A stretch of 64,000 bases of DNA from positions 1 to 64,000 of the forward strand of contig CANJPH010000010.1 of assembly GCA_947476145.1 (NCBI GenBank), written 5' to 3'. Below, one piece after another: positions 1-64,000 of the stretch. The notes under the pieces are model-generated. The model was given only the letters and a program-made list of their open reading frames with translations, was not told the DNA's origin and searched no databases. The stretch is from Bacteroidota bacterium (GTDB taxonomy: Bacteria; Bacteroidota; Bacteroidia; Chitinophagales; Chitinophagaceae). How positions within the stretch are numbered: position 1 is the first letter of the stretch; each line of letters opens with the position of its first letter. A program made the position numbers and the translations under genes.

Positions 1-1436
1 TAGGATGTAGCTTTATTGTGATAGCTCAACCAAAATTAGAAGATAAAAACGTTTTTGAGTTTAGAGGGGTATGGGTTGCTTCCGTTATTAATATAGACTG
101 GCCAAGCAAGCCAGGTTTAAGTAATGAAGTACAAAAAAATGAATTTATAGCACTTTTAGATATGCATCAGAAAAATGGCATGAACGCCATCATCATGCAA
201 ATTCGTCCAGCAGGAGATGCATTATATCCTTCCACACTAGAACCTTGGAGCGAATATTTAATGGGGCAGCAAGGCTTGCCTCCGAGTCCTTTTTATGACC
301 CATTGCAATTTATGATTTCAGAAACACATAAACGTGGTATGGAATTTCATGCATGGATCAATCCATATCGTGCCGTGTTTAATACCGAAAAATCAAGTAT
401 TGCGCCTAATCATTTAACCAAAACACATCCGGAATGGTTTGTGACATACGATAATAAAAAAATATTCAACCCTGGTTTACCTGAGGTTTGGAAACATGTC
501 AACAGAGTGATTAGTGATATCGTAACTAGATACGAGGTGGACGCTATTCACCTAGATGATTATTTTTATCCATACAAAGTACCTGGAAAAGAATTTAATG
601 ATGAAGCTGCTTATAAAAAATATGGCAATAATTTAGCTAAGGATGATTGGAGAAGAAGCAATTGCGATACCATTATAAAACAAATGTCTGCAACCATTCA
701 TAATATTAAACCGGGCGTTCAGTTTGGCATAAGCCCCTTTGGTGTATGGCGCAATAAATCACAGGATCCTGACGGCAGCAACACCAAAGCCGGTGTAACG
801 AACTATGACGACTTATATGCAGATATCATGCTTTGGGAAAAAAAGGGCTGGGTAGATTATATCGTTCCTCAATTGTATTGGGAACATGGTCACGCGCTAG
901 CAGATTACGATGAACTCGTAAATTGGTGGGATCAACATAGTCATAATAGAAATTTATATATTGGACATGGTATTTACCGAGCAGGCACTACACCAAATTG
1001 GAAAAGTCCCAATGAAATTCCTTACCAAATTAAAAGTTTAAGGAGTTTAAAAAACACAAGGGGCAGCGCTTATTTTAGTAGCAAAACATTTAACACCAAC
1101 CCCAACCATTGGAACGATACCTTACAAAATAATTATTATCGTAAGCCAGCATTACAACCTACTATGCCATGGTTGGTGCAGTATGAAGTTGCTACACCGG
1201 TAGTAAAAAAAATAGAGGCTGCATCTTATTCAGTGGAAGTAATAGATGCGAAAAAAGTAAAACAATTTGCTATTTTAAGTAAGACAAATAATGCTTATGC
1301 CGTTGAAGCAATTGTTTCTGGCGCAACCAAGCAGATTGATTTTAAGAAATTAAGTATTAGCAAACAAGCCGATACCCAATATTTCCTGGTTGCAATTGGA
1401 CTGCAGAACCAGCTAAGTAAAATGGTTGCTTTGTAA
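1..1436 (+). CDS. GHL10/DUF187 family glycoside-hydrolase-like protein, 5' end cut by window
   Basis: The reading frame is open from the window edge. The first in-frame start is GTG at 18, but the codons before it (3-17) continue the frame and read GCSFIVIAQPK, which looks like the end of a signal peptide, so the true start probably lies upstream of the window. The RGVWVAS...NIDWPS opening, an AWINPYR segment and an HLDDYFYP motif near 549-572 match the DUF187/GHL10 (YngK-like) TIM-barrel family of predicted glycosidases. The last 100 residues look like a beta-rich accessory domain. The stop directly abuts the stop of the convergent KUP gene. The substrate is unknown; peptidoglycan or polysaccharide is possible for the family. 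Confidence 0.85.
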   Translation, partial: GCSFIVIAQPKLEDKNVFEFRGVWVASVINIDWPSKPGLSNEVQKNEFIALLDMHQKNGMNAIIMQIRPAGDALYPSTLEPWSEYLMGQQGLPPSPFYDPLQFMISETHKRGMEFHAWINPYRAVFNTEKSSIAPNHLTKTHPEWFVTYDNKKIFNPGLPEVWKHVNRVISDIVTRYEVDAIHLDDYFYPYKVPGKEFNDEAAYKKYGNNLAKDDWRRSNCDTIIKQMSATIHNIKPGVQFGISPFGVWRNKSQDPDGSNTKAGVTNYDDLYADIMLWEKKGWVDYIVPQLYWEHGHALADYDELVNWWDQHSHNRNLYIGHGIYRAGTTPNWKSPNEIPYQIKSLRSLKNTRGSAYFSSKTFNTNPNHWNDTLQNNYYRKPALQPTMPWLVQYEVATPVVKKIEAASYSVEVIDAKKVKQFAILSKTNNAYAVEAIVSGATKQIDFKKLSISKQADTQYFLVAIGLQNQLSKMVAL

Positions 1437-3410
1437 TTAAGATTCGTAAATTCGCTTTAAAGGCGTACTCTGATTTCCTTTAATGATAAGGGGAACATGC
1501 TCTACTACGGTCATGTCATTGTCTAGTCCAAAAGCTTTTTGATCGCTTTGTGCCAATTGTTTAATATTAAAGTATGCATCCATAATAAAGTCCTCTCTAA
1601 TGCTTAACTCGTTTTCAATACTAAAGAAGCTTTCTATAATTACATAAGTAATGTCGGTATGGAAATCCTTACTCTTCAATGATTCGTATTTACTATAAAT
1701 ACCCAATTCATGGGATTCATTTAATTCCTGCATCACTTTCTTAAAGCAAATATTAATTCTAGGTTGAATTCTAAATCCTAATTTAAAGTCCACGCGCATC
1801 ACTTTGTCGTCCACCAATTCACGTATACTGTATTCCATACCATACGGCGAATCGGTACGGTCTATATGTATGAACCAATAAATATCGGCACGTTTCGGTT
1901 TGCGATTCAAGATAGAGTCAATAATTCTATGCTCAATTTCTCGGTGGTTATTGGCTTTTGTTAAATACACTAAATGTGTTGCATACTTAGGCATATCCTT
2001 GTCCGCACTTAAATCCACCAAAGGCTCCAAGTAGTCTTTCAATTTTACAAAATCTAAATATCGGTTGGCAATTTTTCTTGCTCGGTGCCAAATCATCATC
2101 ACAAAAATCATACTCAAAGAGAAAACAAATGTGATATAGGCTTCTTTGATTTTAACTGCATTCGCAACAAAGAATGAAATTTCAACTACACTAAAAATAC
2201 CAATGATTATAGCTACTGGCAAATGACCCCACCTGCGCACATTTAACAAATAAAAATTCATTAATATAGTTGTTGAAATCATCGTAATGATAATGGAAAA
2301 ACCATACGCTGCTTCCATATGCTCTACCTTCCTAAAAAATAAAATCATGGTGATACAGCCAACCCACAATAAAAAGTTTAAAGAAGGGATATAAATTTGT
2401 CCTTTTTGATCTGTTGGGAACTTCACCGTTACACGTGGCCAAAAGTTTAAACTAATGGCTTCATTTATTAAAGTAAACGAACCACTAATTAATGCCTGGC
2501 TTGCAATAATGGTAGCTAAAGTAGCAATGGCAATACCCACTATTAAAAACCAATGAGGCATCATTTCAAAAAACGGATTCATATTAGAAGGGCTTTCACC
2601 AAGATGTTGCATTAACCATGCACCTTGACCCATATAGCTCATTACTAAAGCAATTTTAACAAACATCCAACTCACTTGTATATTTTGACGACCGCAATGT
2701 CCTAAGTCACTATACAAGGCTTCCGCACCTGTTGTACATAAAAACACCGCGCCTAGCAACCAAAATCCTTTGGGATAATTAACCAGTAAATCATACGCAT
2801 AATAGGGATTCAAAGATTTGAATATTTGAACATGATCTACTACTTGAATGAAACCCAAAATAAATAACATGGAAAACCAAATAAGCATCACAGGTCCAAA
2901 TGCAAACCCAATGATTTTAGTTCCAAAACGTTGAAAGAAAAATATTACAGAAATGATTGCTACGACTATTCCTACGGTTAGATTGTTACCTGGTACAAAA
3001 ACCTTCTCCAAGCCTTTAACTCCTCCCAATCCTTCAATAGCAGACGCTACGGAAATGGGTGGTGTAATCATTCCATCGGCTAATAACATGGCAGCTCCAA
3101 TAATAGCAGGAACATAAATCCATTTTACGTATCTATTAATTAAAGCATAAAGTGAAAAAATTCCACCCTCTCCTCTATTGTCAGCCCTAAGGGTTAAAAA
3201 AACATATTTGAAAGTAGTTTGTAAAGTAAGGGTCCAAAAAACACAGGAGATGGCACCGTATACCAATTGCTCCGTTATGACTCTATTATTAATAATTGAC
3301 TTGAATACGTATAATGGAGAAGTTCCAATATCACCGTAAATAATTCCAAGGGTAACAATCAATCCTGCAACAGATAGTTTCTGTGCCTGTCTACCGTTTG
3401 TGTGTGCCAT
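1437..3410 (-). CDS. kup: KUP family potassium uptake transporter
   Basis: Low-affinity K+ uptake protein of the inner membrane, a K+/H+ symporter in the KUP/HAK/KT family. The N-terminus carries the family signature YGDIGTSPLYVF, followed by about twelve hydrophobic segments and a C-terminal cytoplasmic domain of roughly 190 residues. The length of 657 residues is normal for the family. I chose ATG at 3410 (MAHTNGRQ) over the in-frame ATG at 3464, because family proteins start shortly before the KLSVAGL-type first segment and the extra 18 residues are not family-like. The gene converges on the GHL10 gene with no spacer and no visible terminator. Confidence 0.93.
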   Translation of the reverse strand: MAHTNGRQAQKLSVAGLIVTLGIIYGDIGTSPLYVFKSIINNRVITEQLVYGAISCVFWTLTLQTTFKYVFLTLRADNRGEGGIFSLYALINRYVKWIYVPAIIGAAMLLADGMITPPISVASAIEGLGGVKGLEKVFVPGNNLTVGIVVAIISVIFFFQRFGTKIIGFAFGPVMLIWFSMLFILGFIQVVDHVQIFKSLNPYYAYDLLVNYPKGFWLLGAVFLCTTGAEALYSDLGHCGRQNIQVSWMFVKIALVMSYMGQGAWLMQHLGESPSNMNPFFEMMPHWFLIVGIAIATLATIIASQALISGSFTLINEAISLNFWPRVTVKFPTDQKGQIYIPSLNFLLWVGCITMILFFRKVEHMEAAYGFSIIITMISTTILMNFYLLNVRRWGHLPVAIIIGIFSVVEISFFVANAVKIKEAYITFVFSLSMIFVMMIWHRARKIANRYLDFVKLKDYLEPLVDLSADKDMPKYATHLVYLTKANNHREIEHRIIDSILNRKPKRADIYWFIHIDRTDSPYGMEYSIRELVDDKVMRVDFKLGFRIQPRINICFKKVMQELNESHELGIYSKYESLKSKDFHTDITYVIIESFFSIENELSIREDFIMDAYFNIKQLAQSDQKAFGLDNDMTVVEHVPLIIKGNQSTPLKRIYES

Positions 3411-3503
3411 GAAGCAAATAATAAATTGAGAACAAAGTTTATGCTTTTTAGGATAACTCAACACATTAATGCAAAGTATTTTAAAAAAACTTTAAATTAA
3501 ATA

Positions 3504-3977
3504 CTAAGGCTTGTAAGTGCCAAAAAGTGCTTCAACTGCTTTAACCCTATAATCAAATATTCCTTGAAGCTGCTTTTTTACGAGTATCCATTGGGCAATA
3601 TCACCCAAAAAGCCCAAAGGAATTTTATAATGCACAATATCTTCCATGCAAACCCCACCAGGAATGGCTTTAAAATGGTGCTGATGATGCCAAAGGCTAT
3701 AAGGACCAAAACGTTGCTCATCTACAAAATACTTTCCTTCCTGAACATGAGTGATCTCCGTCATCCAATACATAGGAATGCGTAATAGTGGGCTTACCGT
3801 GTATTCAATGATTTGCCCTGGATACATTTTTTCCCCATGGTGCTTACTAATAATATTAAACCCCATATGCTGAGGGGTAATTTTAGCCAAATTAGCGGGG
3901 CTGCTAAAAAAATCCCAAGCCTGATCCATCCCAATGGGTAAATTTTGGGTCGTGTGTAAACTATATACTTTTGACAT
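3504..3977 (-). CDS. SRPBCC (START-like) ligand-binding family protein
   Basis: Small soluble protein of 157 residues. The opening (HTTQNLPIGMDQAWDFFSSP) followed by a P-L-L-R-I-P...W-T-E-I-T strand pattern and a DIVHYKIPLGFLG segment near the end fits the START-like/SRPBCC fold of the CoxG/YndB-type cell-division-inhibitor-like group. The ligand is unknown. I use ATG at 3977 (MSKVYSL). Longer in-frame starts at 4031 and 4064 lack fold similarity, and the one at 4064 would run into the divergent helicase gene. The 66-base gap to that gene probably holds both promoters. No catalytic function can be assigned. Confidence 0.75.
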   Translation of the reverse strand: MSKVYSLHTTQNLPIGMDQAWDFFSSPANLAKITPQHMGFNIISKHHGEKMYPGQIIEYTVSPLLRIPMYWMTEITHVQEGKYFVDEQRFGPYSLWHHQHHFKAIPGGVCMEDIVHYKIPLGFLGDIAQWILVKKQLQGIFDYRVKAVEALFGTYKP

Positions 3978-4043
3978 ACCATCATAACAAGGAATGGCCC
4001 CTTTTGTTGTGCATATTCGAAGGAAAGCCATTAATTTTATACA

Positions 4044-7000
4044 ATGATTAGCAAGTTGGAACAAGCAAAGGCTTTTGAAGCAGTTTATGAAAGTTTAAAC
4101 GAACAACAGAAAGTTGCCGTCAACTCCATCGAAGGACCCGTAATGGTCATTGCCGGACCTGGAACTGGGAAAACGCAAATTTTAGGTGCACGAATTGGTA
4201 AAATATTGCTTGAAACCGATACTGCTCCAGAAAATATTCTTTGCCTCACCTATACAGACGCAGGGGCCATTGCCATGCGCAAACGCTTAGTGAGCATGAT
4301 AGGCACTAGTGCGTATAAAGTTAATATATCCACCTTTCACTCCTTTTGTAATGATATCATCCAGGATAATTTGTCCCTTTTTGATAAAACCAATTTGGAT
4401 GCTATTTCAGAGTTAGAAAAAATTGAATTACTCAAAAAACTAATTGACGGATTTGATAAAACCAATCCATTAAAAAGATATCGCGGAGATATTTATTTTG
4501 AAATGAGCAATTTGGCTAAACTGTTTAGTGCCATGAAAAAAGAAGGTTGGAAACCTTCCTTCTTAATAGAAAAAGTGGATGATTATATCAAAGAGATCCC
4601 ATTTAGAGATGCGTTTATTTACAAAAGAAAATACAAGCAATTTGAAGCGGGCGCTTTAAAGCAAGGACTGGTGGACAATGAACTAGAAAAAATGGAAAAG
4701 CTTAAAGCTGCCATCGCGAGTTTTGATGTTTACCAACAATTAATGAAGGCACGAAATAGGTATGATTTTGAAGACATGATTAACTGGGTGATTACCGCAT
4801 TTAAGGAAAATAAAAACCTTCTTGCACAATACCAGGAACGCTTCTTATATATATTGGTAGACGAATTTCAGGATACGAGTGGAACACAAAATGAATTGGT
4901 ACAACTGCTCGTAAATTATTGGGATCAACCTAATTTATTTGTAGTAGGCGACGACGACCAAAGTATTTTTAGATTCCAAGGGGCCAACGTTGAGAACATG
5001 CTGCACTTTCAAAACCATTACGCGCAGGATATTTTAACAATTGTATTGGAAAATAATTACAGATCTACTCAACCCATATTAGACGCTTCTAGTATTGTTA
5101 TCAATAACAACCAGGAAAGGTTAGTAAATAAAATTAAAGGGTTAGAAAAAAAATTAATTGCAGCACACCCGGATAATCAACTAAATACCATTTCTCCAAA
5201 AGTAGTTTCCTACCCTCTTCCTGAGGAAGAAATGATTGATATTACAGAACAAATTGTACAACTTACTCATAAAGGAGTTGCACCCAATCAAATTGCAGTA
5301 TTGTATAAGGAACATAAATATGGAGAAGAGATTGCTCACTTTTTACAACAAAAAAATATTCCAGTATATACCAAACGTACTGCCAATTTACTAGACCAAA
5401 TTTTAGTAAAACAAATTATCACCCTATTAGACTATTTAGTTTGCGAGTTGGACCAACCTTACGAGGGTGCGAATTTATTATTTGAAATATTACATTTTAA
5501 ATGGTGGAGTATTTCTCCAATTACCATTGCCAAGATAACTTTTGAAGCCAATCAATTAAAATATGGTAGTCCTGAAAACTCCTTTAGAAAAGTACTTGTT
5601 GACAAAACACAACAAGTACAAGGAAGCTTGTTTCTGGAAGGTGGCGTTCCGGAGCTTGCTAAAGCAGTGCAGGTATTGGAATCTTTAATCAACGAGGTGC
5701 CCAATGTAACCTTATTAAACTTAGTGGAACAGGTACTCCAAAAAACAGGTATTATTCAATCGGTACTTCAATCTAATAATAAAGGATTTGAACTAGAAGT
5801 GATTACCAAGTTTTTTGATTTTATAAAAGAGGAAACGCATCGTCGTCCAAGCTTAAATTTAAAAGACTTAGTAACCATGCTTGCGCTGATGCAAAAAGAA
5901 GGTATTCGTTTACCACTTGCCATTACCACGGGTGGTGTGAGCGGCGTTAATTTACTTACAACGCACGGAAGCAAAGGATTGGAATTTGAATATGTATTCG
6001 TTGCAGGAACCAACGCGCACTTTTGGGAGAAGAAAAGAGCATCCAATAATATTGGATATAGTCTACCAGATACGGTATTCAGTACCTTAGAAAATACAGA
6101 TGACAAGGAGGAATTAAGAAGGCTGTTTTATGTTGCCCTTACACGTGCTAAAAAAGAGATACAAATCTCCTACGTACTGAATCGAGCAGATGGGAAAGTG
6201 GCTGAGCCAAGTCAATTTATTATTGAATTAATTGAGGGCAATGAAAAATACATAACTGAAAGGCAACTTGAGGCAGCGCTTAAAACGCAATACAAACTGC
6301 TACACATTCAAAGTACCACTCCCCCACAAATCAAACAATTAGAGGATGATTTTATAAGCCCTAAATTGGAACAGTTTACCATGAATGTAACTGCTTTGAA
6401 CAATTATTTAAAATGCCCTCTACATTTCTATTTCAATAGTTTAATTCGCGTGCCATCTGGAAAATCCGAAGCCACTACTTTTGGCTCTGCCGTGCATGAT
6501 GCATTAAATAAACTATTTAAAAAAATGCAGGAGCGAAACAACGTATTTCCAGACAAGCAGGAGTTAGTGCTGGACTTCAACTATTACATGGCAAGACATA
6601 GAGAGGCTTTCACACAGATAGAATATAATAGAAGGAAAGAACAAGGAGAAATAGTACTTACTCGCTATTACGATGAGTATATGCAAACTTGGAATAAAGT
6701 AGTTACTACAGAATATAGAATTAATAACGTGGTACTGAATGGCATCCCATTAAAAGGGGCGATTGATAAAATTGAGTTTAATGGAAAGCAAGTAGTCGTA
6801 ATTGATTATAAAACAGGAAGTGTAGAAAATGCAAAAGAAAAGCTAAACGCACCCAATGAAAAATATCCAGATGGAGGAGATTATTGGAGACAAGCTGTTT
6901 TTTATAAAATTTTATTAAACCATCATCCAAAAAACTGGGAAGTAACTACAGCAGAATTCGATTTTGTTGAACCCAACAAAAAGAAGCAGTTTGAAAAAGC

Positions 7001-7196
7001 ATCTGTTGCCATCAGCGATGCCGATATCACTACTGTAACGCAACAAATAAATACAGTTTGGCAAAAAATACAAGAAAAAGACTTTTATACGGGTTGCGGC
7101 AAACCAGAATGCCATTGGTGCAATTTTGTTAAAAACAATGAGTTAACGGTTGCTTTACATCAAATCCCCAATGGAGATTTGGAAGAATCTGACTAA
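4044..7196 (+). CDS. UvrD-type DNA helicase fused to PD-(D/E)XK nuclease
   Basis: ATP-dependent superfamily 1A helicase joined to a RecB-like nuclease in one 1050-residue chain, probably acting in double-strand break processing or repair. Motifs in order: Walker A AGPGTGKTQ (about residues 37-45), Walker B DEFQD (273-277), GDDDQ (303-306), NNYRST, THGSKGLEF and LFYVALTRAKKE. The C-terminal third has a nuclease core, GAID...VVVIDYKTG (about 905-922). A Cys in YLKCPLHFYF (about 791) and the cluster CGKPECHWC at the end resemble the iron-sulphur staple of AddB-type nucleases. It differs from the usual AddA/AddB pair by carrying helicase and clustered-Cys nuclease in one chain. No addA- or addB-like partner is adjacent. 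Confidence 0.9.
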   Translation: MISKLEQAKAFEAVYESLNEQQKVAVNSIEGPVMVIAGPGTGKTQILGARIGKILLETDTAPENILCLTYTDAGAIAMRKRLVSMIGTSAYKVNISTFHSFCNDIIQDNLSLFDKTNLDAISELEKIELLKKLIDGFDKTNPLKRYRGDIYFEMSNLAKLFSAMKKEGWKPSFLIEKVDDYIKEIPFRDAFIYKRKYKQFEAGALKQGLVDNELEKMEKLKAAIASFDVYQQLMKARNRYDFEDMINWVITAFKENKNLLAQYQERFLYILVDEFQDTSGTQNELVQLLVNYWDQPNLFVVGDDDQSIFRFQGANVENMLHFQNHYAQDILTIVLENNYRSTQPILDASSIVINNNQERLVNKIKGLEKKLIAAHPDNQLNTISPKVVSYPLPEEEMIDITEQIVQLTHKGVAPNQIAVLYKEHKYGEEIAHFLQQKNIPVYTKRTANLLDQILVKQIITLLDYLVCELDQPYEGANLLFEILHFKWWSISPITIAKITFEANQLKYGSPENSFRKVLVDKTQQVQGSLFLEGGVPELAKAVQVLESLINEVPNVTLLNLVEQVLQKTGIIQSVLQSNNKGFELEVITKFFDFIKEETHRRPSLNLKDLVTMLALMQKEGIRLPLAITTGGVSGVNLLTTHGSKGLEFEYVFVAGTNAHFWEKKRASNNIGYSLPDTVFSTLENTDDKEELRRLFYVALTRAKKEIQISYVLNRADGKVAEPSQFIIELIEGNEKYITERQLEAALKTQYKLLHIQSTTPPQIKQLEDDFISPKLEQFTMNVTALNNYLKCPLHFYFNSLIRVPSGKSEATTFGSAVHDALNKLFKKMQERNNVFPDKQELVLDFNYYMARHREAFTQIEYNRRKEQGEIVLTRYYDEYMQTWNKVVTTEYRINNVVLNGIPLKGAIDKIEFNGKQVVVIDYKTGSVENAKEKLNAPNEKYPDGGDYWRQAVFYKILLNHHPKNWEVTTAEFDFVEPNKKKQFEKASVAISDADITTVTQQINTVWQKIQEKDFYTGCGKPECHWCNFVKNNELTVALHQIPNGDLEESD

Positions 7197-7206
7197 GTTT
7201 GTGCCT

Positions 7207-8622
7207 ATGAAAAAGAGATTGATTTTCTGTTCCATTATTAAAACCTTAGTGACCATTTATCTGGCAACTTCCTTCACTTCATGTGCCAATATTGTACCCC
7301 CAAGTGGTGGACCAAGAGACAGTATCCCTCCTTATCGCATTAAAGCAAATCCAATAGATTCTGCAATAAATGTTCAACCAAAAGAAATTTCAATTTATTT
7401 TAACGAATATATCAACACCACCAGCCTGCAAGAAAATGTAGTGGTTTCGCCTAGTATGAAAACCAATCCGCTGATTGAATCGGTGTTGGATAAAATTAGC
7501 ATTAAAATTAAAGACACTTTACTAAAAAATACCACTTACAGTATTCAATTTGGGAATGCCATTAGAGATGTTAACGAAGGAAATGTGGCTAAGGATTATA
7601 CTTATGTGTTTAGTACGGGCAACTATTTGGATAGCGGAAAAATTAATGGCACTGCCCTGCTTGCAGAAACCGGGAAAGTGGATAGTAGTTTAATTGTACT
7701 ATTACAGCCAAGCAATAATGATACCGCTATTTTTAAGAATAGGCCCTTGTATTATGCTAAAATAAATGGTAAAGGGAAATTTTCATTTAACTACTTACCT
7801 TATCAAGAATTCAATGTTTTTGTGTTGCCCAATGACTATACAAAAAAGTATGACGACAGTACAAAGCTATTTGCATTTTTAGACAACCCTGTGAAAGTAA
7901 GCAGATCAAAAGATTCTATTCATTTATTTGTTTTTCAAGGAGCTAAAAAAAATGAAAAGAAAAAAGTAGTCAATACAAAAGCCCTTAAACGTAATACCCC
8001 TTCTCTAATTTATTCAAAAAGTTTAGAAGGTAAACAACTAGATTTATTATCCCCACTTCAACTTTCATTTGAAACACCAATACATTTAAATGACAGCTTC
8101 CCTCTTGTATTAGCAGATACTTTAAACATGGCCATCAAGGGCTTTACAGTGCGGTTGGATAATGCGGACGCACAGAAAATTGAAATACAATATGCATGGC
8201 CAAGTGATACTAAATTTCATTTGATTGTTCCGCAACGCGGGATTAAAGATTCGCTAGAAAATACACTTGTAAAAAATGACACCCTCATCTTTACAACCAA
8301 GCCGAAAACTGCATATGGATCATGTGAGATAAAAATAAATGGATATGAGCAATATAAAAATCCAATATTATTGTTGACTCAAGATGATAAGATAAAATTT
8401 AGTTTTCCAGTGAATGCAAGCACTTTAAAGATTGCTCAATTACCTCCCGGAGAGTTTCAAATTAAAATATTAGAAGACGAGAATAAGAACGGGAAATGGG
8501 ATACGGGAAGTTATGGTTTTGGAAAGAGCAAAAAGCAACCTGAAAAAGTTTGGAACCTACCGCAGAAATTAAATATAAGAGCAGACTGGGATAACGAGTT
8601 GAATATTACAATTAATAAGTAG
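7207..8622 (+). CDS. Ig-like domain lipoprotein (SbsA Ig/Big_5 type)
   Basis: Predicted outer-membrane or periplasmic lipoprotein of 471 residues. The N-terminus is a lipoprotein signal with Cys26 in FTSC, followed by PPSGGPRDSIPP, a pattern typical of a large Bacteroidota family. An Ig-like domain follows (the PKEISIYFNEYI...ENVVVSPS segment is the Big_5/SbsA type), then several beta-rich segments and a C-terminal LEDENKNGKWDTG stretch typical of these proteins. ATG at 7207 was chosen over in-frame ATGs at 7150 and 7171, because these sit inside the helicase gene and only the shorter form gives a clean signal peptide. It starts 10 bases after the helicase stop, so the two may be cotranscribed. 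Function unknown. Confidence 0.8.
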   Translation: MKKRLIFCSIIKTLVTIYLATSFTSCANIVPPSGGPRDSIPPYRIKANPIDSAINVQPKEISIYFNEYINTTSLQENVVVSPSMKTNPLIESVLDKISIKIKDTLLKNTTYSIQFGNAIRDVNEGNVAKDYTYVFSTGNYLDSGKINGTALLAETGKVDSSLIVLLQPSNNDTAIFKNRPLYYAKINGKGKFSFNYLPYQEFNVFVLPNDYTKKYDDSTKLFAFLDNPVKVSRSKDSIHLFVFQGAKKNEKKKVVNTKALKRNTPSLIYSKSLEGKQLDLLSPLQLSFETPIHLNDSFPLVLADTLNMAIKGFTVRLDNADAQKIEIQYAWPSDTKFHLIVPQRGIKDSLENTLVKNDTLIFTTKPKTAYGSCEIKINGYEQYKNPILLLTQDDKIKFSFPVNASTLKIAQLPPGEFQIKILEDENKNGKWDTGSYGFGKSKKQPEKVWNLPQKLNIRADWDNELNITINK

Positions 8623-8643
8623 TTTTACAAATCATTTGTCCCT

Positions 8644-9258
8644 ATGCAATTACCTTCCTCTTTACTTGAAAATGCAGTAGCAGAATTTGCTAAGTTGCCC
8701 GGCATTGGTAAAAAAACGGCACTTCGATTGGTATTGCATTTATTAAAACAAGACAAAGGAGTAACCACCCAATTTGGTGAAACGCTTCAAAAAATGCGCA
8801 ACGAAATTCAGTTCTGTCAAAAATGCTATAATATTAGTGATGGAACTATTTGTTCCATTTGTGCAAATTCAGGAAGACAAAAAGATACCATTTGTGTAGT
8901 TGAAAATATTAGAGATGTGATTGCTATTGAAAACACGCAACAATATCATGGAACCTACCATGTATTAGGGGGCATTATTTCCCCTCTGGATGGTATTGGT
9001 CCCGAACAATTAACCATTGAGCCACTCATTGAAAGAGTCAATAAGGATAAGGTAACAGAATTGGTTTTTGCCTTAAACCCCACCATACAGGGAGACACGA
9101 CTATCTATTATATACAAAAGAAAATGGCCAATAACCCCTGCCGCATCACTACCATTGCAAGAGGCATTGCATTTGGCGGGGAATTAGAGTATGCCGACGA
9201 AATGACCTTAGGCAAGAGCATCTCCAATAGACAACCCATACAACAATATATCAAGTAG
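8644..9258 (+). CDS. recR: Recombination mediator RecR
   Basis: RecR loads RecA on gapped DNA in the RecFOR pathway. At 204 residues it has normal length. The N-terminal helix-hairpin-helix (LPGIGKKTALRLVLHLL), the zinc finger CQKC...CSIC (about residues 59-74) and a Toprim domain (VVENIRDVIAIE through the LALNPT-like VFALNPTIQGD motif) are all present. It follows the lipoprotein gene by 21 bases. ATG at 8644 is the only sensible start. A YceI-type gene lies downstream behind its own likely promoter. Confidence 0.95.
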   Translation: MQLPSSLLENAVAEFAKLPGIGKKTALRLVLHLLKQDKGVTTQFGETLQKMRNEIQFCQKCYNISDGTICSICANSGRQKDTICVVENIRDVIAIENTQQYHGTYHVLGGIISPLDGIGPEQLTIEPLIERVNKDKVTELVFALNPTIQGDTTIYYIQKKMANNPCRITTIARGIAFGGELEYADEMTLGKSISNRQPIQQYIK

Positions 9259-9278
9259 ATTGTTATTATTAAAATAAC

Positions 9279-9286
9279 TACATTTG
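9279..9286 (+). promoter_or_regulatory. Candidate Bacteroidota -7 box (TACATTTG) for the YceI-like gene
   Basis: TACATTTG matches the TAnnTTTG -7 consensus and lies 33 bases before the ATG at 9320. A TTG at 9260-9262 could act as the upstream element, but the spacing is shorter than usual. Confidence 0.45.
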
Positions 9287-9319
9287 ATGTTCAAACATTA
9301 AATACAATGATACTACTAT

Positions 9320-9850
9320 ATGAAAAAAATATTTACCCTCCTCGCTATTATTTTATTAAGTGCCAACTTGGCCCATGCACAAAGGGCTTTTGAGACTAAA
9401 GCTGCAACCGTTCGCTTTATTGCTTTGGACGATAAAGATATTGAAGCGGTTAATAAAGAAGCGACTAGTCGCCTAGAAGCCAATGGTGTATTAACTTTCA
9501 GTATGGCGGCGACAGGATTTCATTTTGACATTAAAAAAATGGAAGAGCATTTTAACGCTGATTATATTGAGAGCAAAAAATTCCCACGCGTTACTTTTAA
9601 CGGTCAAATAACCAATTTTAATACGGTTAACTTTACTAAAAATGGTAAATACCCAGTTTCCGTTACAGGCACCATGCAGGTACATGGGGTAAATAAAGCC
9701 ATTCAAGCCAATGGAACCTTAGAAATTATCAATGGGGTGCCCAAGGCAAGTGCTCAATTTACAGTTCGCCTTAAAGACTTTGGCATGGATGGGATTTTAA
9801 TCAGTTTTGTTGCCGATAAGGTGAATGTGGAAGTGAGTGCCAGCTACTAA
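9320..9850 (+). CDS. YceI family periplasmic protein
   Basis: Secreted protein of 176 residues. It has a clear signal peptide (MKKIFTLLAIILLSANLAHAQ), then the YceI-type lipocalin-like barrel: VRFIALDDKDIEAVNKEA, FDIKKMEEHFNADYIESKKFPRV and a VTGTMQVHGV segment. YceI-like proteins bind polyisoprenoid or other amphiphilic ligands. Here the N-terminal part resembles the Bacteroidota subgroup that retains FHFD..KMEEHFN. Ligand and role are unknown. It appears monocistronic, followed by a 216-base gap that holds the metH leader. Confidence 0.85.
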   Translation: MKKIFTLLAIILLSANLAHAQRAFETKAATVRFIALDDKDIEAVNKEATSRLEANGVLTFSMAATGFHFDIKKMEEHFNADYIESKKFPRVTFNGQITNFNTVNFTKNGKYPVSVTGTMQVHGVNKAIQANGTLEIINGVPKASAQFTVRLKDFGMDGILISFVADKVNVEVSASY

Positions 9851-9882
9851 TTAAGCCCTATTTTAATAGTAAAGCCCCTTTA

Positions 9883-9914
9883 TTTGGCTAAAAGCCAATA
9901 CTAAGCTAACTTTG
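9883..9914 (+). promoter_or_regulatory. Strong Bacteroidota-type promoter for metH
   Basis: TTTG at 9883-9886 and TAACTTTG at 9907-9914, 20 bases apart, match the Bacteroidota -33/-7 consensus well. The predicted transcript start is near 9920, leaving a leader of about 145 bases before the metH start. The spacer contains TAAAAGCCAATA, which recurs in the HU promoter spacer. Confidence 0.65.
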
Positions 9915-9920
9915 CCCCGC

Positions 9921-10042
9921 ATTGCAGGCGGATTTGTTTATTGTTCACCCTGCTTTCCGAAAGGAAAAAAATAGAACTAATAAACGATACTATTATATCT
10001 CCTCCATTTTTATAGTATTATTAGTTGCTGTCTTTTTCTTTT
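9921..10042 (+). promoter_or_regulatory. Structured metH leader with attenuator-like terminator
   Basis: The leader shows three successive hairpins: GCAGG/CCTGC (9924-9928 with 9949-9953), TTTCC-GAAA-GGAAA with a GNRA tetraloop (9954-9967), and a long stem pairing 9975-9982 plus 9987-9993 with 10012-10026 (15 base pairs, one 4-base bulge). The long stem is followed by a T-rich run at 10031-10042, as in an intrinsic terminator placed just before the gene. This arrangement suggests transcription attenuation, perhaps by a riboswitch sensing a methionine-cycle metabolite or cobalamin. It does not match the SAM-II or cobalamin patterns I know. Structure is seen; function is inferred. Confidence 0.5.
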
Positions 10043-10066
10043 GGATACATGCATAAAAATTTAATT

Positions 10067-11080
10067 ATGTCAATTCAAGAGAACCTCAAAAAAAGAATAT
10101 TAATTATTGATGGTGCCATGGGCACCATGATTCAGCGTCATAAATTAACGGAATCAGATTATCGTGGAACAAGGTTCGCCAATTGGCCATCCGATGTAAA
10201 AGGGAACAATGACTTATTGTGTATTACCCAACCCGCCATTGTCGCCGGCATTCATTTGCAATATTTAGAAGCAGGTGCTGATATTATTGAAACCAATACG
10301 TTCAGTAGTACTTCTATTGCTATGGCTGATTATGACATGCAGGATTTGGCTTATGAATTAAATGTCGCTGCTGCTAAATGTGCAAGAGAAGCAATCACCC
10401 AATACAAATCAAAGCATCCTAATGCAACTGAAAAATATATTGCCGGGGCCATTGGTCCTTTGAATAAAACATTAAGTTTATCTCCCGATGTAAATAATCC
10501 TGGATTTCGTGCAGTTACTTTTGATGAAGTGGTGATGGCTTATACAGAACAAATTCGTGGACTTGTGGATGGTGGTGTGGATGTTATATTAATCGAAACC
10601 ATCTTTGATACCTTAAATGCAAAGGCGGCGATCTTCGCCATTAAAGAATATTTTAGAAAACTAGGCAAGCCGGAATTACCAATCATGATTAGCGGTACCA
10701 TCACCGATGCTTCTGGAAGAACTTTAAGCGGACAAACTTTGGAAGCATTTTACACTTCCGTTGCACATGCAAAACCATTAAGCGTTGGACTCAATTGCGC
10801 TTTAGGTGCACAGGAAATGCGTTCACACATTGAAGAACTTGCACAAATTGCTACCTGTTACACTTCGGCTTATCCGAATGCTGGATTGCCCAATGCCATG
10901 GGTGAATATGACGAGGCCCCGCATCAAACGGCGCATTTCATTGAAGAATGGGCAAAAAATAAATTTGTAAATATTGTGGGCGGCTGTTGTGGCACCACAC
11001 CGGATCATATTAAACACATAGCGGATAATGTAAAAAATATTACGCCAAGATCACTTCCAATTTTAGACCCAACCATTTAA
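10067..11080 (+). CDS. metH: Methionine synthase, homocysteine-binding part (split MetH)
   Basis: N-terminal module of cobalamin-dependent methionine synthase, made as a separate 337-residue protein. It binds zinc and homocysteine: the zinc ligands are Cys in GLNCALG (about residue 243) and the pair in GGCCGT (about 304). The opening [10 protein letters not shown] and the ETNTFSST motif are canonical. ATG at 10067 (MSIQENL) was preferred to an upstream ATG at 10049 and to the TTG at 10025, which lies in the leader hairpin. The stop is followed by one codon and then the ATG of the second metH part in the same frame, so this is a split of a single polypeptide. Confidence 0.92.
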
Positions 11081-11083
11081 CTT

Positions 11084-13819
11084 ATGAGCGACGAAACAAT
11101 ACATATTAAGCCTTATTTAAGATTAGCAGGATTAGAACCATTAGTGATTCGTCCCGAAACTAATTTTGTAAACGTAGGAGAAAGAACTAATGTAACGGGT
11201 TCTAAAAAGTTCGCGCGTTTAATTAAGGAAAATAAATACGAGGAAGCCTTATCTGTGGCACGTCAACAAGTAGAAAGTGGCGCACAGGTCATTGACGTAA
11301 ATATGGATGACGCTTTATTAGAAGGGGTGAAAGCCATGACTACTTTCCTTAATCTTATGCAAAGCGAACCGGATATTTCACGTATCCCAGTAATGATTGA
11401 TAGTTCTAAATTTGAAATTATTGAAGCAGGTTTAAAATGTGTGCAAGGAAAATGTATAGTAAACTCTATCTCAATGAAAGAGGGGGAGGCAAAGTTTATT
11501 GAGCAAGCACATATATGTAAAGCCTATGGAGCTGCAGTTATTGTGATGGCATTTGATGAAGTAGGTCAAGCAGATACCAAGGATCGTAAAATAGAAATAT
11601 GTGAACGCGCCTATAAAATACTAGTAGAACAAGTGGGCTTTGATCCACAGGATATTATTTTTGACCCCAATATTTTTGCAGTAGCTACTGGTATTGAAGA
11701 ACATAGTAACTACGCAGTAGATTTTATTGAGGCAACGCGTGTGATTAAACAAAAAATGCCATTGGCTAAAGTGAGTGGCGGTGTCTCCAATGTATCTTTT
11801 TCCTTTAGAGGTAATGAAGCAGTGCGCGAAGCGATACATGCGGTGTTTTTATACCATGCCATTAAAGCGGGCATGGACATGGGTATTGTAAACGCAGGAC
11901 AATTAGTGGTATATGATGAGATTGATCCGGTGTTAAGAAATTTATGCGAGGATGTGATTTTGAATAAGAACAATGATACCAACCAAGCTACAGAAGCATT
12001 AATACAATATGCAGATAATATAAAAGCAAGCGGAGAAAATGCAGGACAGTCCTCCGAAGAAGCAAATAAACTTAAACTAGCTTGGAGAAACGATACAGTA
12101 GAAAAACGTTTAGCCCATTCTTTAATTAATGGTATTACTGACTTTATTGACGAGGATACCGAAGAAGCAAGATTAAAATACAGTGCCCCACTAGAAGTAA
12201 TTGAAGGTCCTTTAATGGCAGGCATGAACCAAGTAGGTGATTTATTTGGGGCAGGTAAAATGTTTTTGCCGCAGGTTGTAAAAAGTGCACGTGTGATGAA
12301 AAAAAGTGTAGCAGTATTAACCCCATACATCGAAGCAGAAAAAGAAAGATTAAAATTAGTATCTGCCAATCCTGGCGCAAAAACCAAAGGCCCGGCTAAA
12401 ATATTATTAGCTACCGTAAAAGGAGACGTACATGATATTGGAAAAAATATTGTAGGGGTGGTTTTAGGTTGTAATGGTTATGAAATTATTGATATTGGTG
12501 TTATGGTGCCTGCAGACAAAATTTTAGCAGAAGCCGTGAAGCAAGATGTAGATATTATTGGATTGAGTGGTTTAATTACTCCTTCCTTAGACGAGATGGT
12601 GCATATTGCTAAGGAAATGAAACGTCGTGGTATGAATATTCCCCTAATGATTGGAGGAGCTACCACTTCACGTATGCACACGGCCGTGAAAATTGCACCC
12701 GAATATGGCGATGGTGTAATACATGTATTGGATGCATCTCGAAGTGTTACCGTTGCGAGTTCGCTTTTGAATAAAGAACAAAAAACGGCTTTCCTAGGTA
12801 ACATAGAAAAAGAATACGTTCAGTTAAAGTCAGATTTTGACAATAAGAAAACGGTAAAGCAGTCCACCCCATATGTCGAAGCATTGAAAAATAAAATGTC
12901 CATTGACTGGTCAAAATTTGAAGCAGCGACGCCTAGCTTCACCGGTAACCAAGCCATTGAAATAAACGACTTATCGGTACTTGTAGATTACATCGACTGG
13001 AAGCCTTTCTTTATTGCATGGGAATTGCATGGGAATTTCCCAGCCATCTTAACAGATGAAAAAGTGGGAGAAGTAGCCAGCAAATTATTTGCCGATGCAA
13101 ATGCTTTATTACAAACCATTATCAAAGAAAAATGGTTAACTGCTAAGGGAGCAATTGGTTTCTGGGAAGCAAGTGCTCAAGGAGATGACGTTACCTTAAA
13201 TCATAATGGTGAAAAAACACAATTGCATTTCTTAAGACAACAAGCTAAGAAAGCTGAAGGTCAACCTAACTTCTCCTTAGCGGATTTCATTTGTCCTAGT
13301 ACCGAAAATAAAAAGGATTACTTGGGTGCATTTGCAGTAACCATTCATGGGATAGAAAAACATATCAAAGCATTTGAAGACAATCTAGACGATTACAATA
13401 AAATTATTTTACAAGCCTTGGCAGATCGATTTGCAGAAGCCTTTGCCGAATACTTACATGCAAAAACACGCAAAGAATTTTGGGGTTATGCAAAAGAGGA
13501 ACAATTGGGCAATGAAGAATTAATTAAAGAAAATTACGTGGGCATTAGACCAGCGCCCGGGTACCCTGCTTGTCCGGATCATACCGAAAAGTATACTTTG
13601 TTTAATTTGTTAGAAGCTGAAAAGCATACTGGCATTACACTTACCGAAAGTTTAGCAATGTATCCTGCTTCCAGTGTTTGTGGATGGTATTTTGCAAATC
13701 CACAAAGTCAGTATTTTGGATTAGGTAAAATTCAACAGGACCAAGTAGAAGATTACGCAAAACGAAAAAATCAATCATTAGAATATATTACCAGATGGTT
13801 GCAACCCGTTATTGAATAA
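11084..13819 (+). CDS. metH: Methionine synthase, folate/cobalamin/activation part (split MetH)
   Basis: The rest of cobalamin-dependent methionine synthase, 911 residues. Domains in order: methyltetrahydrofolate-binding domain ([14 protein letters not shown] near residue 27 and VMIDSSKFE), cobalamin cap ([24 protein letters not shown]), Rossmann-like B12 domain with the DVHDIGKN cobalamin-ligand His motif (about residue 448), and the SAM-dependent reactivation domain with [12 protein letters not shown] (about residue 822). It transfers methyl from methyltetrahydrofolate to homocysteine together with the preceding gene product. Start ATG is 4 bases after the first part's stop. All key motifs are intact, so both pieces look functional. 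Confidence 0.95.
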
Positions 13820-14557
13820 TTATACTTTTTCAAATAACCACCATAATCGCTTTCTTGGTTTAACGATATAATTATTGCGTACATACTTGCTAATATGATT
13901 CATTGCTTCTTCAACGCTATCGGTGAATAACATAAATTTACGATCATCTTCTGAAATAGTCCCTTCCTGTATCATGTGTTCCATCCAATGGTGGAAGGGC
14001 TGATAATACTGACGACCCATAACTACAATGGGGAAATCATTGATCACTTTGGTTTGTGCCAAAGTGAGGGTTTCAAAAAATTCATCTAAAGTGCCAAAAC
14101 CTCCTGGCATAATAATAAATGCATAGGAATATTTTACCATCAAAACTTTTCTGATGAAAAAATAATTGAAAGTAATAGACACATTGGTATAGGGATTGGG
14201 CTCCTGTTCAAATGGGAGTTTAATATTACAACCCACCGACTTTCCTCCTGCTTCAAAAGCTCCTTTATTTGCAGCTTCCATTACACCAGGCCCGCCTCCC
14301 GTCATGGTGGTCAGCCCCAACTGGGCAATACGCTTTCCTACTTCTTCGCTTTTTTTATAATAAGGATGCCCTGGCGAAAATCTAGCAGACCCAAAAACCG
14401 TAATACAGGGTCCAATAAAATGCAAGGTTCTAAACCCTTTAATAAATTGAACAAATATTTCTAAGGCAAAAAATAATTCATTCATCCTAGGCTTAGGCCC
14501 TTCTAGATGAAAACTTTTGTTGCTAGCGGGAATAATGCGGCTAAAATTTTGTTTCAT
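13820..14557 (-). CDS. LOG family protein (TIGR00730), nucleotide-hydrolase type
   Basis: Cytosolic Rossmann-fold protein of 245 residues. LOG-family motifs GGGPGVMEAANKGA and PGGFGTLDEFFE (the latter with the catalytic Glu) are clear. Relatives are cytokinin-releasing phosphoribohydrolases or nucleotide 5'-monophosphate nucleosidases (PpnN-like); the physiological substrate here is unknown. I place the start at ATG 14557 (MKQNFSRI). The longer in-frame ORF would extend across the divergent gene's promoter and start, and its sequence is not family-like. The stop lies directly after that of metH, which converges on it. Confidence 0.88.
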   Translation of the reverse strand: MKQNFSRIIPASNKSFHLEGPKPRMNELFFALEIFVQFIKGFRTLHFIGPCITVFGSARFSPGHPYYKKSEEVGKRIAQLGLTTMTGGGPGVMEAANKGAFEAGGKSVGCNIKLPFEQEPNPYTNVSITFNYFFIRKVLMVKYSYAFIIMPGGFGTLDEFFETLTLAQTKVINDFPIVVMGRQYYQPFHHWMEHMIQEGTISEDDRKFMLFTDSVEEAMNHISKYVRNNYIVKPRKRLWWLFEKV

Positions 14558-14646
14558 ATTATCGACTTTCACACTTCTAAATAAATGGGAAATTTGTGTA
14601 CCCTTGAAGTTACCATAAATAATGAAGTAGTGTACCGTAAAATAAC

Positions 14647-14654
14647 TAAATTTG
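14647..14654 (+). promoter_or_regulatory. -7 box TAAATTTG upstream of the secreted unknown
   Basis: TAAATTTG fits TAnnTTTG. It sits 19 bases ahead of the ATG at 14674, giving a very short leader. No convincing TTTG is seen at -33. Confidence 0.45.
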
Positions 14655-14673
14655 AATTTGTATAAAACCACAC

Positions 14674-16050
14674 ATGAGACGCTACTATTCATTTATAATT
14701 TTCTTGTTTTGCCAAACATGGGTATTGAATGGCTGGGGGCAACAAAAGTTAGTACTAGAACAAATACAAGTATACTCATCTATTCATCCAACTGCAAGCT
14801 ATTGGAAATTGCCAAGTGACATTACCCCTATTATAAAAGCATTAGATAGTGGCATTTTATTAAAAATGGCTTTGCCAAGAGATACCAATATTGTTACCAA
14901 GGAATTTTATTTAACCAAACAGAGCCAGCTGGGAAAAATAAATATTAATTGGTTGAATACAAGAGATTATGACTACCATGCTTATTTGGAATTATATGAA
15001 ATGGATCCTGATCTTGTGTTTAGAAATAATTTAGTGGACCTACCGGATGATAAAAAAGACAGTATACATAGTTTTTGGTTGATGACCTTTAGTGTTTTAA
15101 ATAAACAACAACAAAAAGTTTTACAAAAAACAATTATTCTTGGATTAGCAAAAGCACCGTCATTTGGTATAGGTATTGAAAATCAGGCGACGGCGAGTAC
15201 TCCATTCTACCTATACAATGCCATCACCAAAGCCATAAATTTATTGTCACCAGCGGGTGAAGAAATTGAATATTTGGATGCAAAGTTACCCACTTCTTAT
15301 ACGACAGATAATTATTGGATGCCATTTGTACATAACCAGCCAAGGGTCCTATTTGATACTACAAAGAATTTTATAGTATACAATTTAGCAAATGGAACAC
15401 ATATTTTAAGATCTCCGGCTGCTATTTTAAATAAAATTAATGTTAGGGACAAGAATCTTAATAACCCCTATAAAAATATAATTAATTTAATTAAAAAAAA
15501 TAGGATAAACGCATATAATAGTGAGTATTATCAGTTAATACAACATTTAAGAGATGTGAAAAATGACTATGATTATAATATAGAAGGATACATGGAATTC
15601 AATGCTGATGCCGCAGCTGCCGACAACCAATTAGCACTAGTTTTTTTATCAGATTCGGTTCATAAAATTTACAACAACAAGGATAGTATTGGCTATTTTA
15701 TGGTGAAAGACATCGTGCCAGAAAAAGACAAATACTTTTTTTCAGATATTATTTACAATGGTTATGATAGTACAAAACAATATGCTTTGACAGATAAAGT
15801 GAATAACAAAAAATATCCTATAATACATGTTAAATCAATTGATGGTAAAATAAATAATATTCCTTTCTCCATTAAACTAAGTGACAATAATATCATTAAG
15901 ACCATTTTTATAAATAACAAACTAACTATGATTCTTTCTGGAAAAGGAAAACCTTTTCAAATGGTATTGGTTGATAAAGAAGCGCCAAGCGCCTTATCCG
16001 ATTTTTTAATCATGTTCTCCTTTAGTGAAATTTTTCAAAATCCAAATTAA
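14674..16050 (+). CDS. Secreted protein of unknown function
   Basis: I do not recognise this 458-residue protein. The N-terminus is a probable signal peptide (MRRYYSFIIFLFCQTWVLNGWGQ). The rest is soluble-looking, with alternating beta-like stretches, no membrane segments after the signal and no obvious catalytic motif. It has an Asn/Lys/Ile-rich middle (about residues 245-300) with AT-rich codons. The gene is divergent from the LOG gene and sits 8 bases before xth, so cotranscription with xth is likely. It could be a periplasmic or surface protein of narrow distribution. Confidence that it is a real gene is good, given length, signal peptide, promoter and packing. Confidence 0.7.
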   Translation: MRRYYSFIIFLFCQTWVLNGWGQQKLVLEQIQVYSSIHPTASYWKLPSDITPIIKALDSGILLKMALPRDTNIVTKEFYLTKQSQLGKININWLNTRDYDYHAYLELYEMDPDLVFRNNLVDLPDDKKDSIHSFWLMTFSVLNKQQQKVLQKTIILGLAKAPSFGIGIENQATASTPFYLYNAITKAINLLSPAGEEIEYLDAKLPTSYTTDNYWMPFVHNQPRVLFDTTKNFIVYNLANGTHILRSPAAILNKINVRDKNLNNPYKNIINLIKKNRINAYNSEYYQLIQHLRDVKNDYDYNIEGYMEFNADAAAADNQLALVFLSDSVHKIYNNKDSIGYFMVKDIVPEKDKYFFSDIIYNGYDSTKQYALTDKVNNKKYPIIHVKSIDGKINNIPFSIKLSDNNIIKTIFINNKLTMILSGKGKPFQMVLVDKEAPSALSDFLIMFSFSEIFQNPN

Positions 16051-16058
16051 ACACAGGA

Positions 16059-16829
16059 ATGCGTATAGTTAGTTATAATCTTAATGGCATACGCGCTGCC
16101 ATCAAAAAAGGATTAATTGAGTGGTTGTCAACATATCCTGTTGATGTTTTATGTGTGCAGGAAACAAAGGCAACCCCCGATGATATTGACTTGAAACTTT
16201 TTACAGATATGGGTTATCATGTATCCTGGTATCCAGCGCAAAAGAAAGGGTATAGTGGCGTTGCCGTATTTAGTAAAAAGAAACCATCCTATATGGCTTG
16301 CGGAAATGGATATGAAATGAGCGATTATGAAGGAAGGGTGATCCGCGTGGACATTGGAGACTTAACTATTGTGAACGCCTATTTCCCTTCGGGCACAAGT
16401 GGCGAGGAAAGACAGGGCTATAAATACCAATGGTTGGATGAATTTTTTGTTTGGATAGAAGCTTTAAAAAAAGAAAGGCCTAATATTATAGTAGCCGGTG
16501 ATTATAATATTGCACACGGCGAAATAGACATTCATGATCCTAAAGGAAATAAGAAATCGTCGGGCTTTTTACCAGCCGAAAGGGCATGGATGGATCAATT
16601 CATAGGAGCAGGATGGATAGATAGCTTTAGACACAAGCACCCTGAAGCAACCGGCGCCTATTCCTGGTGGAGTCAGCGCTTTCCCTCTGTTAGGCTTAAC
16701 AATAAAGGATGGAGAATAGATTATTTATGTGCCACCAATGCACTTGAAAAACAAATTAAGGACGCAGGTATTTTACCGATGGTCAAACACAGTGATCATT
16801 GTCCAATTGTGATTGAACTAAAAAAATAA
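16059..16829 (+). CDS. xth: Exodeoxyribonuclease III / AP endonuclease
   Basis: Base-excision-repair AP endonuclease and 3'-5' exonuclease of the ExoIII family, 256 residues. Motifs seen: SYNLNGIRAA at the start, VQETKA (metal-binding Glu), GDYNIAH (catalytic Asp/Asn), WWSQR and a C-terminal KHSDHCPI with the catalytic Asp-His pair. The RIDYLCAT segment holds the conserved Asp. Length is normal and all catalytic residues are present. It lies between the secreted unknown and a DUF4286 gene with short gaps, so it may share their transcript. Confidence 0.95.
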   Translation: MRIVSYNLNGIRAAIKKGLIEWLSTYPVDVLCVQETKATPDDIDLKLFTDMGYHVSWYPAQKKGYSGVAVFSKKKPSYMACGNGYEMSDYEGRVIRVDIGDLTIVNAYFPSGTSGEERQGYKYQWLDEFFVWIEALKKERPNIIVAGDYNIAHGEIDIHDPKGNKKSSGFLPAERAWMDQFIGAGWIDSFRHKHPEATGAYSWWSQRFPSVRLNNKGWRIDYLCATNALEKQIKDAGILPMVKHSDHCPIVIELKK

Positions 16830-16846
16830 CGATAACTATTTACACC

Positions 16847-17149
16847 ATGCACGTATATAATATAAGTTTTCAAATTGCCCCAAACCTGCGAGAACAGTGG
16901 CTTATATGGATGAAAAGTAAATTCATCCCCATGTTGGATGCAACAGGTTGCTTTCAAAATCATCAATTTTACGAATTAGAGGTAACATCAGATCAATCAC
17001 CTACTTATACGATGCAATTGTTTGCTACAACCCCCGAAAACCTAGCTCAATTCACGGAAACTTTTTCGAGTCCATTATTGGATGAGCTGCAAAAAACCTG
17101 GGGAGATCAATGTTTTCACTTTGTTACCACAATGCGAATTGTGAATTGA
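16847..17149 (+). CDS. DUF4286 family small protein
   Basis: A 100-residue cytosolic protein. The pattern MHVYNISFQI...REQWLIWMKSKFIPMLDATGCF and the ending CFHFVTTMRIV fit the DUF4286 family common in Bacteroidota, probably a ferredoxin-like (dimeric alpha-beta barrel) fold. Function unknown. It starts 17 bases after xth. Confidence 0.8.
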   Translation: MHVYNISFQIAPNLREQWLIWMKSKFIPMLDATGCFQNHQFYELEVTSDQSPTYTMQLFATTPENLAQFTETFSSPLLDELQKTWGDQCFHFVTTMRIVN

Positions 17150-17345
17150 TTGTGGATAGTTTAATTGGCTAAAACGCCCCAGTAGCCTATATTTCAGCTT
17201 TTTCATGGCTAAAAGTCAATACTACAAAGGGTTTCAGCGATAATTACGAAAAAATGATTTTAAACATTTAGGCCTATTTATACCTGAAAACCTTGCTATT
17301 TAAGGGTTTTGGTGGAAAAATAAAATTAAAAATAAATGGCAAAAT
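17150..17345 (+). other. Non-coding gap before HU with repeated GGCTAAAA motifs
   Basis: This AT-rich gap holds no ORF I accept. TGGCTAAAA occurs at about 17166 and again at about 17205. The second copy continues as AGTCAATACT, nearly the same as TGGCTAAAAGCCAATACT in the metH promoter. An imperfect hairpin (AAAACCTT with AAGGGTTTT, about 17287-17310) may end transcription from the xth unit. Nothing else is evident. Confidence 0.35.
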
Positions 17346-17377
17346 ATTTTTTCGTTTCATAAAAGCCAATAAATTTG
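17346..17377 (+). promoter_or_regulatory. Promoter of the HU gene
   Basis: The -7 element TAAATTTG at 17370-17377 fits the consensus. The -33 region (TTTTTTCG at about 17346-17353) is weak. The start codon follows 33 bases downstream. The spacer contains TAAAAGCCAATA (part of AAAAGCCAATAAAT), shared with the metH promoter spacer. Confidence 0.5.
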
Positions 17378-17409
17378 TTCTATCGTTTAAAACTATAAAA
17401 AACACATTT

Positions 17410-17679
17410 ATGAACAAAGCAGAATTAATCGCACACATCGCGGACAGCGCAGAATTAACAAAAACATCAGCTAACGCAGCTTTAGATGCTTTTATCGAAG
17501 CAGTAACTAAATCTTTGAAAAAAGGTGACAAAGTAACTTTAGTAGGTTTTGGTACTTTCTCAGTATCAAAGCGTGCAGCTAGAACTGGTCGTAACCCACA
17601 AACTGGAGCTACCATCAAGATCAAAGCTAAAAAAGTTGCAAAATTCAAAGCTGGTAAAGAATTAAGCGGCAAATTGTAA
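17410..17679 (+). CDS. hup: HU family DNA-binding protein
   Basis: Histone-like nucleoid protein, 89 residues, the usual HU length. [28 protein letters not shown] is the dimerisation helix region, [21 protein letters not shown] is the beta-arm DNA-binding signature, and [15 protein letters not shown] closes the fold. ATG at 17410 is chosen; an in-frame ATG-less extension upstream would add a basic tail unlike any HU and would cover the promoter. A strong terminator follows 20 bases after the stop, so it is probably monocistronic and highly expressed. Confidence 0.95.
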
Positions 17680-17700
17680 TTTGAAATTTATTTCAATAAA

Positions 17701-17727
17701 AACCCCCTTTTATCAGGGGGTTTTTTT
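17701..17727 (+). terminator. Intrinsic terminator after HU
   Basis: CCCCC/GGGGG stem (17703-17707 with 17716-17720) with AA/TT extension, followed by seven T residues (17721-17727). Confidence 0.9.
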
Positions 17728-17734
17728 ATTTTTG
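17727..17734 (+). promoter_or_regulatory. -7 box TATTTTTG for the bTHX gene, overlapping the HU terminator tail
   Basis: TATTTTTG fits TAnnTTTG and begins on the last T of the HU terminator run, 30 bases before the bTHX start. The -33 position falls inside the terminator stem. Confidence 0.5.
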
Positions 17735-17763
17735 CAATCCAATCACTAAAAAACACAATTATT

Positions 17764-17877
17764 ATGGGCAGAGGAGATAAAAAAACAGCTAAAGGAAAAA
17801 GATTCTTAGGCTCATTCGGAAAGAGCAGACCTCACAAGATCGCTAAAGCTAAAAAGGCTACGAAAGCTAGCGCATAA
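17764..17877 (+). CDS. Small ribosomal subunit protein bTHX
   Basis: A 37-residue very basic protein (MGRGDKKTAKGKRFLGSFGK, then SRPHK and a Lys/Ala-rich tail). The MGxGDKKTxxGKxxxGSxGxxRPxK pattern matches the THX protein of Thermus and the Bacteroidota homologues that sit in the 30S subunit head. It is too short for normal ORF calling. Support comes from its own -7 box 30 bases upstream, an intrinsic terminator 25 bases downstream and the HU neighbour. The Ala/Lys extension at the C-terminus is longer than in Thermus. Confidence 0.85.
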   Translation: MGRGDKKTAKGKRFLGSFGKSRPHKIAKAKKATKASA

Positions 17878-17902
17878 TACCATTTGCGTACTTATAAGAT
17901 TC

Positions 17903-17934
17903 CCCGAACTGCTTTTGTAGGTTCGGGTTTTTTT
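17903..17934 (+). terminator. Intrinsic terminator after the bTHX gene
   Basis: CCCGAAC at 17903-17909 pairs with GTTCGGG at 17921-17927, followed by seven T residues at 17928-17934. Confidence 0.9.
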
Positions 17935-17938
17935 ATTG

Positions 17939-17946
17939 TAATTTTG
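17939..17946 (+). promoter_or_regulatory. -7 box TAATTTTG for the small membrane protein gene
   Basis: TAATTTTG lies five bases past the bTHX terminator tail and only five bases before the ATG at 17952, so the transcript would be nearly leaderless. Confidence 0.45.
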
Positions 17947-17951
17947 CCTTT

Positions 17952-18158
17952 ATGAAGCGAATTCTTATGATCATTCTATTACAAGCTTATACAGCCAGCT
18001 TATTTGCGCAATGCTCTATTTGTACGAAAACGGCTAGCCAAATGGGTGAGGAAGCCGGAAAAGGCTTTAATGGGGGTGTTTTGTACTTGGCTGCAATGCC
18101 ATTTGCGATTATGGGATATATCGCCTTTAAATGGTGGAAAAACGAAAAGCAAGGATAA
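17952..18158 (+). CDS. Small exported membrane protein with a CSIC motif
   Basis: A 68-residue protein of unknown function. It has a signal peptide (MKRILMIILLQAYTASLFAQ), then CSICTKTASQMGEEAGKGFNGG, then one hydrophobic segment (VLYLAAMPFAIMGYIAFKWW) ending in a short charged tail. The two Cys spaced C-x2-C at the mature N-terminus suggest metal or redox binding in the periplasm, but that is inference. Its own -7 box and position after the bTHX terminator make it a separate unit. Confidence 0.65.
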   Translation: MKRILMIILLQAYTASLFAQCSICTKTASQMGEEAGKGFNGGVLYLAAMPFAIMGYIAFKWWKNEKQG

Positions 18159-18191
18159 TCTCTATCCTGCCTAGTCCTGCATGCTTCTTTA

Positions 18192-19379
18192 CTAGCTACT
18201 TAATTTCTCTACCCTTACTTTCAAAAATTGCTTGGTGAATAGTTGCACTGCAATCACTACCCAAACTATAAAGCAGCCCAGGGCTTTTAATGCATAAGGC
18301 ATCATAATATGCGTTCTCAACCAAGGCGTGAAAATATCGGAGTACGAGAAACTGGAAAAAAAGATAGCCACTATAAAAATGGTATTCATCCATTTTGTTT
18401 TCTCTTGCAAACTATACCATAAACAAATAGCGGGTACGCCAATAATAAAAGTAGGCGACTCTGTACCTGTATTAAATACAATAATAAAAAGAAGTACCGA
18501 ACATAACATATACAATCGATAAACGGGATGTGTAAAATAATTGTATAATAAATATTGTGCCCCGAAAATAAGGAGGGCTGGGATGATAAAATACCATTTC
18601 ACCAAATTTGGCAGATTGAATATTCTTTTCACCATTCCTTGCAAAGTAATGTCCACCATATTTTGATGCATGGAAACCGTAATATCAAAATTAGATTTTA
18701 GAGATAGTGCTGCGAACCAATCTCTATAACACTGCAATAAGTTAGCCGGACTTGTTACTAATAAAGGCAAGCACATAATAACAATGGCCCAAAAAATAAA
18801 ATAGAGTGCAAATTTTATTTTTTGTTTACTGAAAAAGAAAAATGCCAACCCTGTAATACTATATAATTTAATAAAAAAGCCTAATAGCATCATTTTCGCC
18901 GATGCGCTCTCTTTTTGATTGATGATCAATACAAAGGATAATATAATGGTAGCGGCCATAATACCATTGCTTTGTAAATTAGAACTCGCGTTCATCATTT
19001 CATTGGCAGAAAGTAATAAAATGAAATTTTGATACTTCGCCTTGATAGGCAACTTCCTAATCGCATAATACAAAATACCAGCATCAAAAAATCCCCAAGC
19101 AAAAGGGGCTATTAAATTGGGTAGATATGCAAAAGGGATCACCAATACGGCAAAACTTGGGCTGTAATAATAATGGTCTTTGTATTCATTAATATACTCC
19201 AGGTATAAATTGGTATTATTTTTTAAATGAAAAAAAGACTGTTTAAAAATGATGAAATTATTATAAGCATCTCCCTTCACCGCATTCAACAAAGCAACTG
19301 CTACCAAGCCAAACCAAACGGTAGCCGCAATTTTATTATTTTCAATGAGCGCACTGAATTTGATTTTTGAATTACTCAT
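18192..19379 (-). CDS. Polytopic glycosyltransferase, GT87/DUF2029-like
   Basis: Inner-membrane protein of about 395 residues with roughly ten hydrophobic segments. YYYSPSFAVLVIPFAYLP, the acidic residues near the first periplasmic loop and the repeated hydrophobic pattern fit the GT87 (DUF2029) family of lipid-linked-sugar-dependent transferases. I start at ATG 19379 (MSNSKIKF), whose codon sits inside the stop region of meaB (ATGAGTAA, 8-base overlap). A longer in-frame ATG at 19397 overlaps meaB more. It is the last gene of the GT2 - meaB - GT87 operon. Donor and acceptor are unknown. Confidence 0.65.
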   Translation of the reverse strand: MSNSKIKFSALIENNKIAATVWFGLVAVALLNAVKGDAYNNFIIFKQSFFHLKNNTNLYLEYINEYKDHYYYSPSFAVLVIPFAYLPNLIAPFAWGFFDAGILYYAIRKLPIKAKYQNFILLLSANEMMNASSNLQSNGIMAATIILSFVLIINQKESASAKMMLLGFFIKLYSITGLAFFFFSKQKIKFALYFIFWAIVIMCLPLLVTSPANLLQCYRDWFAALSLKSNFDITVSMHQNMVDITLQGMVKRIFNLPNLVKWYFIIPALLIFGAQYLLYNYFTHPVYRLYMLCSVLLFIIVFNTGTESPTFIIGVPAICLWYSLQEKTKWMNTIFIVAIFFSSFSYSDIFTPWLRTHIMMPYALKALGCFIVWVVIAVQLFTKQFLKVRVEKLSS

Positions 19380-20124
19380 GATTGATTGATTGACCATATT
19401 GTTTAATCACATTCAGTAATTCTAATACCCCTTCTTTTGTATTAGCGGTCGTCTGAACGAAGGAAGTTTTTTTATTATCTGCTGCTCTGTCTGCTAATGA
19501 TTGCTTCAAATGATTGGCGAATTTTTGCGCTTCTGGTCGATCCGATTTATTCACTACAAAAATATTGGCCACTTCAAATAAACCAGATTTCATCATTTGA
19601 ATTTCATCCCCCGCTTCTGGCACCAATACCAAAACGGTTGGATACGCAATTTTTGCAACCTGCACTTCAGATTGCCCAACGCCTACTGTTTCTAATAGGA
19701 TGTAATCAAATCCTGCCGATTGTAAGAGCAAAACCATTTGGTCAATGCATTTTATCAATCCCCCTAAATGCCCTCTGGTAGCCAAAGATCTTATATATAC
19801 AGCCGGGTGTAAATACCATTCCCTCATTCTAATTCTATCCCCTAATAAAGCACCTTCATGAATAACGGAACTTGGATCCACCGAAAGTACAGCAACTGTT
19901 TTTTCTTCATTAACCATCTCCCCTACCAAAGACGCTATCAATGTACTTTTACCAGCGCCAGGAGGACCCGTAAAACCAATCACCGGTGCATTGCCTACAT
20001 TTAGCCCTGCTACAAATGCGTCCGTCCCTTCTGCATTATTTTCAATATGCGAAATTGTTTTTGATAAAAAAAGAAAGTCTCCTTTTTTAACGCCTGCAAT
20101 AATATCTTGTATCGAGTATAACAT
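19372..20124 (-). CDS. meaB: MeaB/ArgK-type G3E GTPase
   Basis: P-loop GTPase chaperone that protects and reloads the cobalamin enzyme methylmalonyl-CoA mutase. Motifs: GPPGAGKST (Walker A, about residues 52-60), VDPSS, LLETVGVGQSE and VVNKSDR (base specificity). At 250 residues it is shorter than the 300-330 usual for MeaB; the C-terminal dimerisation arm seems missing or reduced. No mutase gene is in the window. The start overlaps the stop of the GT2 gene by one base (TAATG), so the two are translationally coupled. Related cobalamin chaperones remain an alternative. Confidence 0.85.
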   Translation of the reverse strand: MLYSIQDIIAGVKKGDFLFLSKTISHIENNAEGTDAFVAGLNVGNAPVIGFTGPPGAGKSTLIASLVGEMVNEEKTVAVLSVDPSSVIHEGALLGDRIRMREWYLHPAVYIRSLATRGHLGGLIKCIDQMVLLLQSAGFDYILLETVGVGQSEVQVAKIAYPTVLVLVPEAGDEIQMMKSGLFEVANIFVVNKSDRPEAQKFANHLKQSLADRAADNKKTSFVQTTANTKEGVLELLNVIKQYGQSINHE

Positions 20125-20999
20125 TAAGGTCTAATAATGTGATGATTTCTAAAATCAAATGGCCTCATCCCGGTCCACTTTTCAAAGTAATATAAAATTC
20201 TATTTTTAAAAGAAAAGTTCTTTTTAGAAATGTCTAAATCAATGATCCAATTTTTTTGTTGAATACGATCTAACATCACATTGGGGTGCGTATCGGTAAA
20301 CTTTTCTAAGGAATCAAAACCTGTAAAATCATAATGGTCAGGACTAGCATTGATGGCTGACATTTTAGTATCGTCATTCCAGAAGGCAGCGCTCTCTTTT
20401 TGTTTTTTGCGCATTTGTGCTGGGCTCTTTACCCAACCATAATGATAAATGCTAGCATCCAAAGCAGCTACCGGCAATTTGGAACTTCCAATTCTAAAAC
20501 CTTGCGCATCCTTATAAGCACTAATGGCTTTATTATTTCTAATGATTCTCGTTTCGTGTGCATACCATTTTCTGCTATCCCCTACATAATCATAGGTACC
20601 AAAAAAATGCTTATAACGAAATAACAAGCCTTGCACTGCTTCGTCCTTTGCATACTTTTCACAGGCTGCTAAAATGTTGGCATGATATTTTTCATGTACC
20701 ACTTCATCTCCTTGTATATAAAAAGCCCAAGTGAAAGTATCGTCTATCAATTGAAACGCTTTATTAGTTTCAACAGCAAGCACCGAACCTCCTTTTCTTA
20801 AATTTTTATCCCAAACCGAATGATGGATTTTGATTTTTGAATCACCAATGGACTCAATCAATGCGATGGTTTCATCGGTGGAGTCGCCAATTAAAACAAT
20901 CATTTCATCCACTACGGGCAAAATAGATTTGATGGCCTCCACGATGGGGAAATCATTGGTCACAGCATTTTTTATAATCGTAAATCCCGCAATCTTCAT
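20124..20999 (-). CDS. Family 2-like glycosyltransferase
   Basis: Cytosolic GT-A type transferase, 291 residues. The opening KIAGFTIIKNAVTNDFPIVEAI, the GDSTDET segment and AFYIQGDEVVHE (equivalent to the DxD region, here QGDE) mark a GT2-type nucleotide-sugar-binding fold. The C-terminal half has WVKSPAQMRKKQKES, seen in Bacteroidota proteins of this type. It heads the operon with meaB and a GT87-like gene. Acceptor unknown; a cell-surface glycan role is plausible. Confidence 0.75.
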   Translation of the reverse strand: MKIAGFTIIKNAVTNDFPIVEAIKSILPVVDEMIVLIGDSTDETIALIESIGDSKIKIHHSVWDKNLRKGGSVLAVETNKAFQLIDDTFTWAFYIQGDEVVHEKYHANILAACEKYAKDEAVQGLLFRYKHFFGTYDYVGDSRKWYAHETRIIRNNKAISAYKDAQGFRIGSSKLPVAALDASIYHYGWVKSPAQMRKKQKESAAFWNDDTKMSAINASPDHYDFTGFDSLEKFTDTHPNVMLDRIQQKNWIIDLDISKKNFSFKNRILYYFEKWTGMRPFDFRNHHIIRP

Positions 21000-21080
21000 G
21001 TCCTTTTCATTTGTTCTTCAAATAACCGAAATCTTTTTCAACTTGCCTATTGTTTTCGGTAAAGTTTGCAACAAAGAGTT

Positions 21081-21088
21081 TAAATTTG
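21081..21088 (+). promoter_or_regulatory. -7 box TAAATTTG upstream of coaX
   Basis: TAAATTTG fits the consensus and is 17 bases before the ATG at 21105. A TTTG at 21065-21068 is too near for a normal -33 element. Confidence 0.4.
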
Positions 21089-21104
21089 AGGCTAGTAAAA
21101 ATTT

Positions 21105-21830
21105 ATGTCTACCACCATTTGTTTTGATTTTGGAAATACCCGATTAAAAGCAGCCATTTTTAAGGAAAATGAGTTGTTGGATATTGCTATCCTTTCCAAA
21201 GGCGATGTAGCGGAAGTAGCGGAACTTATTCATAAATGGAGTCCCGAAAAGTCCATTTTGTCCTCTGTAATTCATCACGATAAAGGCATAGAAACACTAT
21301 TATCAGAAAAAACTTCTTTTCATTTATTAGGCCCTACCTCTGTTATTAATTTTACAAGTCCTGTAGGGAAACCCGAAACCATTGGGGCAGATCGCCTAGC
21401 CATTATTGCTGCAGCAGTGGATAAATTCCCAAATCAGCATAGCTTGGCCATTTCCTTAGGAACCTGTATCACCTATAATTTTGTCAATAATCAACACCAT
21501 TTTTTAGGGGGTAGTATCTCTCCGGGGATGCAAATGCGCTTTAAGGCCATGCATGAGCAAACGGCCCTTTTACCTCTTGTTACGCCCTCTTCCGAGTTTA
21601 CTTTAGTGGGTTATGATACCAAAACCAACCTTTTAAGTGGGGTAATTTTAGGAATTGCAGCTGAAATAGACGGTATTATAGGGGCTTATGAACAGAAATA
21701 TGCCAACTTTAACGTGCTATTAACCGGTGGAGACATTTGTTATTTTGCGCCTCACTTAAAAAAGAGGATATTTGCCGACCAAAATTTACTATTTAAAGGA
21801 CTTTATGCTATTTGTGAAAAAAATACTTAG
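21105..21830 (+). CDS. coaX: Type III pantothenate kinase
   Basis: First enzyme of coenzyme A synthesis, phosphorylating pantothenate. The 241-residue ASKHA-fold protein has the phosphate motif FDFGNTRLKAA, the GADRLA motif (catalytic Asp) and SLGTCITYNF followed by GGSISPGMQMRFKAM. Length is normal. It opens a plus-strand run with an outer-membrane protein and lptC; its 3' end overlaps the next gene by 26 bases. Confidence 0.93.
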   Translation: MSTTICFDFGNTRLKAAIFKENELLDIAILSKGDVAEVAELIHKWSPEKSILSSVIHHDKGIETLLSEKTSFHLLGPTSVINFTSPVGKPETIGADRLAIIAAAVDKFPNQHSLAISLGTCITYNFVNNQHHFLGGSISPGMQMRFKAMHEQTALLPLVTPSSEFTLVGYDTKTNLLSGVILGIAAEIDGIIGAYEQKYANFNVLLTGGDICYFAPHLKKRIFADQNLLFKGLYAICEKNT

Positions 21831-23187
21831 GCTGATACCCTCAATCGTTTTAGTTTGTTCTCTATTACCAGCTAAAGCTCAAATTAATTCTCCGTTTTCT
21901 AGATATGGATTAGGCAACGAGGTTTTTAATAGCCAAAATGCAACCAGTCAAGGTTTAGGCGGATTTACAGCTGCCTATACTTCAAGCATGAATGGAAGTT
22001 TTGGACAATCTCTCAATTTCAATAACCCTGCTTCTTACGCTAGTCTGTACATGACTACATTTGATCTTGGCATGAATTTGACAAATAATATCCTAAGAAG
22101 TCAGTCTCCAGTTTCTAAATTCCCTTCTAACTATTTTATACCCAATTATGCAGCAGTAGGGGTGCCTATTGATAAAAAGAAAAGAATAGGAATGGCTTTT
22201 GGTTTAAGACCATTAACTCAAATTAATTACTCCATAGATGAACTAAAAACATTACCTGCTGGAGATTCCTTATACAACAATTATATTGGACAAGGAGGAT
22301 TAAACCAAGCCTTTATTGGCGCAGGTAAATCTTGGAAGCGTTTTAGTATTGGATTTAACACAGGCTATAATTTTGGTAAAAAGAAAATTGATAACATTAA
22401 ATCATTTGTCTACAATACCGACTCAACTAATTATTATCAATCTATCGCAAGCACGAACACCTTATTTGGAGGATTCTTTCTGCAATTGGGCGTATTAGGA
22501 GACATTACTTTAAAAACCGTTCAGCATAAAGCAGCGACTGATAAAACAGAGTATACATTAAGCTATGGTGGTACTGCAACCTTAAAACAAAGTTTATCGG
22601 GCAAACAAGATATTCTTAGATCTACCGGATCTTATACAACGGGAACCGAAACAAATTTAGATACGGTGTCTTTAGTATCTAACACCGCAGGTAAAATTAA
22701 TTTACCCGCAAAATATACAGCCGGTATTGCTTTTCATAAAAAGGAAATCAGCAACAACGGTGTGTTTGATCAATGGGTGATAGGACTCGAAATTGATAAA
22801 GCGAATTGGAAAAACAATTATAGTTTTTATGGGCAAAGCGACTTATTATCTGATGCTTATATGACAAGGCTATGTGTTCAATTTTGTCCAAATGCATTAG
22901 ATTTTGAAAACTATTGGTCAACCGTTACTTACCGTGCAGGATTCAATACGGGTAAAGATTATATCAATATCGATCAAAATGGTTTGAAGGTAACCAGCTT
23001 TTCTATTGGTGCAGGATTTCCTATTAGAAAGTACCGCTCCTACGATTATCAGTTCTCCTTACTCAATATCGCATTGCAATATGGTAAGAGGGGAAGTAGT
23101 TTGAATAGTTATCAAGAAAACTTTTTTCAATTTACATTTGGATATAGCTTAAGTGATATTTGGTTCAACAAACGCAAATATGATTAA
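21805..23187 (+). CDS. Outer-membrane beta-barrel protein of unknown function
   Basis: A 460-residue protein with a signal peptide (LRLIPSIVLVCSLLPAKAQ) followed by INSPFSRYGLGN, a start typical of a Bacteroidota outer-membrane family related to FadL/OmpP1-type barrels. The body has alternating Gly/aromatic beta strands and ends with an aromatic strand (FFQFTFGYSLSDIWF). ATG at 21805 gives the cleanest signal peptide; an in-frame ATG at 21772 is less likely. It overlaps coaX by 26 bases and lptC by 8, suggesting coupled expression with envelope biogenesis genes. Function unknown. Confidence 0.75.
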   Translation: MLFVKKILRLIPSIVLVCSLLPAKAQINSPFSRYGLGNEVFNSQNATSQGLGGFTAAYTSSMNGSFGQSLNFNNPASYASLYMTTFDLGMNLTNNILRSQSPVSKFPSNYFIPNYAAVGVPIDKKKRIGMAFGLRPLTQINYSIDELKTLPAGDSLYNNYIGQGGLNQAFIGAGKSWKRFSIGFNTGYNFGKKKIDNIKSFVYNTDSTNYYQSIASTNTLFGGFFLQLGVLGDITLKTVQHKAATDKTEYTLSYGGTATLKQSLSGKQDILRSTGSYTTGTETNLDTVSLVSNTAGKINLPAKYTAGIAFHKKEISNNGVFDQWVIGLEIDKANWKNNYSFYGQSDLLSDAYMTRLCVQFCPNALDFENYWSTVTYRAGFNTGKDYINIDQNGLKVTSFSIGAGFPIRKYRSYDYQFSLLNIALQYGKRGSSLNSYQENFFQFTFGYSLSDIWFNKRKYD

Positions 23188-23764
23188 TTCTTATTTTCAT
23201 AATAAATATATAACGGCAGTTACCTTACTATGTAGCTGCTTTTTTATGACCTCTTGTGAAAACAATATCAACGAGGTGAAAGCAATGGGCAATACTAAAG
23301 GAGGGATTGATATTGGCAAAGATGTTGCTATTTATATGAGTGATGGAGGCAGAATGACTGCTAAAATGATGGCACCCATCATGAAAAAGTATTTACTAGA
23401 CAGTGGTCAGATGGTGGAGTTCCCGAATACCATCAACGTTGATTTTTATAAGGATAGTGCAATAGTGAACAGCAAACTAAGTGCTAATTATGCCAAATAC
23501 ATTCAAGAGGAAAATTTGTTTTTTTTAAAGGGGGATGTTATGGTTTATACTACCCAAGGCGACACTTTATGGTGTAAGGAAATGTATTGGGAACAGAAAA
23601 CAAATAAATTCCATACGGACAAAGAAGTGGTGGTAAAACAACATAACCCCATTTCTAAGGTATATGGGCTAGGATTTGAAGCCAATCAGGACTTAACGGA
23701 TATTAAAATTTTTAAACCACAATCCAATAGCTTTGCAATTATATCGGATACTACTGGATTATAA
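23180..23764 (+). CDS. lptC: LPS export protein LptC, lipoprotein form
   Basis: Component of the Lpt bridge carrying lipopolysaccharide from inner to outer membrane. Here it is a predicted lipoprotein of 194 residues: the signal ends with FMTSC, Cys27 after an ATG at 23180. The rest has the LptC/OstA-type beta-jellyroll repeats (IVNSKLSANYAKYIQEENLFFLKGDVMVYTTQGDTL and LWCKEMYWEQKTNKF). The ATG overlaps the previous stop as ATGATTAA. Enteric LptC is a transmembrane protein; a lipid anchor is the usual Bacteroidota form. The other lpt genes are not in the window. Confidence 0.85.
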   Translation: MINSYFHNKYITAVTLLCSCFFMTSCENNINEVKAMGNTKGGIDIGKDVAIYMSDGGRMTAKMMAPIMKKYLLDSGQMVEFPNTINVDFYKDSAIVNSKLSANYAKYIQEENLFFLKGDVMVYTTQGDTLWCKEMYWEQKTNKFHTDKEVVVKQHNPISKVYGLGFEANQDLTDIKIFKPQSNSFAIISDTTGL

Positions 23765-23781
23765 GAATAATATTCATATTT

Positions 23782-25014
23782 ATGATTTTCGCCATCATTG
23801 CTTCTTTAATTTTAATAGGTTTTTTCTCTGGGTACGAGATAGGGTTTGTTAGTGCCAACAGATTAAGCCTAGAATTAAAAAAGAAAAACGGAGATCCAGC
23901 AGGAAAAATAATTACTAAATTTTTACTAGCCCCTACTCAATTTATTGGTACTTGTTTAATTGGACTCAATATTTCCTTAGTTGTATTTGGCATTTTATTT
24001 GAACAAATATTAGATAAATATATTTGGCCGGAACACTTGGATAGTTATGCAATATTATTAGGGAATACAGTGCTTTCTACCTTGGTTATTTTAGTCATTG
24101 GTGAACTTATCCCTAAAGCAATATTCAAGGCAAGGGCTAGCACGATGATTACAAAGTTTGCTTTTATTGCACAGTTTTTTCATATACTTTTTAGCCCACT
24201 TACCAAAGTATTAGTGAGTATCGCTCAATGGGTGGTAAGTACTTTATTTCAGGTTAAAGTAGTGAATAAGAAAGAGGCGTTTTCAAAAGTAGACTTAGCC
24301 CATTTTGTACAACAAAGCATTGAGCATCCCGAGCAACAGGAGTTAAACAAGGACTTGTTTGAAAATGCATTGAGCTTACCCGATATTAAAATTAGAGAAT
24401 GCTTAGTGCCTAGAACAGAGATTATTGGAGTAGAGCTAAATACAACCATTGAGGACTTAAAGGCTATGTTTGTAGAAACCAAATTAAGTAAACTCATTGT
24501 TTACGATGACACTTTAGACACCATTGTGGGTTATGTGCATCAGTTAGATTTATTTCAAAAACCAAAAAATATAGCTGCCATTATACACCCTATTTTATTG
24601 GTGCCAGAAAGCATGAATGCTGCAGATTTAATAAACCTGTTTTCCAAAAAGCGAAAAAGTATTGCCTGGGTAGTAGATGAATTTGGAGGTACTGCAGGGA
24701 TTGTAACCATGGAGGATGTGTTAGAGGAAATTTTTGGAGAAATTGATGATGAATACGATGAACAAGAATTTATTGAAAAGAAGCTTTCTGATAAGGATTA
24801 TATTTTTAGTGGACGACTTGAATTGGATTATTTAACCGAGAAATATGGCATTAATTTTGGAGCCGAAAACTCCGAAACATTAAGTGGATATTTAATACAT
24901 CACCACGAGGCCATTCCCAAGGTGAAAACCTTAATTACTTTAGCCCATTTTGACGCTGAAGTCTTGGCTGTAAGCGATACTAGGATTGAGAAAGTGAAGA
25001 TAAAAATTCACTAA
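23782..25014 (+). CDS. CorC/HlyC-type membrane protein with DUF21 and CBS domains
   Basis: Inner-membrane protein of 410 residues. DUF21 (CNNM) transmembrane domain at about 1-185 with IGELIPKAIFKARA, then a pair of CBS domains (VPRTEIIGVEL and KSIAWVVDEFGGTAGIVTMEDVLEEIFGEI region), then a C-terminal CorC_HlyC transporter-associated domain (ISGRLELDY-type). This family is linked to Mg2+/Co2+ efflux or ion homeostasis. GldE of gliding bacteria belongs to the same family, but I see no reason to assign that role. It starts 17 bases after lptC. Confidence 0.88.
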   Translation: MIFAIIASLILIGFFSGYEIGFVSANRLSLELKKKNGDPAGKIITKFLLAPTQFIGTCLIGLNISLVVFGILFEQILDKYIWPEHLDSYAILLGNTVLSTLVILVIGELIPKAIFKARASTMITKFAFIAQFFHILFSPLTKVLVSIAQWVVSTLFQVKVVNKKEAFSKVDLAHFVQQSIEHPEQQELNKDLFENALSLPDIKIRECLVPRTEIIGVELNTTIEDLKAMFVETKLSKLIVYDDTLDTIVGYVHQLDLFQKPKNIAAIIHPILLVPESMNAADLINLFSKKRKSIAWVVDEFGGTAGIVTMEDVLEEIFGEIDDEYDEQEFIEKKLSDKDYIFSGRLELDYLTEKYGINFGAENSETLSGYLIHHHEAIPKVKTLITLAHFDAEVLAVSDTRIEKVKIKIH

Positions 25015-25085
25015 AACTATTTTAAGTAAATGACTGCCCTTTTTGCCTGATAAGCCTTAACTTTAGCCTTCATTGAATTCATAAC

Positions 25086-25937
25086 ATGGCCATATTTGAT
25101 AGATTTAAAAAGAGCAAGGATGCAGAGATGTCTTTTATTGATCATCTTGAAATTTTGAGAGGTACCATAGTCAGATCCCTATCTTCTATTTTAATAGCAG
25201 CACTTGTACTTTTTATATACCGAGATTGGATTATGGATAACGTAATAACGGGGCCATTAAATCCAGACTTCATTACCTATAGAGGTTTTTGCAAGTTGAG
25301 TCACTGGTTAAATTTAGGCGATTCCCTATGTATGCCACCTGTAAAAACACAATTACAGAGCACCACATTTGGGGGTCAGTTTTTAAGTGCCATTAGCATG
25401 GCCATGGTGGGTGGAATTATGGTTGCCTTTCCATTTGTGTTTTGGCAAATTTGGAATTTTATAAAACCCGCCTTAAAAGAGAAGGAAGTAAAAAATACAA
25501 GGTTTGCTATTTTCTGGGTCTCCTTCTTTTTCTTTCTGGGTGCTGCATTTGGTTTTTTTGTCCTAGGCCCATTCACCTTTAATTTTTTAGCGAGCTTCCA
25601 ATTAGGTACTAAAAATTTAATTACTACCATCCCAACTTTTTCCGACTATTTAGATAATTTAACCAATTTGATACTAGGCTGTGGGATTGCATTTGAAATG
25701 CCTGTGATTGTATTTTTACTTACTAAAGTGGGTATTATTACCCCTAAGTTTTTATCCGCCAAAAGGAAGTATGCAGTGGTTATTATTTTAGTGGTGTCTG
25801 CATTCATTACGCCTAGTCCAGACTGGTATAGTCAAACAATTGTATTTATTCCATTATATACTTTATTTGAGTTTAGTATTTTTGTTTCAAGATGGGCCTA
25901 TAAATCAATGCAGGTGGAAGATGAAGAGTGGGATTAA
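25086..25937 (+). CDS. tatC: Sec-independent protein translocase TatC
   Basis: Core receptor of the twin-arginine export pathway, 283 residues with six hydrophobic segments. The N-terminal SFIDHLEILRG motif and the conserved FGFFVLGPFTFNFLASF region are the family marks. The first periplasmic loop is enlarged and holds two Cys, common in Bacteroidota TatC. It is relevant to several Tat-signal proteins at 39.7-46.6 kb. tatA is not visible nearby. Confidence 0.95.
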   Translation: MAIFDRFKKSKDAEMSFIDHLEILRGTIVRSLSSILIAALVLFIYRDWIMDNVITGPLNPDFITYRGFCKLSHWLNLGDSLCMPPVKTQLQSTTFGGQFLSAISMAMVGGIMVAFPFVFWQIWNFIKPALKEKEVKNTRFAIFWVSFFFFLGAAFGFFVLGPFTFNFLASFQLGTKNLITTIPTFSDYLDNLTNLILGCGIAFEMPVIVFLLTKVGIITPKFLSAKRKYAVVIILVVSAFITPSPDWYSQTIVFIPLYTLFEFSIFVSRWAYKSMQVEDEEWD

Positions 25938-25983
25938 GAGATAGAATCATTAGATTTATAAATCGTTTAAAATAAATTATAGT

Positions 25984-26439
25984 ATGTCATTTGTATTTGA
26001 TGCTTCAAAATCCATCGCAATAGGTGCAGACCATGCCGGGGTAGATTATAAAGCCCAGGTAAAAGCTTGGCTAGAAACTAAAGGGTATGCCGTAAAAGAC
26101 TTTGGCACTTATAATAGCGACTCTGTTGACTATCCGGACTTCGCACATCCCACCGCAACAAGTGTAGAAACTGGGGAAGCTTCTTTTGGTATTTTATTTT
26201 GTGGGAGTGCCAATGGCGTGGCGATGACAGCCAATAAGCACGAAGGAATAAGGGCTGGTTTGTGTTGGTTAACGGAAGTTGCTGAATTAACTCGTTTACA
26301 CAATGACGCCAATATGATTTGTATACCAGCAAGATTTGTAAGCATAGAAGCTGCCAAAGAAATGATTGAAAAATTTATGACTACCGCATTTGAAGGAGGT
26401 AGACATCAAAATAGGGTGAATAAAATAACTTGTTCGTAA
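25984..26439 (+). CDS. rpiB: Ribose-5-phosphate isomerase B
   Basis: Pentose-phosphate pathway isomerase interconverting ribose-5-P and ribulose-5-P, 151 residues. Family marks: AIGADHAGVDYK at the start, YPDFAH, and FCGSANGVAMTANKHEGIRAG with the catalytic Cys. Related RpiB-type enzymes act on other sugar phosphates such as allose-6-P, so substrate breadth cannot be judged. It follows tatC by 46 bases. Confidence 0.92.
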   Translation: MSFVFDASKSIAIGADHAGVDYKAQVKAWLETKGYAVKDFGTYNSDSVDYPDFAHPTATSVETGEASFGILFCGSANGVAMTANKHEGIRAGLCWLTEVAELTRLHNDANMICIPARFVSIEAAKEMIEKFMTTAFEGGRHQNRVNKITCS

Positions 26440-26472
26440 AATATTCTTTAAACCGTTTTAAAAATCAATTAC

Positions 26473-28017
26473 ATGAAGAAATCAATTTGGATCTTATCAC
26501 TTTTAATAAGCGTTGTTTCTTTTGCACAAAAAGGAAAAGAGCTTACTAAATTTAGTAATGTGATTACCGCAGAAGCTTTAAAAGAAAAGCTCTCCGTAAT
26601 TGCAAGTGCCGAAATGGAAGGCCGTGAAACTGCAAGCCCTGGTCAAAAAAGAGCAGCTGCTTACATTGAGTCTGAATTTAAAAGAATGGGCTTAAAACCA
26701 GGTAATGGTGATAGCTACCAACAAACCTATCCTGTTTACCAAGACATCTTAACAGCAAAAGCAATTTTTGTAAATGGGGCCAGTTTTGAATGGGATAAGG
26801 ATTTTACTTTTTCTCTACAAACCATTGCTAATGGAAAATGGGATTACTCAAATGTGGTATTTGCAGGCTACGGTATCGTAGATGATGCAAAAGGCGTTAA
26901 TGATTATGCAGGCTTAGAGGTTAAAGGGAAATTAGTAGTTATCCTAGAAGGTACTAGTGAAGGCATGCCTACAATGGGACAGGGTGGTAACCGTGCATTT
27001 AATGTAAATCCTGCTTCACCAATGGCTAAAATGCGCGCAGCGAGTACAAAAGGAGCTGCAGGTTTATTAATCGTTTCAGCTGGATTCCCACGCAAAACGC
27101 CTACGGAAACAAAAGGAAATATGTACTTAAAAAAGAACGATGCTGCAGGATTCTTAATGGCTAATATTTCTACTAGTATTGCCAATGCTATTTTAGGAAA
27201 ATCAGGCGCTTCAGTGAGTGCCTTAGGCTCCGTTGCAAAAGGAGATTACAATGCGGATGTAACTTTAGTAGCAACAAAGAAAACCGATAATTTAGAAAGT
27301 AGTAATGTAATTGCTATTTTACCAGGTACTGATAAAAAAGACGAGTACTTATTTTTAACAGGTCACTACGACCATTTAGGCAAGAGAGGTAATGTGATTT
27401 GGTATGGTGCCGACGATGATGGTTCTGGTACAGTAGGTGTAATGCAAATGGCAGAAGCCTTTGCAGCAGCTGCAAAAAAAGGCAAAAGCCCAAGACGTAC
27501 CATTGTATTTATGACAGTGAGTGGAGAAGAGAAGGGTTTATGGGGTTCTCAATACTATTCTGAGCATCCAATATTTCCATTGGAAAAAACCACTGCCGAT
27601 TTAAATACAGATATGATTGGTCGCGTAGACACAGAACGCACTACTGCCGATTCGTTAAACTATGTTTATGTAATTGGTCATGATAAATTAAGCTCGGACT
27701 TACCTATCATTAACGAGGCGGCTAATAAAAAATCAAGCAATATTACATTAGATTATAAGTATGACGATCCAAATGATAAGAATATGATTTATTATAGAAG
27801 CGATCATTATAACTTTGCAAGAAAGGGCGTTCCTATTTTGTTCTTCTATGATGGTATGTTATTAGCGGACTATCACAAACCAACAGATACTATTGAGAAA
27901 ATCAATTTTGATTTAATGCAAAAAAGAACGGTAATGGTTTTTCATACTGCTTGTGAAATTGCCAACAGAGATGAAATGTTAAAAAGAGACATTCCTTTAA
28001 ACATGCCTGCACGATAA
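26473..28017 (+). CDS. Secreted M28 family metallopeptidase
   Basis: Zinc aminopeptidase-like exported enzyme, 514 residues. Signal peptide MKKSIWILSLLISVVSFAQ, then a protease-associated (PA) insert at about 120-235 and the M28 catalytic domain. Zinc ligands and catalytic residues are visible: TGHYDHLG (His, catalytic Asp), GADDDGSG (bridging Asp), SGEEKGLWGS (catalytic and ligand Glu), LNTDMIGR (Asp) and a late RSDHYNF (His). All are intact. A terminator follows directly. It is probably a periplasmic or outer-membrane peptidase in peptide scavenging. Confidence 0.92.
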   Translation: MKKSIWILSLLISVVSFAQKGKELTKFSNVITAEALKEKLSVIASAEMEGRETASPGQKRAAAYIESEFKRMGLKPGNGDSYQQTYPVYQDILTAKAIFVNGASFEWDKDFTFSLQTIANGKWDYSNVVFAGYGIVDDAKGVNDYAGLEVKGKLVVILEGTSEGMPTMGQGGNRAFNVNPASPMAKMRAASTKGAAGLLIVSAGFPRKTPTETKGNMYLKKNDAAGFLMANISTSIANAILGKSGASVSALGSVAKGDYNADVTLVATKKTDNLESSNVIAILPGTDKKDEYLFLTGHYDHLGKRGNVIWYGADDDGSGTVGVMQMAEAFAAAAKKGKSPRRTIVFMTVSGEEKGLWGSQYYSEHPIFPLEKTTADLNTDMIGRVDTERTTADSLNYVYVIGHDKLSSDLPIINEAANKKSSNITLDYKYDDPNDKNMIYYRSDHYNFARKGVPILFFYDGMLLADYHKPTDTIEKINFDLMQKRTVMVFHTACEIANRDEMLKRDIPLNMPAR

Positions 28018-28020
28018 ATA

Positions 28021-28053
28021 AAAAAGCCCTTAATAAAATTTAAGGGCTTTTTT
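28021..28053. terminator. Bidirectional hairpin terminator between M28 peptidase and DHS-like genes
   Basis: AAAAGCCCTTAA pairs with TTAAGGGCTTTT (28022-28033 and 28040-28051), with an A run on the left and a T run on the right, so it can end transcripts from both convergent genes. Confidence 0.85.
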
Positions 28054-28087
28054 AATTTTATATTTTATTTCAATATTATTATTGGTT

Positions 28088-29062
28088 CTATTGACCTAAA
28101 ATATAGGCGAAGATCAAAGGAACCACAATGGTTGCGTCACTTTCTACAATAAACTTAGGTGTATGAATATCTAATTTACCCCAAGTAATTTTTTCATTCG
28201 GTACTGCTCCAGAATAAGAACCATATGAAGTAGTACTATCACTTACTTGACAGAAGTAACTCCAAAAAGGAACATCATGCCATTCTAAGTCCTGATACAT
28301 CATAGGGACCACGCAAATTGGGAAGTCACCAGCGATACCACCACCCACTTGGAAAAAGCCTACGCCCTTTCCACCACTATTGGCTCTGTACCACTCGGTT
28401 AACATCACCATATATTCAATACCGTTTTTAACCGTACTTGCTTTTAATTCATTTTTAATTACATAGCTCGCGAAAATATTTCCGGTAGTGCTATCTTCCC
28501 AACCTGGCACTACAATTGGAATATTCTTTTTAGCAGCGGCAACAATCCAACTGTCCTTTGGATCAATTTCATAATATTGCTCTAACTCACCACTCAAAAT
28601 AACTTGATACATAAATTCGTGTGGGAAAAAACGCTCCCCTTTTTCTTCTGCTTGTTTCCAAAACTTCACAATATGCTTTTGTAATCTTCTGAATGCTTCC
28701 TCTTCGGGGATACAAGTATCGGTAACGCGATTATAATGATTCTCTAATAAATCCCACTCATCCTGTGGAGTCAAGTCACGGTAGTTAGGTACACGCTTAT
28801 AATGACTATGTGCAACTAGGTTCATCACATCCTCCTCTAAGTTGGCGCCGGTGCAACTTATGATAGCAATTTTATCCTGACGAATCATTTCCGCCAAGCT
28901 AATGCCTAGTTCAGCTGTACTCATGGCACCTGCTAAACTTACTAGCATTTTACCGCCTTCTAATAAATGGGTTTCATATCCTTTAGCAGCGTCTACTAAA
29001 GCAGCAGCATTAAAATGTCTGTACTGATGTTCAATAAATTGAGAAACGGGTCCTTTGCTCAT
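28088..29062 (-). CDS. Deoxyhypusine-synthase-like protein
   Basis: Cytosolic enzyme of 324 residues in the deoxyhypusine synthase (DHS) family. The ITWGKLDIHTPKFIV segment keeps the lysine of the DHS WGK motif that carries the enzyme-imine intermediate, and SDATIVVPLIFA after it is also family-typical. NAD-binding segments such as VSLAGAMSTAELGISLAE and SCTGANLEEDVMNL are present. Bacteria lack eIF5A, so the product may be a polyamine such as homospermidine, made by transferring the aminobutyl group of spermidine to an unidentified acceptor. ATG at 29062 (MSKGPVSQF) was chosen over the long in-frame extension, which would overlap the divergent gene. Confidence 0.88.
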   Translation of the reverse strand: MSKGPVSQFIEHQYRHFNAAALVDAAKGYETHLLEGGKMLVSLAGAMSTAELGISLAEMIRQDKIAIISCTGANLEEDVMNLVAHSHYKRVPNYRDLTPQDEWDLLENHYNRVTDTCIPEEEAFRRLQKHIVKFWKQAEEKGERFFPHEFMYQVILSGELEQYYEIDPKDSWIVAAAKKNIPIVVPGWEDSTTGNIFASYVIKNELKASTVKNGIEYMVMLTEWYRANSGGKGVGFFQVGGGIAGDFPICVVPMMYQDLEWHDVPFWSYFCQVSDSTTSYGSYSGAVPNEKITWGKLDIHTPKFIVESDATIVVPLIFAYILGQ

Positions 29063-29132
29063 TTTTTCTGATTTGATGCAAAAGTAATTTTTTTTAGGCA
29101 TAAATAGTAACTTGTGGTACAATCTAGGATCC

Positions 29133-29816
29133 ATGAAAGCCAACCAAATTAACCTCATTATAGCCCTTGTGATATTAGGCATTCCCTTTGCATATGCAGC
29201 TTATTTATATCCCAACTTACCTGCTACTATCCCGACGCATTTTAATATAAAGGGAGCAGCGGATGACTGGGGTGGAAAAAGTGCTATTTTTTTAGGACCC
29301 GGTATCATGGCAGGTGTGGGTCTTTTTACATTTTTTCTATTGTCCAATATTAAAAGTATTGATCCAAAAAGAGTGAAGGCCGAGGATGATGGCATGTTCA
29401 AAAAAATGGCATTATTTATGGTTGGATTTTTAAGTATACTAGGAATAATCATAACCTATTCCGCTACGGGAGCGAATGCTAAATCAATGGGTGAAACTGT
29501 AAATATTACCAAAATATTATTACCATTTATTGGAATGGCATTTTCATTAATGGGTTGGTTTATGCCTAAACTTCACCAAAATTATTTTGCTGGCTTTAAA
29601 CTACCTTGGACATTAGAAAATGTAGATAACTGGAATGAAACACATAAGGTTGCTGGAAAGGTTTGGCTGTATGGTGGCATTGCACAAGCCATTGGCACTA
29701 TAGTATTACCTAATGAGGCTGGGCTCATTATTTTTTTAGGGATCGTGCTTATTATGATTGTCATACCAACTGTGTTTTCATATCGTATGTTTAAAAACGG
29801 AAATTTAATTAAATAA
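29133..29816 (+). CDS. SdpI/DUF1648 family membrane protein
   Basis: Inner-membrane protein of 227 residues with about six hydrophobic segments. The NLPATIPTHFNIKGAADDWGGKS motif marks DUF1648, and the second half (SLMGWFMPKLHQNYFAGFKLPWTLEN and the W-x-TH-K segment) is the SdpI-type C-terminus. SdpI protects Bacillus from a killing peptide; the role in Bacteroidota is unknown. ATG at 29133 is preferred over an in-frame start at 29112. It is divergent from the DHS-like gene with a 70-base gap. Confidence 0.82.
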   Translation: MKANQINLIIALVILGIPFAYAAYLYPNLPATIPTHFNIKGAADDWGGKSAIFLGPGIMAGVGLFTFFLLSNIKSIDPKRVKAEDDGMFKKMALFMVGFLSILGIIITYSATGANAKSMGETVNITKILLPFIGMAFSLMGWFMPKLHQNYFAGFKLPWTLENVDNWNETHKVAGKVWLYGGIAQAIGTIVLPNEAGLIIFLGIVLIMIVIPTVFSYRMFKNGNLIK

Positions 29817-29868
29817 TATTCATTCAAAATAATTTTCAGCATTAACCAATTACAAAATACAAGTTAAC

Positions 29869-31020
29869 ATGAGCAAAACAAATAATTTAGGAACCAAATA
29901 CATACATGCAGGTGCACATCCGGATCCAAGTACAGGCGCCATTATGACCCCAATCTATCAAACCTCCACTTATGTACAATCTGCACCAGGCGTACATAAG
30001 GGCTATGAATATGCTAGAAGTCAAAACCCTACTCGCTTTGCGTTAGAAGAAGCATTTGCTGTGATTGAAAACGGAAAGTTTGGTTTAGCATTTGCCAGTG
30101 GCGTTGCTGCAACGGACGCAGTAATGCGCTTGTTGGTGCCTGGTGACGAAGTCATTGCTGCACATGATATGTATGGAGGCACGTATCGTTTATTTTCCAA
30201 AGTGTATGAAAAAATGAATATCAAATTTCATTATGTAGATACTTCTAATGCAGAAAATGTGGCCAATGCCATTACCCCTAAAACAAAACTCATTTGGGTA
30301 GAAACACCAACCAACCCATTAATGAATATCACGGACATTGCTGCAGTGTCTGCCATTGGTAAGCAACACAATTGTATAGTTTGTGTGGACAATACCTTTG
30401 CTTCTCCTTATTTACAAAATCCTTTAGATGATGGCGCAACCATTGTAATGCATTCGGCTACTAAATATTTAGGAGGTCATAGTGACGTCATACAAGGTTG
30501 TTTAGTAATGAATGATCAAGACTTAAGAGACCAACTTTATTTTATTCAAAAAAGTACGGGTGCGGTTCCCGGCCCACAGGATTGTTTCCTGGTTTTAAGA
30601 GGTATTAAAACCTTACATGTAAGAATGCAAAGACATTGCGAGAATGGTGAAAAAGTAGCTGCCTACTTACGTCAACATGCTAAAGTAGAAAAGGTATACT
30701 GGTGTGGCTTTACAGACCATCCAAATCATGACATTGCTAAAAAACAAATGCGCGGCTTTGGAGGCATGATGAGTTTTACATTAAAAGACGATAGCATTGC
30801 AGCCGCCACCAAAGTATTATCTAACACTAAAATATTCTCTTTAGCAGAAAGTCTTGGGGGCGTAGAATCCTTAATTAATCACCCGGCAAGTATGACACAT
30901 GCCTCTATTCCACGTGAACAAAGAATTGCCAATGGTTTAGCCGATGGATTAATTCGTTTGAGTGTGGGTATTGAAGATGCAGCAGATATTATTGCCGACC
31001 TAGAACAAGCCATTGGGTAA
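29869..31020 (+). CDS. Cystathionine gamma-synthase/lyase family PLP enzyme
   Basis: Fold-type I PLP enzyme of the Cys/Met metabolism family, 383 residues. The PLP lysine is in HSATKYLGGHSDV, with MTPIYQTSTYVQ and YEYARSQNPTR near the start and VEGxxxSLGG-like SLAESLGGVESLI near the end. It can act as cystathionine gamma-synthase (MetB) or gamma-lyase; I cannot separate these by eye. The split metH is far away, so no operon links them. Its stop overlaps the next gene's start region. Confidence 0.9.
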   Translation: MSKTNNLGTKYIHAGAHPDPSTGAIMTPIYQTSTYVQSAPGVHKGYEYARSQNPTRFALEEAFAVIENGKFGLAFASGVAATDAVMRLLVPGDEVIAAHDMYGGTYRLFSKVYEKMNIKFHYVDTSNAENVANAITPKTKLIWVETPTNPLMNITDIAAVSAIGKQHNCIVCVDNTFASPYLQNPLDDGATIVMHSATKYLGGHSDVIQGCLVMNDQDLRDQLYFIQKSTGAVPGPQDCFLVLRGIKTLHVRMQRHCENGEKVAAYLRQHAKVEKVYWCGFTDHPNHDIAKKQMRGFGGMMSFTLKDDSIAAATKVLSNTKIFSLAESLGGVESLINHPASMTHASIPREQRIANGLADGLIRLSVGIEDAADIIADLEQAIG

Positions 31021-31807
31021 AGTGAGTACACAGGAAGCGATCAAAAAAATATTAGACCAAAAAGTAAAGCAATACAATAAGATTGATTTCATTGAAAAAG
31101 ATCCCATTTGTATTCCACACCAATTTACAAAGCAGCAAGACATAGAGATTGCTGCTTTTTTTGCTGCCATCTTTGCATGGGGCAATAGAACAACCATCAT
31201 TAATAAGAGTAATGAATTACTGGATCGGATGGAACGTTCCCCTCATGAGTTTTGTCTCCATCATTCTGCTAATGATTTAAAAAAAATAGTAGGCTTTAAA
31301 CACCGAACCTTCAATGACACAGATGCATTATACTGTATTGAATTTTTTAGACACCATTTTAGTAGGCATCAAAGTTTAGAAACCGCATTTTTTCAAAACC
31401 AAAGCACTCAGCATAAAATAAATACAGTTGAAGCTGCTTTAACGCATTTTCAATCCTACTTCATGTCATTGGAGCATGCTCCCAGGCGTTCACAAAAACA
31501 CGTTTCCAGTCCCGTATCCGGATCTACTTGTAAAAGGTTAAACATGTTTTTAAGATGGATGGTGAGAAAAGACAAGCAAGCCGTGGATTTTGGAATTTGG
31601 AATTCGATAAAACCATCCGCATTGATCATTCCGATAGATGTGCACGTGGCAAGGGTTTCCAGAACGATGGGTATTTTAAAAAGACCGCAAACCGATTGGC
31701 AAGCTGCATTGGAGTTAACCCATTATTGTCGAACTTTAGATCCTAAGGACCCCGTTAAATATGACTTTGCTCTATTTAGCCTTGGTGTGATTGAAAAGTT
31801 TATTTAA
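31013..31807 (+). CDS. TIGR02757 family protein
   Basis: A 264-residue cytosolic protein of the Bacteroidota TIGR02757 family. Seen: FIEKDPICIPHQF, AAFFAAIFAWGNRTTI, RRSQKHVSSPVSGSTCKRLNMFLRWMVRK and the SALIIPIDVHVARVSRTMGILKRPQ segment. The C-terminal pattern is reminiscent of helix-hairpin-helix DNA glycosylase-like proteins, but no activity is known. The start is TTG at 31013 (overlapping the upstream stop by 8 bases) or GTG at 31022. Confidence 0.8.
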   Translation: MGKVSTQEAIKKILDQKVKQYNKIDFIEKDPICIPHQFTKQQDIEIAAFFAAIFAWGNRTTIINKSNELLDRMERSPHEFCLHHSANDLKKIVGFKHRTFNDTDALYCIEFFRHHFSRHQSLETAFFQNQSTQHKINTVEAALTHFQSYFMSLEHAPRRSQKHVSSPVSGSTCKRLNMFLRWMVRKDKQAVDFGIWNSIKPSALIIPIDVHVARVSRTMGILKRPQTDWQAALELTHYCRTLDPKDPVKYDFALFSLGVIEKFI

Positions 31808-31816
31808 TATTTGATT

Positions 31817-32095
31817 ATGGAAATTAATTTACAATCCCTAGAAAAGTTAGATACGCCTAATTTAGAAAGCACCATAAATGAGCTAATCAAAAATGATTTT
31901 TCAAGACTCGTTCAAATACTATATCGTATTGATGTATCGGAAGCGAAACTTAAAAACATTTTAAGTGAAAATCCAAATGAGGATGCAGGTAAGCTCATTG
32001 CACAGGTAATTATTGAAAGACTAGCCGCTACTAAAAAAGCAAGGGAAAGTTTTAATACAACACCGCGCATAGATGACACGGAGGAACGTTTATAA
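31817..32095 (+). CDS. Small conserved hypothetical helical protein
   Basis: A 92-residue soluble protein, mostly helical by residue pattern (LINELIKNDFSRLVQILYRIDVSE), with a charged C-terminus. No known domain is recognised. ATG at 31817 is preferred over TTG at 31811. It follows TIGR02757 by 9 bases and overlaps the convergent SDR gene by 6 bases, so it may be in the metB-family transcript. Confidence 0.65.
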   Translation: MEINLQSLEKLDTPNLESTINELIKNDFSRLVQILYRIDVSEAKLKNILSENPNEDAGKLIAQVIIERLAATKKARESFNTTPRIDDTEERL

Positions 32096-32788
32096 ATCTC
32101 CTAGCTGTGGGCGCATGATAATATCCTCTACCACTGCTTGGGGACTTAATTGCGTTGCAGCATAAACCATTTTAGCAATATCGCTGGCCTCCATAATTCT
32201 TTTTGGATCCACACCAGAGCCCGCCCAACTATTGGTATACACTGCGCCAGGGCAAACGGCAGTTACTTTAATCCCATTATCTTTTAATTCTAATCTTAAA
32301 TTTTTAGAGAACCCTAATAATGCAAATTTACTAATGCTATACGCTCCCCCATGCTCGTAGGCATATAAGGATGCAATAGAACAGATATTAAAAATATGAC
32401 CAGATTTACGAGCAAGCATACTAGGTAGCAACGCCCTGGTTAAATGATAAGCTGAATATAAATTGGTGTTCAGTTGATCCTGCAATTGACCTGCTGCTTC
32501 ATCCTGTAATTTACCGGGCACAAAAAAACCTGCATTGTTAATTAAAATAGTAGGTTCTGTTTTTTCCAGGCACCAGTTAGCAAAAGCAGTTACTTCTTTT
32601 TGAATAGATAAATCCGCAGGCATGGATTCAATTGTCACTACTGGATATTGTTTACTCAATACTGATACTGCAGTCTCCAAAGCGGCGGGTGTTTTACTCG
32701 TTAAAAATAAATGATGCCCATGGGCAGCAAATATTTCTGCAATCGCATATCCAATTCCTTTTGAGGCGCCAGTAATTACAATATTCAT
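32090..32788 (-). CDS. Short-chain dehydrogenase/reductase
   Basis: NAD(P)-dependent oxidoreductase of the classical SDR type, 232 residues. TGASKGIGYA is the cofactor loop, NNAGFF supports the structural NAG motif, and the active-site Ser (ICSIASLYAYE), Tyr and Lys (YSISK) are all present. The substrate is unknown. I chose ATG at 32788 (MNIVITG) because 23 upstream in-frame codons are hydrophobic and not SDR-like. It is convergent with the small hypothetical protein. Confidence 0.9.
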   Translation of the reverse strand: MNIVITGASKGIGYAIAEIFAAHGHHLFLTSKTPAALETAVSVLSKQYPVVTIESMPADLSIQKEVTAFANWCLEKTEPTILINNAGFFVPGKLQDEAAGQLQDQLNTNLYSAYHLTRALLPSMLARKSGHIFNICSIASLYAYEHGGAYSISKFALLGFSKNLRLELKDNGIKVTAVCPGAVYTNSWAGSGVDPKRIMEASDIAKMVYAATQLSPQAVVEDIIMRPQLGDL

Positions 32789-32867
32789 ATAAAATTGATA
32801 ATAATATACAATAAAGATAAGAAGCAATCCTGTAAATTCGCTACATATAAAAAACACCTAAGGAACC

Positions 32868-33563
32868 ATGCCCTATCAGCACTTATTTTTTGACCTTGAC
32901 CATACCATTTGGGATTTTGAAATGAACTCAAAAGCAACCTTATTTGAACTGCATCATAAATATAATTTAACCGAAAAGGGCATCACCGATTTTGATGCTT
33001 TTTTTGATCAATATAGTATTCACAATCACCGATTATGGGATAGATATACTAAGGGATTTATTAAGCAGGAGGAACTAAGATGGAAGCGTATATATTTAAG
33101 CTTATTGGAATACAAAATTGCGGACGAGGCACTTTCTAGAGCTATGTCTTTTGATTACTTAGATATCCTGCCAAATAAGAAAAATTTATTTCCTTATACC
33201 ATGGAAATTCTAGACTACTTAAAAATCAAAGGGTATCAAATGCATCTAATTACCAACGGCTTTGAATCTGTTCAGTTTAAGAAAATTGAAAACTCAAATT
33301 TAGCACCCTATTTTAAAGAAATAATTACTTCAGAAGCAAGCAATAGTTTAAAGCCCAACAAAGAAATATTTGAATACGCCTTACAAAAAGCAAATGCTAG
33401 TTTAGAAGAAAGTATTATGATTGGAGATAACCAAAGTGCCGATATTCAAGGGGCAATCAACATAGGAATGGATTCTGTATTTGTGAATCATATTAATGCA
33501 GTTCCCACAGTGCCTGCCACCTATACCATTACACATTTAAAAGAGTTGGAAAACATCTTATAA
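32868..33563 (+). CDS. yjjG: YjjG-type HAD nucleotidase
   Basis: HAD-superfamily phosphatase of 231 residues. The first Asp motif is FDLDHTIWDFE, the second is LITNGFESVQ, the Lys is in SNSLKPNKEIF and the metal-binding DD pair equivalent is IGDNQSADIQGA. The FFDLDHTIWDF opening is typical of YjjG noncanonical pyrimidine nucleotidases, which dephosphorylate modified nucleoside monophosphates. A hairpin terminator follows. Confidence 0.85.
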   Translation: MPYQHLFFDLDHTIWDFEMNSKATLFELHHKYNLTEKGITDFDAFFDQYSIHNHRLWDRYTKGFIKQEELRWKRIYLSLLEYKIADEALSRAMSFDYLDILPNKKNLFPYTMEILDYLKIKGYQMHLITNGFESVQFKKIENSNLAPYFKEIITSEASNSLKPNKEIFEYALQKANASLEESIMIGDNQSADIQGAINIGMDSVFVNHINAVPTVPATYTITHLKELENIL

Positions 33564-33569
33564 TAAACA

Positions 33570-33596
33570 AAGAAGCCTCGAAATTCGAGGCTTCTT
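33570..33596. terminator. Bidirectional hairpin between yjjG and psd
   Basis: AAGAAGCCTCGA at 33570-33581 pairs with TCGAGGCTTCTT at 33585-33596 across a 3-base loop. T runs are short, so termination strength is uncertain. Confidence 0.75.
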
Positions 33597-33614
33597 AAAT
33601 ATAATACATCAGAA

Positions 33615-34271
33615 TTACCAATTGGCTAAAACAGAAATGCCGCCTTTTACCGCGTCACCAATCTTGCAATTAATTTTTGCATCTAATGGCAACAATAAAT
33701 CTACACGGCTTCCAAATTTAATAAATCCATATTCTGCCGTTTGGTCAAATTTAGTTCCTACACTTGCATAATTGCATATACGTCTCGCCAACGCACCCGC
33801 AATTTGCTTTAACAAAATACTTCCTTTATCATTTTCAATCACCACAGACCAACGTTCATTGTCGGTGGAAGACTTTGGATGCCAAGCTACTAAGAATTTA
33901 CCTGGATGATATTGGTTATAAATAATATTCCCAGCAATAGGCGTTCTATTTACATGCACATTGGCAGGACTCATAAATACGCTTATTTGAATTCTCTTTT
34001 CTTTATAATATTCATCGGGTGCTACTTCTTCAATCACCACTACCTTGCCGTCTGCAGGCGAAACAATCGCAGAAGCATCGGAGGTCCAATTTCTATTAGG
34101 CATTCTAAAGAAAGAAACGATAAATAAAAATAACCCAAGGGTAAGTATGAAAACTGCCCAGCCAGCAATCGTACTAATTGGAAAAAGATAAGAAAAGCTA
34201 GCAATATTAATAAGGCCAACTAAAAATGCAGTTAAAGCAATAGTGGGCGTTCCTTCTTTATGTATAGTCAT
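33615..34271 (-). CDS. psd: Phosphatidylserine decarboxylase family protein
   Basis: Makes phosphatidylethanolamine from phosphatidylserine in the inner membrane. 218 residues: one or two N-terminal hydrophobic segments (TIALTAFLVGLINIASFSYL), then the IVSPADGKVV motif and VFMSPANVHVNRTP, and the C-terminal FGSRVDLLLP motif, whose Gly-Ser is the expected self-cleavage site giving the pyruvoyl cofactor. The usual LGST of enteric Psd is GSR here, as in the TIGR00164 type. It is followed upstream by cdsA on the same strand, forming a phospholipid pair. Confidence 0.9.
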   Translation of the reverse strand: MTIHKEGTPTIALTAFLVGLINIASFSYLFPISTIAGWAVFILTLGLFLFIVSFFRMPNRNWTSDASAIVSPADGKVVVIEEVAPDEYYKEKRIQISVFMSPANVHVNRTPIAGNIIYNQYHPGKFLVAWHPKSSTDNERWSVVIENDKGSILLKQIAGALARRICNYASVGTKFDQTAEYGFIKFGSRVDLLLPLDAKINCKIGDAVKGGISVLANW

Positions 34272-34308
34272 GCAATCAATTTAAAGCGCAAAGATAAAAC
34301 TAATTTTT

Positions 34309-35193
34309 TTATTGACGGTAAAGTATATCCATTAAGAACCAAACAAAGGGTACAGCCAATAATATAGAATCAAACCGATCTAAAAAACCGCCGTGACCTG
34401 GCATCATTTTACCACTATCCTTAACACCCGCTTGTCTTTTTAAACCGCTTTGAAATAAATCACCATACGTACCGGCAATAGTTGAAACCAAGCAAAGTAA
34501 AAACACAAAGTTGGTATTTAATTCTCCTCTAAAAATATAAGTAGTAATAGTTGGCACCAACAACACCGTAATAACAATGCCTGCAATGGTTCCTTCCCAA
34601 GTTTTATTGGGAGAAACAGATGACAATTGTCTTTTACCAATCAATGAACCCACTAAATATGCCATGGTATCATTTATCCAAATAGACACAACAATTAATA
34701 AAGGAATAACGAATTTATAAGCCGCATAAAACTGATCATAATTATAATTTGCATTGGTACCCTTAATGATATAAAACAATGATAAACTCATGGGGATATA
34801 AATTAATCCCGCAAAACTGATTACCAAATTTTGTAAACTAAATTTTTTAGTTACAATATCTGATAATAAAACAATGACGGCCAATGCGGGTATTATTTTA
34901 GTTCTAAATAAATTAAACACGACTCCATCAATGGGTAAAATTTTATTGGAAAGGGCGAACATAATGCTAACGCCCAATACAATGAGCCCCCACTTATGAA
35001 TTACTGAAATATTTTTATAGCTAGGATAAATGAGCGCTAATAACTTTTGATACTCATACAAACACCCTACAGCAATCACTGCGAACAAGGTAAAAAATGA
35101 CCAATTATTCCAAATGATACCCACTAACATAATAATTGCAAAAACAATAGCGGACAAAGCCCTTACCTTAAAAACCGAAAAATTAAATGCCAT
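34309..35193 (-). CDS. cdsA: Phosphatidate cytidylyltransferase
   Basis: Makes CDP-diacylglycerol from phosphatidate and CTP. An integral membrane protein of 294 residues with about eight hydrophobic segments. The C-terminal signature is clear: SGLKRQAGVKDSGKMMPGHG, then GGFLDRFDS. It shares a strand and a 37-base gap with psd, so both are probably cotranscribed from upstream. Confidence 0.93.
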   Translation of the reverse strand: MAFNFSVFKVRALSAIVFAIIMLVGIIWNNWSFFTLFAVIAVGCLYEYQKLLALIYPSYKNISVIHKWGLIVLGVSIMFALSNKILPIDGVVFNLFRTKIIPALAVIVLLSDIVTKKFSLQNLVISFAGLIYIPMSLSLFYIIKGTNANYNYDQFYAAYKFVIPLLIVVSIWINDTMAYLVGSLIGKRQLSSVSPNKTWEGTIAGIVITVLLVPTITTYIFRGELNTNFVFLLCLVSTIAGTYGDLFQSGLKRQAGVKDSGKMMPGHGGFLDRFDSILLAVPFVWFLMDILYRQ

Positions 35194-35222
35194 AACTTAT
35201 TTAAATTTTATTCAATATACAA

Positions 35223-35441
35223 CTATACGTCCAATATGTCTAATTCAATGGTGGTAAGCCTCTCCTTGGCAATAACAACAAATTCCTCTGGAACATACAC
35301 TTCCGCTTCGCCCAAAAATACATAAGCCGAATCTTTTCGATTTAATAATTTTGCAGGTACTTCTTTTTCATTTAACAAACCAGCCACCATGGCTGCCGTT
35401 GATAAATTACTATTTGTGTAAATCATTTTCCAATCTTTCAT
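35223..35441 (-). CDS. DUF2007 family small protein
   Basis: A 72-residue protein. The WKMIYTNSNLSTAAMVAGLLNEKEVPAKLLN pattern fits DUF2007 (putative signal-transducing domain, ferredoxin-like fold). The start at ATG 35441 keeps the Trp before the first strand; a shorter in-frame ATG at 35426 also exists. It overlaps the CPBP gene upstream by 32 bases. Function unknown. Confidence 0.8.
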   Translation of the reverse strand: MKDWKMIYTNSNLSTAAMVAGLLNEKEVPAKLLNRKDSAYVFLGEAEVYVPEEFVVIAKERLTTIELDILDV

Positions 35442-36333
35442 TGGGGATGTCTTTTTTTAATTGCAATAAAAGAAAAATGATAAATACTAAGGCCACTGCA
35501 CCCCAATAAATGGGCATGCCCTCATCCATCAATTGATTTGTTTTTTGTACATCATTTCTTACTAAATATAAGCCAACAATAGCCACCCCATTATTGATAA
35601 AATGCAAAAGTATGGGAAGCCAAATCGTTCTTGTATACTCATAAATAAAACCAAGCATCACACCCAATGCCATTCGAGATAAAAATCCAAAAAATGAAAA
35701 ATGAAAAGCACTAAATATAATGGCCGTAAGAATAATTGCTGGGATTGCATTTCCAAACCAGTCTTTAATGGTCTTTTGTAAAGCACCTCTAAAATAAAGC
35801 TCTTCCATCACTGCGGGGACAAAGGCCACCAATAGTAAATTCACAAATAAATCATTTCCTGATTTCATGTTGGTAATCGCGACCATTGCTTTTTTGTAAG
35901 ATTCCTCTAATGCCAAGGCCCAATCATTCCAATTTTTAGGGATAGGAATGAGTTCCGTTACACTTGCCAAAGCGCCACTTAATGCGAGGCCTGAAAAGGC
36001 CAAAACAACTACTATGAGTACCTTATAAAGGCCGCCTATTTTATTAAAACCCATATTATGGGCAATATTCCCTTTTGAAAAGAAACCAACAGCCCAACTA
36101 GGAATCAAAAAAGAAATGATTGCAGCGATGGCATTTGCCACTAAGGAAATTTTAGCATTTTGGGGCGCTAGCAAAGCAGTAGATAAGGATGAAAATGGTA
36201 TATCTAAAACAAAGGCAACAAGCGAAAAACTTATCATTACACCTAATAATAAACTAATGCCTGTCATGATAAAAAATAGCAAAAAACGCATCGCAGGATT
36301 CATCTGAAAAAGGCTTCTTTGATCATTATTCAT
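35410..36333 (-). CDS. CPBP family intramembrane metalloprotease
   Basis: Membrane protein of 307 residues with about eight hydrophobic segments. The CAAX/CPBP-type motifs are present: VMEELYFRGAL (catalytic EExxxR), FSAFHFSFFGF (FxxxH) and LHFINNG. Bacterial members process or protect against peptides, but no substrate is known. The C-terminal codons overlap the start of the DUF2007 gene, so translation may be coupled. Confidence 0.88.
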   Translation of the reverse strand: MNNDQRSLFQMNPAMRFLLFFIMTGISLLLGVMISFSLVAFVLDIPFSSLSTALLAPQNAKISLVANAIAAIISFLIPSWAVGFFSKGNIAHNMGFNKIGGLYKVLIVVVLAFSGLALSGALASVTELIPIPKNWNDWALALEESYKKAMVAITNMKSGNDLFVNLLLVAFVPAVMEELYFRGALQKTIKDWFGNAIPAIILTAIIFSAFHFSFFGFLSRMALGVMLGFIYEYTRTIWLPILLHFINNGVAIVGLYLVRNDVQKTNQLMDEGMPIYWGAVALVFIIFLLLQLKKDIPNERLENDLHK

Positions 36334-36351
36334 CTAAACATAATTTATTGT

Positions 36352-36359
36352 TACATTTG
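36352..36359 (+). promoter_or_regulatory. -7 box TACATTTG for dusB
   Basis: TACATTTG fits the consensus and lies 36 bases before the ATG at 36396, in the divergent gap between the CPBP and dusB genes. Confidence 0.5.
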
Positions 36360-36395
36360 CACCAGCATTCATCGGATGCAAGATAATGAATTCAT

Positions 36396-37433
36396 ATGGT
36401 TTCTATAGGCAATATACAATTACCCGATTTCCCATTATTACTCGCTCCCATGGAGGATGTAAGTGACCCCCCATTTAGAGCCGTTTGCAAGGACAATGGT
36501 GCAGACTTAATGTATACCGAATTTATTAGTAGCGAAGGGCTTATTCGGGACGCCATTAAGAGTAAACAAAAATTAGATATTTACGATTACGAGCGCCCTG
36601 TTGGCATTCAAATATTTGGAGGAGATGAAGAGGCCTTGGCTTTATGTACCAAAATTGTAGACACCGTTAACCCGGATTTAATTGACATTAATTTTGGTTG
36701 CCCAGTAAAAAAGGTAGCCATGAAAGGGGCCGGTGCAGGAGTATTAAAGGACTTGGATTTAATGGTTCGGCTCACTGAAGCGGTGGTAAAAAGTACCAAC
36801 CTTCCAGTAACGGTTAAAACCAGATTAGGCTGGGACGAAAACAGTAAAAATATTAGAGAAGTCGCTTTACGATTACAAGATGTGGGTATTAAAGCCTTGG
36901 CTATTCATGGTCGAACGCGTATGCAAATGTATAAAGGCGAAGCCGATTGGACCCTTATTGGTGAAATAAAAAATGATCCTCGTATCACCATTCCTATTTT
37001 TGGAAATGGCGATATTAATTCCCCAGAAAAAGCAGTAGAGTATAAAAATAGATATGGAGTAGATGGCATTATGATTGGCCGAGCTGCCATTGGATATCCA
37101 TGGATATTTAGAGAAATAAAACATTTTGTAGCAACGGGTACCAAGCGCGCCGACCCAACCATTGAAGAACGCGTAGAAGTAGCAAGAAAACATTTACAAA
37201 AATCATTGATCTGGAAAGGGCCTATTGCCGGCATTAACGAGATGAGAAGACATTATGCCAATTATTTAAAAGGTCTACCTAGCATAAAAGATTACCGCTC
37301 CAAATTAGTGCGTATCACCGATCCTCTAGAAATTGAAGCAGTACTAGATGAAATAAAAGAACAATATAAAGGAACGGTCATTGAGTCCGGAAAAATTGTC
37401 TTAGAAAATTACCACGAACACTGCCCTCTTTAA
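36396..37433 (+). CDS. dusB: tRNA-dihydrouridine synthase
   Basis: FMN enzyme reducing uridine to dihydrouridine in tRNA, 345 residues. PLLLAPMEDVSDPPFR, TEFISSEGL, DINFGCPVKKVAMKGAG (catalytic Cys), VKTRLGWD, AIHGRTRMQMYKG and IPIFGNGDI are family motifs; the last two are the typical Dus substrate/FMN segments. The DusB type is the most probable assignment. Its stop and that of the convergent peroxidase share the palindrome TTAA. Confidence 0.92.
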   Translation: MVSIGNIQLPDFPLLLAPMEDVSDPPFRAVCKDNGADLMYTEFISSEGLIRDAIKSKQKLDIYDYERPVGIQIFGGDEEALALCTKIVDTVNPDLIDINFGCPVKKVAMKGAGAGVLKDLDLMVRLTEAVVKSTNLPVTVKTRLGWDENSKNIREVALRLQDVGIKALAIHGRTRMQMYKGEADWTLIGEIKNDPRITIPIFGNGDINSPEKAVEYKNRYGVDGIMIGRAAIGYPWIFREIKHFVATGTKRADPTIEERVEVARKHLQKSLIWKGPIAGINEMRRHYANYLKGLPSIKDYRSKLVRITDPLEIEAVLDEIKEQYKGTVIESGKIVLENYHEHCPL

Positions 37434-38086
37434 TGAGCTTCAATCGCAGCAATCACTTCAGGCGCTAAAGGATCCACCGTCATGGGAAAATATTGCGTAA
37501 GCACTCCTTGTTCATTCACTAAGTATTTACAGAAATTCCAGGCAGGCTCCTGATGACACCAGCCGTTAATAGTCATATCGGATAACCATTTATGTACTTC
37601 ATTTTGATCATGCCCTTTAATCACCATAGATTTTTCCATTAACGGAAAAGTAACGCCATAATTTTTTTTGCAAAAACTTGCGATATCACTATTGGCGCTT
37701 GCCTCTTGTTCTTTAAAATCATTGGAAGGGAAGCCAATCACCACCAACTTGTCACCAAACTGTTGAGCTAATTTTTCTAAGGCTTCATATTGACCTGTGA
37801 ATCCACAATTACTTGCCGTGTTCACAATTAATACTTTTTTTCCTTTGAGGTCTGAAAATTTAAATTCATTCCCATTAATATCTTTTACCATTAAAGTATA
37901 AAAAGATACTACCGAAGCAGCATTATTTTTATTGGCTAGAATTTGCTTCTTCCCACTTGACTTACTTGACCACATGATGGCTGGATACAATGTTTTTAAA
38001 ACAGATTGTCTGTAAGACATTCCTGGCTTCTTCATTAGTAAAGTAGCAGTAACCAAAACACCAAAGGCGATGGCAATTTTTATCAT
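37430..38086 (-). CDS. Glutathione peroxidase family protein, membrane-anchored
   Basis: Thiol peroxidase of 218 residues, Cys type: NTASNCGFTGQYEAL carries the peroxidatic Cys and FPSNDFKEQEA and WNFCKYLV carry the Gln, Trp and Asn of the active site. An N-terminal hydrophobic segment (IKIAIAFGVLVTATLLM) likely anchors it or exports it. Such Cys-type enzymes usually use thioredoxin. ATG at 38086 is chosen; the upstream TTG is weaker. The N-terminal extension of about 65 residues before the domain is longer than in enteric homologues. Confidence 0.88.
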   Translation of the reverse strand: MIKIAIAFGVLVTATLLMKKPGMSYRQSVLKTLYPAIMWSSKSSGKKQILANKNNAASVVSFYTLMVKDINGNEFKFSDLKGKKVLIVNTASNCGFTGQYEALEKLAQQFGDKLVVIGFPSNDFKEQEASANSDIASFCKKNYGVTFPLMEKSMVIKGHDQNEVHKWLSDMTINGWCHQEPAWNFCKYLVNEQGVLTQYFPMTVDPLAPEVIAAIEAH

Positions 38087-38146
38087 GACTGTTTTTTTTA
38101 TTTTCAAACCAGCTCTAATTTAAGGAGCATTAATAATGTAGTAACT

Positions 38147-39514
38147 TTATCCTATCAATTTTTTCAATAACCATGCTTTACCAGTATACGGCGGATATTT
38201 AAAATTAGGGTCTATCCAAGTAGGTGTTTTTAAGACCGACTTTACATGCGTGAATGTATCAAAGCTTGATTTGCCGTGATACCCTCCTATTCCGCTAAAA
38301 CCCCTTCCACCAAAGGGTAAATCGTGATTGGTAATATGTAAAGTAGCATTGTTCACACAGGCACCTCCAGAAGGAACATTGGTTAACCAATATTGCTCAT
38401 CAGTTTTATTCTCAGTGAAAACATAAAACGCTAAAGGATTGGGATGCTGTTGAATAATTGCCAACGCTTCCTCCTTAGATTGGTAAGTTAGAATGGGTAA
38501 AATGGGGCCGAAAATTTCATCCTGCATGATTTTGGCATTGGGATGAATGCCCGTCATAATGGTAGGTTCTATAAATAATTTATCTCTGTCCGATTTTCCG
38601 CCATATACAATTTCGCCTTCCGATAAATAGGAAGTAATTCTTAGCCATTGTTTATCATTAATGATTTTACCATAATGTTCGGAAGCACTGGCATTGGCTC
38701 CATAAAATTGTTGAATGGCCTGAATCAGTTCCTGAATTAATTTGTCTTTTAATTCGGTAGGCACTAATATATAATCGGGTGCGATACACATTTGTCCGCA
38801 ATTGGAAAATTTAGGACTTGCTATACGTCTTGCTGCAACACGCAAATTAGCATCAGATGTAATCACAGCAGGACTTTTACCACCTAACTCTAAAGTTACG
38901 GGCACCAATTGTTCAGCTGCGTATTTATAAATTATTTTTCCAACCTGCGTGCTACCAGTATAAAAAATATGATCAAATCTATTTTCCGTTAACATCGGAG
39001 GCAATACCGTAGCGCCCTCTCCTTCTACATATAAAATATAATTAGTAGGAAATAAAGCATGCATAATTTTGCTCATTATTTTAGCCGTAGCCGGTGCAAA
39101 TTCACTTGGTTTTAACACCGCACAATTTCCACCTGCAATGGCGCCTACTAAAGGTGTCAACAATAATTGAAAAGGATAATTCCAAGGAGCAATAATACAT
39201 ACAACCCCCAATGGCTCATGAATGGTATAACAACTAGAGGGTTGATTTAATAAATTGGTGGGTACGGAAGCAGGTTGCATCCACCCTTTTAAATGTTCAA
39301 TGGTATGATTCAGTTCGCTTAAAAAAAAGCCAACCTCGGTTGCCCAAGCATCTTCGTCCGTTTTCTTTAAATCCGCATAAAGTGCTTCGTAAATTTCTTT
39401 TTCGTGCTCAAGGACTACTTTTTTAAGTCTTTTTAGTTGATTAAGTCTAAAATCATAGGACTGAGTGGCTCCAGACAAGAAATAAGTTCTCAATTGTTGT
39501 ATTGATTCTTTCAT
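38147..39514 (-). CDS. Aldehyde dehydrogenase family protein
   Basis: NAD(P)-dependent aldehyde dehydrogenase, 455 residues, of the short class-3-like type without an extended N-terminus. The catalytic Glu is in ELGGKSPAVI and the catalytic Cys in NCGQMCIAPDYI; the FYTGSTQVGK cofactor loop is present. The C-terminus ends in a hydrophobic LLKKLIG tail, as in membrane-associated fatty-aldehyde dehydrogenases. The substrate is uncertain. It lies upstream of, and divergent to, the Tat-signal oxidoreductase gene at 39681. Confidence 0.88.
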   Translation of the reverse strand: MKESIQQLRTYFLSGATQSYDFRLNQLKRLKKVVLEHEKEIYEALYADLKKTDEDAWATEVGFFLSELNHTIEHLKGWMQPASVPTNLLNQPSSCYTIHEPLGVVCIIAPWNYPFQLLLTPLVGAIAGGNCAVLKPSEFAPATAKIMSKIMHALFPTNYILYVEGEGATVLPPMLTENRFDHIFYTGSTQVGKIIYKYAAEQLVPVTLELGGKSPAVITSDANLRVAARRIASPKFSNCGQMCIAPDYILVPTELKDKLIQELIQAIQQFYGANASASEHYGKIINDKQWLRITSYLSEGEIVYGGKSDRDKLFIEPTIMTGIHPNAKIMQDEIFGPILPILTYQSKEEALAIIQQHPNPLAFYVFTENKTDEQYWLTNVPSGGACVNNATLHITNHDLPFGGRGFSGIGGYHGKSSFDTFTHVKSVLKTPTWIDPNFKYPPYTGKAWLLKKLIG

Positions 39515-39680
39515 ACAATTTGGCTTTGGGAGATAGCAATTTAAGCTTTAATAACGAAAGGAACTATGCTTTTGTTCACTCATCAAAATAATTGTGATTT
39601 TTCGGTATTTTTTAATAATTTAACGGAACGATTTCTATAAGGATTTGAAACGATTTTAAACCACACAACTAAAGATTGCT

Positions 39681-41135
39681 ATGTCAAGAAAAAAGTCAAT
39701 TAATTCGAGAAGAGATTTCATAAGAAACTCAGCGGTGGCCCTTGGGGGTTTTTACATTGTGCCAAGACAGGTACTGGGCGGTAAAGGATTTACTGCACCA
39801 AGCGACAAATTACAAATTGCCGGTATTGGTGCTGGCGGTAAAGGAGAAAGTGATTTAGACTACTTCTTTAAAACCGGCAAGGTAGATATTCCTTTTTTAT
39901 GTGATGTAGATGAGCGTCAAACTGCTTTAAGCCGAAAGCGTTATCCAAAAGCAAAAGTATACAAGGATTATAGAGAAATGTTAGAAAAAGAGCACACACG
40001 TATTGATGCATGCTCGGTTTCTACACCAGATCATATGCACGGCGTACAAGGAATGGCTGCCATGCAATTGCGCAAGCACGTGTATGTGCAAAAACCAATG
40101 GCACACGATATATACGAAGCTAGAATGATGACCAAGGCCGCACACGATTATAGTGTAGTTACACAAATGGGTAACCAAGGTTCTTCGGGCAATGGTGTAC
40201 GTATGTTACAAGACTGGTATAATGCTGGCTTAATTGGCGACGTACATACTATTTATTGTTATACCGACAGACCTGTTTGGCCTCAAGGCGTAATTCGTCC
40301 TGCAACCGCCAACCAAATTCCAAAAGAACTAGATTTTAATTTGTGGTTAGGTACAGCGCCTGAAAAAAGTTATTTCACCGATTTATTGCCATTTAATTGG
40401 AGAGGATGGTGGGATTACGGAACCGGCGCATTAGGAGATATGGCATGTCATATTATGGCACCTGCTTTTGCAGTAGTAGGATTAGGATATCCTGTGGCTG
40501 CTGAATGTAGCGTAGCCACTCGTTATACGGCACCTTGGCAAAGAGTATATTCACCAGACAGTCCACCAGCAGCTTCTCATATTATTTTAACTTTCAAAGG
40601 TCAAAATGGCAAACCCGATGTAAAATTACATTGGATGGACGGTGGTATACAACCAGAGCGTCCAGCTGAATTAGGACCTAACGAAGTAATGGGTGATGGA
40701 GGAAACGGTGTCATTTTTGAAGGAACTAAAGGTAAAATGATGGCAGGCACTTATGGTGTAAATCCACAATTATTGCCTACTAATTTAACGGCAACTACTA
40801 AAGTTCCACAAACTATTGAACGCGTAAAAAATGGCGACGAAGGCCACTATGCTGCATGGGTAGAAGCATGTATTGCAGGTCATGGAAGTAAAGAACATAA
40901 AAACCTGAGTTCTCATTTTGATATTGCAGGCCCTTTAACCGAGTCGGTACTAATGGGTAACCTAGCCATTAGAAGTTATGACTACAAAGACACCGATAAA
41001 AAAGGATTAACTACTTATCCAGGAAGAAATATCCAATTAACTTGGGATGGTCCAAATATGAAAATTACCAATTTCGAACCAGCCAATCAGTTTGTGAAGC
41101 GAACTTATCGTGCAGGTTGGAGTTTGGGTGTATAA
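39681..41135 (+). CDS. Exported Gfo/Idh/MocA oxidoreductase with Tat signal
   Basis: Predicted NAD(P)-dependent sugar oxidoreductase of 484 residues. The Tat motif SRRDFIRNSAVALGG lies near residue 10 (MSRKKSINSRRDFIRN), so it is likely exported folded with its cofactor. The GIGAGGKGESDLDYF segment is the nucleotide loop, and HVYVQKPMA keeps the catalytic Lys. A DUF/Gfo C-terminal half follows. It opens the sugar-oxidation locus and is followed by a strong terminator. Its relatives in similar loci act on 3-keto sugars or on sugar acids. The exact substrate is unknown. Confidence 0.85.
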   Translation: MSRKKSINSRRDFIRNSAVALGGFYIVPRQVLGGKGFTAPSDKLQIAGIGAGGKGESDLDYFFKTGKVDIPFLCDVDERQTALSRKRYPKAKVYKDYREMLEKEHTRIDACSVSTPDHMHGVQGMAAMQLRKHVYVQKPMAHDIYEARMMTKAAHDYSVVTQMGNQGSSGNGVRMLQDWYNAGLIGDVHTIYCYTDRPVWPQGVIRPATANQIPKELDFNLWLGTAPEKSYFTDLLPFNWRGWWDYGTGALGDMACHIMAPAFAVVGLGYPVAAECSVATRYTAPWQRVYSPDSPPAASHIILTFKGQNGKPDVKLHWMDGGIQPERPAELGPNEVMGDGGNGVIFEGTKGKMMAGTYGVNPQLLPTNLTATTKVPQTIERVKNGDEGHYAAWVEACIAGHGSKEHKNLSSHFDIAGPLTESVLMGNLAIRSYDYKDTDKKGLTTYPGRNIQLTWDGPNMKITNFEPANQFVKRTYRAGWSLGV

Positions 41136-41159
41136 TAATTAAGCCTACGAAAAATCAAA

Positions 41160-41190
41160 ATCCCCTCGATGTGTCGAGGGGATTTTTTTT
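41160..41190 (+). terminator. Intrinsic terminator after the Tat oxidoreductase
   Basis: ATCCCCTCGA at 41160-41169 pairs with TCGAGGGGAT at 41174-41183, followed by eight T residues (41183-41190). Confidence 0.92.
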
Positions 41191-41270
41191 GCTTAACTTC
41201 GAAATGGATTATGAAATTACAGTATAGAAAATGGAACTGATCCATAAAATTTAATAACAACAGTTGCACA

Positions 41271-42449
41271 ATGAATAACAATTTAAAAGACCAATTTTTA
41301 TTAAGAAAAGATATTCATTTTTTAAACTTCGGATCTTTTGGTGCAACCCCAAAGCCCGTGTTTGATTATTACCAGCAATGGCAAAAAGTATTGGAAGCAG
41401 AGCCTGTTCAATTTATTGCTTTTGATGGATATGAATATTTGTCAACTTCCCGTGCAGCATTGGCCAAATTTATATATGTGGATGATAAAGATGATTTGGT
41501 GTATGTAACCAATCCAAGTTTTGCAATAAACATTATTGCCAAAGCATTTCCTTTAGAAGAAGGAGATGAAATATTAGCAACCGATATTGAATATGGCGCT
41601 TGTGATAGAACCTGGGATTATTATTGCGGCCAAAAGAAAGCCATTTATAAGCGACAAAAAATAAATTTACCCATTACCACGAAGGAACAATTTATAGCAG
41701 ACTTTTTTGCCGGTCTAACATCCAAAACCAAGGCTATTTTCATAAGTCATATTACCAGTGCCACTGCATTGACATTCCCTGTAAAAGAAATTTGTGAAAT
41801 TGCAAAGTCAAAAGGTTTAATAACAATAGTAGATGGCGCGCATGCACCTGCACAAGTAGATTTAAAAATAAATGAATTGGCGGTGGATTTTTATGTGGGT
41901 GCTTGTCACAAATGGATGATGGCTCCAAAAGGAGCGAGCTTTTTATATGCACATAAAAGCGTGCAACATTTATGCGAACCGCTAGTGGTAAGCTGGGGTT
42001 ATAAAGCTGCTAAGCCTTCGGAATCTCAATTTTTAGACTACCACCAAATGATTGGAACCAGAGATTTTTCGGCTTTTTTAGCAGTGACCATGAGCATTAT
42101 TTTTATGAAAGATAATAACTGGCCGGCGGTTGCGAAGGAATGTCATGAAATGGTACTAGCCAATGCACCTTTATTTTATGAATTACTAGGCACTCAACCC
42201 ATTAGTCCATTAACCAACGAGTGGATTGGACAGATGATTAGTATTCCCATTCACACCAAGGAACCAGAAGTATTACAAAGGAAGTTGTTTAAGGAGTTTA
42301 ATATCGAAATCCCCATCATGCGCCAAGGAGAAGACATTTACATGCGTTACTCCATTAATGCATTTAATAGCGTGCAAGATTTAGAAGCATTACACAACGC
42401 ATTAAGTACCATTATTAAAACAACCGACTTAATACAAGTGACTAAATAA
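41271..42449 (+). CDS. Aminotransferase class V-fold PLP enzyme
   Basis: PLP enzyme of 392 residues related to isopenicillin-N epimerases and cysteine desulfurases. HFLNFGSFGATPKPVFDYYQ opens it, DGAHAPAQVDL holds the cofactor Asp, and VGACHKWMMAPKGASF carries the PLP lysine. No signal peptide is seen, so it is cytosolic. It is the one member of the locus without an obvious link to sugar chemistry. It runs convergently with the isomerase gene, 4 bases apart. Confidence 0.85.
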   Translation: MNNNLKDQFLLRKDIHFLNFGSFGATPKPVFDYYQQWQKVLEAEPVQFIAFDGYEYLSTSRAALAKFIYVDDKDDLVYVTNPSFAINIIAKAFPLEEGDEILATDIEYGACDRTWDYYCGQKKAIYKRQKINLPITTKEQFIADFFAGLTSKTKAIFISHITSATALTFPVKEICEIAKSKGLITIVDGAHAPAQVDLKINELAVDFYVGACHKWMMAPKGASFLYAHKSVQHLCEPLVVSWGYKAAKPSESQFLDYHQMIGTRDFSAFLAVTMSIIFMKDNNWPAVAKECHEMVLANAPLFYELLGTQPISPLTNEWIGQMISIPIHTKEPEVLQRKLFKEFNIEIPIMRQGEDIYMRYSINAFNSVQDLEALHNALSTIIKTTDLIQVTK

Positions 42450-42453
42450 CTCA

Positions 42454-43314
42454 TTACCAACTCAAAGTCTTCACATATGCCGCATCCGCTGCAGCAGCAT
42501 CTAGTTCATTGCTGCCAGTATAAGCTTCTTGTTCTACAATCATATGTTTAACGCCGCGCTTTGCTACTTCTGGCAATAAGGATTTGTAATCAATCGTTCC
42601 CTTGCCGATAACGCATGATTCATGTCCTTCTGCATTGTCAACTTTAACCAAATCTTTAACATGTACTAATTTAAAACGATTTGGAAACTTATCCATATAG
42701 GCCAATGGATCCACGCCCGCTACCCTTGTCCAATACATATCCATTTCAAAATCAACAATTTTAGGATCGGTATTATTCATCATTACATCCTGTGGAACAA
42801 TTCCATTCATTGGAACAAAAGAATAATCATGATTATGATATGCAAAACGGATCCCATGTTTTTTAGCAATCTCTCCACATGCATTAAACTCGTCTGCAAA
42901 CTTTTTATAATGATCAATGGTAGGTTGTGCTCCTTTATGTGGACAGATTAAATACTTCATTCCAATTTCACCAGCTTGAGCAGCTTTAGTTTCAAAGTCT
43001 TTAGAAATTTCACAATGAGAGGAAACAAAATTCATTCCTAAATCATCCATCACTTTTTTTAATTCAGTATGTGTCATCCCCCAAAACAACCCCTTATCCC
43101 CTTCAAACCCTTCAATTTTTTTATAGCCATTTGCAGCTATTTGTTTTAAAACACCCATGGTATCTTTATATAGCGCCTGCTTAACCGTCCACAATTGAAG
43201 TCCAAATGGTTTACCAGCGCCACCCATTGCCATCAACTCATTTTTAAAGGGCATAGATAATGCCAAACCTGCTAAACCAGCATTGCGTAAAAAGTCTCTT
43301 CTTGAATTGTTCAT
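42454..43314 (-). CDS. Exported sugar-phosphate-isomerase-like TIM barrel with Tat signal
   Basis: TIM-barrel protein of the xylose-isomerase-like (AP endonuclease 2) superfamily, 286 residues. NSRRDFLRNAGLAGLALS is a clear Tat signal. Metal-site residues are visible as FAYHNHDYSF, DFEMDMYW, LVHVKDL and HMIVEQEAYTG. It is likely periplasmic and acts as an isomerase, epimerase or lyase on a sugar. It lies on the same strand as the small subunit and GMC genes but after a terminator, so it may have its own promoter. Confidence 0.85.
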   Translation of the reverse strand: MNNSRRDFLRNAGLAGLALSMPFKNELMAMGGAGKPFGLQLWTVKQALYKDTMGVLKQIAANGYKKIEGFEGDKGLFWGMTHTELKKVMDDLGMNFVSSHCEISKDFETKAAQAGEIGMKYLICPHKGAQPTIDHYKKFADEFNACGEIAKKHGIRFAYHNHDYSFVPMNGIVPQDVMMNNTDPKIVDFEMDMYWTRVAGVDPLAYMDKFPNRFKLVHVKDLVKVDNAEGHESCVIGKGTIDYKSLLPEVAKRGVKHMIVEQEAYTGSNELDAAAADAAYVKTLSW

Positions 43315-43344
43315 AATTACATTTTTTTAAAAACCATATTTTAA

Positions 43345-43377
43345 TAAAAAAGCGAGTGACTTATAAAAGCACTCGCC
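43345..43377 (-). terminator. Terminator after the GMC small-subunit gene
   Basis: Read on the minus strand, GCGAGTG (43370-43376 on plus) pairs with CACTCGC (43352-43358 on plus), then a T run follows at 43351-43346. It ends the transcript from 43397-45670. Confidence 0.85.
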
Positions 43378-43396
43378 TTTTTTGATACGTTAACTA

Positions 43397-43963
43397 TTAG
43401 CTAGTGGCCCAAGCCTTATCTCCTTTCTTATAAGGATAAGAACCAATAAATTTACCTGGAACCGCTACATGGCGTAAAGCTTTGGTAGCACCCACTTCCG
43501 ATGTAAAGAAACCTGTTAAGGTTAATTCCTTCATCATACTAAAATAGTGTTTGGGCTCCTCCCACTTCTTCGTTTTTTGATATTCCTTCGCTTCTTTATC
43601 TAAGGCTACTAATAAACTAGTGCGTTGTGCTGGCGTTGACAACATGAAGGTCTTACCATTCATTTGTTTGCACGCTGCTTCTAATTTTTTAATCCCCTCC
43701 ATAAAAATGGTTTGGTCTTTTGTTTCATAACAATCATTCACCATAATTTGCATAAACTCCCCCACCTTCGCTGCTTTCGCACCAGGTGTTTTAGTAGCAG
43801 GTAAAATGGTTTCGGCCACTTCATTTAAAAATGCAATGTCCATCTTTGTCAATGTAATACCTGTGGTACTAATTCTGATACCCGATGCAAAAGCATCAGC
43901 TCCCAAAATGGTTCCACCCATTATAATCGCAACTCTTGATAAGGCTTCTCTTCTATTCATCAT
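43397..43963 (-). CDS. Gluconate 2-dehydrogenase subunit 3 family protein with Tat signal
   Basis: Small subunit of a GMC-type sugar dehydrogenase, 188 residues. The N-terminus is NRREALSRVAIIMGG, a Tat-type signal (MMNRREAL...DAFASG). The body has the family pattern MDIAFLNEVAETILPATKTPGAKAA. In known two-subunit dehydrogenases (such as FAD-linked gluconate or glucoside 3-dehydrogenase) this subunit carries the signal and takes the unsigned large subunit out with it. It lies 27 bases after the GMC gene and is cotranscribed with it. Confidence 0.9.
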   Translation of the reverse strand: MMNRREALSRVAIIMGGTILGADAFASGIRISTTGITLTKMDIAFLNEVAETILPATKTPGAKAAKVGEFMQIMVNDCYETKDQTIFMEGIKKLEAACKQMNGKTFMLSTPAQRTSLLVALDKEAKEYQKTKKWEEPKHYFSMMKELTLTGFFTSEVGATKALRHVAVPGKFIGSYPYKKGDKAWATS

Positions 43964-43990
43964 AAAATATTATTTAAAAAATTATTAAAA

Positions 43991-45670
43991 TTATAAGTTT
44001 CCTTTTTTCAATTCATTCACTGCAAATTCAGCAGCACGAGCAGTGAACGCCATATAGGTTAAAGAAGGGTTTACACAAGAAGCACTTGCCATAAAAGCAC
44101 CATCGGTAACAAATACATTTGGCGCATCCCATACTTGGTTATTGCCATTCAGTACAGATGTTTTAGGATCTCTACCCATACGCGCTGTCCCCATTTCATG
44201 AATTCCACGACCTGGTGTACCATCTCCATCACGTGCTGAAACATTTTTAACGCCTGCTTTCTCTAACATCTCTTGCGCATCGGCAATAATGTCTTTACGC
44301 ATTTTATGTTCGTTGTCTTTTAACTCACAATCAATGTTCAATACATTTAAGCCCCACTTATCTTTAACGTTTTTATCCAAGGTTACTTTATTGTTTGGAT
44401 CTGGTAACATTTCACCAAAACCGCCCATACCAATGGTCCAAACGCCTGGCTCCGTCATGGCATCTTTAAATTGACCACCAATGCTAAATTCTGCCACTTC
44501 ATGTTGCCATCCTTGTCTTGTACCACCGCCTTGGTAACCAAAGCCGCGCACATAATCACGTTTATCGTTCCCTACGTTTCGGTATCTTGGAATATAAAAT
44601 CCATTCGCACGACGTCCAAATGTATATTGATCCTCATACCCTTCCACTACACCACCGGCACCAATACCTAAATGGTGATCCATTAAGTTTTTACCCAAAG
44701 CGTCGGAGCTACTTCCTAATCCACCTTCCCAAACATCTGTAGCGGAATTCATTAGCAACCAAGTGCTATTTAAAGTAGACGCGTTCACGAAAATAATTTT
44801 AGCACTGTACTCAATAGTCTTATTGGTTTCGGCATCTAAAACAATAACACCTGTTGCACGCTTTTTGTCTTTGTCATATTTAATTTCAGTAACGATACTA
44901 AAAGGTCTTAATGTTAATTTACCCGTTGCCATCGCCGCTGGCAATGTAGAAGATTGCGTACTAAAGTATCCACCAAATGGACATCCTAACCAACATTTAT
45001 TTCTGAACTGACAACCTGGACGGCCACCATGAGGCACGGTGATATTTGCCGTACGACCAATAATTAAATGACGTGATCCATTGTATATTTTTTGAAGTCT
45101 AGCTGCCACATCCTTCTCTACACAGGTTAAATCCATAGGAGGTAAAAATTCACCATCAGGCAAAACATCTATACCATCTCGGTTACCAGAGATACCAGCA
45201 AATTTCTCTACATAATCGTACCATGGAGCAATTTCTTTATAACGAACCGGCCAATCCACACCGTAACCATCTTTCGCATTGGCTTCAAAATCCAAATCAG
45301 ACCAACGATAACTTTGACGACCCCACATTAATGAGCGGCCACCCACATGATACCCTCTAAACCAGTCAAAGCGCTTAGTTTCAACATAAGGATGGTCTTT
45401 GTCAACGCACCAATAATCCAAATTGGTTTCATTCAAAGGATAATCTCTTTTTAAAACTGGATAATCCTGAATCATTTGTTGTGTTCTACCACCACGGTGA
45501 GGAAATTCCCAGGATTCTTTATTTGCATTTACATAGTCCTTAATATGCTCAATGTTTCTACCGCGCTCAAGCATCAATACTTTTAATCCTTTTTCTGTAA
45601 GTTCTTTAGCTGCCCATCCACCGCTAATTCCAGAACCTACCACGATTGCATCATACTGTTGTCCCGCCAT
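43991..45670 (-). CDS. GMC family FAD oxidoreductase (sugar dehydrogenase large subunit)
   Basis: FAD-dependent glucose-methanol-choline oxidoreductase, 559 residues. It starts with VVGSGISGGWAAKEL (FAD-binding loop) and has no signal peptide. GGRSLMWGRQSYRWSD, the EMGTARMG segment after GIHE (catalytic His) and SCVNPSLTYMAFTARAAE (catalytic Asn) are GMC marks. Cys220, Cys226 and Cys230 (C-x5-C-x3-C) match the place of the 3Fe-4S site in FAD glucose and glucoside 3-dehydrogenases. It likely oxidises a sugar or glycoside at C3 in the periplasm and passes electrons to a cytochrome c. Partnered with the Tat-tagged small subunit next to it. Confidence 0.92.
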   Translation of the reverse strand: MAGQQYDAIVVGSGISGGWAAKELTEKGLKVLMLERGRNIEHIKDYVNANKESWEFPHRGGRTQQMIQDYPVLKRDYPLNETNLDYWCVDKDHPYVETKRFDWFRGYHVGGRSLMWGRQSYRWSDLDFEANAKDGYGVDWPVRYKEIAPWYDYVEKFAGISGNRDGIDVLPDGEFLPPMDLTCVEKDVAARLQKIYNGSRHLIIGRTANITVPHGGRPGCQFRNKCWLGCPFGGYFSTQSSTLPAAMATGKLTLRPFSIVTEIKYDKDKKRATGVIVLDAETNKTIEYSAKIIFVNASTLNSTWLLMNSATDVWEGGLGSSSDALGKNLMDHHLGIGAGGVVEGYEDQYTFGRRANGFYIPRYRNVGNDKRDYVRGFGYQGGGTRQGWQHEVAEFSIGGQFKDAMTEPGVWTIGMGGFGEMLPDPNNKVTLDKNVKDKWGLNVLNIDCELKDNEHKMRKDIIADAQEMLEKAGVKNVSARDGDGTPGRGIHEMGTARMGRDPKTSVLNGNNQVWDAPNVFVTDGAFMASASCVNPSLTYMAFTARAAEFAVNELKKGNL

Positions 45671-45726
45671 TTTTTTAAATTTTATTTTTGTGTGAAATTA
45701 TTTTTGAAAATTATTATTAATTTATT

Positions 45727-46632
45727 TTATACATCGCAAATTTTAATTGCAGTTTTTAAAGAAGCCATCTGATCTTTATCTGCTGGCATAAATTCCTGCG
45801 CTACATATCCTTTATACCCTGTTGCAACAATAGCACGCATAATTGCTGGATAATATAATTCTTGGCGTTCATCAATTTCGTGTCTGCCCGGAACGCCTGC
45901 AGTATGGTAGTGTCCAAAGTATTGATGATTGTCTTGAATAGAACGAATAATATCTCCTTCATCTATTTGCATATGATAAATATCAAAAAGAATTTTAAAA
46001 TTAGGAGAACCTAATCTTTTGCAAAGTTCAATACCCCAGGCAGATTTATCACCCATATAATCCTTATGATCAATTCTCGAATTGAATAGTTCTATTTGAA
46101 TAGTCACGCCTAATTTTTCGGCCAAAGGCATGATTTGTTTTAAACCAGTCACACAGTTTTGCATTCCTGTTTCATCATCCATTCCGTTTCTATTCCCAGC
46201 AAAGCAAATTAAGTTTTTATAGCCCGCATCCGCAACCAATTGAATGCCTTCCAAATAATCTTTAATTAACCAATCATGATTTTTTAAATCATTCCAACCC
46301 TTGGTTAAACTCGTTTCTCCTGCTGTGTAACACATGGAGCAATCCAACTCATATTTTTTAGCAGTAGGCCATTCGTTTGGCTTTAATAAATCAATGGCAC
46401 CAAATCCAATTTCTTTCACCACTTTACATAAATTCTCTAATGGCATATCGCTATAACACCATCTACAAACCGAATGATTAATATTCCCTTTTAATTTTTG
46501 AGGACCCAAATCACTGCCTGATTTATCCACCGACGCCAAAACCGATTTAGGTATGGCTACTCCAGCGGCTAAAGCGGCGGAGCCCGATAAAACTTGTTTG
46601 ATTAAATTTCTTCTATTTACATTTGAAGCCAT
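45727..46632 (-). CDS. Exported hydroxypyruvate-isomerase-like TIM barrel
   Basis: TIM-barrel protein of the xylose-isomerase-like superfamily, 301 residues. VNRRNLIKQVLSGSAALAAG resembles a Tat signal. The Hyi-like pattern is seen in HSVCRWCYSDMPLENLC, QIELFNSR, LFDIYHMQIDEGDI, FGHYHTAGVPGRHEID and GYVAQEFMP. The likely chemistry is isomerisation or dehydration of a keto-sugar. It is divergent from the dehydrogenase at 46824, with the presumed control region between. Confidence 0.85.
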   Translation of the reverse strand: MASNVNRRNLIKQVLSGSAALAAGVAIPKSVLASVDKSGSDLGPQKLKGNINHSVCRWCYSDMPLENLCKVVKEIGFGAIDLLKPNEWPTAKKYELDCSMCYTAGETSLTKGWNDLKNHDWLIKDYLEGIQLVADAGYKNLICFAGNRNGMDDETGMQNCVTGLKQIMPLAEKLGVTIQIELFNSRIDHKDYMGDKSAWGIELCKRLGSPNFKILFDIYHMQIDEGDIIRSIQDNHQYFGHYHTAGVPGRHEIDERQELYYPAIMRAIVATGYKGYVAQEFMPADKDQMASLKTAIKICDV

Positions 46633-46823
46633 AGCAATAAATGGTTGGTTAAATAAGCAGCAATGATTTGATAAATGTAAATTTTATTTGCAATGTTTTA
46701 AAATATTTTTGACGAAAAAACGGGGTTTTTTGAGAAAATAGAGGGAAATTGCTATTGTATTATTTTGAAAGTGTTATTATGACACAATATAAATGATTTC
46801 TTAGCTTAAAAATTTATAAAAAG
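46633..46823. promoter_or_regulatory. Divergent control region at the centre of the sugar-oxidation locus
   Basis: 191 AT-rich bases separate the divergent isomerase and dehydrogenase genes. A TATTTTTG at 46704-46711 may be the plus-strand -7 box. GTGTTATTATGACAC at about 46770 has a short inverted repeat (GTGT/ACAC) that could be an operator. There is no ORF of note. Confidence 0.35.
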
Positions 46824-47981
46824 ATGAATAGAAAATTGCGTATGGGTATGGTGGGAGGAGGTCAGGATGCCTTTATTGGCGCCATTCACCGCTTAGCGGC
46901 CAATATGGATGGATTGGTAGAATTGGCTTGTGGTGCGTTAAGTATTAATCCTGAAATTGCAGTGGCATCGGGTAAAGCATTGTTCTTACCCGAATCAAGA
47001 ACTTATCTTACCTACGAAGAAATGATCAAAGCAGAAGCGGCACTTCCTGCTAACGAGCGCATTGATTTTGTGACCATTGTAACGCCCAACTTTGCGCATT
47101 TCGCTCCTGCTATGATGGCTTTGGAACATGGTTTTCATGTAGTCATAGAAAAGCCAATTACTTTTTCATTAGACGAAGCAAAGCAACTTAAAAAGAAATT
47201 AGACGAAACAGGTTTAACGCTTTGCTTAACACATACCTACGCTGGTTACCCAATGGTTAAACAAGCCAAAGCAATGATTGCCGATGGTAAGCTGGGAAAG
47301 ATTCGTAAAGTATGGGTGGAATATCCACAAGGTTGGTTAAGCAGACTTTCAGAAAGGGAAGGAAACGCGCAAGCCGCTTGGAGAACAGACCCTAAAAAAG
47401 CTGGAAAGAGTTCAGTGATGGGAGATATTGGAACCCATGCTGCACATTTATCTGAATACATTACGGGTGCAAAAATTACCGATATCTGTGCCGAACTAAA
47501 CACTTTAGTGGAGGGTCGTGTAATGGATGATGATGGCGCCGTGATGTTAAAATTTGACAATGGTGCAAAGGGAGTTTTAATGGCATCACAGGTAGCAGCA
47601 GGCGAAGAAAATGCTTTGAAAATTAGAGTATACGGCGAGTTAGGAGGTATTGAATGGTTTCAACATGAGCCAAATTCATTAATTGTAAAATGGCTGGATC
47701 AACCTTCCCAAATACTAAGAGCGGGCAGTGCACATTTATATAAAGCAGCATCACATAATTGTCGTACGCCGGCAGGCCATCCAGAAGGATACTTAGAAGC
47801 CTTCGGAAATATCTATCGCAACTTTGCATTAACATTGGGTTGTAAAATAGATGGCACAACGCCTACTGCAGAGATGTTAGATTTTCCAGGAGTGGAAGAT
47901 GGCATCAGAGGAATGGCATTTATTGATAATGTAGTAGCTTCTGCACATTCTGATAAAAAATGGACACCCTACGTTTTATAA
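46824..47981 (+). CDS. Gfo/Idh/MocA oxidoreductase, cytoplasmic
   Basis: NAD(P)-dependent sugar oxidoreductase of 385 residues. MGMVGGGQDAFIGAIHR is the nucleotide loop, IEKPITFSLDEAKQL holds the catalytic Lys and MGDIGTHAAHLSEYI the conserved His region. No signal peptide is present, in contrast to the paralogue at 39681. It heads a plus-strand run with an isomerase, a cytochrome and a DUF1080 protein. Related proteins reduce 3-keto sugars. Confidence 0.9.
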   Translation: MNRKLRMGMVGGGQDAFIGAIHRLAANMDGLVELACGALSINPEIAVASGKALFLPESRTYLTYEEMIKAEAALPANERIDFVTIVTPNFAHFAPAMMALEHGFHVVIEKPITFSLDEAKQLKKKLDETGLTLCLTHTYAGYPMVKQAKAMIADGKLGKIRKVWVEYPQGWLSRLSEREGNAQAAWRTDPKKAGKSSVMGDIGTHAAHLSEYITGAKITDICAELNTLVEGRVMDDDGAVMLKFDNGAKGVLMASQVAAGEENALKIRVYGELGGIEWFQHEPNSLIVKWLDQPSQILRAGSAHLYKAASHNCRTPAGHPEGYLEAFGNIYRNFALTLGCKIDGTTPTAEMLDFPGVEDGIRGMAFIDNVVASAHSDKKWTPYVL

Positions 47982-48038
47982 AATGGAATGAATGAAGTAT
48001 TCAGTAAAATAAAACGTTTACTTTTTTAAATAAATAAA

Positions 48039-49094
48039 ATGACAACAGTAAAAGGACCAGGTATTTTTTTAGCACAATTTATGGGCGACACCGCTCCCTT
48101 TAATACTTTAGAAGGTATTTGCAAATGGGCTGCTAGCTTGGGTTTTAAAGGGGTGCAAATCCCAAGTTGGGATCCGCGTTGTATTAATTTACAAAAAGCG
48201 GCAGAAAGCAAAACCTATGCCGATGAAATAAAAGGAATTGTAAATGCAGCAGGATTAGAAATTACTGAACTCTCTACACATTTGCAAGGACAGTTAGTAG
48301 CTGTACATCCCGCATATGATGCACAGTTTGATGGATTTGCTCCTGCTGAATTACGCGGCAATGCAAAAGCAAGAACCGAGTGGGCAGTGCAGCAATTAAT
48401 ATACGCAGCAAAAGCTTCTCAAAATTTAGGGTTAAACGCATCCGCAACTTTCAGTGGTTCTTTATTATGGCATACCGTTTATCCTTGGCCACAACGCCCT
48501 GCAGGATTAGTAGAAACTGGATTTACAGAACTTGCTAAAAGATGGATGCCCATATTAAATGAGTATGATAAAGTAGGTGTAGACTTATGTTATGAAATTC
48601 ACCCTGGCGAGGATTTACACGATGGTGTTACGTATGAAATGTTTTTGGATAAAGTAAACGGACATGCTCGTGCATGTTTATTATATGATCCTTCTCATTT
48701 TGTTTTACAATGCATGGATTATTTAGGATACATTGACCTGTTTCATGAGCGTATTAAAATGTTCCATGTAAAAGATGCCGAATTTAATCCGTCTGCAAAA
48801 CAAGGTGTATACGGTGGTTATCAAAATTGGATTGACCGTGCGGGAAGATTTAGATCCCTAGGTGATGGTCAAGTAGATTTTAAAAGTATCTTTAGCAAAT
48901 TCGCAGCCTATGATTACAAAGGATGGGCGGTGATGGAATGGGAATGTTGCTTAAAGCATCCAGAAGTGGGTGCTGCAGAAGGTGCGGTGTTTATTCAAAA
49001 TAATATCATTAAAGTAACCGAAAAAGCTTTTGATGATTTTGCAAACACAGGATCGGATGAAGCATTCAATAAAAAAATATTGGGCATTCAATAA
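48039..49094 (+). CDS. Sugar-phosphate-isomerase/epimerase-like TIM barrel, cytoplasmic
   Basis: TIM-barrel protein of 351 residues in the xylose-isomerase-like superfamily. Metal-binding residues are visible in LCYEIHPGEDLHD (Glu), LLYDPSHF (Asp), KMFHVKDAEF (His) and AVMEWECC (Glu). There is no signal peptide. It starts 57 bases after the dehydrogenase gene. It likely isomerises or epimerises the keto-sugar after reduction or uptake. Longer than the 280-residue norm. Confidence 0.88.
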   Translation: MTTVKGPGIFLAQFMGDTAPFNTLEGICKWAASLGFKGVQIPSWDPRCINLQKAAESKTYADEIKGIVNAAGLEITELSTHLQGQLVAVHPAYDAQFDGFAPAELRGNAKARTEWAVQQLIYAAKASQNLGLNASATFSGSLLWHTVYPWPQRPAGLVETGFTELAKRWMPILNEYDKVGVDLCYEIHPGEDLHDGVTYEMFLDKVNGHARACLLYDPSHFVLQCMDYLGYIDLFHERIKMFHVKDAEFNPSAKQGVYGGYQNWIDRAGRFRSLGDGQVDFKSIFSKFAAYDYKGWAVMEWECCLKHPEVGAAEGAVFIQNNIIKVTEKAFDDFANTGSDEAFNKKILGIQ

Positions 49095-49127
49095 TAAACA
49101 AATCAAAAAAGAATAAAAATTAATAGT

Positions 49128-49616
49128 ATGAGAAAGGTTTTAAGTACAATGATAGCGGGTATGGTATTCATGTCATGTGGTGAAGGGAAGCATGCGGCTA
49201 TAACAAATACAACTAATGATGCAACAAATACTACTAGCACTTCGGAAACAACGGTAGCTGAAATTAAAAGTAACACAGTAACATCAACTGTTTCTAATAC
49301 AGCCACTGTTGCAACGGCAACTACGACTGCTCAAACAAAGCCTCCAGTAAGTAAAGAGGATATTCAAAAAGGAATGACATTGCTTGCAAATAGCGATTGC
49401 TTAACCTGTCATAAATTAAATGAAAAAGTAATAGGGCCTGCCTATAAAGAAGTTGCCAAAAAGTATGCGAACACACCGGCAAATATCAAAATGTTAGCTG
49501 GAAAAATCCTGAAAGGAGGAAGTGGAAATTGGGGTGCTATTCCAATGACAGCGCACGCTACATTAAGCCAAGCGGATGCTGAATTAATGGTAAAATATAT
49601 AATGAGTTTAAAATAA
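49128..49616 (+). CDS. c-type cytochrome lipoprotein with Thr-rich linker
   Basis: Electron carrier of 162 residues. Signal with lipobox FMSC (Cys17), a low-complexity Thr/Ala/Ser/Val linker at about residues 25-75, then a single cytochrome c domain: CLTCH haem site, KVIGPAYKEVAKKY and an IPMTAHATLS segment with the axial Met. It is the natural acceptor for electrons from the GMC dehydrogenase. It is anchored to a membrane by lipid and the linker gives reach. Confidence 0.9.
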   Translation: MRKVLSTMIAGMVFMSCGEGKHAAITNTTNDATNTTSTSETTVAEIKSNTVTSTVSNTATVATATTTAQTKPPVSKEDIQKGMTLLANSDCLTCHKLNEKVIGPAYKEVAKKYANTPANIKMLAGKILKGGSGNWGAIPMTAHATLSQADAELMVKYIMSLK

Positions 49617-49635
49617 ACGGATTGAAAAATAAAAA

Positions 49636-50337
49636 TTGCTTATGAAAAAAATACTTATTGCAGTATTTACATTACTAATTTTCACACAAGTTGCTGCACA
49701 GAAAAAAAATATTTGGTTCAGTTTATTTGATGGTTATTCCACCACAGGCTGGCATAGCTATGGCGAAAAAACAGCGGGTGCAGCTTGGAAAGTTGACAAT
49801 GGTATTCTTAGCCTTGACCCTAGTTTAATAAAAAATGGTAAAGGTGGTGGTGATTTAGTGACAGATGAAAGTTTCGATGAATTTCATTTGGCTCTAGAAT
49901 GGAAAGTTTCAAAAAATGGGAATAGTGGTATCATGTTTTTTGTACAGGACGACCCTAGTAAATATGAACATACTTTTTATACAGGACCTGAATTTCAAAT
50001 TATAGACAATGACGGACATCCGGATGCAAAAAATATTAGCCATCGTGCTGGTAATTTATACGATTTAATTCCAACTGAGGAAGGGCATGTAAATCCTTAT
50101 GGGGAGTGGAATATAGTAGATGTCATCTCCAAAAAAGGAGTCTTAGAATTAAAAATGAATGGCGTGACTGTTGTAAAAACGCATTTGGGTGATGACGCTT
50201 GGAAAGAATTAATAAGAAGATCTAAGTTTGCTAACGGTGAAATGCCAGATTTTGGAAAAGTTTTTTCTGGACATATTGTATTACAAGATCATAGCAATGA
50301 AGTTTCTTTCAGAAACATTCGTATTAAAAAGTTATAG
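49636..50337 (+). CDS. Secreted DUF1080 (3-keto-disaccharide hydrolase-type) protein
   Basis: Exported beta-jellyroll protein of 233 residues. Signal peptide MKKILIAVFTLLIFTQVAAQ. DUF1080 marks: WFSLFDGYSTTGWHSYG, LALEWKVSKNGNSGIMFFVQDD, GPEFQIIDNDGH, GEWNIVDVISKKGVLELKMNG and the end IVLQDHSNEVSFRNIRIKKL. Members of this family cleave 3-keto glycosides by elimination or hydrolysis. It ends the plus-strand arm of the locus, 19 bases after the cytochrome gene, and supports the oxidation-then-cleavage scheme. Confidence 0.88.
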   Translation: MLMKKILIAVFTLLIFTQVAAQKKNIWFSLFDGYSTTGWHSYGEKTAGAAWKVDNGILSLDPSLIKNGKGGGDLVTDESFDEFHLALEWKVSKNGNSGIMFFVQDDPSKYEHTFYTGPEFQIIDNDGHPDAKNISHRAGNLYDLIPTEEGHVNPYGEWNIVDVISKKGVLELKMNGVTVVKTHLGDDAWKELIRRSKFANGEMPDFGKVFSGHIVLQDHSNEVSFRNIRIKKL

Positions 50338-50379
50338 TAGGAAATATAAAGACAAATTAGGTAGTTTAAAATATCGCTA

Positions 50380-50820
50380 TTGGAAAATATACATGAACAA
50401 TACATGCGTCAGGCCCTCGTTCAAGCACAGAGGGCCTTTGACGTTGATGAAGTACCGGTGGGTGCAGTGATTGTGATGCACGAAAAAATCATTGCTAAGG
50501 CGTATAATCAAGTTCAATTACTCAAGGATGTAACAGCACATGCCGAAATCCTAGCAATTACTAGTGCCTGTGAAAGTTTGCAAATGAAATATTTACCGGA
50601 AGCTACTTTATATGTGACCGTAGAGCCCTGTTTAATGTGTGCCGGCGCCCTGTATTGGAATAAAATTGGCCATATTGTTTTTGGCGCTTCTGATGAAAAA
50701 AATAGTTATCGTCGTGTAACCGAAAAAAATCCATTTCATCCGGCCACTACAATAGTGGGTGGCATACTACAAGAAGAATGTGCCGAACTCATGCAGGCAT
50801 TTTTTAGAGCAAAGCGATAA
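50380..50820 (+). CDS. tadA: Nucleoside deaminase, TadA-type
   Basis: Zinc deaminase that probably converts adenosine 34 of tRNA-Arg to inosine, 146 residues. Zinc ligands and catalytic Glu are in TAHAEI and [11 protein letters not shown]. The start is uncertain: TTG at 50380 keeps the family-like [16 protein letters not shown] opening, while the first ATG is at 50404. It follows the DUF1080 gene by 42 bases but is a housekeeping gene unrelated to the sugar locus. Confidence 0.88.
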
Positions 50821-50849
50821 CTTTTCTTTTAAATCAGGGGAAAGGGGTG

Positions 50850-50857
50850 TAATTTTG
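50850..50857 (+). promoter_or_regulatory. -7 box TAATTTTG for the superoxide dismutase gene
   Basis: TAATTTTG fits TAnnTTTG and lies 33 bases before the ATG at 50891. No clear -33 TTTG is seen. Confidence 0.45.
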
Positions 50858-50890
50858 AGCTTCATTCTTCAAACAATTAAACAAAATAAT

Positions 50891-51496
50891 ATGTCATTTA
50901 CATTACCAGCCTTACCCTACGCACACGAAGCATTAGAACCACATTTTGATACTTTGACCATGCAAATTCATCATGGCAAACATCATCAAGCATATGTAGA
51001 CAATTTAAATAAGGCTGTTGCCGGCACCCCTAACGAAGGCAAAACCATAGAAGAATTAGTTGCCGGTGCTGGAAGCATTAGCCCAGCAGTTAGAAACAAT
51101 GGTGGCGGACATTGGAACCATAGCTTTTTTTGGGCAAGCTTAGCGCCAAACGCAGGTGGAACTCCAACAGGCACTTTGGGAGATGCTATCACCGCAGCAT
51201 TTGGAAGCTTTGATGCATTCAAAGAAAAGTTTGCAGCGGCAGGGATGACCCGTTTTGGAAGTGGTTGGGCATGGTTGATTCTAAAGGACGGTCAATTAGA
51301 AGTAAGTTCAACGCCAAACCAAGACAATCCTATCATGGACGTTGCCGAAGTAAAGGGTACCCCATTATTAGGAGCTGATGTTTGGGAGCATGCTTACTAT
51401 TTAAAATATCAAAACAGAAGAGCAGACTATTTAGCTGCTTTTTGGAATTTAGTAAATTGGGCTGTTGTTGCGGAAAGATTTACAGCTGCAAAATAG
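50891..51496 (+). CDS. sodA: Fe/Mn superoxide dismutase
   Basis: Removes superoxide, 201 residues. Metal ligands: His in [17 protein letters not shown], His in HWNHSFFW, and Asp and His in [20 protein letters not shown]. The GSGWAWLIL segment is typical. ATG at 50891 starts the mature-like [17 protein letters not shown]; the longer in-frame extension runs into tadA and is not family-like. Fe versus Mn cannot be settled by eye. A strong terminator follows. Confidence 0.95.
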
Positions 51497-51520
51497 GATC
51501 TACCTACTTATATCATTTGA

Positions 51521-51550
51521 AACCGTCTCTGCAAAGGGGCGGTTTTTTTT
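51521..51550 (+). terminator. Intrinsic terminator after sod
   Basis: AACCGTCTC at 51521-51529 pairs with GGGGCGGTT at 51536-51544 (two G-T pairs), followed by a run of eight T. Confidence 0.85.
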
Positions 51551-51564
51551 ATATCTATAAAAAA

Positions 51565-51798
51565 TTAAGGAACGGGATCATATCCCTGGCCTCCTCTGGG
51601 ATGACATTTACTTAAGCGCTTGGCACCTAAAAAGATACCTTTTATAGGACCATACTTTTTGATTGCTTCTGCTGTGTATTGAGAACAAGTAGGCGTAAAT
51701 CTGCATTTATTGCCTCCTAAATAAGGGGAAAGTACATACTGATAAAAACGAATTAAAAGTATAAAAGGAAAAGCAATGATTTTTTTTAGCGTACTCAT
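51565..51798 (-). CDS. yidD: Membrane protein insertion efficiency factor YidD
   Basis: Small membrane-associated protein of 77 residues. [22 protein letters not shown] and [18 protein letters not shown] are the family signature. It is the last gene of the rpmH - rnpA - yidD group, 12 bases after rnpA. In many bacteria yidC follows, but here sod is convergent instead. Confidence 0.95.
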
Positions 51799-51810
51799 TA
51801 AAAAATAAAA

Positions 51811-52287
51811 TTAGACTTTTGGAATGGTATTTAATTTTTCAATTAGTCTTGCTAGTAACTGTTTTATTTTTTCCTGAATCTCGGCCTGTGATAAAATAAT
51901 TGCATCGGTATATAAAAAAAATAAGTTAACCCTAAAGCCCTGAAAAGGCTTGCTAGCAATAAATGTAGGCTTTTCTAAACGATACGCTTCGCGCAATAAA
52001 CGTTTTACTTTATTACGCAATACTGCTTTTCTAAACGTTCTACTAGGCGCCCCTACACCGGCTTGCAATTGTCCATTTTCTTTAATGTCAGCTAAATTTA
52101 AATAAGGATTTGGCAAAACAGTATTAAGTTGTTCTTCCGATTCGATGGTATAAATTAACTTAATGGGAAATGCATTCATGGACTGCCCTTTCGCAAACAA
52201 ATATTGAGTTTGTTTGCGACTTTTTAGCTTGTCTGCTTTTTGATATGTAAAAATTTTAGGCAATATTTTGATTGAAGTGCTGGGCAT
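51811..52287 (-). CDS. rnpA: Ribonuclease P protein component
   Basis: Protein subunit of RNase P, 158 residues, somewhat longer than the 110-120 of E. coli. LKSRKQTQYLF is the start of the core and FRKAVLRNKVKRLLREAYRLEK is the RNR signature. The ATG lies directly after the T run of a hairpin terminator-like element. That placement may set its expression below that of rpmH. Confidence 0.92.
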   Translation of the reverse strand: MPSTSIKILPKIFTYQKADKLKSRKQTQYLFAKGQSMNAFPIKLIYTIESEEQLNTVLPNPYLNLADIKENGQLQAGVGAPSRTFRKAVLRNKVKRLLREAYRLEKPTFIASKPFQGFRVNLFFLYTDAIILSQAEIQEKIKQLLARLIEKLNTIPKV

Positions 52288-52288
52288 T

Positions 52289-52320
52289 AAAAAAGTCCTC
52301 TCGAATATCGGGAGGACTTT
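52289..52320 (-). terminator. Terminator-like hairpin between rpmH and rnpA
   Basis: AAAGTCCTC at 52292-52300 pairs with GAGGACTTT at 52312-52320, extended by inner pairs to about 13. On the minus strand the stem is followed by six T, ending one base before the rnpA start codon. It may end most rpmH transcripts or act as an attenuator. Confidence 0.8.
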
Positions 52321-52352
52321 AAAATTATCAATTTCTAGAGATAGCGATTAAA

Positions 52353-52508
52353 TTATTTTAATCCTTTCTCGCTAGATACAGTTAGTTTCTTGCGTCCTTT
52401 CTTACGGCGACTAGCTAATACTTTACGACCATTAGCTGATTCCATACGCTTACGGAATCCATGAACAGATTTACGACGACGTTTATGAGGTTGGAATGTA
52501 CGTTTCAT
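52353..52508 (-). CDS. rpmH: Large ribosomal subunit protein bL34
   Basis: A 51-residue basic ribosomal protein read on the minus strand: [20 protein letters not shown], then [15 protein letters not shown] and a Lys-rich tail ending SSEKGLK. The KRTFQPxxRRRKxxHGFRxRMxxxxGRxVLxxRRxKGRxxL pattern is the L34 signature. It heads rpmH - rnpA - yidD, the usual bacterial order. Too short for ordinary ORF calling. Stop at 52353, followed by a hairpin terminator 32 bases on. Confidence 0.95.
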
Positions 52509-52624
52509 ATTCTACTTTTTTTATCGGGTTAGTAGGAGTAATCCTATATGCCCTTTTGTTTTATACTTTAGTTCAAAATCCGTTTCTAATAGCAGTCACC
52601 ATACCACTACCCGTGAAAGGACGG

Positions 52625-52632
52625 CAAAAATA
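52625..52632 (-). promoter_or_regulatory. Minus-strand -7 box TATTTTTG for rpmH
   Basis: On the minus strand TATTTTTG fits the consensus, about 117 bases ahead of the rpmH ATG. It lies just downstream of the murI stop. Confidence 0.45.
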
Positions 52633-52649
52633 GGGTTTTTTTTGAAATC

Positions 52650-53471
52650 TTAGGCTAAATCTGTGTGTTTTGCTTCAACTTTTTGACCAAAAAAGGCGCT
52701 AGCCTGTTTTTCAAAGGTTTGAGCGTTGTCGGTGGTGTAAAATTGCAAACTCGCTTTTTGGCTACATTTATTTGCCATTTCTGGATGATTATCAAGGTAT
52801 TGTGACAAACTCGTGGCTACAATATCCCCTTGTGAGACCAACTTAACCCCTTTAGGCAAATAAGCCTGTATTTTGGCAGCTAATAAAGGATAATGGGTGC
52901 AAGCAAGCAAAATGGTATCAATATCCTTAGATTGACTGAAAAGCTGGTCTAAGTATGATTTTACAAAGTAGTCTGCCCCAGGTTGATCATATTCTCCATT
53001 TTCAATGAGCGGGACCCACATCGGACAGGCCTGTTGAAACACTTTTACTTCGGGAAAAAACTTAGCCATCTCTATTAAATAACTTTCACTCTGAACGGTG
53101 CCCGTGGTGCCCAATATACCAACCTGCTTTGAATTAGAATAATTACCCAATACCTCCGAGGAAGGTCGTATCACACCCAACACTCTTTTATCAGGAGCCA
53201 AATTAGGTAGGTCCAATTGTTGAATATTTCTAAGCGCTTTGGCCGAAGCAGTATTGCAAGCAAGGATCACCAATTCACAACCCTGATCAAAAAACCATTG
53301 CACGGCTTCCAATGTATATTCATATACCGTTTCAAAGGACCTGGTTCCATAAGGTGCGCGCGCATTGTCCCCTAAATAGATATAATCATATTGAGGTAAC
53401 TGTTGTTTCAATTCCTTTAAAATGGTTAATCCACCATATCCACTATCAAAAACGCCAATGGGTGCCGACAT
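52650..53471 (-). CDS. murI: Glutamate racemase
   Basis: Supplies D-glutamate for peptidoglycan, 273 residues. Catalytic Cys motifs ACNTASA and LACTHYPLL, and the start IGVFDSGYGGLTIL are clear. ATG at 53471 is chosen; the longer in-frame start at 53516 lies on a hairpin. It follows ompH behind a hairpin terminator, so it may have its own promoter. Confidence 0.95.
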   Translation of the reverse strand: MSAPIGVFDSGYGGLTILKELKQQLPQYDYIYLGDNARAPYGTRSFETVYEYTLEAVQWFFDQGCELVILACNTASAKALRNIQQLDLPNLAPDKRVLGVIRPSSEVLGNYSNSKQVGILGTTGTVQSESYLIEMAKFFPEVKVFQQACPMWVPLIENGEYDQPGADYFVKSYLDQLFSQSKDIDTILLACTHYPLLAAKIQAYLPKGVKLVSQGDIVATSLSQYLDNHPEMANKCSQKASLQFYTTDNAQTFEKQASAFFGQKVEAKHTDLA

Positions 53472-53495
53472 AATAATTGTTCTTACTGTAAAACT

Positions 53496-53526
53496 AAGAA
53501 CCTCGTTGCATAACAACGAGGTTCTT
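53496..53526 (-). terminator. 13-bp perfect hairpin between ompH and murI
   Basis: AAGAACCTCGTTG at 53496-53508 pairs with CAACGAGGTTCTT at 53514-53526, with a 5-base loop. The T run on the minus side is short, so it may also act in processing. Confidence 0.7.
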
Positions 53527-53557
53527 TAGAAATATATTTTTAAAAATATTAAAGCGA

Positions 53558-54160
53558 TTACTTCTTGCCAGCTGCTTTTGGAGCCGCTCCGCCAGTTGCC
53601 ACTCTAAAAGCGTCTTCAACGTCTTTAGGTAAAGGCAATTTTAATTTCATAGCAGTTCTGATCGCTAAGTTGTCTGCGATAGAATGTTGAAAATAAGGAG
53701 ACAAAGCAGATTCATTAATTACCCAAGTATATTTGTTCTCAGAAATAACTTCAGATAATGCAGCAAATATTTTTTGTCTGAAAGGCAATAACAATTGCTC
53801 TTGCTTTTGTTGCATAGATTCTTGTTGGTATTGTTGCCAGTTAATTAATTTGTATTTTAATTGATTCAACTCGTCTGTAGACAATTGTAAAGCTTTTGGT
53901 CTTTTAGATAACTCTAATGAATCTTTTCTGTAAATGCTATCTTTTACTTGGTAGCTTTTTAAAGTATAGTTATACTCATCTTGTAATGTATCCTTCGCAT
54001 AAGATTGTAAAACAGTATCTAATTTTTCTTGGATACCAGGAAACAATGCAATTACTTTTTGCTCGTCAAAATAACCTATTTTAACGTTTTGTGCTGAAGC
54101 ACTCTTTGTAAATGAAATCGCAACCAATAATACAGCTGCAAATAAGAAACCTTTTTTCAT
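53558..54160 (-). CDS. OmpH/Skp-like periplasmic chaperone (second copy)
   Basis: Periplasmic chaperone for outer-membrane proteins, 200 residues. Signal peptide with KGFLFAAVLLVAISFTKSASA, then KIGYFDEQKVIALFPGIQEKLDTVLQSYA and a long helical middle rich in Gln (WQQYQQESMQQKQEQLL). The C-terminus has YTWVINESAL and an Ala/Lys tail (GGAAPKAAGKK). It lies 18 bases after the other copy and after bamA. Confidence 0.88.
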   Translation of the reverse strand: MKKGFLFAAVLLVAISFTKSASAQNVKIGYFDEQKVIALFPGIQEKLDTVLQSYAKDTLQDEYNYTLKSYQVKDSIYRKDSLELSKRPKALQLSTDELNQLKYKLINWQQYQQESMQQKQEQLLLPFRQKIFAALSEVISENKYTWVINESALSPYFQHSIADNLAIRTAMKLKLPLPKDVEDAFRVATGGAAPKAAGKK

Positions 54161-54178
54161 ATTCTATTTTTTGTGTTT

Positions 54179-54703
54179 TTAATTAATAACGCCCAATTGT
54201 CTTAAAACGTCGTCGCTTTTATCCAATTTTGGGTCTGCAAATATAATGGTTATTCCTTCACTTTTATCCAAAATGAAGTCATAAGAGCGTGCTGCGGCTA
54301 TTTTTTGTACTGCATTATACACTTTATCCTGTATAGGCTTTACCAATTTTTGACGCTCCTTAAACAAATCTCCCTCATACCCAAAGCGCTTTTTCTGTAA
54401 GTCCCTCAGCTCTTTTTCTTTCATAAATAGCTCATCTTCACGCTTCTTTTTAAGCTCTTCGGATAACATAAATTGCTCAGCCTCATAGTTTTTGTACATT
54501 TTGTCCAAAACCATTTGCTTCTGGTCAATCTCCACCTGCCATTGATCCCCCAATTCTTTCAATTTCTTATCTGCTTCTTTATATTCAGGAATTTTTTCCA
54601 AAATATATTTGGTATTGATGACTGCATATTTAGTTTGGGCTTGAGCAGCTAATCCCATGAATACGGTGAGTGCTAAAATTGGTAAGCATTTATTCAATTT
54701 CAT
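54179..54703 (-). CDS. OmpH/Skp-like periplasmic chaperone (first copy)
   Basis: 174 residues, signal peptide MKLNKCLPILALTVFMGLAAQAQ, then YAVINTKYILEKIPEYKEADKKL. A charged, coiled-coil-like middle follows (EEQFMLSEELKKKREDELF region) and a KSEGITIIFADP end. ATG at 54703 is chosen; the longer start at 54739 lies in the bamA stop region and spoils the signal peptide. Skp-type chaperones escort unfolded barrels to BamA, the gene just upstream. Confidence 0.88.
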   Translation of the reverse strand: MKLNKCLPILALTVFMGLAAQAQTKYAVINTKYILEKIPEYKEADKKLKELGDQWQVEIDQKQMVLDKMYKNYEAEQFMLSEELKKKREDELFMKEKELRDLQKKRFGYEGDLFKERQKLVKPIQDKVYNAVQKIAAARSYDFILDKSEGITIIFADPKLDKSDDVLRQLGVIN

Positions 54704-54725
54704 AAAATTGGTTTTAGATATTAAT

Positions 54726-57482
54726 CTATTCAGGCTCAAAGCCTAACATGAAGGTAAATCTACCTGCATCTTTAAGTGCATTATTAGCATTGAGTCTATC
54801 AATTCCGATACCATAATCAAACCCTAATAAACCAAACATAGGTAAGTAAAAACGCATACCTACTCCCACAGAACGGCGTAATTCAAAAGGATTGTAATCC
54901 TTCATGCTATACCAACCATTGGCTGCTTCAAAAAATCCTAAAGCATAAATAGTACTACTAGCAGCCAAACTTAATGGATAACGAATTTCCATTGCATACT
55001 TATTAAATATCGTAAAGTGCTGGGATGCATTTTGTTGGTCGGGGTTAATTTTTGGATTAGAGCTTTGATAAACAGGATATCCGCGTTGAGCGATGATATC
55101 ATAACCCAATAACGCAAACTGATTACTTAAACCGGCATCACCCAATTGAAAACGTTCAAAAGGAGAGATCGTTAAGTCACTATTATAGCGACCTAAGAAA
55201 CCATATTTAGCAGCAAATCTTAAAACAAACTGCTTATTACGATCTTCACCTGCTGGTTTTCCTAATGGAATAAACCATTCCCCATTGAATCTCCACTTAT
55301 GGTATTCTAATAATTCAAATTGATTGGCGCCTGTATTTACCGAAGGATTAATTAATGAATAAGGTGGTGTTAATTGCGCACTTAATAAGAATGTTGAACC
55401 TGTTCTTGGGAACAAGGGTTGATCCACCGATGTTCTTTGTAAAGCCAATCTAATATTAATATTATTTACATTACCGTTATCAAAATTGGGTAAGTTATAG
55501 GGATCAATCGCGTAATTTTTTAAAGTATATCGTGTGAAATTCAAACCTGAACTAAAGGAGAAATAGTCATCCGGCCAAGTTAACTGTCTTGAAAAAGTAA
55601 CCGTTGCTCCTGTTGTTGAAATGTATTGATTGTCGGCAGCATTAATATCATACATGCCCGTTAAAGCATTGATACTTTGACCATACTTTGTATTAAAAAT
55701 ACTTACCGATAAAGAGTTACGTCTTACACCACCAAACCAAGGCTCGGTGAAGGAAGTATTAATAGATCGGAATGCCTTACCGTTACTTTGTATACGAACA
55801 CTCAGCTTTTGACCATCCCCCATTGGTAATGGATCCCAAGCGGCTTTTTTAAATAAGTTTTTAGAAGAGAAGTTGTTGAACGTAACCCCTAATGTTCCAG
55901 TCAATCCAATATATCCTCCCCAACCTGCACTCAATTCTAATTGATCACTTGATTTTTCCTCAACACCGTAATTAATATCAACCGTACCATCTTCGGAGTT
56001 CGGGATGGGGTCAATTTTAATTTTTTCTTGATCAAAATAATTTAATTGAGAAATTTCACGTTGAGAACGAATTAATAAACTACGGCTAAACTTATCACCT
56101 GGGACGGTTCTAATTTCTCGACGAATGACAAAGTCTTTTGTTTTTTCGTTACCCGCAATACGAATGGTTTTGATGGTAGCCTGTGGCCCTTCTCTTAATC
56201 TTATTTCATAATCAATGGTGTCGTTGTAAACAGCCGTTTCAATTGGATCGACAGCAAAAAATAAATATCCGTCATCCTGATACAAGCCACTAATATCACC
56301 GCCCTCAGCCGTTTGTGTTTTACCTAATTTATTGTATAATATTTCACGATTATAAATGGCTCCTTTTTTAATATTTAAAATAGCAGACAAAAGTGAATCG
56401 GGATATTTGGTATTGCCTCTCCAAGTAATATTGCCAAAATAATATTTATGGCCTTCTTTAACTTGCATATCAATGTTTAGATTGCCGGCATTGTTATGAT
56501 ATACCGTATCTCTTTCAACTACTGCATCTCTAAAACCTAATGAGTTATAAAAGTTTAGCAAATTATCCTTGCTTTCATCATATTTCTTAGGATCAAATTT
56601 TGCAGAAGACAGTGAAAATCTTGCATAAGGATTTAAAACTTTTCTTGTCTTCGTAAAAGTTAAATACCCATTTTCACGCAAGTAATCAGCCACCGTGTAA
56701 GGATTGGTTTTAAGAATCATTGGCTTGTCATTGATTGGAAATAATGTAAGCCTAGATTTTTCGTGAATTTCTTTTAAACTTTTTTTCAATTTTGTTTCGT
56801 CCACTAAGTTGCCGCCAAAATTGATATTGTTAATACGTACTTTAGGACCTTTGTCTACCACAAATTCTAATAATAAATTATTCTTTCTTGTAGCATCTTT
56901 CTGTTCTTTGATCGTAACCTTAACGTCTTGAAAACCTTTTTCTGCATAATATTTTTTAATCCCTTCTACTGCAGTGATCTTCATGTTTTCGGTAACCACT
57001 CTGTTTGGTAATAATCCAGTTTTACCTGACAATTCATCATTGTCTGATTTTCGAATACCCGTGAAATTAAATTTAGATAATCGAGGGCGCTCAACGACAT
57101 TAATTTCAACATCAATTTGATTGTCTTTCACATCCGTCAAATAAACACTCACATCACTAAAGTAATTTTGGTCCATTAACTTATGAATGGCTTTAGCAAA
57201 GTTGTCTCCACCCGGCATGGTGACATCGTCCCCAATATTTAAAGTAGAAAGGGACAGTAAAAGGTTTTCATCAAAGTTTTGATTTCCCACCACTTTAATG
57301 TCTCTGATCTTATATTTTTGAGGTGTTTTTTGGTTAAAAATACCTATCAATTTCACGTTAATTTGATCGACAGAATCTTTGGCAGGAAGTCCCTGCGCAA
57401 AGCCGTTGTTTGACAATACTAAAAGGGATAAAATACCTATAATAAATTGGAAAAATTTCTGCATCTGCTTGGGGCTGTACAT
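54726..57482 (-). CDS. bamA: Outer-membrane protein assembly factor BamA
   Basis: Core of the barrel assembly machine, about 918 residues. Signal peptide near MQKFFQFIIGILSLLVLSNNGFAQ, then five POTRA-type repeats (the first with YKIRDIKVVGNQNF, another with KTIRIAGNEKTKDFVIRREI), then a 16-strand barrel ending in an aromatic strand (RFTFMLGFEPE). An in-frame ATG at 57464 would give a tighter signal peptide and may be the real start. Its neighbours uppS upstream and Skp genes downstream give the usual Bacteroidota order. Confidence 0.95.
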   Translation of the reverse strand: MYSPKQMQKFFQFIIGILSLLVLSNNGFAQGLPAKDSVDQINVKLIGIFNQKTPQKYKIRDIKVVGNQNFDENLLLSLSTLNIGDDVTMPGGDNFAKAIHKLMDQNYFSDVSVYLTDVKDNQIDVEINVVERPRLSKFNFTGIRKSDNDELSGKTGLLPNRVVTENMKITAVEGIKKYYAEKGFQDVKVTIKEQKDATRKNNLLLEFVVDKGPKVRINNINFGGNLVDETKLKKSLKEIHEKSRLTLFPINDKPMILKTNPYTVADYLRENGYLTFTKTRKVLNPYARFSLSSAKFDPKKYDESKDNLLNFYNSLGFRDAVVERDTVYHNNAGNLNIDMQVKEGHKYYFGNITWRGNTKYPDSLLSAILNIKKGAIYNREILYNKLGKTQTAEGGDISGLYQDDGYLFFAVDPIETAVYNDTIDYEIRLREGPQATIKTIRIAGNEKTKDFVIRREIRTVPGDKFSRSLLIRSQREISQLNYFDQEKIKIDPIPNSEDGTVDINYGVEEKSSDQLELSAGWGGYIGLTGTLGVTFNNFSSKNLFKKAAWDPLPMGDGQKLSVRIQSNGKAFRSINTSFTEPWFGGVRRNSLSVSIFNTKYGQSINALTGMYDINAADNQYISTTGATVTFSRQLTWPDDYFSFSSGLNFTRYTLKNYAIDPYNLPNFDNGNVNNINIRLALQRTSVDQPLFPRTGSTFLLSAQLTPPYSLINPSVNTGANQFELLEYHKWRFNGEWFIPLGKPAGEDRNKQFVLRFAAKYGFLGRYNSDLTISPFERFQLGDAGLSNQFALLGYDIIAQRGYPVYQSSNPKINPDQQNASQHFTIFNKYAMEIRYPLSLAASSTIYALGFFEAANGWYSMKDYNPFELRRSVGVGMRFYLPMFGLLGFDYGIGIDRLNANNALKDAGRFTFMLGFEPE

Positions 57483-57565
57483 TTATGATTTAAAAGTGTC
57501 GCAAATTACTCGTAATATTTCAAAGTCTTTGTTAAAAATGAAAATAAAATATATTATTTTATTTT

Positions 57566-58303
57566 TTAATTTGTATGGATTTGCTCACTGGTTTTGCCAA
57601 ATCTTCGTTCCCTTGACTGATATTCTGAGACTGCTTTGATCAAATCCTCCTTGCCAAAAGCGGGCCAAAGGGTGTCGGTAAAATAAAGTTCGGCGTAGGC
57701 CAATTGGTATAATAAAAAATTACTTATTCTGCATTCGCCACTGGTGCGAATCATTAATTCAGGGTCTGGAAATGCACGTGTGGTAAGGTTTTCAGAGATT
57801 ACTGCTTCGGTAATATGCGCTATATCCAAGCTGCCATCAAGCACTTTTTGTGCGATGCTTTTGGTGGCTTCCACCAGCTCCCATCTACTACTATAACTAA
57901 GGGCAATAACAAGGGTAAGTCCCGTGTTTTGAGCCGTTATTTCCATGGCATTGGCAAGGGCGTCCTGAGCCTCGTTTGGCAACATATTTAGGTTGCCAAT
58001 AAAGTGTAATTTGATATTGTTTTTATGTAAATCAGGCACTTCTTTGGCAATGGTATCTACAAATAGGGTCATTAGCCCCTTTACCTCTTCCTGGGGACGG
58101 TCCCAATTTTCAGTACTAAAAGCATATAAAGTAAGGTATTGAATGCCAATTTCTGTAGCCGCTTCCACTACTTTACGAACACTAATCACGCCGTGATAAT
58201 GTCCAAATAATCGGTCCTGCCCTTGCTCCTTTGCCCAACGACCATTGCCATCCATAATAATTGCAATGTGTTTAGGCAATCGCTCCATATCCAATTTTTC
58301 CAT
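57566..58303 (-). CDS. uppS: Isoprenyl transferase (undecaprenyl diphosphate synthase)
   Basis: Makes the C55 lipid carrier for peptidoglycan and surface glycans. 245 residues with HIAIIMDGNGRWAKEQG (catalytic Asp), GHYHGV, YAFSTENWDRP and DPELMIRTSGECRISNFLLYQLAYAEL with the Arg-Ser-Gly motif. All conserved blocks are present. It sits between DUF6089 and bamA on one strand. Confidence 0.95.
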   Translation of the reverse strand: MEKLDMERLPKHIAIIMDGNGRWAKEQGQDRLFGHYHGVISVRKVVEAATEIGIQYLTLYAFSTENWDRPQEEVKGLMTLFVDTIAKEVPDLHKNNIKLHFIGNLNMLPNEAQDALANAMEITAQNTGLTLVIALSYSSRWELVEATKSIAQKVLDGSLDIAHITEAVISENLTTRAFPDPELMIRTSGECRISNFLLYQLAYAELYFTDTLWPAFGKEDLIKAVSEYQSRERRFGKTSEQIHTN

Positions 58304-58330
58304 AATGTAAAAGTAAGAAAATAACCCTGC

Positions 58331-59137
58331 TTATTTGCGTTTCAAGAAGCCGAAAATGCCCTTTTTATTGGAATTCTTGGGTGCTTTGTATGCATTTTTA
58401 CCAAATAACGAACGCTTCATTTTAGGATTTTTATGCTGTTCTATCCCGTATATATTAATTAAGTTGTAAGAGACCCCCAGCTTCGTACTAAAATATTGAT
58501 CCCCACCCGAAGTACTTGCTTGATAGATGTTAGAAGATCCAGCGGGGATATGATAATTCACATCCGAGAAATAATCAATTTTATCCGAATTGGTAAAACG
58601 ATAAGTGACTTCGGTAAATATATTCCAAGAGCCACTGATATTATATTTGAAACCTAGATTCACAGGAAACAATATAGTACGTTGGGTTTTAGGAGTATCT
58701 ATATTTGTGGAGCCACTAATGGATTTCCATGCACCTACTCCAAATCCTACATAAGGCGTAAAACGATATTGCTTATTTCCATTTATATATTTTAAAAAAT
58801 AAAACTCCCCCATTAAACTCACATCATGAGATACTCTGGTAAAATTTAAGCCTCTTTTAAAATCGTAAAAATTATTAGACTGTAAGTCGTTTGCCCCTAT
58901 AGAAATATATTCATAGTTCAATCTAAGACCCACATAGTCATTTAATTGCTTTTTATAAAAAACTCCAAAATTGGGTTTATAAAATAAAATGTCCGAAGCA
59001 ATATCACCTTTGTAAAAAGAAGCTCCGCCCATTAATCCAATCTCTCCTTTATTTTCTACCAATGAAATATATTGCGCCGACACGCTTGTCGCACAAAAAA
59101 TAATGGATATGAATAATAGCGCTTTAATTTTACGCAT
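58331..59137 (-). CDS. DUF6089 family outer-membrane barrel protein
   Basis: 268 residues with a signal peptide (KIKALLFISIIFCATSVSA), then the DUF6089 pattern QYISLVENKGEIGLMGGASFYKGDI, followed by OmpA-like barrel strands (GLRLNYEYISIGAND, PYVGFGVGAWKSI, FTEVTYRFTNSDKIDYFSDV). The C-terminus is basic (KKGIFGFLKRK). The family is common next to uppS in Bacteroidota; its job is not known. Confidence 0.85.
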   Translation of the reverse strand: MRKIKALLFISIIFCATSVSAQYISLVENKGEIGLMGGASFYKGDIASDILFYKPNFGVFYKKQLNDYVGLRLNYEYISIGANDLQSNNFYDFKRGLNFTRVSHDVSLMGEFYFLKYINGNKQYRFTPYVGFGVGAWKSISGSTNIDTPKTQRTILFPVNLGFKYNISGSWNIFTEVTYRFTNSDKIDYFSDVNYHIPAGSSNIYQASTSGGDQYFSTKLGVSYNLINIYGIEQHKNPKMKRSLFGKNAYKAPKNSNKKGIFGFLKRK

Positions 59138-59140
59138 GCC

Positions 59141-60022
59141 TTAATTTCTTTTATCTAACCCCCAGGTTAGTTTTGTTCTTAGGGTTGTAAGGTAACTATT
59201 TTCATTGAGTCGTATAAAATGGACGCTAAAATTTTCTTTTTTAACAGCCAATTCTATATTCTTTCCAACAATTTCCTTACGCGCATCCAACGCACAAATA
59301 AGCTCCTCGGTTCTACCTTCTATTTCAAAAGAGATCACCGAACTGTCGGGAACAATAATGGAACGAACATTTAAATTATGTGGCGCCACAGGGGTAATTA
59401 CAAAGCTAGCAGAGTCTGGAAATAGGATAGGCCCATTACAACTCATATTATATCCTGTAGATCCCGTAGGGGTTGCAACAATTAAACCATCGGCCCAATA
59501 GGAATTTAGAAATTCACCATTTAAATACGTGTGAATTTTAATCATGGGGGAGGTATCCCTTTTATGAATTGCAAACTCATTTAAAGCAAAAGGCGTGGAA
59601 GCAAAAATGGGCAAATTAGAATCCAAATGTATTAAGGATCTTTTTTCAATCACATAAGTTCTGTTCACTAAGGCATCTACCATTAAGCTTAATTCATCTT
59701 TAGAAATAGATGCTAAAAAGCCGAGTCTGCCATAATTGATTCCTAAAACAGGGATATTAGTATCTCCTACCAGTGTGATGGCATCCAACACCGTTCCATC
59801 TCCTCCTAAGCTAATTAAACAGTCAATGGTATTGTGTAATTCGGAAAAGTAAGTAAAAGGAATTAAAGGCACCTTATCCGCAGGATTGACTAATGAAAAT
59901 TTAACCATCAATTCCTCGAATACATATATGGTGGTATCATATCTATTCAATTCAGTCAACAAGGCATTTAAAGATTGTTGTTGATCTAAGTCCACCCCCC
60001 TACTATAAATGGCAACTTTCAT
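59141..60022 (-). CDS. nadK: NAD kinase
   Basis: Phosphorylates NAD to NADP. 293 residues with LISLGGDGTVLDAI (catalytic Asp), NYGRLGFLASI, FALNEFAIHKR and TPTGSTGYNMSCNGPI. All key motifs are intact. It lies just upstream of DUF6089 on the same strand. Confidence 0.95.
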   Translation of the reverse strand: MKVAIYSRGVDLDQQQSLNALLTELNRYDTTIYVFEELMVKFSLVNPADKVPLIPFTYFSELHNTIDCLISLGGDGTVLDAITLVGDTNIPVLGINYGRLGFLASISKDELSLMVDALVNRTYVIEKRSLIHLDSNLPIFASTPFALNEFAIHKRDTSPMIKIHTYLNGEFLNSYWADGLIVATPTGSTGYNMSCNGPILFPDSASFVITPVAPHNLNVRSIIVPDSSVISFEIEGRTEELICALDARKEIVGKNIELAVKKENFSVHFIRLNENSYLTTLRTKLTWGLDKRN

Positions 60023-60031
60023 TTGTCAAAT

Positions 60032-61429
60032 TTAAAAATTTATTCCCCCTCGCAAATATACCCCTTTGTCTCCCAACTGATTCATACTATAATCAATTTT
60101 TATAACCAAGTCGTAGATCCCAATAATATCTAGCCCTATCCCAGCCGTTCTCAATAAGGTATTTGACAGTTTACTAGCATTGGTAGGTCGCTCACTATAT
60201 ACATAGCCAAGATTCGTAAATGCTTTTAACCAAAAATTGTATTTCATCACTGGTAAATTCTTATTTATTTTATCAATCATCCCTATGCCTATTTTTTTAG
60301 GCAAAGTGAAGCTGCCCAACTTATGATGAACTTCTGCTTTAATAAAACTTCCTACATTCCCATCAATGACATAGTATTCTAACCCATTCATTTGCATCGT
60401 GCCATATCCCATTACTCTGCTATCTATATAATTTCGATTGGATAATATTTTAGCTTGGGTATTATTTTCAAAATATAAAAAAGCGGATGGTGAAATTTTA
60501 TGGGCTACTATACTTCTTAATAGGAAGGAGGTTAAATTATTTCCCCCAGAAAAACGATGGTAAATAGAAAACTCGTTGCTATTTCCTTGTGTTGGATACG
60601 CATTGTAATCAAACCTCAGTTTTGAAAATGCCAAACTCATATCCACATAAGAAAATGATTTAGCATAATTAGGTAGATATTTTGGCTGTGCCAACAAACC
60701 AGTATCTGAAATTTCTAACTTGCCAAATCCAATTTGTAAACTATGTCTTTCAAATAAGTTAGGTCTATATAATAAGTTCACGTTGGCCCGATAACCATTT
60801 TGAATGTTACTACGTGTTTTGGTAAATACCTGTTTATCAAAACGGGTGGCTGTATTCATTTCTTTCTGTGCAAAATATTGCCAGCCCATACCCATACCAA
60901 AATGCATTTTTTTATCGAGGTAAGGGAACTGATAACGCAACACAGACTGCTGAGAATACCCTGTAATCAATCCCACTGTAAGTTTATCATTATTGCCAGT
61001 AGCATTGGCCTGTTTCAACGTCATTCCATAATTGACTCGGTCTAAACTATGATTTTGCGCGCTCCACCACTCATTAAAATTTCTATCTACCCATCTAAAA
61101 TAAGGAAGTGGAAAAAAGTACCAACGTTCTGAAACTTTAATTTGAATATCAATATGAGCGCTGTCAATGAATGCTGTTGCAATCAATACATCGTTAAACA
61201 AAGATGTATTAAAAATTTGCTGTTGCGCAAGGGTATTTAATATGGAAAGCGAATCGGTTGGTATATTACTTCCCACCGCATAGGGAAGTTCTCTCAAAAT
61301 AATAGTAGGCTTTGTTTTTACATTGCCTTCAATCCGAATATTGTTAATGGTATACTGAGCCTTTGTTTGAAATGGCATTCCAATAAAAAATAGAAAAAAA
61401 ACACCCGATAGAGCAATGCCTTTATACAT
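60032..61429 (-). CDS. POTRA/beta-barrel outer-membrane protein, BamA/TamA-like
   Basis: 465 residues. Signal peptide with ALSGVFFLFFIGMPFQTKAQ, then one POTRA-like domain (YTINNIRIEGNVKTKPTIILRELPY through IQIKVSERWYFFPLPYF), then a barrel of many Gly/aromatic strands. It is much shorter than BamA and holds a single POTRA. Its start overlaps the CBS gene by 8 bases, so it is coupled to it. Role unknown; lipid or protein export across the outer membrane is possible by family. Confidence 0.8.
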   Translation of the reverse strand: MYKGIALSGVFFLFFIGMPFQTKAQYTINNIRIEGNVKTKPTIILRELPYAVGSNIPTDSLSILNTLAQQQIFNTSLFNDVLIATAFIDSAHIDIQIKVSERWYFFPLPYFRWVDRNFNEWWSAQNHSLDRVNYGMTLKQANATGNNDKLTVGLITGYSQQSVLRYQFPYLDKKMHFGMGMGWQYFAQKEMNTATRFDKQVFTKTRSNIQNGYRANVNLLYRPNLFERHSLQIGFGKLEISDTGLLAQPKYLPNYAKSFSYVDMSLAFSKLRFDYNAYPTQGNSNEFSIYHRFSGGNNLTSFLLRSIVAHKISPSAFLYFENNTQAKILSNRNYIDSRVMGYGTMQMNGLEYYVIDGNVGSFIKAEVHHKLGSFTLPKKIGIGMIDKINKNLPVMKYNFWLKAFTNLGYVYSERPTNASKLSNTLLRTAGIGLDIIGIYDLVIKIDYSMNQLGDKGVYLRGGINF

Positions 61430-62087
61430 CTAGATAATTCATTAAATGATGATAATGATCTTCTATGTCATTGTTCAATGGAGTATTTCCAAAATAATGC
61501 AATACATGATAGTCATATCTTTGGAAGGTTGCTATAATAGTAGCTGCTTCGTCTCGATTTAATTTAAGAGTTACAATTAAATTTGCATTTGCTTCATCAA
61601 AGAAGGTATTCAATTGCAATATTTGCGCATTATTGGTTTCCACCAATCTACTCATTTCAGCTAAAGAATATTGTAATGGCGACATAGATAAAACCAAAAT
61701 AGCACCCTGTTGCGCTACGCCTAAAAATCGAGCTAAGCTATCATGTAAATGTTGTTGGGTAATGACGCCAATACACTCTTGTTGTTCATTTAAAACAGGC
61801 AGTAAGGATAGGTGATGTTTGGTAAATAAATCCAATGCCATTAAAAAATGAGCTGACCCATTGATGCCAATTTTTAATATTTGATCTGATATACTTTCTA
61901 AATGATTGGATTCATCCGTATCCAATAAATCTGACTTACTCACCAATCCAATAAAATAATCCTCTTTTATCACCGCCAAATGTTGAACATCAAAGTCTTC
62001 CATACACTGCAACGCAAAAGACACTTTGTCTTCTAGGTGAAGCATAGGCAATCCCTTAATGGCAATGGATGAAGCTAACATGGACAT
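61422..62087 (-). CDS. CBS-domain protein
   Basis: 221 residues with a pair of CBS domains at about 1-125 (HLAVIKEDYFIGLVSKSDLLD and LLPVLNEQQECIGVITQQHLHD), followed by an ACT-like C-terminal half. It probably senses an adenosyl or other small ligand. In many Bacteroidota it precedes nadK directly; here the POTRA gene lies between. It overlaps the hydrolase stop by one base (TAATG). Confidence 0.85.
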   Translation of the reverse strand: MSMLASSIAIKGLPMLHLEDKVSFALQCMEDFDVQHLAVIKEDYFIGLVSKSDLLDTDESNHLESISDQILKIGINGSAHFLMALDLFTKHHLSLLPVLNEQQECIGVITQQHLHDSLARFLGVAQQGAILVLSMSPLQYSLAEMSRLVETNNAQILQLNTFFDEANANLIVTLKLNRDEAATIIATFQRYDYHVLHYFGNTPLNNDIEDHYHHLMNYLDV

Positions 62088-62848
62088 TAGTTGGAATGCT
62101 TAGTTAAAAATGTAGACAATAAATTGTTAAACTCATCAGGCACTTCCATCATGGGCGCATGACCACATTTATCAATAAAATGCAATTCACTTTGCGGTAT
62201 CAATTTATGAAACTCTTCCGCCACAAAAGGAGGTGTAACGATATCATTCTTTCCCCAAATTAAACAAGTAGGTATTTTTATTTGATTCAATTCCTCTCCT
62301 AAATTATTTCTAATGGCACTTTTAGCCAATGCAATAATTTTGATTACTTTAATTCGGTTTCTGGTAATTTCAAAAACCTCATCCACCAATTCGGTGGTTG
62401 CAACAGCTGGGTCATAAAAAGTTTGAGCTGTTTTATTTTTTATGTATTCGTAATCACCACGCTTTGGATAAGAATCTCCCATTGCATTTTCAAACAAACC
62501 ACTACTCCCTGTTAAGGTTAATGATTTAAGTCTTTCTGGATGCTTAAGAGCATATACCAAACCTACATGACCGCCCAAGGAATTCCCCAATAAATGTATT
62601 TGTTTATAATCCTTGAACTCAATAAACTGAGTAACATGTTTTGCTAAACCTGATACACTCGTATGTAAAATATCTAAGTCAAATAATGGCAAAATAGGAA
62701 CAATCACTTTATGCGTGGTCCTAAATTTTTCAATTAAATCCGAAAAATTACTTAGTGCACCAAAAAGTCCATGAAGTAGCATCAAAGGCTCCCCTTCACC
62801 CACTTCCAAATAATCAAACTTATCCTCTTTTTTAATTTCGTATTCCAT
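62087..62848 (-). CDS. Alpha/beta fold hydrolase
   Basis: 253 residues. The serine nucleophile is in GNSLGGHVGL, the oxyanion loop in LLHGLFGALSNF, the Asp in GKNDIVTPP and the His in CGHAPMMEVP, so the triad is complete. ATG at 62848 (MEYEIKK) is chosen over ATT further upstream. The substrate is unknown. It heads the minus-strand hydrolase - CBS - POTRA - nadK run. Confidence 0.88.
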   Translation of the reverse strand: MEYEIKKEDKFDYLEVGEGEPLMLLHGLFGALSNFSDLIEKFRTTHKVIVPILPLFDLDILHTSVSGLAKHVTQFIEFKDYKQIHLLGNSLGGHVGLVYALKHPERLKSLTLTGSSGLFENAMGDSYPKRGDYEYIKNKTAQTFYDPAVATTELVDEVFEITRNRIKVIKIIALAKSAIRNNLGEELNQIKIPTCLIWGKNDIVTPPFVAEEFHKLIPQSELHFIDKCGHAPMMEVPDEFNNLLSTFLTKHSN

Positions 62849-62959
62849 ATCAATCAATATGAATAAAGATAGTCAATTCAAGGGAAAAATCGCCTGGCTT
62901 TACGAATCAAGGTGACCCAAAATTGATTTGTTAACATTTTGGTAAAATATAGAAATTAG

Positions 62960-63475
62960 CTATTTAAGCGGATTGGAAAAAGTGGCAATATTTTGCTTTA
63001 TAAAGGGGAGCCAACCACCCATTTTGCCAATCAAAGTTGGCCACCAACTATTCAAATAAGCATAGGAATAGGTTGCTTTCATTTTGGCTGCTTCTATTAC
63101 CCCAAGCAATTGTAAAAAGTACACCACCGCACTTAAGATGGTAAAATAAATAAACCCATATAAAACAATACCCAATAACTTATTAAGCCACCCCAGCATC
63201 AGCCACTGAGCTCCTTGTTGTAAAAATGCCGAAACCCATCTTAATGCAAATAACACGGCAATAAGAACAATTAAAAAGGAAATAAATGGTAAAAAATGAG
63301 AAGCAATTTTTGTATACTCTTTTAATTGACGTGCTACAAATCCAGCAAATTGAAATGCCAATACAAGGCCAATAAATAAGGACATAAAAGAGACCACTGC
63401 TCTGATAAGCCCGTTCTTATAGCCTTGTAAAATGGCAATCACCAAAATCGTTCCAGTTAATAAATCCAACCACAT
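62960..63475 (-). CDS. CvpA family membrane protein
   Basis: 171 residues with four hydrophobic segments (LLTGTILVIAILQGYKNGLIRAVVSF at the start). The GxxxGLIRA-type opening is the CvpA mark. In enterics it is linked to colicin V export and envelope integrity. It starts 3 bases after the yqeY-type stop, so they are cotranscribed. Confidence 0.88.
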   Translation of the reverse strand: MWLDLLTGTILVIAILQGYKNGLIRAVVSFMSLFIGLVLAFQFAGFVARQLKEYTKIASHFLPFISFLIVLIAVLFALRWVSAFLQQGAQWLMLGWLNKLLGIVLYGFIYFTILSAVVYFLQLLGVIEAAKMKATYSYAYLNSWWPTLIGKMGGWLPFIKQNIATFSNPLK

Positions 63476-63478
63476 AAG

Positions 63479-63931
63479 CTAGTTGGTAAGTAGTTCTTTG
63501 GTGATCGCTGAAATAACCTTTCCGTCTGCTTGTCCGGCTAATTGCTTACTTGCAACGCCCATTACCTTACCCAAATCCTGAGGACCGGCAGCACCTACTT
63601 GTGCAATGATTTCTTGAAGTACTTTTTTTATTTCGGCCTCGCCCATTTGTGCTGGCAAGAACTTTTCAATCACTGCAATTTCTTCCGATTCTTTAACTGC
63701 TAAATCCGGTCTATTTTGTTGTTCATAAATAGATAAAGAATCCTTTCTTTGTTTTACCAGTTTTTGTAACAATTTCATTTCCACATCTGCAGAAATTTCA
63801 CCATTGGCACCGGGTTCTGTTTTTGCTTTAATAATTTCTGCTTTAATAGCTCTTAACCCTCTTAATAAAGCCTCATCCTTGTTTTTCATAGCATCTTTCA
63901 TTAAAGACATTACTTCTGTTTCTAAACTCAT
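63479..63931 (-). CDS. GatB/YqeY domain protein
   Basis: 150 residues, all-helical YqeY type. LETEVMSLMKDAMKNKDEALLRGLRAIKAEI and LLQKLVKQRKDSLSIYEQQNRPDLAVKE are family patterns, and the end matches VMGVASKQLAGQADGKVISAITKELL. It resembles the tRNA-binding tail of GatB, but its task is unclear. Confidence 0.9.
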   Translation of the reverse strand: MSLETEVMSLMKDAMKNKDEALLRGLRAIKAEIIKAKTEPGANGEISADVEMKLLQKLVKQRKDSLSIYEQQNRPDLAVKESEEIAVIEKFLPAQMGEAEIKKVLQEIIAQVGAAGPQDLGKVMGVASKQLAGQADGKVISAITKELLTN

Positions 63932-63939
63932 AATTTTTA

Positions 63940-64000
63940 TTATTTTGGATTTTGATCAATTTGAGAAGCTCTGAATTTTTGATAAAACAATTTCGCAAAG
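63940..64000 (-). CDS. Possible 3' end of an upstream gene, cut by window
   Basis: On the minus strand an open frame enters from the window edge and ends at 63940 with ...FAKLFYQKFRASQIDQNPK. Its stop is 8 bases before the yqeY-type start, a spacing typical here. With only 20 codons I cannot identify it and it may be spurious. Confidence 0.3.
   Translation of the reverse strand, partial: FAKLFYQKFRASQIDQNPK

Follow-up and report, generated by a model that had tools for sequence, protein, structure and literature searches.

A predicted locus for glycoside utilisation by oxidation, elimination, hydration and reduction, with no transporter gene of its own

The gene block analysed here is, with a probability of roughly 0.8 as judged from its sequence, a glycoside utilisation locus of the kind that proceeds by oxidation, elimination, hydration and reduction, and one in which import would probably be the task of a carrier encoded elsewhere. 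It lies in a window of 64,000 nucleotides (contig C10:1-64000) of a genome of 2.06 Mb in 53 contigs, 95.3% complete, and consists of two divergent units (table 1), the genes of which were taken from an ORF listing and assigned to Pfam families above the curated cut-off. The unit on the plus strand has the order GfoB, TIMc, cytochrome and DUF1080, and that on the minus strand the order TIMb, GMC, subunit 3 and TIMa, with GfoA and an aminotransferase-like gene lying beyond TIMa. All the genes named in the first-pass annotation are recovered in place and in the expected families by ORF listing and Pfam search; the class-V aminotransferase-like gene that interrupts the block is absent from that description. 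The latter gene is present in 25 close loci, the far loci yielding a single weak match of 23%, and because its distribution is nearly confined to the close clade we treat it as probably a passenger of the locus. In five loci (L019-L022 and L024) TIMa and the aminotransferase are separated by an inserted large gene, which in L021 encodes an FAD-linked oxidase / 4Fe-4S fusion of 988 aa.

Table 1. Features of the block, by position in the window.
Feature	Position	Strand	Evidence
GfoA, Gfo/Idh/MocA oxidoreductase, twin-arginine leader	39681..41135	+	GFO_IDH_MocA Pfam match, 484 aa
Class-V aminotransferase-like gene	41271..42449	+	Pfam search
TIMa, TIM barrel, twin-arginine leader	42454..43314	-	AP_endonuc_2 Pfam match
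Subunit 3, twin-arginine-like leader	43397..43963	-	Gluconate_2-dh3, PF13618 E 4.3e-40
GMC flavoprotein	43991..45670	-	GMC oxidoreductase Pfam match
TIMb, TIM barrel, twin-arginine-like leader	45727..46632	-	AP_endonuc_2 Pfam match
Divergent intergenic region, MFS transporter slot of many relatives, empty here	46633..46823	.	blastx, locus comparison
GfoB, leaderless Gfo/Idh/MocA oxidoreductase	46824..47981	+	GFO_IDH_MocA Pfam match
TIMc, leaderless TIM barrel	48039..49094	+	AP_endonuc_2 Pfam match
Cytochrome c, predicted lipoprotein	49128..49616	+	PF00034; lipobox-like leader read by eye
DUF1080 protein, secretion-type leader (by eye)	49636..50337	+	PF06439, current Pfam name 3keto-disac_hyd

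In the pathway that we propose, the GMC flavoprotein would be carried out of the cytoplasm by the twin-arginine subunit 3 and would oxidise, in the periplasm, the C3 hydroxyl of a sugar of the glycoside, with electrons passing through an iron-sulphur cluster to the lipoprotein cytochrome c. The 3-keto-glycoside would then be split by elimination, by TIMa when beta-linked and perhaps by the DUF1080 protein when alpha-linked, to give the free aglycone or sugar together with 2-hydroxy-3-keto-glucal. The glucal or 3-keto-glucose would pass into the cytoplasm, through the MFS transporter of the locus in many relatives and here probably through another carrier, the best candidate for which lies on contig C6; once inside, TIMc would hydrate the glucal and GfoB would reduce 3-keto-glucose to glucose. 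TIMb may epimerise other keto sugars, and GfoA may provide a second C3 dehydrogenase. Families, leader motifs, conserved residues, gene order and the absence of a transporter are read from the DNA; which reactions take place, on which substrate, along which electron path and with which importer is inferred. The scheme for C3-oxidised glycosides drawn up in the first-pass annotation is thereby kept in its two compartments, its GMC/subunit 3/cytochrome assembly and its leaderless Gfo protein, and altered in its cleavage step, which most likely proceeds by elimination and hydration rather than by simple hydrolysis.

The three TIM barrels had all been described as isomerase-like, a label that suits TIMb, which is of the isomerase/ketose-epimerase type, but not TIMa and TIMc, which are close to a solved lyase and a solved hydratase. 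TIMc matches the AtHYD structure 8ro4 with E 2.3e-171, 234 of the 350 aligned positions (67%) being identical, as are all seven conserved acidic or His positions compared; on this likeness it is assigned as a leaderless 2-hydroxy-3-keto-glucal hydratase, the ortholog of AtHYD. TIMa groups with named 1,2-lyases by PDB titles, including the AL1/BT1 lyases, and carries the His-x-His/Asp/His/Glu set of 3-keto-glycoside lyases, features that point to a 3-keto-beta-glucoside lyase; its residues 37-263 align to AtOGE 9-234, and since the twin-arginine leader precedes the aligned part, cleavage is predicted to occur outside the cytoplasm. For TIMb, profile matches to 2-oxo-tetronate isomerase and hydroxypyruvate isomerase fall below cut-off, Glu181, Asp217, His243 and Glu280 are invariant in an alignment of 35 rows, and the predicted function is that of a periplasmic keto-sugar epimerase or isomerase. 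The DUF1080 protein, a predicted second cleaving enzyme for 3-keto-glycosides, matches the structures 8v31 (6e-38), 8rr2 (1.4e-37) and 8tda (1.5e-37), and its Glu119, Gln121 and Asp124 are kept in ≥97% of 55 rows. In L071, L072, L073, L077, L080, L086 and L087 the DUF1080 end of the locus bears a gene of the ThuA family (by its member tested, in L087), which replaces the DUF1080 gene in L073 and L086 and possibly encodes another enzyme cleaving 3-keto-glycosides. The original proposal for the block, in which C3 oxidation is followed by hydrolysis by the DUF1080 protein and reduction by Gfo proteins, the TIM barrels being sugar isomerases, agrees with the current name of PF06439, 3-keto-disaccharide hydrolase, and with the hydrolysis proposed in PMC9007349; we consider it improbable because TIMc, with its 67% identity to a named glucal hydratase, would have no substrate under a purely hydrolytic scheme, and TIMa is grouped with named 1,2-lyases.

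The solved structures closest to the GMC protein are those of fructose dehydrogenase (8k6k, E 7.4e-39) and glucose dehydrogenase (6a2u, E 1.7e-32), hence the C3 specificity that we ascribe to it rests on context. A C-x5-C-x3-C motif, which we take to be of iron-sulphur type, is present in 116/116 members of the GMC cluster. Dehydrogenases of the LacABC type have three subunits, namely GMC, subunit 3 and cytochrome c, and this set is complete in the block as judged by family membership, the cytochrome gene being on the opposite strand to the GMC gene and ~3.5 kb away. The GMC flavoprotein is predicted to be the catalytic subunit of a glycoside 3-dehydrogenase and subunit 3 its export partner; cytochrome c, which has CxxCH in 52/52 and a lipobox in 49/52 cluster members, would be the lipoprotein that accepts electrons from the GMC complex. 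The leader of subunit 3 in the window has lost the lipobox cysteine, which is retained in 27 of 29 close loci and is absent likewise from L008 and L009; among far loci the lipobox pattern fits 35 of 46, several of the non-fitting ones holding a Cys nonetheless, and membrane anchoring of subunit 3 may differ in the lineage of the window. The GMC gene is tandemly multiplied, in up to five copies, in L041, L062, L064, L066-L068, L071, L072, L077, L083 and others, where the copies perhaps serve different substrate ranges with one common subunit 3.

The conservation of the block was followed in the best 80 of 593 loci found with the GMC protein, a sample that is biased towards GMC relatives and in which the GMC protein of L008 is 98% identical to that of the window. 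Among these best 80, and counting loci that hold both partners, adjacency is found for DUF1080 and cytochrome in 48/48, cytochrome and TIMc in 50/51, TIMc and GfoB in 53/55, TIMb and GMC in 74/77, GMC and subunit 3 in 74/75, and subunit 3 and TIMa in 59/62, GfoB and TIMb being on opposite strands in 61/62. Judged from these counts the grouping exceeds chance; the first-pass model was staked on the genes being conserved together, and neighbours are indeed adjacent in nearly all loci with both partners. In close relatives the block is flanked by TadA, superoxide dismutase and RnpA on one side and by aldehyde dehydrogenase, glutathione peroxidase and Dus on the other. None of these housekeeping families occurs in 15 loci of ≥18 kb among the 80, and in them, with clusters drawn at ≥35% identity so that strongly diverged copies may escape, we count GMC in all 15 (by construction), GfoB and TIMb in 14 each, TIMc and subunit 3 in 13 each, DUF1080 in 12 (absent in 3/15), cytochrome in 10, TIMa in 8 (absent in 7/15) and GfoA in 2. 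The core genes move together as a unit; variation is greater for TIMa and GfoA. Among 147 genomes of the family, the hydratase (E <= 1e-60) is found in 100, the GMC protein (E <= 1e-120) in 100 and both in 97, these being raw genome counts uncorrected for kinship; among the matches listed, the two lie within 15 kb in 68 of the 90 genomes having both and farther apart in 22, several of which have fragmented assemblies. A likely step can now be given to most genes of a locus that about two-thirds of the sampled family genomes (97/147) keep. These data bear on another possibility, that the GMC complex simply dehydrogenates sugars or polyols to supply the respiratory chain and has no more than a loose tie to the keto-sugar enzymes, to which its best solved matches, fructose and glucose dehydrogenases, and the sharing of its Cys motif with GMC paralogs elsewhere in the genome would lend themselves; several GMC paralogs per genome occur in many of the family genomes. 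We give this possibility a small chance, against the conserved adjacency of GMC to lyase-like and hydratase genes, the near-perfect co-occurrence with the hydratase and, in PMC10628242, a C3-acting flavoenzyme in an equivalent operon.

The two Gfo proteins reach no NCBIfam equivalog cut-off. GfoA scores 469.5 bits with NF058561 BT_2158_fam against a cut-off of 750, which makes it related but below membership, and has 8tdf as closest structure (E 4.2e-97); it is predicted to be an accessory, second glycoside 3-dehydrogenase related to BT2158. GfoB has as closest structure the uncharacterised 3v5n (E 7.8e-105) and as best NCBIfam levoglucosan dehydrogenase (112.3 of 650 bits), and no ortholog of it was found among characterised reductases; we predict a leaderless 3-ketoglucose reductase, which could act in the oxidising direction as well, given that its best family is levoglucosan dehydrogenase. 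Specialisation of the locus for cyclitols, that is inositol-type catabolism, is very improbable, for the IolE/IolG profile matches of two TIM barrels and both Gfo proteins that might suggest it lie far under the cut-offs (TIMa 55 and TIMc 59.5 of 290, GfoA 53.3 and GfoB 53.4 of 355 bits) and relatives from glycoside pathways match far better. On contig C8 of the same genome (L097:5145-9539), a double-DUF1080 protein and a twin-arginine Gfo gene adjoin a glucuronate isomerase gene, a group that suggests an oxidative route for glucuronides.

Compartments were predicted from simple motif counts. Leader patterns fitted to each protein are present in 63/63 cluster members for TIMa, 41/43 for GfoA (RR.[FL]), 62/76 for subunit 3 (RR[DE]A) and 65/77 for TIMb (RR..[ILF][KR]), and a general RR pattern in 0/62 for GfoB, 0/55 for TIMc and 0/116 for GMC. 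The common, stricter Tat pattern is met in GfoA (45/45), TIMa (64/64), TIMb (40/70) and subunit 3 (13/75), and in 0/65 GfoB, 1/57 TIMc and 1/80 GMC proteins. Oxidation and cleavage are predicted outside and hydration and reduction inside, so that glucal or 3-keto-glucose would have to cross the inner membrane.

This partition raises a question: How would the keto sugar be imported? The first-pass annotation had left uptake unexplained, and it is correct that ORF listing and Pfam search find no SusC/SusD pair and no regulator within the block, which does not qualify as a SusC/SusD-type utilisation locus; all SusD matches of this genome are on contigs other than that of the window. The gap is not general, however, since an MFS-type transporter is part of the locus in about half of the related loci that could be assessed. 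Within the best 80 of 593 loci, 29/62 have an MFS_1 gene (the member tested matches PF07690) in the slot flanked by GfoB and TIMb; when placing is relaxed and a second family included, a transporter is present in 32 of 63 rows and absent in 31, the window included. None of the 24 close loci (L008-L036) holding both neighbours has a transporter, the gaps measuring 117-332 bases, and blastx of the slot in the window against 32 MFS relatives gave chance-level matches (best E 2.5). The genome of the window, with 17 rows of MFS_1 matches, holds no ortholog of the MFS transporter, the best match being 30% over 145 residues; in the same-genus genome G087 (4.3 Mb) the MFS gene sits in the slot. On the tree of GfoB and TIMb the transporter trait takes three changes under a midpoint root, the window falling within a transporter-free set of 29 rows (SH-aLRT 94; 25 of them at 100), and the transporter is absent as well from L073 and L075. 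Since the deepest rows carry one under this rooting, loss is suggested over gain, and the transporter was most likely lost in the clade of the window.

A second carrier family, Nuc_H_symport/LacY-like in L085, replaces the first in L051 and adjoins TIMb in L085. In the 100 hydratase-bearing genomes, a carrier of the first family lies within 15 kb in 46, of the second in 30 and of both in 8, with neither in 32, broken contigs included. At C6:38319-39527 the genome of the window has a relative (52%) of the second carrier, followed by a Gfo gene and an opposite-strand twin-arginine TIM barrel 30% identical to TIMa, near a SusC/SusD locus that also holds GH3, GH30 and two GMC genes in tandem; in 11 of 12 hand-picked stretches of relatives with 47-54% copies the carrier is again paired with Gfo. 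These surroundings and the recurring pair make the C6 protein a fair, and the best, candidate for borrowed import. The region of C6 at ~38,000-60,000 (L095, L103) forms a second locus of keto-sugar type, with LacY-like symporter, Gfo, twin-arginine TIM barrel, NrtR-type regulator, GH3, GH30, two tandem GMC paralogs (45 and 48%), a PAP2/VCPO protein, an FG-GAP/UnbV protein, SusD and SusC. As a tentative idea, with the odds somewhat against it, two MFS-type families (MFS_1 sugar-transporter-like and Nuc_H_symport/LacY-like) would interchange in the locus as importers of an unusual sugar, 2-hydroxy-3-keto-glucal or 3-keto-glucose, and the Sediminibacterium-like clade would have lost its own carrier once, kept the enzymes and borrowed a carrier from a second keto-sugar locus elsewhere in the genome. 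For the import of 3-keto sugars there are now two candidate families, and the importer-less clade offers a natural test for which carrier works.

The kind of pathway is already published; what is new here is a further member, its genes given likely roles one at a time, with a lyase predicted to be periplasmic and the importer missing. Among the entries listed by searches of open-access literature, which covers few subscription papers, there was no report of the locus in Chitinophagaceae-type bacteria, and this is weak evidence of absence. Agrobacterium tumefaciens has, according to PMC10628242, a four-enzyme operon, GlycDH-AtOGE-AtHYD-Gfo, with the four roles predicted here, a hydratase orthologous to TIMc and a flavoenzyme, GlycDH, that is also accompanied by a TAT-pathway signal protein; beyond that operon, as described there, the block has the DUF1080 protein, TIMb, GfoA, cytochrome c and the leader of TIMa. 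The Caulobacter crescentus cluster, in PMC9007349, combines LacABC and DUF1080 with a transporter, a reductase and a pair of epimerase-like genes, and has counterparts in other bacteria including Bacteroidetes; the block resembles it in its LacABC-type dehydrogenase, DUF1080 protein, two epimerase-like genes and predicted reductase, but has no transporter gene. In that paper the fate of the 3-keto sugar is left open, and Pedobacter DUF1080 mutants had no lactose phenotype; deletions of BT2157 and BT2158 left growth on raffinose-family sugars undiminished in PMC11501099. With the BT2156-BT2160 type of Bacteroides thetaiotaomicron the block shares a TIMa that matches lyases, a GfoA related to BT2158 and a DUF1080 protein in the family of BT2157. 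That pathway is reportedly the subject of papers in Nature (2024) and Angewandte (2024). The two systems differ in the initial oxidation, which is most likely carried out here by a flavoprotein-cytochrome complex and in the B. thetaiotaomicron type by a Gfo enzyme alone.
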